IMG/VR virus record: IMGVR_UViG_3300045738_001195
Location: 1 to 20,752 of that record
Length of the DNA stretch: 20,752 bases
Direction: 5' to 3' (one strand)
Source: a virus
Within the stretch, counting starts at the first letter, position 1. Each line of letters begins with the position of its first letter. Below the pieces are notes generated by a model, which was given only the letters and a program-made list of their open reading frames with translations, was not told where the DNA came from and searched no databases. Positions 1-20,752 of the stretch are shown in pieces. A program made the translations under genes and the position numbers.

Positions 1-207
1 TTTAATGGCCATTTCGATCCGAGCCGCCTTGTTTTTTCTCCGCGCAATCGAGGATTTAGAGGGTTTTGCCAATCCCAGGCGGTACGCCTTGCCGATCACG
101 GCATTGCGGGTGATATCCTCCCCCAGGCGTTCGGCGATTTCCCGCGCCGTATGGCCCGATTGCCAGTGTTGTGATAATTTCGAGACTCGTTCGTCTGTCC
201 AGTTCAT
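1..207 (-). CDS. gcrA: GcrA-like cell cycle regulator (partial, runs off left edge)
   Basis: The 69 visible codons start at ATG 207 and stay open to base 1, so the C-terminus is missing. The N-terminus MNWTDERVSKL, followed by an HTH segment with TRNAVIGKAYRLGL at about residues 33-46, is the hallmark of the GcrA family (WTDERV, TRNAVIGK.HRLGL). In Caulobacter, GcrA binds sigma70-RNA polymerase and activates promoters carrying GANTC sites methylated by CcrM. The gene is the last visible member of the leftward early operon. Its ATG overlaps the stop of the 54-aa gene (ATGA), which implies translational coupling. By analogy with phage late regulators it may switch host or phage late promoters, but that is inference. 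Phage and prophage GcrA homologues are known in Alphaproteobacteria. The family call is secure; the role is not. Confidence 0.88.
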   Translation of the reverse strand, partial: MNWTDERVSKLSQHWQSGHTAREIAERLGEDITRNAVIGKAYRLGLAKPSKSSIARRKNKAARIEMAIK

Positions 208-368
208 TCCGCCGCCTCCACCATTTCCACTACCGTTACCCAATCCGCCGGCACCACATGCCCGGCGCCGTCAACTTCAAATTCGTATGATTTCACGCCG
301 TACAAAATGCAGGGCTCGGCTTCCACCATGCGGCCCTTGAAAGCGCCTTGAGTGAGTTTGATTTTCAT
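204..368 (-). CDS. Small acidic phage protein, 54 aa
   Basis: The frame starts at ATG 368 (MKIKLTQGAFKG) and ends at TGA 204-206, which overlaps the start codon of the GcrA gene as ATGA. It is too short for usual gene-finding cut-offs. The protein has a basic N-terminus, alternating hydrophobic residues suggesting a small beta-rich fold, and an acidic C-terminus (VVEMVEAAE). There is no signal peptide or membrane helix, and I do not recognise a family. It is supported by its place in a chain of overlapping leftward genes and by the absence of a competing frame. It lies 37 bp downstream of the VRR-NUC gene. Confidence 0.6.
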   Translation of the reverse strand: MKIKLTQGAFKGRMVEAEPCILYGVKSYEFEVDGAGHVVPADWVTVVEMVEAAE

Positions 369-405
369 ATTTCCATCCCCGCTTGCGTGGCCTTGGGAGC
401 GGGTT

Positions 406-759
406 TCACGCCCTCACCTTCGCCCGCAGCGGCCCCACAGCCATTTCCAGGAAGTCCGCCACCGCTTCCAATGAATTCAGGGTGACGACGCAGGCGCCGG
501 CCATTTTCAGGTCGTACTGGCAGTCGATTTGCTTTGCCGTCAGCTTGCCCTTGGGCGGCTTCAATTCAATGAATATTGCTCGGCCCTTATGGATGATTTC
601 AATGTCTGGCCAGCCCGCACGCACGCCGGTATCCTTCAATGCCTGTTGTGCTTGCCAGCCGCGCTTGCCTTCATTTGGGCTATGGTGCATCGCCACATTC
701 GCCGGCAGGGCCAGGCGCAGGAATTCCGTCACGGATTTATGTAGCTGGGCTTCAGTCAT
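406..759 (-). CDS. VRR-NUC domain nuclease
   Basis: This 117-aa protein matches the phage-type stand-alone VRR-NUC fold, a PD-(D/E)XK nuclease superfamily domain. Visible motifs are GWPD (catalytic-type Asp52), then IELK (Glu65, Lys67), then GKLTAKQ with Gln77, which is the D...ExK...Q signature of the family. Stand-alone phage members are thought to process DNA junctions or ends during recombination or replication, and they act in the cytoplasm. The start at ATG 759 overlaps the stop of the upstream membrane-protein gene by 4 nt. It is the second PD-(D/E)XK-like protein in this operon. The exact substrate cannot be read from sequence. Confidence 0.85.
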   Translation of the reverse strand: MTEAQLHKSVTEFLRLALPANVAMHHSPNEGKRGWQAQQALKDTGVRAGWPDIEIIHKGRAIFIELKPPKGKLTAKQIDCQYDLKMAGACVVTLNSLEAVADFLEMAVGPLRAKVRA

Positions 760-938
760 GCGCCGCCCCCGTCCGAACCGGGAACGTACTTTGCGGGCGT
801 TTGTTTAGGTGGCACTGGCGGCCCGGCGCTGTCATGTCGAATGGCATGGACGACGATGAACCAGAACGCGCGCCAATTGGGCAGGCCAAGCACGGCGATG
901 ATGGCCAGGAAGGCGAGGGCTATGAGTTCGGATGTCAC
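756..938 (-). CDS. Small single-pass membrane protein, 60 aa
   Basis: I choose the GTG at 938 because it overlaps the upstream stop codon (GTGA at 938-935), matching the coupled style of this operon, and because AAAGGGGG lies 10 nt upstream. A longer frame reaches 962 but would run further into the upstream gene. The protein has one strongly hydrophobic segment near the N-terminus (ELIALAFLAIIAVLGL), a short Trp-rich stretch, and a Pro/Lys-rich C-terminal tail (PPVPPKQTPAKY). A topology with one inner-membrane helix is likely. Its function is unknown. Candidates include superinfection exclusion or membrane anchoring of an early protein, but nothing here distinguishes them. Confidence 0.65.
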   Translation of the reverse strand: MTSELIALAFLAIIAVLGLPNWRAFWFIVVHAIRHDSAGPPVPPKQTPAKYVPGSDGGGA

Positions 939-1348
939 GCGGCGCGAACCCCCTTTGCCCAAGCTGCCCAGCGTTCAAATTTTTGTTGGACATCTGCCAA
1001 ACAGGACGCCTCCGGCTGGTGCTGTTTGCCATTCCAGAAAAACCGGATGGAACGCACATCCATTGTTTCGGGGTTGCCCTTCACCACGGCAACGGTGAAA
1101 AGCCCGGTTGCGGAAAGGCGCTCAAACATGATCCGCTGCCCGACTGGCAGTTCTTCGCCGGCATCGTGGCGCTTCCATTCGAGCACAAGGTAATGGCCAT
1201 TGATTTCCACGATGCCGTCGATATCGGACATGCTGATTTTGCCCGGCCAACAGCCCGCGAAATATTCGATCTTCGGGCGGCACTTGATGTTCCAGCACCC
1301 TTGTTCTTCGCAAGGCCAGGTAATCGGGTTCCATCCGCCTGGCTTCAT
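935..1348 (-). CDS. PD-(D/E)XK-like phage nuclease, 137 aa
   Basis: The central part carries SDIDG (Asp44), then LVLEWKR (Glu57, Lys59), then LPVGQRIM (Gln71). This spacing looks like a PD-(D/E)XK active site of the Holliday-junction-resolvase type. The N-terminus has Trp and Cys residues ([11 protein letters not shown]) that might form a structural metal site. Similar small proteins occur in alphaproteobacterial prophages next to Dam-like methyltransferases; this is from memory and has not been searched. The start at ATG 1348 overlaps the methyltransferase stop (ATGA), and the end overlaps the GTG of the membrane-protein gene. Nuclease activity is inferred from the motif pattern alone. A restriction-like partner for the adjacent methyltransferase is conceivable but unsupported. 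Confidence 0.62.
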
Positions 1349-2244
1349 CGGCTCACCCTCACGATGAACCCATGGTTTTCAAAGTGAGCCGCGAAGTCCG
1401 CCCACCGTTTCCCGAAGTAGGCAAACGCCTGCCCCTGGGTTGGCGCGGCTACTTCGCCGGCGGCGTTGTAGAATTTGACGCGGCCCCGAGTGAAACAGAT
1501 TGCGGATGCGGCGGACGCGGCCTCGTGGAACCATGCGGTGTCGGTGTAATTGTGCGTCAGCAAAACGGCTTCTTTGACGTTGCCGTTGAAAACTTCCCCG
1601 ACGAGCTTGGAAACGAAGTGCGCAATATCCGGTTGGGAATACGGCGGGTTCAGCCAAACCTTGCCCCACCATTCCTTGGACATCGCGTCATCGACCTTGG
1701 TGAAATGATGCTTCGCCCGAACGATTTTTTGCGCGGCATCGCTGCTGGCGGCATCAAGTTCAATCTCGCCGCCAAACAATTCCCGCACGGCATCAAGGTA
1801 AATGTCCGGGGTGTACCATTCGTTTTCGCCGGTGAAGACTTCCTTGCTGCCTTGCACGGCCATGGCCTTGTTGTAGGCAACGCCGTAGAGCAGGGCCTTG
1901 TATTTTGGGATGTCCTTAAGACGGCTGCGCCATTTCGAAACTTGCTGCTGGGTAATTTGGGTTTCTTCTTCGGCGACTGCCACGGAAATCGAACGCTGGT
2001 CGGCGTTCGATTTATTTCCGCTACGCCCAGGACTTTGGCGCACACCAACGCTTGCGTCCCACCAGTCTCTAAATTCCGCTTGCTGTTCCAGCTTCTCGTC
2101 TACAGCCGCTTCCAGCGTCGGCCAGTCCCGCACCTTCTTGGCGTACTCAATTACGGCGTCGGCCTTGGCGTCGTTCGTCTTCGCGGCCTGCGGCTCGTAC
2201 CGCGCCACCTCGCGCCCACCCCCGCGCTGCACGGCCCCGCTCAT
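1345..2244 (-). CDS. Phage DNA N6-adenine methyltransferase (Dam type, PF05869)
   Basis: This 299-aa protein transfers methyl groups from S-adenosylmethionine to adenine N6. The C-terminal 165 residues carry the family pattern: NEWYTP (141-146), a variant SAM-binding loop LDAAS (163-167), and the catalytic NPPY (199-202). The N-terminal 130 residues form a separate helical region with [13 protein letters not shown], likely a DNA-binding HTH. The family is typical of lambdoid and alphaproteobacterial phages and protects phage DNA or alters regulation. It is the second gene of the leftward operon and starts at ATG 2244, overlapping the Cro-like stop by 4 nt. Its target site is unknown. Whether it methylates sites read by the phage GcrA is an open question treated under findings. 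Confidence 0.88.
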
Positions 2245-2453
2245 GCGACTGCCTTGCCAATCAAATCCTTTGCGGATACCGGAATATCGCGTTCCGCCGC
2301 AGCCGCCAGAATTCGGCGCTGAAGTTCAATCGTCTTGGCGCCCGCAATTGCGCCCCGGTCTTTCCAGCTTTGGATGGTGGTGGTTGGGATGCCGGTGTCG
2401 CGGTGCATTTGTTGCACGCCACCAAACGCTTCTATAATTTCATTTGCTGTCAT
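2241..2453 (-). CDS. Cro-like HTH regulator, 70 aa
   Basis: A compact HTH protein that is the first gene of the leftward early operon and is divergent from the S24 repressor. The N-terminal half reads as an [32 protein letters not shown]. This resembles Cro/YdaS-like and carph-isopro-type small regulators. Its position makes it the likely lytic-side regulator acting on the operators at 2468-2527 and 3230-3264. The ATG at 2453 has no Shine-Dalgarno sequence upstream, and the predicted transcription start lies only about 2 nt before it, so the mRNA may be leaderless. It is coupled to the methyltransferase by a 4-nt overlap. Operator sharing with the repressor is inferred from location. Confidence 0.78.
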
Positions 2454-2461
2454 GGGAGCGC

Positions 2462-2490
2462 ATTATTTACGCATTTGCGTATTTTGTCAA
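2462..2490 (-). promoter_or_regulatory. Leftward early promoter (PL-like)
   Basis: Read on the minus strand, a perfect -35 TTGACA lies at 2490-2485 and an AATAAT -10 at 2467-2462, separated by 17 nt. The spacer begins and is mostly filled by operator O1. The expected start point is near 2455, just before the cro-like ATG at 2453. The layout predicts strong sigma70 transcription that is blocked when O1 is occupied. Confidence 0.8.
2468..2481. promoter_or_regulatory. Operator O1
   Basis: Inverted repeat TACGCA-TT-TGCGTA with perfect 6-bp arms. It lies between the -10 and -35 of the leftward promoter, so bound repressor would exclude RNA polymerase. It shares the consensus ACGCA-NN-TGCGT with four other sites. 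Confidence 0.82.
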
Positions 2491-2502
2491 CGCAAAAACG
2501 TA
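2489..2502. promoter_or_regulatory. Operator O2 (imperfect)
   Basis: AACGCA-AA-AACGTA is a degenerate copy of the consensus with one good half-site. Its centre is 21 bp from O1, about two helical turns, and it overlaps the leftward -35 by 2 bp. Its mirror counterpart O4 sits at the same place relative to the rightward promoter. Confidence 0.65.
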
Positions 2503-2531
2503 CAAGAGGCCTGGACGCAAATGCGTATTAT
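2501..2531 (+). promoter_or_regulatory. Weak repressor-maintenance promoter (PRM-like)
   Basis: A TATTAT -10 lies at 2526-2531. There is no good -35: the best candidate is TACAAG at 2501-2506, with a 19-nt spacer. Weakness is expected for a repressor promoter that needs activation or runs at low level. The repressor ATG is about 30 nt beyond the predicted start. Low certainty. Confidence 0.4.
2514..2527. promoter_or_regulatory. Operator O3
   Basis: GACGCA-AA-TGCGTA has perfect 5-bp core arms. Its centre is 25 bp from O2. It touches the likely -10 of the repressor promoter (TATTAT, 2526-2531), which would allow negative autoregulation of the repressor, as at lambda OR3. Confidence 0.75.
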
Positions 2532-2567
2532 CCGCCGTAAGAATGAGATGCCGCGAAAGGAGCGCAC

Positions 2568-3197
2568 ATGTCCATGGTTAGAGGCGAACTTAGGAGGCTT
2601 CGGAAAAAAGCTGAATTGACACTATTGGATTGCGCGCGGCCCCTGGGCGCCAACAGCGCAAGCTCATATCAGCACTACGAAGATCGGTTTAAGGACAAAT
2701 ACCTACCGCTCGATGTTGTTCTGCGGCTGCGCCCGCTGTTTGTATCGAAGGGCATCAGCGAAAGAGAATTCCTCGCGCTGGCCGATCCGCAATTGACAAA
2801 TTATTTAGTCCACCTGCAAAATACGGTGATGGTGCCAGAAATATCTAATGTGCCTGCCGGGGGATTTGCGGAAGCGTTGGAAAATTTGAACAATCCCCTT
2901 TACCATCCCATAGATTATCCCAATTCCACGGTGGCGGTTCTGCGTGTCACCGGCAACAGCATGGATCGCGCTGGTCTGCCGGATCGATCTAAGGTGGTGA
3001 TTGACTACAGCGTAACCGTGCCGAAAGACGGGTGCATTTATGTATTTCGTTTGAACAATGAAATCACCATCAAACGATACCGAGATAACCCGCCACGGTT
3101 AGAGCCGGATTCAAACGAACAGGGACACGAAACTACATTCGGCGTCGAGGGGCTGGAATGCCTAGGCCGAGCTGTGAAAGTTTTATTGGACATCTGA
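2568..3197 (+). CDS. CI-like repressor with S24 self-cleavage domain
   Basis: The protein has 209 aa. The N-terminal ~65 residues are a basic DNA-binding domain (MVRGELRRLRKKAEL), followed by a linker and a LexA/CI-type peptidase domain. Visible catalytic elements are the likely cleavage bond Ala97-Gly98 in VPAGGF, Ser131 in TGNSM and Lys169 in ITIKRY. In this family RecA filaments trigger self-cleavage after DNA damage, which separates the DNA-binding and dimerising parts and induces the prophage. The start at 2568 is supported by AAAGGAG 5 nt upstream. The gene lies between two operator clusters, O1-O3 on its left and O4-O5 on its right. It very likely represses both early promoters and maintains lysogeny. 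Confidence 0.88.
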   Translation: MSMVRGELRRLRKKAELTLLDCARPLGANSASSYQHYEDRFKDKYLPLDVVLRLRPLFVSKGISEREFLALADPQLTNYLVHLQNTVMVPEISNVPAGGFAEALENLNNPLYHPIDYPNSTVAVLRVTGNSMDRAGLPDRSKVVIDYSVTVPKDGCIYVFRLNNEITIKRYRDNPPRLEPDSNEQGHETTFGVEGLECLGRAVKVLLDI

Positions 3198-3229
3198 TTC
3201 GCCAGGGGGACATTTTTTTTGCCCGGCAT

Positions 3230-3243
3230 TACGCTTTTGCGTT
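3230..3243. promoter_or_regulatory. Operator O4
   Basis: TACGCT-TT-TGCGTT is an imperfect copy of the operator consensus. It overlaps the rightward -35 by 2 bp, and its centre is 21 bp from O5. Apart from one base it equals the reverse complement of O2. Confidence 0.72.
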
Positions 3244-3269
3244 GACAATATACGCAAATGCGTTAAAAT
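3242..3269 (+). promoter_or_regulatory. Rightward early promoter (PR-like)
   Basis: A perfect -35 TTGACA lies at 3242-3247 and a TAAAAT -10 at 3264-3269, with a 16-nt spacer occupied by O5. The expected start is near 3276, about 26 nt before the first gene of the recombination operon (3302). The whole 3230-3264 block is an inverted near-copy of 2468-2502. Just upstream, a T8 tract at 3213-3220 follows the repressor gene, but I see no convincing hairpin before it. Confidence 0.8.
3251..3264. promoter_or_regulatory. Operator O5
   Basis: TACGCA-AA-TGCGTT has perfect 5-bp core arms. It fills the spacer between -35 and -10 of the rightward promoter, exactly as O1 does on the left. Confidence 0.8.
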
Positions 3270-3301
3270 CCGCCCATAGCCCGTATCGGGGGGGAAGACG
3301 A

Positions 3302-3607
3302 ATGGCAGACCGACATGACCACGCGGCAAGGAAAATGAATTTCGACATTGAATACCTGGGTTGCCCGCCGATCCCGCAGCACCTTCGCGCTGGGCTGGGC
3401 AGTTACATCAACCATCATCAACCAACGGGCGGCGGCTTGCAGGCCATTCTCGAAAACGACCTGCACGGCGCCTTGACGCGCGCGGACCCGGAAACCCGCG
3501 CCGCCTTGCCGACGATAGCCTGTTTCCTGCATAACGAAGCACCAAGCGCTTGCCACGGTTCGAAAGAAAATGTGGCGGCCTGGCTTGCTGGCGCGGCTGA
3601 GGAATAG
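3302..3607 (+). CDS. Conserved small phage protein, 101 aa
   Basis: First gene of the rightward early operon. I place the start at ATG 3302, preceded by a G-rich, GGGGGGAAGA-type ribosome binding site. An in-frame ATG at 3335 (MNFDIEYLG) is an alternative. The pattern IPQHLRAGLGSYINH, LENDLHGALTRAD, and NEAPSACHGS...VAAWL is a recurring layout of short cytoplasmic proteins in proteobacterial phage early regions, whose function is unassigned. There is no signal peptide, membrane helix or metal motif. Being first behind a repressor-controlled promoter, it would be made very early on induction. Confidence 0.72.
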   Translation: MADRHDHAARKMNFDIEYLGCPPIPQHLRAGLGSYINHHQPTGGGLQAILENDLHGALTRADPETRAALPTIACFLHNEAPSACHGSKENVAAWLAGAAEE

Positions 3608-3610
3608 CCC

Positions 3611-3907
3611 ATGACCAGCCAGCACGGCGAACTGCTTGCCCGGATCGACGCCGCCATGGCCTGCCCGGAAATGCCGGAGGCGGCCCGCAAGGAACTCCGA
3701 GCGCTACGCAAGTTCGTCAACGGCACGGTGATCGGCTTTCCCATCGGCTACACCTGCGACGGTTGCGGCACACACCATGCCTTCAATATCCCAGCGGGTG
3801 CATGGAATGGCGGTGTCTGGCACACCTGTACGAGATGCAGGCAGACCAATGACCTGACGGCCGGCATCAACATGGGCGAAGTCACCAGCAAAAGGCGCGT
3901 GGCATGA
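3611..3907 (+). CDS. Zinc-ribbon-like phage protein, 98 aa
   Basis: The N-terminal third is a helical, Ala/Glu-rich segment (ELLARIDAAMACPEM). The C-terminal part has two CxxC knuckles, Cys49/Cys52 in CDGC and Cys73/Cys76 in CTRC. They are separated by about 20 residues containing Trp and His, which fits a zinc ribbon. The gene begins 4 nt after the preceding stop and ends overlapping the next ATG (ATGA at 3904-3907). It may bind nucleic acid or a partner protein; I cannot name a family. Confidence 0.65.
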   Translation: MTSQHGELLARIDAAMACPEMPEAARKELRALRKFVNGTVIGFPIGYTCDGCGTHHAFNIPAGAWNGGVWHTCTRCRQTNDLTAGINMGEVTSKRRVA

Positions 3908-4029
3908 CCCTCCTTGCCCGTCTATGGCGCTGGCTGCGGTACCGCCACTCGTACCTGGACAGGCCACTTAGCGAGCGGTTGGTCACGATCCACGTTAGGG
4001 AAATAACAAACATCAGGAGGTTGGGATGA
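3904..4029 (+). CDS. Short basic protein, 41 aa
   Basis: The ORF MTLLARLWRWLRYRH... starts on the ATGA overlap with the zinc-ribbon gene and ends on an ATGA overlap with the next small gene. It is rich in Arg, Trp and Leu, an amphipathic cationic composition. No family is recognised. The chain of 4-nt overlaps on both sides is the main evidence that it is translated. It may serve mainly to couple translation. Confidence 0.45.
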   Translation: MTLLARLWRWLRYRHSYLDRPLSERLVTIHVREITNIRRLG

Positions 4030-4112
4030 CGGATCCAGAGCGCACCTTTGTCGCCGCCTGCCTGCTCGGCTTTTGCAGCGGCATGGCGCTGTTTCTGGTT
4101 TTGGCGTTATGA
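4026..4112 (+). CDS. Mini membrane protein, 28 aa
   Basis: The ORF MTDPERTFVAACLLGF... has a perfect AGGAGG (4015-4020) 5 nt before its ATG, which is the best ribosome binding site in the operon. It encodes a single hydrophobic helix (VAACLLGFCSG, MALFLVLAL) with a short acidic/basic N-terminus. Its stop overlaps the exonuclease ATG (4109). Either it is a functional single-pass peptide or it works as a leader that loads ribosomes for the exonuclease gene. Confidence 0.55.
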   Translation: MTDPERTFVAACLLGFCSGMALFLVLAL

Positions 4113-4933
4113 CAGCCATGCAAACCCAGGGCTTGGTTGTCCTGTCCCACCCGCCTGAATGGCACGCCCGGCGCGAGGGCAAATTCACCGGCAGCCCCGC
4201 ATCGCCGCTCATGCGCGGAGAGCTAACCGAAGTATATGACGGCATGACGGGCGGCGGCAAAGACCTGTCCGGCGTTATTTTGCCGACCATGGGTACCACG
4301 CTCCAGCCATTGATTGCCCACCATTACGAATTGCAGACCGGGACACCAATCACCGAATACGAGGCGTGGAAGGTACACCCGGAAATCGAATGGATGGCGT
4401 GTAATCAGGACGGCCGCGCGGGCGACCGGATGGCGGAAATTAAGTTCACTACCGGGCGGAAATCGCTGCCGGAACTGGTTGAATCCTACATGGGCCAGTT
4501 GGTCCACAATACCATAATCGCACAGGCCACAGACCCGGCCATAACGGGCTGGGTACTGATCGTGCTGACGGGCTGGGGAGCGCTGCAAATTCAGGAAGGC
4601 GCAGTTGACCCATTTTATGCCGACATACTGATGGAACGCGAAGAGGCGATGATGGAGTGCATCAAAGCCGGCGCGCGGCCTGGTGACGGCATTGTCGTTG
4701 CCGCGCCCGTGCCGCAATCGGAATGGCGCACCGTTGATATGACCGGCTCGAACGAATGGGCGTCATTGGCTACGGACTGGCTGGGGAACAAATCCGCCGC
4801 CGCGAAATTCGACAAGGCCGGCAAGGGCATCAAGGAATTGATTGAGCCGGACGTTGGCGAGGCCGGCGGGTATGGCCTGAAGGTGAAGCGGGCGAAGAAT
4901 AATTCATTGCGGATTAGCGAGGTAAAGTCATGA
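4109..4933 (+). CDS. YqaJ/lambda-exo-type recombination exonuclease
   Basis: This 274-aa protein resembles the YqaJ viral recombinase family, which resects double-stranded DNA 5' to 3' and hands single strands to an annealing protein. The motifs follow the family order: SPLMRGEL near the N-terminus, Glu73 in AHHYE, Asp101 in CNQDG, the catalytic AEIKF (Glu110, Lys112), and Gln130 in YMGQLVHN. I start it at ATG 4109, which overlaps the preceding stop (ATGA). The same frame extends to 4073, but that part overlaps the mini membrane gene and has no ribosome binding site. The next gene is its expected partner, ERF. Together they form a RecET-like recombination module, active in the cytoplasm on replicating or circularising phage DNA. 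Confidence 0.85.
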   Translation: MTAMQTQGLVVLSHPPEWHARREGKFTGSPASPLMRGELTEVYDGMTGGGKDLSGVILPTMGTTLQPLIAHHYELQTGTPITEYEAWKVHPEIEWMACNQDGRAGDRMAEIKFTTGRKSLPELVESYMGQLVHNTIIAQATDPAITGWVLIVLTGWGALQIQEGAVDPFYADILMEREEAMMECIKAGARPGDGIVVAAPVPQSEWRTVDMTGSNEWASLATDWLGNKSAAAKFDKAGKGIKELIEPDVGEAGGYGLKVKRAKNNSLRISEVKS

Positions 4934-5580
4934 CACAAACGGAAAACATTGCGGACCTGTCGGCGGCGCTGGTGAAGGCGCAGGGCGAAATCGAGGGCGC
5001 GTCAAAATCAGCCACGAACCCGCACCTGAAATCACGATACGCTGACTTGAGCGCGGTGTGGGACGCCTGCCGGGGGCCGCTTACCAAGAACGGCCTGGCC
5101 ATTGTCCAGATGCCGCGCTACTTCGAAAACGAAATGCGGCTGGTGACACGCATCGTCCATTCGTCCGGCCAGTGGCTTGAAGACGACGGGTTTCCGCTGT
5201 TGCTTGGCAAGCAGGATATGCAGGGGCTCGGCAGCGCAACCACCTATGCGCGGCGGTACGGGCTTATGGCGGCGGTGGGGATCGCGCCGGAAGACGACGA
5301 CGGCAACGCGGCCAGCGACGGTAAGGGACAGGCGGTGAACGGCGCCGGCAAGTCCGACGCCAAACCGGCCGACATATCCACCGCGACGGCGTGGACGAAT
5401 GGCGCTCTGCCGAAAATCGCGCAGTTCGGCACCCTTGCCGAATTGGAGGCGTGGGAAAAGAAATGCAAGGCCAACCTGGACAACATTGAAAATAACTACC
5501 CCGAAAATTGGGCAAAAATTGTCGACGCCACCAGGGACAAACGATCCACCTTTCCAGATGAGCGGGCGGCCAGGGGCTGA
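4930..5580 (+). CDS. erf: ERF-family single-strand annealing protein
   Basis: This 216-aa protein carries the core of the P22 Erf family. ATNPHLKSRYADLSAVWDAC lies near the N-terminus, and the diagnostic QGLGSATTYARRYGL is followed by an acidic AVGIAPEDDDGN loop. Erf proteins form rings that anneal complementary single strands and circularise linear phage DNA. The C-terminal 80 residues are less conserved and may recruit partners. The ATG overlaps the stop of the exonuclease (ATGA at 4930-4933), the usual pairing of a nuclease with its annealase. Confidence 0.92.
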   Translation: MTQTENIADLSAALVKAQGEIEGASKSATNPHLKSRYADLSAVWDACRGPLTKNGLAIVQMPRYFENEMRLVTRIVHSSGQWLEDDGFPLLLGKQDMQGLGSATTYARRYGLMAAVGIAPEDDDGNAASDGKGQAVNGAGKSDAKPADISTATAWTNGALPKIAQFGTLAELEAWEKKCKANLDNIENNYPENWAKIVDATRDKRSTFPDERAARG

Positions 5581-6047
5581 TGCCTGACCGCGTCATAGTC
5601 ACCGAGAGTGACCGCAACATGCTGGAGCGGTGGCTGGGCGGCATGGGTCTGCCGTTCACCGTGTCCGTCACCAGTGGCAAGCGGCGTTCCGTGGGGCAAA
5701 ATCGTCTCCAGCGGCTTTGGTGCAACGAGATTGCCGAGCAGCGCGGCGACATGACGCACGAGGAAGTACGCGCGGAAATCAAGCTCCACCACGGCGTGCC
5801 GATTTTGCGGGCCGAAAACGAGGCGTTCTGCGAAGCCTATGACAAGGCGGTGAAGCCGCAATCCGTGGAAATCAAGCTGATGTATATGTCCGAGCCGTTG
5901 GATTTCCCGGTGACGCGGCTGATGACGGTGAAGCAGAAGTCCGCGTATCTGGACGCCGTATACCGCTACTATACGGCGCAGGGCTTTCGGCTGACAGCAC
6001 CGGACGAACAGGGAATGGCCAGCACCAATTCGGGGGCGGGGCCATGA
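5580..6047 (+). CDS. NinB-like recombination-associated protein, 155 aa
   Basis: The ATG overlaps the erf stop by one base (TGATG). After a short beta-like N-terminus, the sequence SGKRRSVGQNRLQRLWCNEIAEQ resembles the start of NinB/Orf proteins (KR.REQN..LW). NinB/Orf proteins bind single-stranded DNA and assist recombination in lambda. The rest (HHGVPILRAENEAF, FPVTRLMTVKQKSAYLDAVYRYY) is typical of conserved alphaproteobacterial prophage proteins placed after an annealase. The position fits a recombination accessory role. The NinB assignment is moderate because only part of the pattern matches. Confidence 0.6.
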   Translation: MPDRVIVTESDRNMLERWLGGMGLPFTVSVTSGKRRSVGQNRLQRLWCNEIAEQRGDMTHEEVRAEIKLHHGVPILRAENEAFCEAYDKAVKPQSVEIKLMYMSEPLDFPVTRLMTVKQKSAYLDAVYRYYTAQGFRLTAPDEQGMASTNSGAGP

Positions 6048-6394
6048 TCCCCAAGCGCCGCAAGCCACAGAAATCGGGCATCCCAAAAGGCACGGAGGCA
6101 ATCTCATGTCGCAGTCATCTGCAACATGTGAGAGGGTTTGTTTGCCTGGGCGCGGCGAAAGAGCCGGGCAAATGCCTGGGCGGCATTGAGGCGCACCACG
6201 TCAAAACGCGCGGGGCGGGAGGCGGGGACGAGCAGGTTGTCCCGCTATGCGTCTTCCACCATGCCAGCGTCCATACGGGGTGGCAATCATTCGAGGCCCG
6301 GCACGGCATCAATTTGGAACGCATTGCGGCCGACATAGCCTGGCATTCACCGCACCTGCGGAAGCTGCGCCTGGCCAAGGAGGCAGCGGAATAA
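6044..6394 (+). CDS. HNH-like / DUF968-type phage endonuclease, 116 aa
   Basis: The protein has the layout of small phage HNH-like proteins. Paired cysteines lie in the N-terminal half (Cys34, Cys44), followed by EAHHVKT (His51, His52), a glycine-rich GAGGGDEQVVPLC loop and FHHASVH (His72, His73, His77). Related lambdoid proteins such as Rap/NinG and DUF968 act on recombination intermediates. The start at ATG 6044 overlaps the preceding stop (ATGA). Its place beside the exonuclease, ERF and NinB-like genes suggests processing of branched DNA. Catalysis is inferred from motifs only. Confidence 0.7.
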   Translation: MIPKRRKPQKSGIPKGTEAISCRSHLQHVRGFVCLGAAKEPGKCLGGIEAHHVKTRGAGGGDEQVVPLCVFHHASVHTGWQSFEARHGINLERIAADIAWHSPHLRKLRLAKEAAE

Positions 6395-6396
6395 CC

Positions 6397-6678
6397 ATGC
6401 CCGGGCGCCTGCAAATCGCCGACATGCCGGCTTGGCCCCGCTTTCTCAGCAGGGTCGAGGCTGCGGCCTATGTCGGCGTCTCCACGGGCCTGTTCGACAC
6501 CGAGGTGGCGGCGGGACTGTGGCCCGAACCGCAGAGACGGGGCGCACAAGGCGGGCGCATTACCTGGGACAAACTTGCAATTGACCGCGCGGCTGATCAA
6601 AGATCAGGTTTGCAGGACGCGGAGGTCTTCGACGAAGACGAGGAAATCGGGAGGAAGATTGCACAATGGCGACTATAA
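6397..6678 (+). CDS. Excisionase-like HTH protein (Xis), 93 aa
   Basis: The pattern FLSRVEAAAYVGVSTGLFDTEVAAGLWPEPQ, then GGRITWDKLAIDRA, is that of winged-helix AlpA/excisionase-type DNA-binding proteins (sRveAAaYlGvs....v..G..P.P). The frame starts at ATG 6397, two bases after the preceding stop. It ends 13 nt inside the integrase gene, a common Xis-Int overlap. It should bend attachment-site DNA and drive the integrase toward excision. The C-terminus is acidic (EVFDEDEEIGR). A purely regulatory role is possible. Confidence 0.7.
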   Translation: MPGRLQIADMPAWPRFLSRVEAAAYVGVSTGLFDTEVAAGLWPEPQRRGAQGGRITWDKLAIDRAADQRSGLQDAEVFDEDEEIGRKIAQWRL

Positions 6679-7706
6679 CCATCAGGCATTTCGTAGAGCG
6701 CGCCGGGGCGTTTTACTATCAGGCAACCCCGGCCATGCGCCGAGGCGGCATTCATAGCGAGGCCCTGGGCGCCGACCGTCACCCAGCCATATTGCGGGCC
6801 GAGGCCCTAAACGACGAATGGGATGCGATCCGCAAGGGCGGCAAAACAAAGGCCCGCGCCGTGACCTTTGATTGGCTGATCCTAAAATATGAGCACTCCA
6901 GCGGATATGCCGTACTCAAACCGAAGACCGTTTTGGAGGTTGATCAATGCACCAAGATCATCGGCTCGATTTTAGGCGGCAGTTCGGTCAGGTCGCTGCG
7001 CCGCTCGCGCATTCTGGAAATCCACGATCAGATATTCGCTCAGGGCAGCCTGCCCCTGGCGAACAAGGTCATTAGACGCTTGAGCGTTTTATTGAACTTC
7101 GCCGTAGAGCGGCAGTTCAGGCCCGACAACCCCGCCCAAAATCTGAATCTGCCGAAGCTGCCGCCACGCAAACAGCGCTGGACGACGGAACAGGTGCGAG
7201 CCGTGATCGACAAGGCGCTGGATATGGGCCTGCCCGGCTGGGCCCGGGGCATCGCCATCGGCTATGACACCTCGCAGCGGCTTTCAGATATTGTTGGCGC
7301 CCTCTGGTCCGCCTATGACGGCGAAGGCATCGAATTCAAACAGGCCAAGACAGGCGTCGAGATGTGGGTGCCACTCTGGTCGGACACTATCGAGATGCTG
7401 AACCAGACGAACCGAACAGCGGTCACCATCATCACGGGCGAGCGAGGCCGCCCGATTAACGAGCCCGGCTATTTTGGAAAACGGTTCAGGGTGATTTGCC
7501 AGGCCGCCGGCATACCGGACGAATTGCAGTTCCGAGACTTGCGCCGCACGGCGGCTACCGAGGTTTCAGCCGGCGGCGGGAACGTGGCCAGCCTGACCGG
7601 ACACGTCGAGGGCAGCCCCATGGCCAAGGTTTATGTCATCAAAACCAAGGACTCGGCCCGGGCCGCACAGGCGGCACGGAAACGGGTCAGGAACAAAAGT
7701 GTTTGA
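6666..7706 (+). CDS. int: Tyrosine integrase
   Basis: This 346-aa site-specific recombinase integrates and excises the phage. The N-terminal part holds the arm-binding and core-binding regions (core-binding about residues 65-155). The catalytic domain shows Arg205 (TSQRLSD), Lys228 (QAKTG), Arg290/Arg293 (FRDLRRT, with the usual His of HxxR replaced by Arg, as in many phage integrases), His313 (LTGHVEG) and the nucleophile Tyr323 (KVYVIK). The ATG at 6666 is preceded by GGGAGGAAG. The stop codon lies inside the first GTTTGAA arm repeat. The attP with a tRNA-Glu-like core begins about 60 bp downstream, as expected for a tRNA-targeting integrase. Confidence 0.93.
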   Translation: MATITIRHFVERAGAFYYQATPAMRRGGIHSEALGADRHPAILRAEALNDEWDAIRKGGKTKARAVTFDWLILKYEHSSGYAVLKPKTVLEVDQCTKIIGSILGGSSVRSLRRSRILEIHDQIFAQGSLPLANKVIRRLSVLLNFAVERQFRPDNPAQNLNLPKLPPRKQRWTTEQVRAVIDKALDMGLPGWARGIAIGYDTSQRLSDIVGALWSAYDGEGIEFKQAKTGVEMWVPLWSDTIEMLNQTNRTAVTIITGERGRPINEPGYFGKRFRVICQAAGIPDELQFRDLRRTAATEVSAGGGNVASLTGHVEGSPMAKVYVIKTKDSARAAQAARKRVRNKSV

Positions 7707-7724
7707 AGAAGAGTTTGAAAGAAC
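7701..7724 (+). repeat. Left-arm direct repeats at attP
   Basis: Two adjacent copies of GTTTGAAGAAGA (7701-7712) and GTTTGAAAGAAC (7713-7724) lie head to tail with 12-bp spacing. The first covers the integrase stop codon. A further copy of the same word on the other side of the core (7895) supports their reading as integrase arm-type sites. Confidence 0.6.
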
Positions 7725-7766
7725 TTAACGGATTTTGCGAAATGCTTGCTAAGTCATTGAAATTAT

Positions 7767-7816
7767 TGGCCACCCCGGCGGGACTTGAACCCAGCATCTT
7801 CGGTGTGAAAGACCGG
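7767..7816 (-). other. attP: attP core: 3' half of a tRNA-Glu(TTC)-like gene
   Basis: On the minus strand this 50-bp stretch reads as a tRNA from the anticodon stem to the CCA end. Its parts are anticodon loop CTTTCAC (anticodon TTC), a T loop TTCAAGT, acceptor half CGGGGTG, discriminator G and CCA. No matching D arm or 5' acceptor strand follows beyond 7816, so it is a fragment and not a functional tRNA. Two stem pairs are disrupted (positions 27-43 and 49-65). Phage attP cores commonly copy the 3' end of the target tRNA so that integration restores an intact gene. The bacterial target is therefore predicted to be a tRNA-Glu gene. Confidence 0.8.
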
Positions 7817-7840
7817 GGCCTATGGCGGTTTTCTGCGGCC

Positions 7841-7906
7841 CTTCAAACTTTGGGGCGCTTTTCACGGTCAATGGTTTCAATGGCTTGCGAGGCAAGTTTG
7901 AAAAAG
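7841..7906. repeat. Right-arm attP repeats
   Basis: GTTTGAAAAAGA at 7895-7906 differs from the left-arm copy at 7701 by one base. An inverted copy (GTTTGAAG on the minus strand) lies at 7848-7841. Together with the left pair they flank the tRNA-like core on both sides. The rest of 7707-7907 carries no gene I can support and no clear terminator between the convergent operons. Confidence 0.55.
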
Positions 7907-7907
7907 A

Positions 7908-8051
7908 TCACTTGTTCACCGCCTCGCACGCCTCCATAAAGCGCACGATGTCTACCCACCAGTGGCCGACCTCGCGGTTAGCCCGGGCCGGGCTGTCAAT
8001 CGCCGTCAGAGGGCCATGTTCGCCGCTTCCGGGCGATTGGCACATTGGCAT
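7908..8051 (-). CDS. Possible small ORF, 47 aa
   Basis: An open frame from ATG 8051 (or ATG 8045) to TGA 7908-7910 encodes a peptide ending in GHWWVDIVRFMEACEAVNK. It overlaps the end of the 57-aa gene by 56 nt in another frame and lacks a good ribosome binding site. The amphipathic C-terminal part looks protein-like, and otherwise the stretch would be empty, but there is no family match. It would be the last gene of the late operon, next to attP. Confidence 0.35.
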   Translation of the reverse strand: MPMCQSPGSGEHGPLTAIDSPARANREVGHWWVDIVRFMEACEAVNK

Positions 8052-8169
8052 AAGGTCCGGGGCTTTTCTTCGAAGCGCCCATTTTGCCGGCAGATCGATC
8101 TATTTTCACGTATCGATTGGTTTTTGGGTTCTTGATTTGAACAATATCGCTTTTTCTAGCCGTGGCCAT
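7996..8169 (-). CDS. Conserved small basic phage protein, 57 aa
   Basis: I start it at ATG 8169 (MATARKSDIVQIK), which has GGAG 6 nt upstream, and not at the longer frame opening at 8229, which would intrude into the spanin gene. The sequence VQIKNPKTNRYVKID, then a Gly/Lys segment and GPYANVPIARKR, is a recurrent small-protein pattern in alphaproteobacterial phages and prophages. It is strongly basic, with no membrane helix, and may bind nucleic acid. No function is established. It follows the lysis genes by 23 nt and is probably co-transcribed with them. Confidence 0.7.
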   Translation of the reverse strand: MATARKSDIVQIKNPKTNRYVKIDRSAGKMGASKKSPGPYANVPIARKRRTWPSDGD

Positions 8170-8192
8170 TGAACGCTCCGATGCTCCAAGTG

Positions 8193-8426
8193 TTATCCTT
8201 CGGGCGGAGGCGGGACATCGGTAGGGCAAATCGCCATCCAGCCCGCGTTGTGCTCCTTGATCTCTTGGATCGTCTGGGTGGTGTCCCGGCTGCTGTAGCT
8301 GATTGGCTTATCCCAGAGACAAGTCGAATCAATCGCGGCGGTCGGGGTCGTCGTCTGGCATGCCGGCAAAATACTTAGGCACATTACGGCGAACAGCCAG
8401 GGCCTTACGTGCGTTCTCCAAGGCAT
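8193..8426 (-). CDS. Rz1-like outer-membrane spanin lipoprotein
   Basis: This 77-aa protein starts at ATG 8426, with GGAGG 9 nt upstream. It has a basic N-terminus (Arg4, Arg8), a hydrophobic signal (PWLFAVMCLSIL) and a lipobox-like LPAC with Cys23 as the predicted lipidated residue. The mature part (CLWDKPISYSSRDTTQTIQEIKEHNAGWMAIC) follows a pattern common in small lipoproteins of alphaproteobacterial phages, and it has a Pro-rich end. The gene overlaps the 3' part of the upstream i-spanin-like gene by 98 nt in another frame, the classical Rz/Rz1 arrangement. It would sit in the outer membrane and help to fuse it with the inner membrane at lysis. The Pro at -2 of the lipobox is unusual. Confidence 0.68.
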   Translation of the reverse strand: MPWRTHVRPWLFAVMCLSILPACQTTTPTAAIDSTCLWDKPISYSSRDTTQTIQEIKEHNAGWMAICPTDVPPPPEG

Positions 8427-8547
8427 CAGCGTTATCCTCCGCGATCTGCTGGACCCGCCCCTGGTCGATCAGTTGACGGCGCGCCAAAGCCTCGGCCAGG
8501 AAGTTGACTAGCCTCAGAGCGCCGCTGAACAGAGACAGCCAGCCCAC
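8329..8547 (-). CDS. Rz-like inner-membrane spanin candidate, 72 aa
   Basis: The start is GTG 8547, whose G is also the last base of the holin stop codon (TAGTG). The N-terminus is a hydrophobic or amphipathic helix (WLSLFSGALRLVNFLAEAL). It is followed by a helical, charged, coiled-coil-like segment (QGRVQQIAEDNADALENARKAL) and an Asp-rich end (DDDPDRRD). This is shorter than lambda Rz, but the order membrane anchor then coiled coil, and the out-of-frame overlap with an Rz1-like lipoprotein gene, support a spanin role. The hydrophobic stretch is short with Arg and Glu inside, so the membrane anchoring is less certain. The 104-aa protein upstream is an alternative i-spanin. Confidence 0.55.
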   Translation of the reverse strand: MGWLSLFSGALRLVNFLAEALARRQLIDQGRVQQIAEDNADALENARKALAVRRNVPKYFAGMPDDDPDRRD

Positions 8548-8711
8548 TAGGTGTTCGCCGGCGCGATAAAGGTGGTGATCATGGTCACGATGGTGACCAC
8601 CGCGCCCTGTACGGCGGGGTCCGTCAGGAACTCCAGATTGAAGCCATGGATGGCGCCGAAGCTGACGATTAAACCGACAAGCGCGCCGATCAGTTTGCTA
8701 TATTTACCCAT
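8547..8711 (-). CDS. Holin-like protein, 54 aa
   Basis: The ORF MGKYSKLIGALVG... has two hydrophobic segments, LIGALVGLIVSFGAI and VQGAVVTIVTMITTFIA. They are joined by a short polar loop (NLEFLTDPA) and the protein ends in PANT. The size and two-helix layout match class II-type holins found in alphaproteobacterial phages. It begins 8 nt inside the end of the endolysin gene and is followed at once by the spanin genes, so it sits in the middle of the lysis cassette. It would accumulate in the inner membrane and open it at a set time, letting the leaderless endolysin reach the cell wall. Confidence 0.72.
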   Translation of the reverse strand: MGKYSKLIGALVGLIVSFGAIHGFNLEFLTDPAVQGAVVTIVTMITTFIAPANT

Positions 8712-9099
8712 TGTCTATTTCCTTTTTCCAAGCGGTGATCTGGATGTGGGGCTTATCCATTATGGATTTGAAGTTTCCGCCCCACTCCAGCGAAATGCCA
8801 AGACCAATCCCGACCCCGATGAAGAGCCCCGCGAGGTAGTCGAAGCGTGCGGAAGTCCAGAGGTTGTTAAACGGCCACGGGACAAAATCAAACGCCAAGC
8901 TAGGCGAATGATTGTGGGGGCTTTGCCCAGGCCGGGCATTTGACTTGCCCTCGTCATAGACCTTTTGTTGCTCCTCGTGGGTCCGGTGGCCTTTGATTAT
9001 GCTGAAGTCTTCGTGGATGATGGCCTTGCGAAGTACGACCTGGAGCCGCCGGTCGCACTGCTCCAGGTTGGCCGAGGATCGATGTCCAAAATGAGGCAT
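8704..9099 (-). CDS. Endolysin, peptidase M15 (L-Ala-D-Glu/D-Ala-D-Ala type)
   Basis: This 131-aa protein starts at ATG 9099 on a TAATG overlap with the upstream gene. The zinc site of M15 peptidases is visible: His64...Asp71 in HSPSLAFDF (the SxHxxxxAxD block, slightly varied) and His118 in DKPHIQI. The order also fits: IKGHRTHEEQQKVYDEGKS before the site and LEWGGNF between the ligands. Such enzymes cut the peptide stems of peptidoglycan. There is no signal sequence, so release depends on the holin next to it. The length is normal for a compact phage M15 enzyme. Confidence 0.88.
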   Translation of the reverse strand: MPHFGHRSSANLEQCDRRLQVVLRKAIIHEDFSIIKGHRTHEEQQKVYDEGKSNARPGQSPHNHSPSLAFDFVPWPFNNLWTSARFDYLAGLFIGVGIGLGISLEWGGNFKSIMDKPHIQITAWKKEIDNG

Positions 9100-9413
9100 T
9101 ATCTTCGCATCCGTAGTTCCTGGAGGATGCGCTCCTGGCCACTGGCGATGGCCGTGCCAAACCGCTTCTGCTCAAGCTGGATGTTCGTGAGCCTCTCGTG
9201 GATGACCGCCTGTCCCTGCTCCAGCGACCGGACGCGCTTCGCCTGTGCCCGCTGGACCGTGCCCTGTGCCTCGATGTCTTGGACGTTGGTGGACACCGTG
9301 GCTTTCATCAGGGTCGCCGCCACGATGCCGCCGCTGACGATGGCGACCAAGCCGACTGCCAGCGGGATGCCCTGCAAGAGGGTCTTCCAACCCCTGTCTT
9401 TCTCTCGGGGCAT
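9099..9413 (-). CDS. Membrane-anchored coiled-coil protein, 104 aa
   Basis: The start ATG 9413 overlaps the protease stop (TGATG). A longer frame up to 9518 would lie inside the protease gene. After a basic N-terminus (MPREKDRGWK) comes one long hydrophobic segment (LLQGIPLAVGLVAIVSGGIVAATLM, residues about 12-36). A long Gln/Glu/Arg-rich helix follows that is likely to form a coiled coil (TVQRAQAKRVRSLEQGQAV, then LTNIQLEQKRF). The N-in topology with a periplasmic coiled coil resembles an inner-membrane spanin or a lysis regulator. It lies directly before the endolysin. No family is recognised with confidence. Confidence 0.68.
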   Translation of the reverse strand: MPREKDRGWKTLLQGIPLAVGLVAIVSGGIVAATLMKATVSTNVQDIEAQGTVQRAQAKRVRSLEQGQAVIHERLTNIQLEQKRFGTAIASGQERILQELRMRR

Positions 9414-10237
9414 CACAGACCGTCCTTTTTTGCGGGTGCTATCTCTGGCTCGCCAACCACATATCCAAAGTCGTTGGCGATCAAAAAATCGCGCACCGTC
9501 GCGACCGGAATCGACCATGCCATGTGGGTTACGGCCGACCAGCCGGCGGCTGAGACCTTCGACGGTACGCCGATTAGCTCAAAACGGCCTCGGTCATTAG
9601 ACCACTGAAACAGCCCGCCACCGCTGTTGCCAAAGATAATCGGGGCGGTGGCCATGATGTAAGGGTAGCCCTGCATTTGATAATCGACGATTGCGATCAG
9701 CCCATCGGTCGTGAACGGCGGGCGTCCCAACCCTGCTCCGATGGCGTAGACCTCCGTGCCGAGTTGCAGCGGGCTGTCGGGCGGGCGCAGATCGGCGACG
9801 ACATCAATGGTCCGCTCGCGGTCGATTAACCTCAAAAGCGCCAGGTCCGCCGGTTTATCATATGCGACGATTTCAGCGGATTTTCCCCGAGTGCCCACCG
9901 ACATAGAGCAAAAATTGTAGTCGAACCACAGCGATTTCACCTGCTGCCGCCGCTCTCGATCCTTCTCCTTCCCGGCCTTCGAATCCCACTCTTTCCTCAC
10001 CGACACGCTGTTGGCGATGACATGGTGATTGGTCAGAATCAAGGTCGTGGCCAGGCCGGCATCGTCGGCCTGAGAATAGATCACCGTGCCCGAGCCAGTG
10101 CTTCCCTTCGACGCAATCAGCACGGTGGCATATAACGCCTGCTCCAGTAACGGGCCACATTTCTGCACGGCCTCTGCGACAGGCATAAAAAAAGCCGCCA
10201 GGGCGGCGGCTGCGAGGACGGCGAGGATGCGGGTCAT
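9413..10237 (-). CDS. Secreted trypsin-like serine protease (S1 family)
   Basis: This 274-aa protein begins with a typical Sec signal peptide (MTRILAVLAAAALAAFFMPVAEA). The chymotrypsin-fold catalytic triad is intact: His72 in TNHHVI, Asp131 in DLALLRL and Ser205 in GNSGGG. The GTVI, LILTNHH and SIPVATVRDF pieces match the DegP/S1C-like subgroup, but no PDZ domain follows. The protein should work in the periplasm or outside the cell. It lies between the tail fibre gene and the lysis genes, with 4-nt and TGATG overlaps on either side. It may be a late lysis or virion-release factor, process the S74 fibre, or be a lysogenic conversion gene. The enzyme class is clear; the role is inference. Confidence 0.88.
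   Translation of the reverse strand: MTRILAVLAAAALAAFFMPVAEAVQKCGPLLEQALYATVLIASKGSTGSGTVIYSQADDAGLATTLILTNHHVIANSVSVRKEWDSKAGKEKDRERRQQVKSLWFDYNFCSMSVGTRGKSAEIVAYDKPADLALLRLIDRERTIDVVADLRPPDSPLQLGTEVYAIGAGLGRPPFTTDGLIAIVDYQMQGYPYIMATAPIIFGNSGGGLFQWSNDRGRFELIGVPSKVSAAGWSAVTHMAWSIPVATVRDFLIANDFGYVVGEPEIAPAKKDGL
10187..10210 (-). terminator. Intrinsic terminator inside the protease signal-peptide sequence
   Basis: On the minus strand, GCCGCC-GCCCT-GGCGGC (10210-10194) forms a perfect 6-bp GC hairpin. It is followed directly by seven Ts (10193-10187), the textbook Rho-independent form. It lies 24 nt downstream of the tail fibre stop codon but within codons for the Ala-Ala-Leu-Ala-Ala-Phe-Phe part of the protease signal peptide. 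Translating ribosomes would probably suppress it. Confidence 0.6.
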
Positions 10238-11991
10238 TTTTCAAGCGCTTCAAGGCGAGCGGTTAATTCTTGAATTGCCCCAACCAGCAGCGGCACGAGT
10301 TTCCCCTGATCGATGCCCTGCATGTCGGGTACTTCTCGCTCACCCGTAACGGCTGCTGTGGTCTCCCGCCACTGTGCGTTCTCTGGCAACTCCTCTGGCC
10401 GCTCGATGCCTGATTCCAGCACCTCTTCTGCCACTGCTTCGGTTGCCGGAATATACACATCACCAAGAGCGGGAGTGATTTCGTACTCCTCGGTCTTCAT
10501 GTCGTCTTTTTCACCAGTGATCGCTTCGGGTACGACCTCCTGCGCTTCGTGGGCAAGGAAGCCGTCCACTATTTTGTCGGCATCGGTTATGAAATTAAAG
10601 CGGGAGGGTTTGAGTTGGTTAACCCGGTCGATGGAGCCGGTCATCGGCACTACGTTTTCTTTTAAGCGGTAGTCCGATGAGGTGTTGAAGGCGGTGGCGG
10701 AGCCGTCCGAAGTAATTGAACCTACTAACGTGGTAGAAGCGTAAAAACGTTGCAGATACCTTGTGCCCGAAGTAGCTAAGTTAACAAAATAAGAACTGGC
10801 CGCAGCTACGTCATTGGTAGAGGAAACGGCTCCGGCACTAGACAACTGAACACCCTTGGTCAAAATCTGCCCTGAAACAGTCTTGCCCACAAGGACGTTG
10901 CCGCTGCTGTCTATGCGCATACGTTCTGTGCCATCAGTGTTGAACGTCATGTAATTGCTTGGATGGTAATATCCGATTAAGCCGGAAGCATCGTTATCTG
11001 TTTGGTCGTCAGCAAATTCAAGCCCGCCCCACTTGTCATTTCCGCTTAAAACTGAAACAACGGCATGATCGTCTCCAGCGCCAACTTGCAACATCGTTTC
11101 TGAGGCGGTGAACACATAGCCAGCGGGAGTATTACCAATCCCCACGTTGCCGTTTCCGTCAATCACCAAGCGGCTTGCCAATGTCCCGGTGCCAACGGGG
11201 GAGGTCCAGAGCGACAATGCGCCGCCTAAATTACCCTGAAAAAGGTCGCTTTGAATTCTCGCATTCACGTTGGAACCGTCATTGGAGTAAAAATCCAATT
11301 GACCATACGTGTTTCCAGTGCCGCTGATTCTGCTATTTGTGGTTCCGGTGCTCAACACGTCTAACCCTGTAAATTGCGGGCTGTCCCCCGTCCCCACGCC
11401 GATGCTCGTTCGCAGGGTAGCCCCACTTTCCGCCACCGGGTCCGTGGTGCCATCGCCAACAATCATTTGACCGTCTGTTAGGACCGCCATTGCCGTGACG
11501 GCGCTGCTCCCGCCGGAACCTAACAACAGGCCGCCGTCGGTGAGTGTAGCCGCGCCGGTGCCGCCGTCACTGACCGCCAGGGGCGAAGCCGCCGCCGTTG
11601 TCTGATGCCCGCCGATGGTAATCGTCCAGTCTGTGTGCGTGCCGGTTCCCAGGATCGATGATACGTTGACCGTGGTCACCCCCGTTGATGCGTTAAAAGC
11701 GGTGATTTCCCCCTGCAAATAGGTCGTCGTTGGCGCGCTGGTGCGGGAAACCCTGACCGGCATACCGATGGCAAACGCCGGGATTTGGCTGTTGGCATTC
11801 GTCACCGTCCAGGTTTTCGAGCCGGTGCCGACTGCGTTCGATGTCGTGGATGTGCCGCGATAAGCGTTGGCGACATGCTCGACCATTTTTTCGAGCGCCT
11901 TTGGAAAGCCGGTGCTTTCGTCGGCGTAGGCGTTGCCTTCAAAGCTCGCCTCGGTGAAGGTGGTGCCGCCGATGGTGTGCGAAAATGCCAT
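10234..11991 (-). CDS. Tail fibre with C-terminal S74 chaperone/peptidase domain
   Basis: This 585-aa host-recognition protein starts at ATG 11991, with GAGGAG 9 nt upstream and directly after the preceding stop. The N-terminal ~130 residues probably attach to the tail. A Gly/Ser/Thr-rich middle follows, with LAVSDGGTGAATLTDGG and DGNGNVGIGNTP repeats typical of trimeric fibres. The C-terminal ~145 residues are an intramolecular chaperone of the S74/endosialidase type: SSDYRLKENV with Ser439, Asp440 and Lys444, then DGFLAHEAQEVVPEA and a final coiled coil (LVGAIQELTARLEALE). The family cleaves itself before the Ser after trimerisation. Bases around 10660-11340 are clearly more AT-rich than the neighbours, suggesting exchange of the receptor-binding part. 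Confidence 0.87.
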   Translation of the reverse strand: MAFSHTIGGTTFTEASFEGNAYADESTGFPKALEKMVEHVANAYRGTSTTSNAVGTGSKTWTVTNANSQIPAFAIGMPVRVSRTSAPTTTYLQGEITAFNASTGVTTVNVSSILGTGTHTDWTITIGGHQTTAAASPLAVSDGGTGAATLTDGGLLLGSGGSSAVTAMAVLTDGQMIVGDGTTDPVAESGATLRTSIGVGTGDSPQFTGLDVLSTGTTNSRISGTGNTYGQLDFYSNDGSNVNARIQSDLFQGNLGGALSLWTSPVGTGTLASRLVIDGNGNVGIGNTPAGYVFTASETMLQVGAGDDHAVVSVLSGNDKWGGLEFADDQTDNDASGLIGYYHPSNYMTFNTDGTERMRIDSSGNVLVGKTVSGQILTKGVQLSSAGAVSSTNDVAAASSYFVNLATSGTRYLQRFYASTTLVGSITSDGSATAFNTSSDYRLKENVVPMTGSIDRVNQLKPSRFNFITDADKIVDGFLAHEAQEVVPEAITGEKDDMKTEEYEITPALGDVYIPATEAVAEEVLESGIERPEELPENAQWRETTAAVTGEREVPDMQGIDQGKLVPLLVGAIQELTARLEALEK

Positions 11992-12846
11992 CTAGATTAG
12001 CTCCTCGATTGCCATGTCCATTGAGAACTGGCCAGTGGTTTCTGCCGTGAGTGGCTGCAAATCGGCCAGCCGCCCGTAGCAGCTCTGCCGCATCCGATGC
12101 GTCGCGTCGTCAACGTCGACCGCCATCAGCACGTCGCCAGACAGGCCCTTGAGGCGCTGGATTTCGTTCGCCTCGGTGAATGCCTCATCCTCGTCCATGT
12201 AGTGAAAGCGGAAGCCGAAACGCCGCCGCTTCGGGACCGTGTCCACATAGACTTGACCGCCCCGGCTGATCACCGAGCGGCTGCTGTCAACAAATCGTGT
12301 TTCCAGCCCATAAGCGACATTATTCACCGGGGTGAATGCCGCCGCCACGTAGACGCGCCCGACCTCGATATAGCTGTCCCCGTTTTCGGTGTCGCTGATG
12401 ATGATTTTCACATACCGCGCCAGGACAGGAGTCGCCGAATAATAAAACGAAATCGGGCGGAACACGGCCAGGACCGCGTCGGTAGGCTTGCCGCCCCAGG
12501 TGAATTCGCCCCACTGTAATTCGCCGAACGCCTCGGTGGCGTCCACCACATCGACCGCGCCGGTATCCACCAGATTTGTGGAATAGCCGCTGTCGTTGCC
12601 GATCTGGATTTGCCACGTTGCGGCGTTCGATAAATTGTGGTGGATCAGCGACACGACGTTGATGGATTTCCGCGCCCCCAAGTCGATGGTCAATATGGTT
12701 GACGCCTCGGCGTCGTTCGTGGTTCTGGCCACCGTCGAAGGCTGTTGTTTCTGCAAGTTCGCCAAAGGCAGGGTGCTTTCCCACGATCCGCCGGCCAGCG
12801 TCGCGCTGTCGAAAAAATTATTGTAGGCTACAAAAAGATCAGCCAT
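11992..12846 (-). CDS. Tail-tip structural protein with discoidin-like fold, 284 aa
   Basis: I start it at ATG 12846 (MADLFVAYNNFF), which overlaps the preceding stop as TGATG. The frame extends 3 codons further without support. The first ~170 residues, with STILTIDLGARKSINVVSLIHHNLS and ARYVKIIISD, look like a galactose-binding/F5-8C beta sandwich. The C-terminal half (RFGFRFHYMDEDEAFTEANEI) is typical of phage minor tail proteins that follow the hub. It lies between the tail hub-like gene and the fibre gene and ends directly at the fibre ATG (TAGATG). It probably links fibre to tail tip and may bind surface sugars. Enzyme activity is not indicated. Confidence 0.68.
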   Translation of the reverse strand: MADLFVAYNNFFDSATLAGGSWESTLPLANLQKQQPSTVARTTNDAEASTILTIDLGARKSINVVSLIHHNLSNAATWQIQIGNDSGYSTNLVDTGAVDVVDATEAFGELQWGEFTWGGKPTDAVLAVFRPISFYYSATPVLARYVKIIISDTENGDSYIEVGRVYVAAAFTPVNNVAYGLETRFVDSSRSVISRGGQVYVDTVPKRRRFGFRFHYMDEDEAFTEANEIQRLKGLSGDVLMAVDVDDATHRMRQSCYGRLADLQPLTAETTGQFSMDMAIEELI

Positions 12847-14339
12847 CAGCCCCACAACTCCAAATCGATCTCATTGTTCGCCGCGTCTTCGACTAAGCCG
12901 ATGACGCGGAATTTCTTACCGCTGGTCAGATTGTAGCGGGCGAAAGTGATCTGCACCGTGTCGTTCAGTTCCAAGGTGAAGGGCTGCGTCTTCAATTTTA
13001 CCTTGTAAAAATCACGGTCGGCCCCGAATAGCACCTGCAACCTCGCCGCCTCCGTCGCCCCATTGGCCGCCGTGGTCAGCAGCGTTGTGACCGCCAGGGT
13101 CGGCGCCTCTGGGTGGATCGTCTGCACGCCCGTGTCCGTGTTTGTCTCGGTGCGGTATTTGTTTTCAACGAAGGTGCGGCGCGCCGCCGTCGTCGATGCC
13201 GATATAGTCGAGCTGTTCTGCACCGTGAAATTCTGCGTGTGGTCAACCACCGTGCGGTGGGGCGGGATTACCGTCGCCATACGCTGCAATTCGATTATCT
13301 CCACCGCCGTGAAAGCCGCATCCGCCGACGACGCCGGCGCCTCGACGCGCCCGACTTGAAATGTGCCGTCGCGCTTGAAGCCGTAGAACGCGCCAACGGA
13401 ATTAGCGATGGCGTCGAGGATCGTTTGCATCCGCGTGGGCGTCGTTACAAATATTCCCACCACATTGCTGTTCGCGGTATTCAGCGCCGTGAAACTGGCG
13501 GTGTCCAGACCGCCAGGGTCCGTCAGGCCGCCGTAGTCGGTCACCAGCAGGCGGATGATCTGGTCGGCGGTTGACTTGTAGCTGCCCGACGGTTTCGCCC
13601 CCTGAACGTCCGCCGTGATCCTGCCCGTAGTCACGCTCGACAGCGTGAAGCGTCCGTTGGTCAAATCATTGGCATAATCCGCCGCGTCCACCAATACGCC
13701 GTTGTCGTACACAGCATCGATTGCCTCGATCTGCCCGTCGTGGACTTGGTAGATTGCGTTGGCTACGTCGACCCGCGCTGGCGTGATGTTGTTGACCTTG
13801 CCGAACGCCAGGGGCTTCGGCTTGCCCTTCAGATCGTCGCCGCCTTCGGTGCCACCCGATCCGGCGTATAGCGTTCCCTGGACCGGCGTCTGGAATATCA
13901 GTTGGCGGTCCTTCAGACGCACCGAGATCAATTTATCGTCGAATTCTATGCTGTCAGACGTGCCGGTGAAGATTGTCGTAAAATCCGAATAGGCGTCCGT
14001 GTCGCCGCCGATTTTGACCACGACCGTCCGCCCATCGAATGCGTAGCCGGCCATGGCGTCCAGGCCGGCGTCGATGTTTCCCAGCACCAGGGTTCCGAAA
14101 TTGGTTTTCGACAGGCCGCCGATCTTGCCCGCTGAAAACATCGAGCGCTCGAAAGAAATCGGCTCGACAATCCGCGCCTCGTAAAGCGTCTTGGCCGGGC
14201 TATCGCCGGCAGACGTGACCAGCCCGTGATCACTGACGCGCACGGTCGTCGTCGCCGCGCCCGCAATGTCATAGGCGCCAATCTCGGCAATATATCGCTT
14301 GGCCGAAAATGGATCGGCAACCAGATCAGCAAGCGCCAT
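12846..14339 (-). CDS. Tail hub/tip protein, 497 aa
   Basis: A large beta-rich structural protein directly downstream of the tape measure gene, the position of distal-tail and baseplate-hub proteins in siphoviruses. Features include YIAEIGAYDIAG at the N-terminus and repeated immunoglobulin-like beta stretches. A central block (STADQIIRLLVTDYGGL, MQTILDAIANSVGAFYGF) is typical of hub proteins that fold like gp27, and the C-terminal KFRVIGLVEDAANNEIDLELWG is a recurring ending of phage tail proteins. It starts at ATG 14339, 2 bp after the tape measure stop. It should form the platform carrying the 284-aa protein and the fibre. I have no exact family name. Confidence 0.72.
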   Translation of the reverse strand: MALADLVADPFSAKRYIAEIGAYDIAGAATTTVRVSDHGLVTSAGDSPAKTLYEARIVEPISFERSMFSAGKIGGLSKTNFGTLVLGNIDAGLDAMAGYAFDGRTVVVKIGGDTDAYSDFTTIFTGTSDSIEFDDKLISVRLKDRQLIFQTPVQGTLYAGSGGTEGGDDLKGKPKPLAFGKVNNITPARVDVANAIYQVHDGQIEAIDAVYDNGVLVDAADYANDLTNGRFTLSSVTTGRITADVQGAKPSGSYKSTADQIIRLLVTDYGGLTDPGGLDTASFTALNTANSNVVGIFVTTPTRMQTILDAIANSVGAFYGFKRDGTFQVGRVEAPASSADAAFTAVEIIELQRMATVIPPHRTVVDHTQNFTVQNSSTISASTTAARRTFVENKYRTETNTDTGVQTIHPEAPTLAVTTLLTTAANGATEAARLQVLFGADRDFYKVKLKTQPFTLELNDTVQITFARYNLTSGKKFRVIGLVEDAANNEIDLELWG

Positions 14340-14341
14340 CG

Positions 14342-17041
14342 TTATGCCCTAGCGCCGGCCAACTCGCCGCCCGACAGCGCCCGACCGAATTGCCGCCGCA
14401 GCGCGCTCATTTCGTCGCGCACTTCGCGGACAGCGTCAACGATCTGCGTCGCCGCCATGTTGGGCGATACGCTGCCAGCCCTGCCGGGGGTGAATACCTC
14501 TGGCCCTCGTTCACCAACCATGTAGGCGTGCCCGCCTTGGACCGGGCCGCCACGCGCGCGGCGGTCGAGGAACGGTTCCGCCTCTGTTTTGACGCGCCCG
14601 AACGCGGAGGTTATGGCGCGGGAAAAATCGCCGCCGCTGCTATCGAACAGCCCGCGCAACGCGCCGCTGAGATCAACCCCGCCGCCCAGCGCGCCCGACA
14701 CGGCGGCGCTTGCCAAATCCCCAATCCCGCCGCCGACCAGGGATTGCGCCACGGCGGCAGCCGAGAATTGTCCGCCCAGTATTCCCTTTGCTATACTGTT
14801 CGAGATACCGCTGCTGATGCCCGTGGCCAGGGCGCTGATGGCACTCGCCCCCTGTCCCGCCAGGCTAGCCGCGACACTAAGCCCCGACGCCGACATAACC
14901 CCACCGAACGCCGTGGCGGCGGACGCCGCCGCCACGGCGGAAGTGATGGCGCTCATGACGCCCGGCAAGATAAAGCTGGAAACGACCGAAGCGATGGCCA
15001 TCGGGTCGCCCGACATCAGACCCTCGATGGTGCCTGTAATGCCAGACACGACGAACCTGACGCCTTTTTTTAAAAACCCCGTGACGCTCTTGAAAACCCC
15101 GCTTATGAAAGACCCGAACCCGAACCCCGGCAGGCCGCTGTCAGTATCGACCGCGCCTCGACTGTTCGAATTCAACGCGCCGAAAAATCCGGCACCGTAT
15201 TTGCGCACGCTGGCGGCGTTGACGACATATTCGCCCGGCGACAACATGGCCGGGATGTTGTCCGAACGGTCGCTCCCCGTCCCGCCGACGTAGCCGCCAG
15301 AGGCGAAATGTGACGTTATCCAGGTCCCGAACCCGCCACCAAGGCCGCCCAGGAGCGTTTTCGCCACGCCGCCGGCAAAACTGATGACGCCCTGTGCCGC
15401 GATATCCGCGAGGCCGCGCGTCACCGTGTCGATGAACGACTTGAACGAAAGTTCACCGCTGACAAAGAAGTTAGACAGGGTCTTCTCCAGAGCTGTGAAC
15501 GATCCGGTCACGAACTTCTTGGCGATGGCCGCGTAGTCGCGGATGCCGTTAAAATATTCCCTGACGGCGGCGGATGCGCCGCTCGAAAATGTCTGTTCGT
15601 GCGCGGCGCCGGCGGCAACAACCGCGTCTCTGTATTTCTGCAAGAGTGCTATTGCCTGGGGCGTGGTTGCGATCAACTTGTCTTTCATTGCGTCTTCGAA
15701 TACTTTCAAATTCGCGGCGGCATGATCCAGGGCCACCCCAGAAGCCCCGATCTCCTTTTCCAAAGCAGCCACGCTCACGGTCAGCGGATCGATAGCCGCC
15801 TTGGTGGCGCGCACGCCGTCCTGGACGTAAACAAATGCCGACCCCGCTGACATTGTGCTGGCAGCTAGATTTTTAAACTCGGCCCCCGACACGCCAAGCG
15901 CGAGAGCTAATTTGCCCGACGTGGCTGCCACGACCTCCGCAATTGCGTTAAAAACTGTCGACTTTTTGACCGCTGCAAGCATTTCATCGCGGAAGGTAGC
16001 AATGGCGACGGCTGCCCCCGTCACGCCAAGCACGAATAAGGCAAGAAACTTGGGGTTGGCCACTACTGTAGCGAAAACCGCCAATGCTACTTTCGAAACC
16101 AATATGGACTTTGTGAACAAATATATTGCCGCCACCATATTGCCTATGCGAATGATGACGGAAACCCCGAAAACAGTCAGGAGCGCGGCGCTGATAATCT
16201 CAAGATTACGCCCGACAAACTTCATGGCGTTGATGACGGTGTTCATGTTCTTCTCGAACTTATCCGCGAACTCCGGCGACGACATCACATCCGCCATATT
16301 CTGGACAGCCCGCGTAAACAAATCAATTATGCCAGTTTGTGCAAAGGCCAGCCCTATGCGGATTTTGGCTATGGCGAGAGCCGTGTTCGAAACCGTCAAT
16401 TTGTCGTTCAGAACTTCCGCCGCCCGCGCCAGCTTTTCCGACAAGATGACGCCCGCCGCCTCCGCTTCTGCGCCGAATTTTTGCAGGCCGGCGCTGCCGC
16501 CCTTGAGTACTAACACCAGACCGACACCTTCGCGGCCAAACAATTGCGCGGCCAGGGCGGCGCGCTGGGCCGGGCTCTCCACGCTTGCCATGGCGTCGGC
16601 GACATCGGACAGAACGGCCTCGGTCGGACGAATTTTACCCTCTGCGTCGGTGAACGCCACGCCCAGGAACCCCAGCGCCTTCTTGGCATCGCCCGTGCCC
16701 TGGGCTGCCTCGCCGATGCGCTTCGTGAAGCGCTCCAGAGAGCTATCGAGTTTCGCCTGTTCGACGCCGGCGAGGTCGGCGGCAAACCGCAATTTCTGCA
16801 ATGCGACGACGCCGACGCCAACCTTGTCGGCGGTCTTGGCCATCGCGTCCGCCGCCTTGATCGCATTATGTGTGAACCGCGCCAGGCTTCGAACGGCGAG
16901 GCCGACCGCGATACCGCCTATGGCCGTCTTCAGCAGGTTGGCGGCCTTGTTCGTCGCCTTCAGGCCCTTCTGCACCGACCGCATCGCCTGCTTGGAGCGA
17001 TCCTTGGCGGTGATGTCGATATGCATTTTATTTTTTGCCAC
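14342..17041 (-). CDS. Tail tape measure protein, 899 aa
   Basis: The protein sets tail length and is ejected with the DNA. The start is GTG 17041, preceded by AAAGGAGG with 5-nt spacing and overlapping the end of the frameshift extension by 14 nt. The in-frame ATG at 17026 has no Shine-Dalgarno at the right distance. Residues 1-260 are helical with a tape-measure type opening (MHIDITAKDRSKQAM, AADAMAKTADKVGVGV). A hydrophobic block at about 283-350 is probably the membrane-penetrating part. The C-terminal third has FASGGYVGGTGSDRSDNIPA, SPGEYVVNAASVRKYG and GERGPEVFTP, standard ends of this family. At ~135 nm by the 1.5 angstrom per residue rule, the tail would be long and flexible. Confidence 0.93.
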   Translation of the reverse strand: MAKNKMHIDITAKDRSKQAMRSVQKGLKATNKAANLLKTAIGGIAVGLAVRSLARFTHNAIKAADAMAKTADKVGVGVVALQKLRFAADLAGVEQAKLDSSLERFTKRIGEAAQGTGDAKKALGFLGVAFTDAEGKIRPTEAVLSDVADAMASVESPAQRAALAAQLFGREGVGLVLVLKGGSAGLQKFGAEAEAAGVILSEKLARAAEVLNDKLTVSNTALAIAKIRIGLAFAQTGIIDLFTRAVQNMADVMSSPEFADKFEKNMNTVINAMKFVGRNLEIISAALLTVFGVSVIIRIGNMVAAIYLFTKSILVSKVALAVFATVVANPKFLALFVLGVTGAAVAIATFRDEMLAAVKKSTVFNAIAEVVAATSGKLALALGVSGAEFKNLAASTMSAGSAFVYVQDGVRATKAAIDPLTVSVAALEKEIGASGVALDHAAANLKVFEDAMKDKLIATTPQAIALLQKYRDAVVAAGAAHEQTFSSGASAAVREYFNGIRDYAAIAKKFVTGSFTALEKTLSNFFVSGELSFKSFIDTVTRGLADIAAQGVISFAGGVAKTLLGGLGGGFGTWITSHFASGGYVGGTGSDRSDNIPAMLSPGEYVVNAASVRKYGAGFFGALNSNSRGAVDTDSGLPGFGFGSFISGVFKSVTGFLKKGVRFVVSGITGTIEGLMSGDPMAIASVVSSFILPGVMSAITSAVAAASAATAFGGVMSASGLSVAASLAGQGASAISALATGISSGISNSIAKGILGGQFSAAAVAQSLVGGGIGDLASAAVSGALGGGVDLSGALRGLFDSSGGDFSRAITSAFGRVKTEAEPFLDRRARGGPVQGGHAYMVGERGPEVFTPGRAGSVSPNMAATQIVDAVREVRDEMSALRRQFGRALSGGELAGARA

Positions 17042-17572
17042 CGCCGCCTCCTTTCTTCTTCTCTTGTTGCCGCTGCTGCTCGGCCTTCCAGCGGAAAAAC
17101 GCCGACCATTCGGCGAACTCGCCCACGCTCATCTGGTCAACTAGCTCGTTTACCGTGCGCCCCAGCGTCTCCGCGAGCAGAAACAAAAACTGCCGCTCGG
17201 GAGACGCCCTCAGTTTTTTTCGATTTCCTCGGGGTCCACCGCCATGATCTCCGTCGCCAGGCGGGCGAGGACGCCAGCGTCGACCTTGGTCTGGAGCGCG
17301 CGCTTGTCGCCGAGGTCGAACATCTTGTTCCCCTCGGCGTCCATGCATTTCATAATCAGCACGTCGGCAAGGACGGTGGCGTCGCCGCCGCCGTTCGACG
17401 CCTTATGTAAACGCCCTTGTTCGCGGAGGGTAAACGGCTCGACATAGATCAGCAGCGGGCCGTCGTCGTCGCCCCATTCCGGCACCTCAATGGTGCGGAT
17501 TTCCTGTGCCGAAAAATGGGCGACGGCGCGGTCTATCGCACCGCCGCCCGCGTCTTTCTTCGCGCTGGTCAT
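17028..17572 (-). CDS. Tail assembly chaperone GT fusion made by -1 frameshift, 181 aa
   Basis: Read as 17572 to 17213 and then, after a -1 slip that re-reads base 17213, on to the stop at 17028-17030. The first 120 residues are the G-like protein and the added 61 residues (LRASPERQFLFLLAETLGRTVNELVDQ... ending KKKGGGGGKK) are the T-like domain with SVGEFAEWSAFFRW. In lambda, gpG and gpGT chaperone the tape measure protein, and T recruits tail tube subunits. The extension has no good start of its own, overlaps the tape measure start by 14 nt, and sits exactly in the -1 frame at a perfect slippery site. The fusion product is inferred but strongly patterned. Confidence 0.82.
17210..17572 (-). 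CDS. Tail assembly chaperone G-like, 120 aa
   Basis: The unshifted product runs from ATG 17572 to TGA 17210. It has acidic and helical parts (EWGDDDGPLLIYVEPFTLREQGRL, DATVLADVLIMKCMDAEG, VLARLATEIMAVDPEE) in the layout of phage tail chaperones encoded between tail tube and tape measure. The last codons GAA-AAA-AAC before TGA form the slip site. Most ribosomes would stop here and a minority make the GT fusion. It lies 4 bp downstream of the tail tube gene, with only a weak ribosome binding site. Confidence 0.8.
   Translation of the reverse strand: MTSAKKDAGGGAIDRAVAHFSAQEIRTIEVPEWGDDDGPLLIYVEPFTLREQGRLHKASNGGGDATVLADVLIMKCMDAEGNKMFDLGDKRALQTKVDAGVLARLATEIMAVDPEEIEKN
17213..17219 (-). promoter_or_regulatory. 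Programmed -1 frameshift slippery heptamer A-AAA-AAC
   Basis: On the minus strand the seven bases A AAA AAC are in the exact zero-frame register (X XXY YYZ) required for tandem slippage, with a TGA stop directly after. The -1 frame then stays open for 61 codons. Confidence 0.85.
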
Positions 17573-17576
17573 GGGA

Positions 17577-17966
17577 CTACGCCGTGCTTTCAGTCAACCC
17601 GCCAGACCCTTGTACGCTATAGCTGGCCTCGACCATGCCGTCGGCGGACGCGCTGATCGTTTTGCCGCTGATCAAGGCCGTACCGCTGTAATAAATGTCG
17701 CCGGTCGTCGCACCCTCTGGGTAGAGGTTGAGCGTAACGGACGCGCCAACATCGAGCGCACCCTGGCCGCTGGTGTCGGTTTCGTCCCACCAGCATTCTA
17801 TAGTACCAGACCAGCTTGAAAGCCCGGCTGCGAACGAGCGGTAGCTGTCGCCCATCGCGGTTTTCTCAATCGCGTCGTGGCTCTCCTCAATTGAAAAGCT
17901 ACGGATTTCGGCGATTGTATTGGAGCCGACCCGAACCGTGCCTTCGGAGCCTGTGTGAACTGCCAT
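17577..17966 (-). CDS. Major tail tube protein, 129 aa
   Basis: Abundant structural protein that stacks as rings to form the tail tube. The pattern GTVRVGSNTIAEIRSFSIEESHDAIEKTAMGD, then SWSGTIECWWDETDTSGQ, and a beta-rich end with ISGKTISASADGMVEASYSVQG, is typical of short tail tube proteins of GTA/HK97-like siphoviruses. The ATG at 17966 has AAGGAG 8 nt upstream, which overlaps the end of the preceding small gene. No sheath gene is present among the tail genes, which supports a non-contractile tail. Confidence 0.87.
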   Translation of the reverse strand: MAVHTGSEGTVRVGSNTIAEIRSFSIEESHDAIEKTAMGDSYRSFAAGLSSWSGTIECWWDETDTSGQGALDVGASVTLNLYPEGATTGDIYYSGTALISGKTISASADGMVEASYSVQGSGGLTESTA

Positions 17967-17968
17967 GT

Positions 17969-18136
17969 CTAAATCTCCTTAATGGCTTCGGCCTTAATGG
18001 CCTTTGGTTTGGGGCCACGCATGGCTGACTTAGCGCCCGCCGTGGTGTAGCCCTTGCTCTCAAAATGCTCGACACGGTCGTCGGTCACTTCGATCTCGGT
18101 TCCGCCGTCTGCGGAAATCATTTTCACTCGTTTCAT
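17969..18136 (-). CDS. Small head-tail region protein, 55 aa
   Basis: The ORF MKRVKMISADGG... starts on an ATGA overlap with the tail completion gene and ends 2 bp before the tail tube ATG. The N-terminal part (ISADGGTEIEVTDDRVEHFESKGY) resembles small phage proteins in which a peptide of this kind recognises an attachment position (DUF7302-like; tentative). The C-terminus is Lys/Ala-rich. It is supported by tight packing between structural genes and by the absence of another frame. Its function is unknown; a connector or tube-associated role is possible. Confidence 0.62.
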   Translation of the reverse strand: MKRVKMISADGGTEIEVTDDRVEHFESKGYTTAGAKSAMRGPKPKAIKAEAIKEI

Positions 18137-18576
18137 GCTGCGTTCTCCAGATCGTTTTCAGCCGCTACGTAATCGATCTCGACATCGATCCGCACGACGC
18201 CGACCGGCTGTTCGCCTTCGTCGCTATACTCAATCTCGATGCCGACGATGCGGGTGTCCCGCGCCAGACTGTTCTGGGTCAAATCGCCCGCCAGCGCCTC
18301 CTCGACCTCCAGCGAGATCGCGTCCAGGGTGTCGTCCAGGCTGGACGTGGCGACGGCGTAGCCTTCGACCGCCAGCGCCAGCGTGCGCAATTGCGCGCGC
18401 GGCGGCGTCATGGTCAGGATTTCAACGCCTTCTGACTTCGTGTAGACGCACAGGCCGGGCAGATTGGCCGCCGCCATGGGGTAGACCCGGCTGGCGTAGA
18501 CCCGGCTGGCGGTCGTCGTCAGGCCGGTCAGGGTGGTGACCACGCGGTCGCGTATCTGTTTTCGTAAATGGGCCAT
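18133..18576 (-). CDS. Tail terminator/completion protein, 147 aa
   Basis: I start it at ATG 18576, which overlaps the stop of the upstream joining gene; the frame opening at 18708 lies wholly in that gene. The protein begins MAHLRKQIRDRVVTTLTGL and continues with a SRVYP.....LPGLCVYT segment. It ends with an alternating beta region (GIEIEYSDEGEQPVGVVRIDVEIDY), as in minor tail proteins that cap the tube (gpU/gpZ-like position). It lies between head-tail joining and tail tube genes. It contains an in-frame 15-bp tandem duplication giving ASRVYASRVY, listed separately. Confidence 0.75.
   Translation of the reverse strand: MAHLRKQIRDRVVTTLTGLTTTASRVYASRVYPMAAANLPGLCVYTKSEGVEILTMTPPRAQLRTLALAVEGYAVATSSLDDTLDAISLEVEEALAGDLTQNSLARDTRIVGIEIEYSDEGEQPVGVVRIDVEIDYVAAENDLENAA
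18481..18510. repeat. Perfect 15-bp tandem duplication inside the tail terminator gene
   Basis: The unit GTAGACCCGGCTGGC occurs twice head to tail (18481-18495, 18496-18510). It is in frame and doubles a five-residue unit (ASRVY) in the protein. No base differs between the copies, suggesting a recent slippage event. Confidence 0.9.
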
Positions 18577-18890
18577 CAGTCTTTTTCCAGAACCAACGTC
18601 GAGACGCCAGTGCCTTCCGCCTGAATGACCCGCACGGTGTAGGCGGTGCCGCTGATCGTGATCGCGTCGCCGCCCGCCGCCGCGCTGGGCAGGTCCGCCG
18701 TGGCGCAAATAAAGCGCGGTTGCGCGCTGACCACGCCCAGGCCGGTCATCGGGTCAACCTCCAAAAACTCGTTGTCGAATATGCCGTTGACTGTGCTGGC
18801 AACGCCGCCCGCCGGCGTATAGCTGGACGCCACGCCGAAATCGGCGGTGTCGAAAAACACCGCCCGTTCGGTTGCGCCTTCGATTGCCAT
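18576..18890 (-). CDS. Head-tail joining protein, 104 aa
   Basis: Small beta-rich connector protein of the gpFII-like type. VFFDTADFGVASSYTPAGG near the N-terminus, GIFDNEFLEVDPMTG in the middle, and a closing DAITISGTAYTVRVIQAEGTGVSTLVLE match the usual order of phage head-tail joining and head completion proteins. The start ATG 18890 overlaps the upstream stop (TAATG), and the end overlaps the tail terminator ATG. It is expected to sit at the neck between the connector and the tail. Confidence 0.78.
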   Translation of the reverse strand: MAIEGATERAVFFDTADFGVASSYTPAGGVASTVNGIFDNEFLEVDPMTGLGVVSAQPRFICATADLPSAAAGGDAITISGTAYTVRVIQAEGTGVSTLVLEKD

Positions 18891-19102
18891 TATTTTTTAA
18901 GCCGCGCGCGCGGCACAAGCGCAGGTGCGTCGCTGGTGGTGAGCCCGACACTCCGATCTTTTTTTTCCTTGGCTTTACCCTTCGGCTGTGCCTTGCCCAT
19001 ATTGACCAGGGCTATGCCGTCGTCGTCGCTGACGTCGACAGTTTCACCGGCAGAATGGTGCCGCCCATCAATAGCGACGTCTCTGCTCAAAATAATCTTC
19101 AT
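18890..19102 (-). CDS. Small phage head-region protein, 70 aa
   Basis: I choose ATG 19102 (MKIILSRDVAID), which has GAGGG 6 nt upstream and lies after the hairpin at 19122-19145. A longer frame to 19147 would run through the hairpin. The N-terminal half (SRDVAIDGRHHSAGETVDVSDDDGIALVNMGKA) follows a common short phage pattern found between capsid and connector genes. The C-terminal half is Lys/Arg-rich (KGKAKEKKD). The role is unknown; it may be a head-tail or DNA-packaging accessory. Confidence 0.68.
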   Translation of the reverse strand: MKIILSRDVAIDGRHHSAGETVDVSDDDGIALVNMGKAQPKGKAKEKKDRSVGLTTSDAPALVPRARLKK

Positions 19103-19121
19103 TGCAAACCCTCGAAAAGTT

Positions 19122-19145
19122 GGGGAGAGGCCGAAACCCCTCCCC
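19122..19145 (-). terminator. Strong hairpin after the capsid gene (partial terminator or RNA end)
   Basis: On the minus strand GGGGAGGGG-TTTCGG-CCTCTCCCC forms a 9-bp stem with one G-T pair, starting 15 nt after the capsid stop. Only a short TTTT tract (19118-19115) follows, so it would be a leaky terminator or a 3'-end stabiliser. Either would keep capsid mRNA levels above those of the downstream genes. Confidence 0.6.
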
Positions 19146-19159
19146 ATAGTTCAGACCGA

Positions 19160-20452
19160 TTAGGCGGTCGTGTAATCCAAAACAGCCGCGAAAGATTGAG
19201 CGTGACGAACAGCCACATCAACATCTTGCAGCACGATTACGCGCGTGTTGCCGGCAGACCCGCCGGTGTAGGGATCGACCAGAACATCCGGCGAAGACCA
19301 AAAAGCCATTATCAGTTGCGAGAAATCACCAAAGATCATGGCCGAGCAAGTGCCCGACGCTGAACCCTTGGTGAGGTCAGACGGCACATGGCTGGTGATC
19401 CCCATGTTGTAGCCGTAGAGGCCGGTCCAAGGGGATTCCATAATCATCACGCTATCGCCGGAACCCTTGGCGGTCGATGACAATTTCCCCTTGACCTTTG
19501 AATTGGTAAGGTAATGCAAATTGTCCGTTAGCGCCGCGTTATCCGCCTCAACCTCTTTCACAAGATTGATGGCAGACGCCCAGGTCGGCGCACCGCCGTT
19601 TGTCCCAATCGCCACAGAGCCGATTCCGCTAGTCTGCGTTATGCCCGTTGGCTCGTTGGAACCGCCGCCCTCGATGGTGACATCTTCCAGCTTCGCGGCA
19701 ATAGAAGCCAGCAGGTCGTCTCGGACAACTGCCTCGGCCGATGGATCAGCCTGGGCCATCAACTTCCGCGAGATGTCCGTGAAGACGCCTAAAGTTTTCG
19801 GAGCCAAAGTAACAGAGGCAAAAGTCTGGTTGACCTCCGCCACCGCCGAACCTTCGCCGACGAACGCCGCCGTGGCCCCGGCACTAATTTTCGGGATCGC
19901 GATATCGCCAACCAGGCCGCTCATAAATTTCATCCCCAACCCAGCCGTCACCAAACGGCCGCGCAGGGCTGAAATAAACTCTGATCCCAAGTGATCGGTG
20001 CCTTTCAGAAAACCACCGTCGGCATTTGTGCCGGCGATCAGATTACGCTGTCGCCACATGGCGCCAGGGGTGAAAAACCCCTTTGGAGTGCGGCCAGATT
20101 GGTGCGCAATCTCGTCACTAACTTCGCGCTCGTAACCGGCTTCACGCCAATCGCCTGTGCTGGATGCCCTGACCGCGCGAAGGAACGAGAATTCTCGGTG
20201 TTCTGATTTCTGAATATCAGGCTCCGCGAGTTCCAGCGGCTTGGCATCGCCGATCACGTCCAGCAATTCGCCTCGGAATTGCTCGACGGTGCGGCCTTTG
20301 CCGATAGCAGCTTCGGCCAAATCGCGGCGGTTATGCTTGGCGCCAAGGGCCAGGATTTCTCCGGTGGACTTGGCAAATTCGGCGCGGGCTTCGGCGGCTG
20401 CCTCGGCGCGGGCCTCGTCGACGTTGATGCCGACCTCGATGTTCGTTTCCAT
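19160..20452 (-). CDS. Putative independently translated major capsid protein (internal start), 430 aa
   Basis: Inside the fusion frame, ATG 20452 (METNIEVGINVDE) is preceded by a perfect AAAGGAG with a 6-nt gap. Initiation here would give delta domain plus capsid, 430 aa, close to the normal size of an HK97-type precursor. The protease:capsid ratio needed in a head is very low, so independent capsid initiation would make sense. The product is inferred; the ribosome binding site is seen directly. Confidence 0.6.
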   Translation of the reverse strand: METNIEVGINVDEARAEAAAEARAEFAKSTGEILALGAKHNRRDLAEAAIGKGRTVEQFRGELLDVIGDAKPLELAEPDIQKSEHREFSFLRAVRASSTGDWREAGYEREVSDEIAHQSGRTPKGFFTPGAMWRQRNLIAGTNADGGFLKGTDHLGSEFISALRGRLVTAGLGMKFMSGLVGDIAIPKISAGATAAFVGEGSAVAEVNQTFASVTLAPKTLGVFTDISRKLMAQADPSAEAVVRDDLLASIAAKLEDVTIEGGGSNEPTGITQTSGIGSVAIGTNGGAPTWASAINLVKEVEADNAALTDNLHYLTNSKVKGKLSSTAKGSGDSVMIMESPWTGLYGYNMGITSHVPSDLTKGSASGTCSAMIFGDFSQLIMAFWSSPDVLVDPYTGGSAGNTRVIVLQDVDVAVRHAQSFAAVLDYTTA

Positions 20453-20752
20453 TTTAATCTCCTTTGGAACGGTTGCGATTGAAGCCGACCGCCCAACGCC
20501 GACCGTGTGGTCGGCTGGAATTGAGACAATGCTGGCCTCCATGGGTGTCCATCGCGTCGCGGTGAAGACCGTCCCGTCCTCGCCTTCGGATTTGGACATT
20601 TCGTCGATGCGGTACCCCACGCTGACATTTGCGCGGATACCGTCGACCACATCGGTGAAGACTTCATCGGCCAGTTCGCCTTTTCCGAAGCGCACTTTGG
20701 CGCGGGTCTTCCGCGCATCACTGTCGATGGTGACTTCCTCGATAACTCCGAT
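19160..20752 (-). CDS. Fused prohead protease-major capsid protein (partial, runs off right edge)
   Basis: The frame is open through base 20752, giving 530 visible residues without a start. The first ~75 residues are the end of an S78 prohead protease: EEVTIDSDARKTRAKVRFG, DVVDGIRANVSVGYRI with the probable catalytic Ser, then WTPMEASIVSIPAD. A linker with an Ala/Glu/Arg-rich coiled-coil delta domain follows (EARAEAAAEARAEF). Then comes an HK97-fold capsid: GGFLKGTDHLGSEFISALR, AAFVGEGSAVAEVNQTFASVTLAPKTLGVFTDISRKL, and DVDVAVRHAQSFAAV at the end. Fused protease-capsid genes are known in HK97-like phages. The protease should cut itself free and remove the delta domain during head maturation. 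An internal start that would give separate capsid protein is listed separately. Confidence 0.9.
   Translation of the reverse strand: MGVIEEVTIDSDARKTRAKVRFGKGELADEVFTDVVDGIRANVSVGYRIDEMSKSEGEDGTVFTATRWTPMEASIVSIPADHTVGVGRSASIATVPKEIKMETNIEVGINVDEARAEAAAEARAEFAKSTGEILALGAKHNRRDLAEAAIGKGRTVEQFRGELLDVIGDAKPLELAEPDIQKSEHREFSFLRAVRASSTGDWREAGYEREVSDEIAHQSGRTPKGFFTPGAMWRQRNLIAGTNADGGFLKGTDHLGSEFISALRGRLVTAGLGMKFMSGLVGDIAIPKISAGATAAFVGEGSAVAEVNQTFASVTLAPKTLGVFTDISRKLMAQADPSAEAVVRDDLLASIAAKLEDVTIEGGGSNEPTGITQTSGIGSVAIGTNGGAPTWASAINLVKEVEADNAALTDNLHYLTNSKVKGKLSSTAKGSGDSVMIMESPWTGLYGYNMGITSHVPSDLTKGSASGTCSAMIFGDFSQLIMAFWSSPDVLVDPYTGGSAGNTRVIVLQDVDVAVRHAQSFAAVLDYTTA
20459..20465 (-). promoter_or_regulatory. 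Internal ribosome binding site AAAGGAG within the protease-capsid fusion
   Basis: It encodes part of Pro-Lys-Glu-Ile in the fusion frame, yet forms a near-consensus Shine-Dalgarno sequence 6 nt before ATG 20452. It falls precisely at the boundary between protease and capsid-precursor domains. Confidence 0.65.

Follow-up and report, generated by a model that had tools for sequence, protein, structure and literature searches.

What is the role of two near-identical, inverted blocks that flank a single repressor gene in a viral genome? The question is raised by IMG/VR virus record IMGVR_UViG_3300045738_001195, all 20,752 bases of which are referred to here as the window, where positions 2466–2502 match the reverse complement of 3230–3266 at 34 of 37 positions, with a spacing of 727 nt between the arms. 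The repeat scores 28, above the maximum of 24 among 500 dinucleotide-shuffled versions of the region. The initial annotation had described near-identical blocks at 2468–2502 and 3230–3264, and the identity of 32/35 in those coordinates was confirmed, as were a perfect TTGACA in each block and, on both sides, an operator in the −35/−10 spacer accompanied by a second operator upstream, with centres 21 bp apart. Each arm comprises two operators and the TTGACA box, the −10 boxes lying at or past the arm edge (Table 1). The earlier proposal that a complete promoter is duplicated therefore holds for the TTGACA box and the operators, but not for the −10 boxes, which differ in sequence and spacing; similarly, the upstream operator, described as the weaker of each pair, is imperfect on the left (ACGCAAAAACGT) but a perfect ACGC/GCGT palindrome on the right (ACGCTTTTGCGT).

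Table 1. Coordinates of promoter elements, operators and genes around the repressor gene of the window
Feature	Position	Strand	Remarks
Left early operon, read from left promoter	406–2453	−	Pfam and PHROGs matches
Endonuclease/Holliday-resolvase-like protein, left early operon	406–759	−	
Protein without known function, left early operon	935–1348	−	
Dam-type methyltransferase, left early operon	1345–2244	−	
Cro-like protein, 70 aa, carph-isopro domain	2241–2453	−	NCBIfam NF046037, E = 1.4e-10, above cut-off
−10 box AATAAT, left (PR-like) promoter	2462–2467	−	Spacer 17
Operator O1-left, in −35/−10 spacer	2469–2480	.	ACGCAAATGCGT on minus strand; equivalent site in relatives
−35 box TTGACA, left promoter	2485–2490	−	First T is last base of O2-left
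Operator O2-left	2490–2501	.	ACGCAAAAACGT, imperfect; centre at ~−42 of predicted PRM start
Operator O3	2515–2526	.	Perfect ACGCAAATGCGT; overlaps predicted PRM −10 box
−10 box TATTAT, predicted repressor promoter (PRM-like)	2526–2531	+	Predicted from sequence
Repressor, 209 aa	2568–3197	+	Sole gene between cassettes; Pfam PF00717 (S24), E = 1.2e-12
Operator O2-right	3231–3242	.	ACGCTTTTGCGT
−35 box TTGACA, right (PL-like) promoter	3242–3247	+	First T common to O2-right
Operator O1-right, in −35/−10 spacer	3252–3263	.	ACGCAAATGCGT
−10 box TAAAAT, right promoter	3264–3269	+	Spacer 16
Right early operon, read from right promoter	3302–6394	+	Pfam and PHROGs matches

The operators form two clusters that flank the repressor gene, with three sites on the left (2469–2526) and two on the right (3231–3242 and 3252–3263); the absence of a third operator on the right agrees with the initial annotation, in which the third, perfect operator on the left (2515–2526) was merely implied. 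By sequence, the early promoters diverge away from the repressor gene and are overlapped by operators. We infer the PRM-like promoter from one −10 hexamer and its spacing; it has no recognisable −35 box, its start is predicted at ~2538, and the Shine-Dalgarno AAAGGAG of the repressor gene is at 2556–2562. Numbered from this predicted start, the three operators on the left are at about −63, −42 and −17; with the start so placed, the O2-left centre and the overlap of O3 with the −10 box would fit the lambda PRM scheme. In lambda, CI bound at OR2 activates PRM and CI bound at OR3 represses it. Since the repressor gene is read left to right from the likely promoter at 2526–2531, the left cluster would be the counterpart of OR (cro side, three operators, PRM) and the right cluster that of OL (two operators). 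The window holds three other exact ACGC-N4-GCGT matches, at 7076, 12702 and 18542 (~0.6 expected from base composition); they lie outside the immunity region and were taken as background rather than as operators.

The two arms could also be so alike because one cassette was recently duplicated in inverted orientation or copied by gene conversion, and not solely because they share a function. The 34/37 identity would fit such an origin, as would the agreement of O1-left, O3 and O1-right in their central bases and the unusual 12-bp length common to all five sites. However, the identity ends abruptly at the operator edges, the −10 boxes differ, and nearly all of the matching positions fall in operators or −35 boxes, such that the repeat itself is no evidence for segmental duplication. 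Moreover, several phages with other repressors have similar twin arms, and we consider a recent duplication unlikely.

An exact-pattern search of IMG/VR for cassettes with 13-bp operators returned 74 loci, ten of which hold two matches; all ten pairs face outward, 0.7 to 2.3 kb apart, with a repressor-like gene between them. Relaxed matching extended this set to ~20 phages in which two outward-facing cassettes enclose a repressor gene, and in many of these loci the arms are 26–33/38 alike (34/38 for the window by the same measure). These phages (L026, L225, L228, L235, L236, L244, L245, L249, L287, L290 and others) resemble the window in their half-sites, in the base shared between operator and −35 box, in the outward TTGACA promoters with the repressor gene between them and, in several, in a carph-isopro-like Cro; they differ in having 13-bp operators and mostly another HTH (YLGHENG type), and no BLASTP similarity was detectable between the window repressor and the L287-type repressors. 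Two isolated phages, Ruegeria phage 45A6 (L298) and Mesorhizobium phage vB_MseS-P1 (L299), also carry paired outward cassettes around an S24-like repressor; these cassettes are not annotated, and their operators differ from each other and from those of the window. The twin arms of vB_MseS-P1 match at 34/41 positions with an unrelated operator sequence. Near-identical inverted operator repeats likewise enclose small repressor genes of HTH type, lacking an evident S24 domain, in L051 (2997–3398; 28/31) and L099 (3784–4425; 20/20). The arms of other phages are thus almost as alike as those of the window, and near-identity, which had been put forward as a difference from lambda, is not peculiar to this phage; the twin-cassette design is common among phages of this kind.

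The N-terminal domain of the repressor is helical and lambda-repressor-like, and its helix 3 contains SSYQHYEDRF; the C-terminal domain is of the S24 (LexA/CI) type, in which Ser131 and Lys169 align to the catalytic positions, with Ala97-Gly98 as a candidate cleavage site. In the AlphaFold2 model residues 1–70 mostly have pLDDT >90, whereas the linker and C-terminal part are poor; the best Foldseek match of the model is full-length lambda repressor (3bdn). The uncharacterised YQHYED DNA-binding domain is a peculiarity of this phage. A search of IMG/VR with the repressor as a single protein gave no matches and its relatives were reached solely by profile search; in the alignment, the window repressor and its relatives are only 20–30% identical (closest relative found, ~30%). 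No experimental work on this repressor family, on the related alphaproteobacterial chromosomal regulators or on the ACGCA operator code was found in the literature searched.

The profile identified 23 viral loci and a genome scan six chromosomal ones, with more from a whole-genome search. For 29 non-redundant loci, the window being left out, we counted ACGY-N(n)-RCGT sites no more than 200 bp from the repressor gene, with n from 0 to 15. A spacing of n = 5 gave 18 sites upstream, in 15 of the 29 loci, versus 0.5 expected, and six downstream versus 0.4 expected, while every other spacing gave zero to three sites upstream. This peak around the related repressor genes implies that the ACGY/RCGT half-site goes with this DNA-binding domain. 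In 14 viral relatives, outward promoters scoring at least 9 were found on the left in nine and on the right in six (0.35 and 0.24 in shuffles). The initial annotation had suggested that related prophages be searched for conserved 21-bp pairs; in related phages, cassettes were found on both sides of the repressor gene, in L026 and others, with operators of 13 bp. The layout is complete in locus L026, where a Cro-like homologue accompanies both cassettes; the −35 boxes are 744 bp apart and the arms just 17/38 alike. A general inverted-repeat scan of the loci gave few matches outside the window because the arms of the YQHYED group have diverged, a difficulty solved by anchoring on the promoters.

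The Cro-like protein or a host factor might instead be what chiefly binds the ACGCA sites, with the S24 repressor binding elsewhere, and cro-like genes do accompany the cassettes in several relatives. Against this, the chromosomal homologues L010, L011, L167 and L168 have the same site 49 bp upstream of their start codons; the presence of the half-site at the homologues' own promoters speaks for direct binding by the repressor, and recognition chiefly by another protein appears very improbable. The chromosomal homologues (L009–L014 and L165–L175), from Stella and other Alphaproteobacteria, several with the same operator at a constant distance upstream of the start codon, look from their sequences like autoregulated S24 regulators, to which no function is assigned.

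All five window operators are 12 bp long (N4); in the relatives, the sites that match well have 13 bp (N5). The window consequently falls outside the 13-bp ACGY-N5-RCGT pattern of the ACGC twin-cassette group, and what the relatives show about operators carries over to the window for the half-site but not for the entire site. The 12-bp spacing was seen in no relative, and in none of the 34 loci from a 12-bp pattern search were the two sides of a 12-bp pair equally well matched (many ‘TWIN’ labels in that search came from loose partner matches and were not counted). The spacing change is coordinated across all five operators of the region. In addition, the −10 boxes of the window begin 1–2 positions past the last T of the operator, a base that is shared in the relatives; with this shift the promoter spacers are kept at 16–17. 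Shifts in operator length have a precedent in Rhizobium phage 16-3, where the OL operators have 12 bp and the OR operators 14 bp. We tentatively propose, with slightly less than even confidence, that shortening the half-site spacing by 1 bp altered the repressor-dimer geometry and produced a new immunity specificity, half-site recognition staying the same and the −10 shift compensating. Three AT-rich phages, probably of Gram-positive hosts, with no detectable relative of the window repressor (L005, 1515–1548; L006, 1981–2014; L007, 733–760) also have a TTGACA promoter with a similar pair of 12-bp ACGCA/TGCGT palindromes around it; these pairs are perhaps convergent with those of the window.

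The Cro-like gene is the first of the left early operon, and L026 has a homologue at the same place. By position and domain the carph-isopro protein would be of Cro type; no mention of carph-isopro was found in the literature searched. As the −10 box of the left promoter ends 8 nt ahead of the Cro-like ATG, the left early mRNA is predicted to be leaderless, or nearly so. A cro-side −10 box only 5–8 nt from the ATG is seen in the window (2451–2467) and in L026, L020, L033 and L035, which suggests leaderless cro messages across several phages of the group. The right early operon encodes two small ORFs without assigned function, a RecE/YqaJ-like exonuclease, an Erf annealing protein, a 155-aa protein without family match and a DUF968/nuclease-like protein.

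The cassettes around the repressor gene are most likely, and with high confidence, a compact version of the lambda OL/OR lysogeny switch. The twin outward-pointing blocks and lambda-like logic of the initial annotation are upheld, with conservation of the layout among related phages. On the evidence of sequence elements, homology and conservation, dimers of the 209-aa S24 repressor would bind the five 12-bp operators through the ACGCA half-site, at O1, O2 and O3 between the repressor and cro-like genes (OR-like) and at the two sites just downstream of the repressor gene (OL-like), as pairs about two helical turns apart on each side. Because one operator fills the promoter spacer and the next shares a base with the −35 box, a pair of dimers would shut each outward early promoter. 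A dimer at O2-left, ~−42 from the predicted repressor start, would occupy the position from which lambda CI activates PRM, and O3 over the PRM −10 box probably serves autoregulation by the repressor and/or Cro. Induction upon DNA damage would proceed via S24 self-cleavage.

Repressor bound 0.7–0.8 kb apart may also bridge the two sides, as in HK022 and phiKO2, and by analogy such looping is plausible. Alternatively, the cassettes may be two independent local switches, each promoter being blocked via its own operator pair with no looping contact. Each side does have a complete operator pair, the side-to-side distances in relatives range from ~0.7 to 2.2 kb, and the sequence evidence has no bearing on looping. 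We nevertheless regard independent switches as possible but rather doubtful, as looping is documented in three lambda-like phages of this layout, and in two of them the sides are similarly close (looping in vivo with OL and OR ~630 bp apart in phiKO2 and ~700 bp apart in HK022; PMC8053113).

With a lambda-type switch as the preferred reading, the locus offers a well-defined operator code, with ACGCA half-sites in rigid overlap with promoter boxes, that applies to a group of phage repressors and to related alphaproteobacterial chromosomal regulators, and a natural 1-bp spacing variant for asking how repressor dimers set immunity specificity.

The window shares with lambda-type immunity regions two operator clusters, divergent predicted promoters overlapped by them, a Cro-type gene and an HTH plus S24 repressor. 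The immC region of 16-3 (DQ500118; c repressor, OL1/OL2, OR1/OR2, PL, PR and Pc annotated), also from an alphaproteobacterial phage, is similar in that two operator pairs with outward promoters flank the repressor gene, one operator lying in or over the −35/−10 stretch and one at the −35 box, with the sides ~0.87 kb apart. In contrast to the window, 16-3 has ACAA/TTGT-type half-sites and the operator lengths given above, no annotated third OR operator and arms that are not near-identical, and its C repressor has no significant BLASTP match to the window repressor. A 3 + 2 set of operators flanking one repressor gene has been published for phiKO2 (PMC4997575): immB of phiKO2/N15 (cB, cro, OR1–3, OL1–2) likewise has three operators between repressor and cro and two beyond the lone repressor gene. 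PhiKO2 differs in its 16-bp operators, its linear plasmid prophage, a longest twin match of 17/19 and a CB protein that, unlike the window repressor, is without self-cleavage residues (PMC4997575). Lambda and HK022 share the PL-OL-cI-OR/PRM-cro topology, the HTH plus S24 repressor and operators at both promoters. The BLASTP similarity of HK022 CI to the window repressor is confined to the S24 part, lambda has 17-bp operators in a 3 + 3 arrangement as well as two genes beside cI, and the twin match is 18/20 in lambda and weaker in HK022. The window is therefore a further case of a known switch plan, with its own repressor family and operator code.
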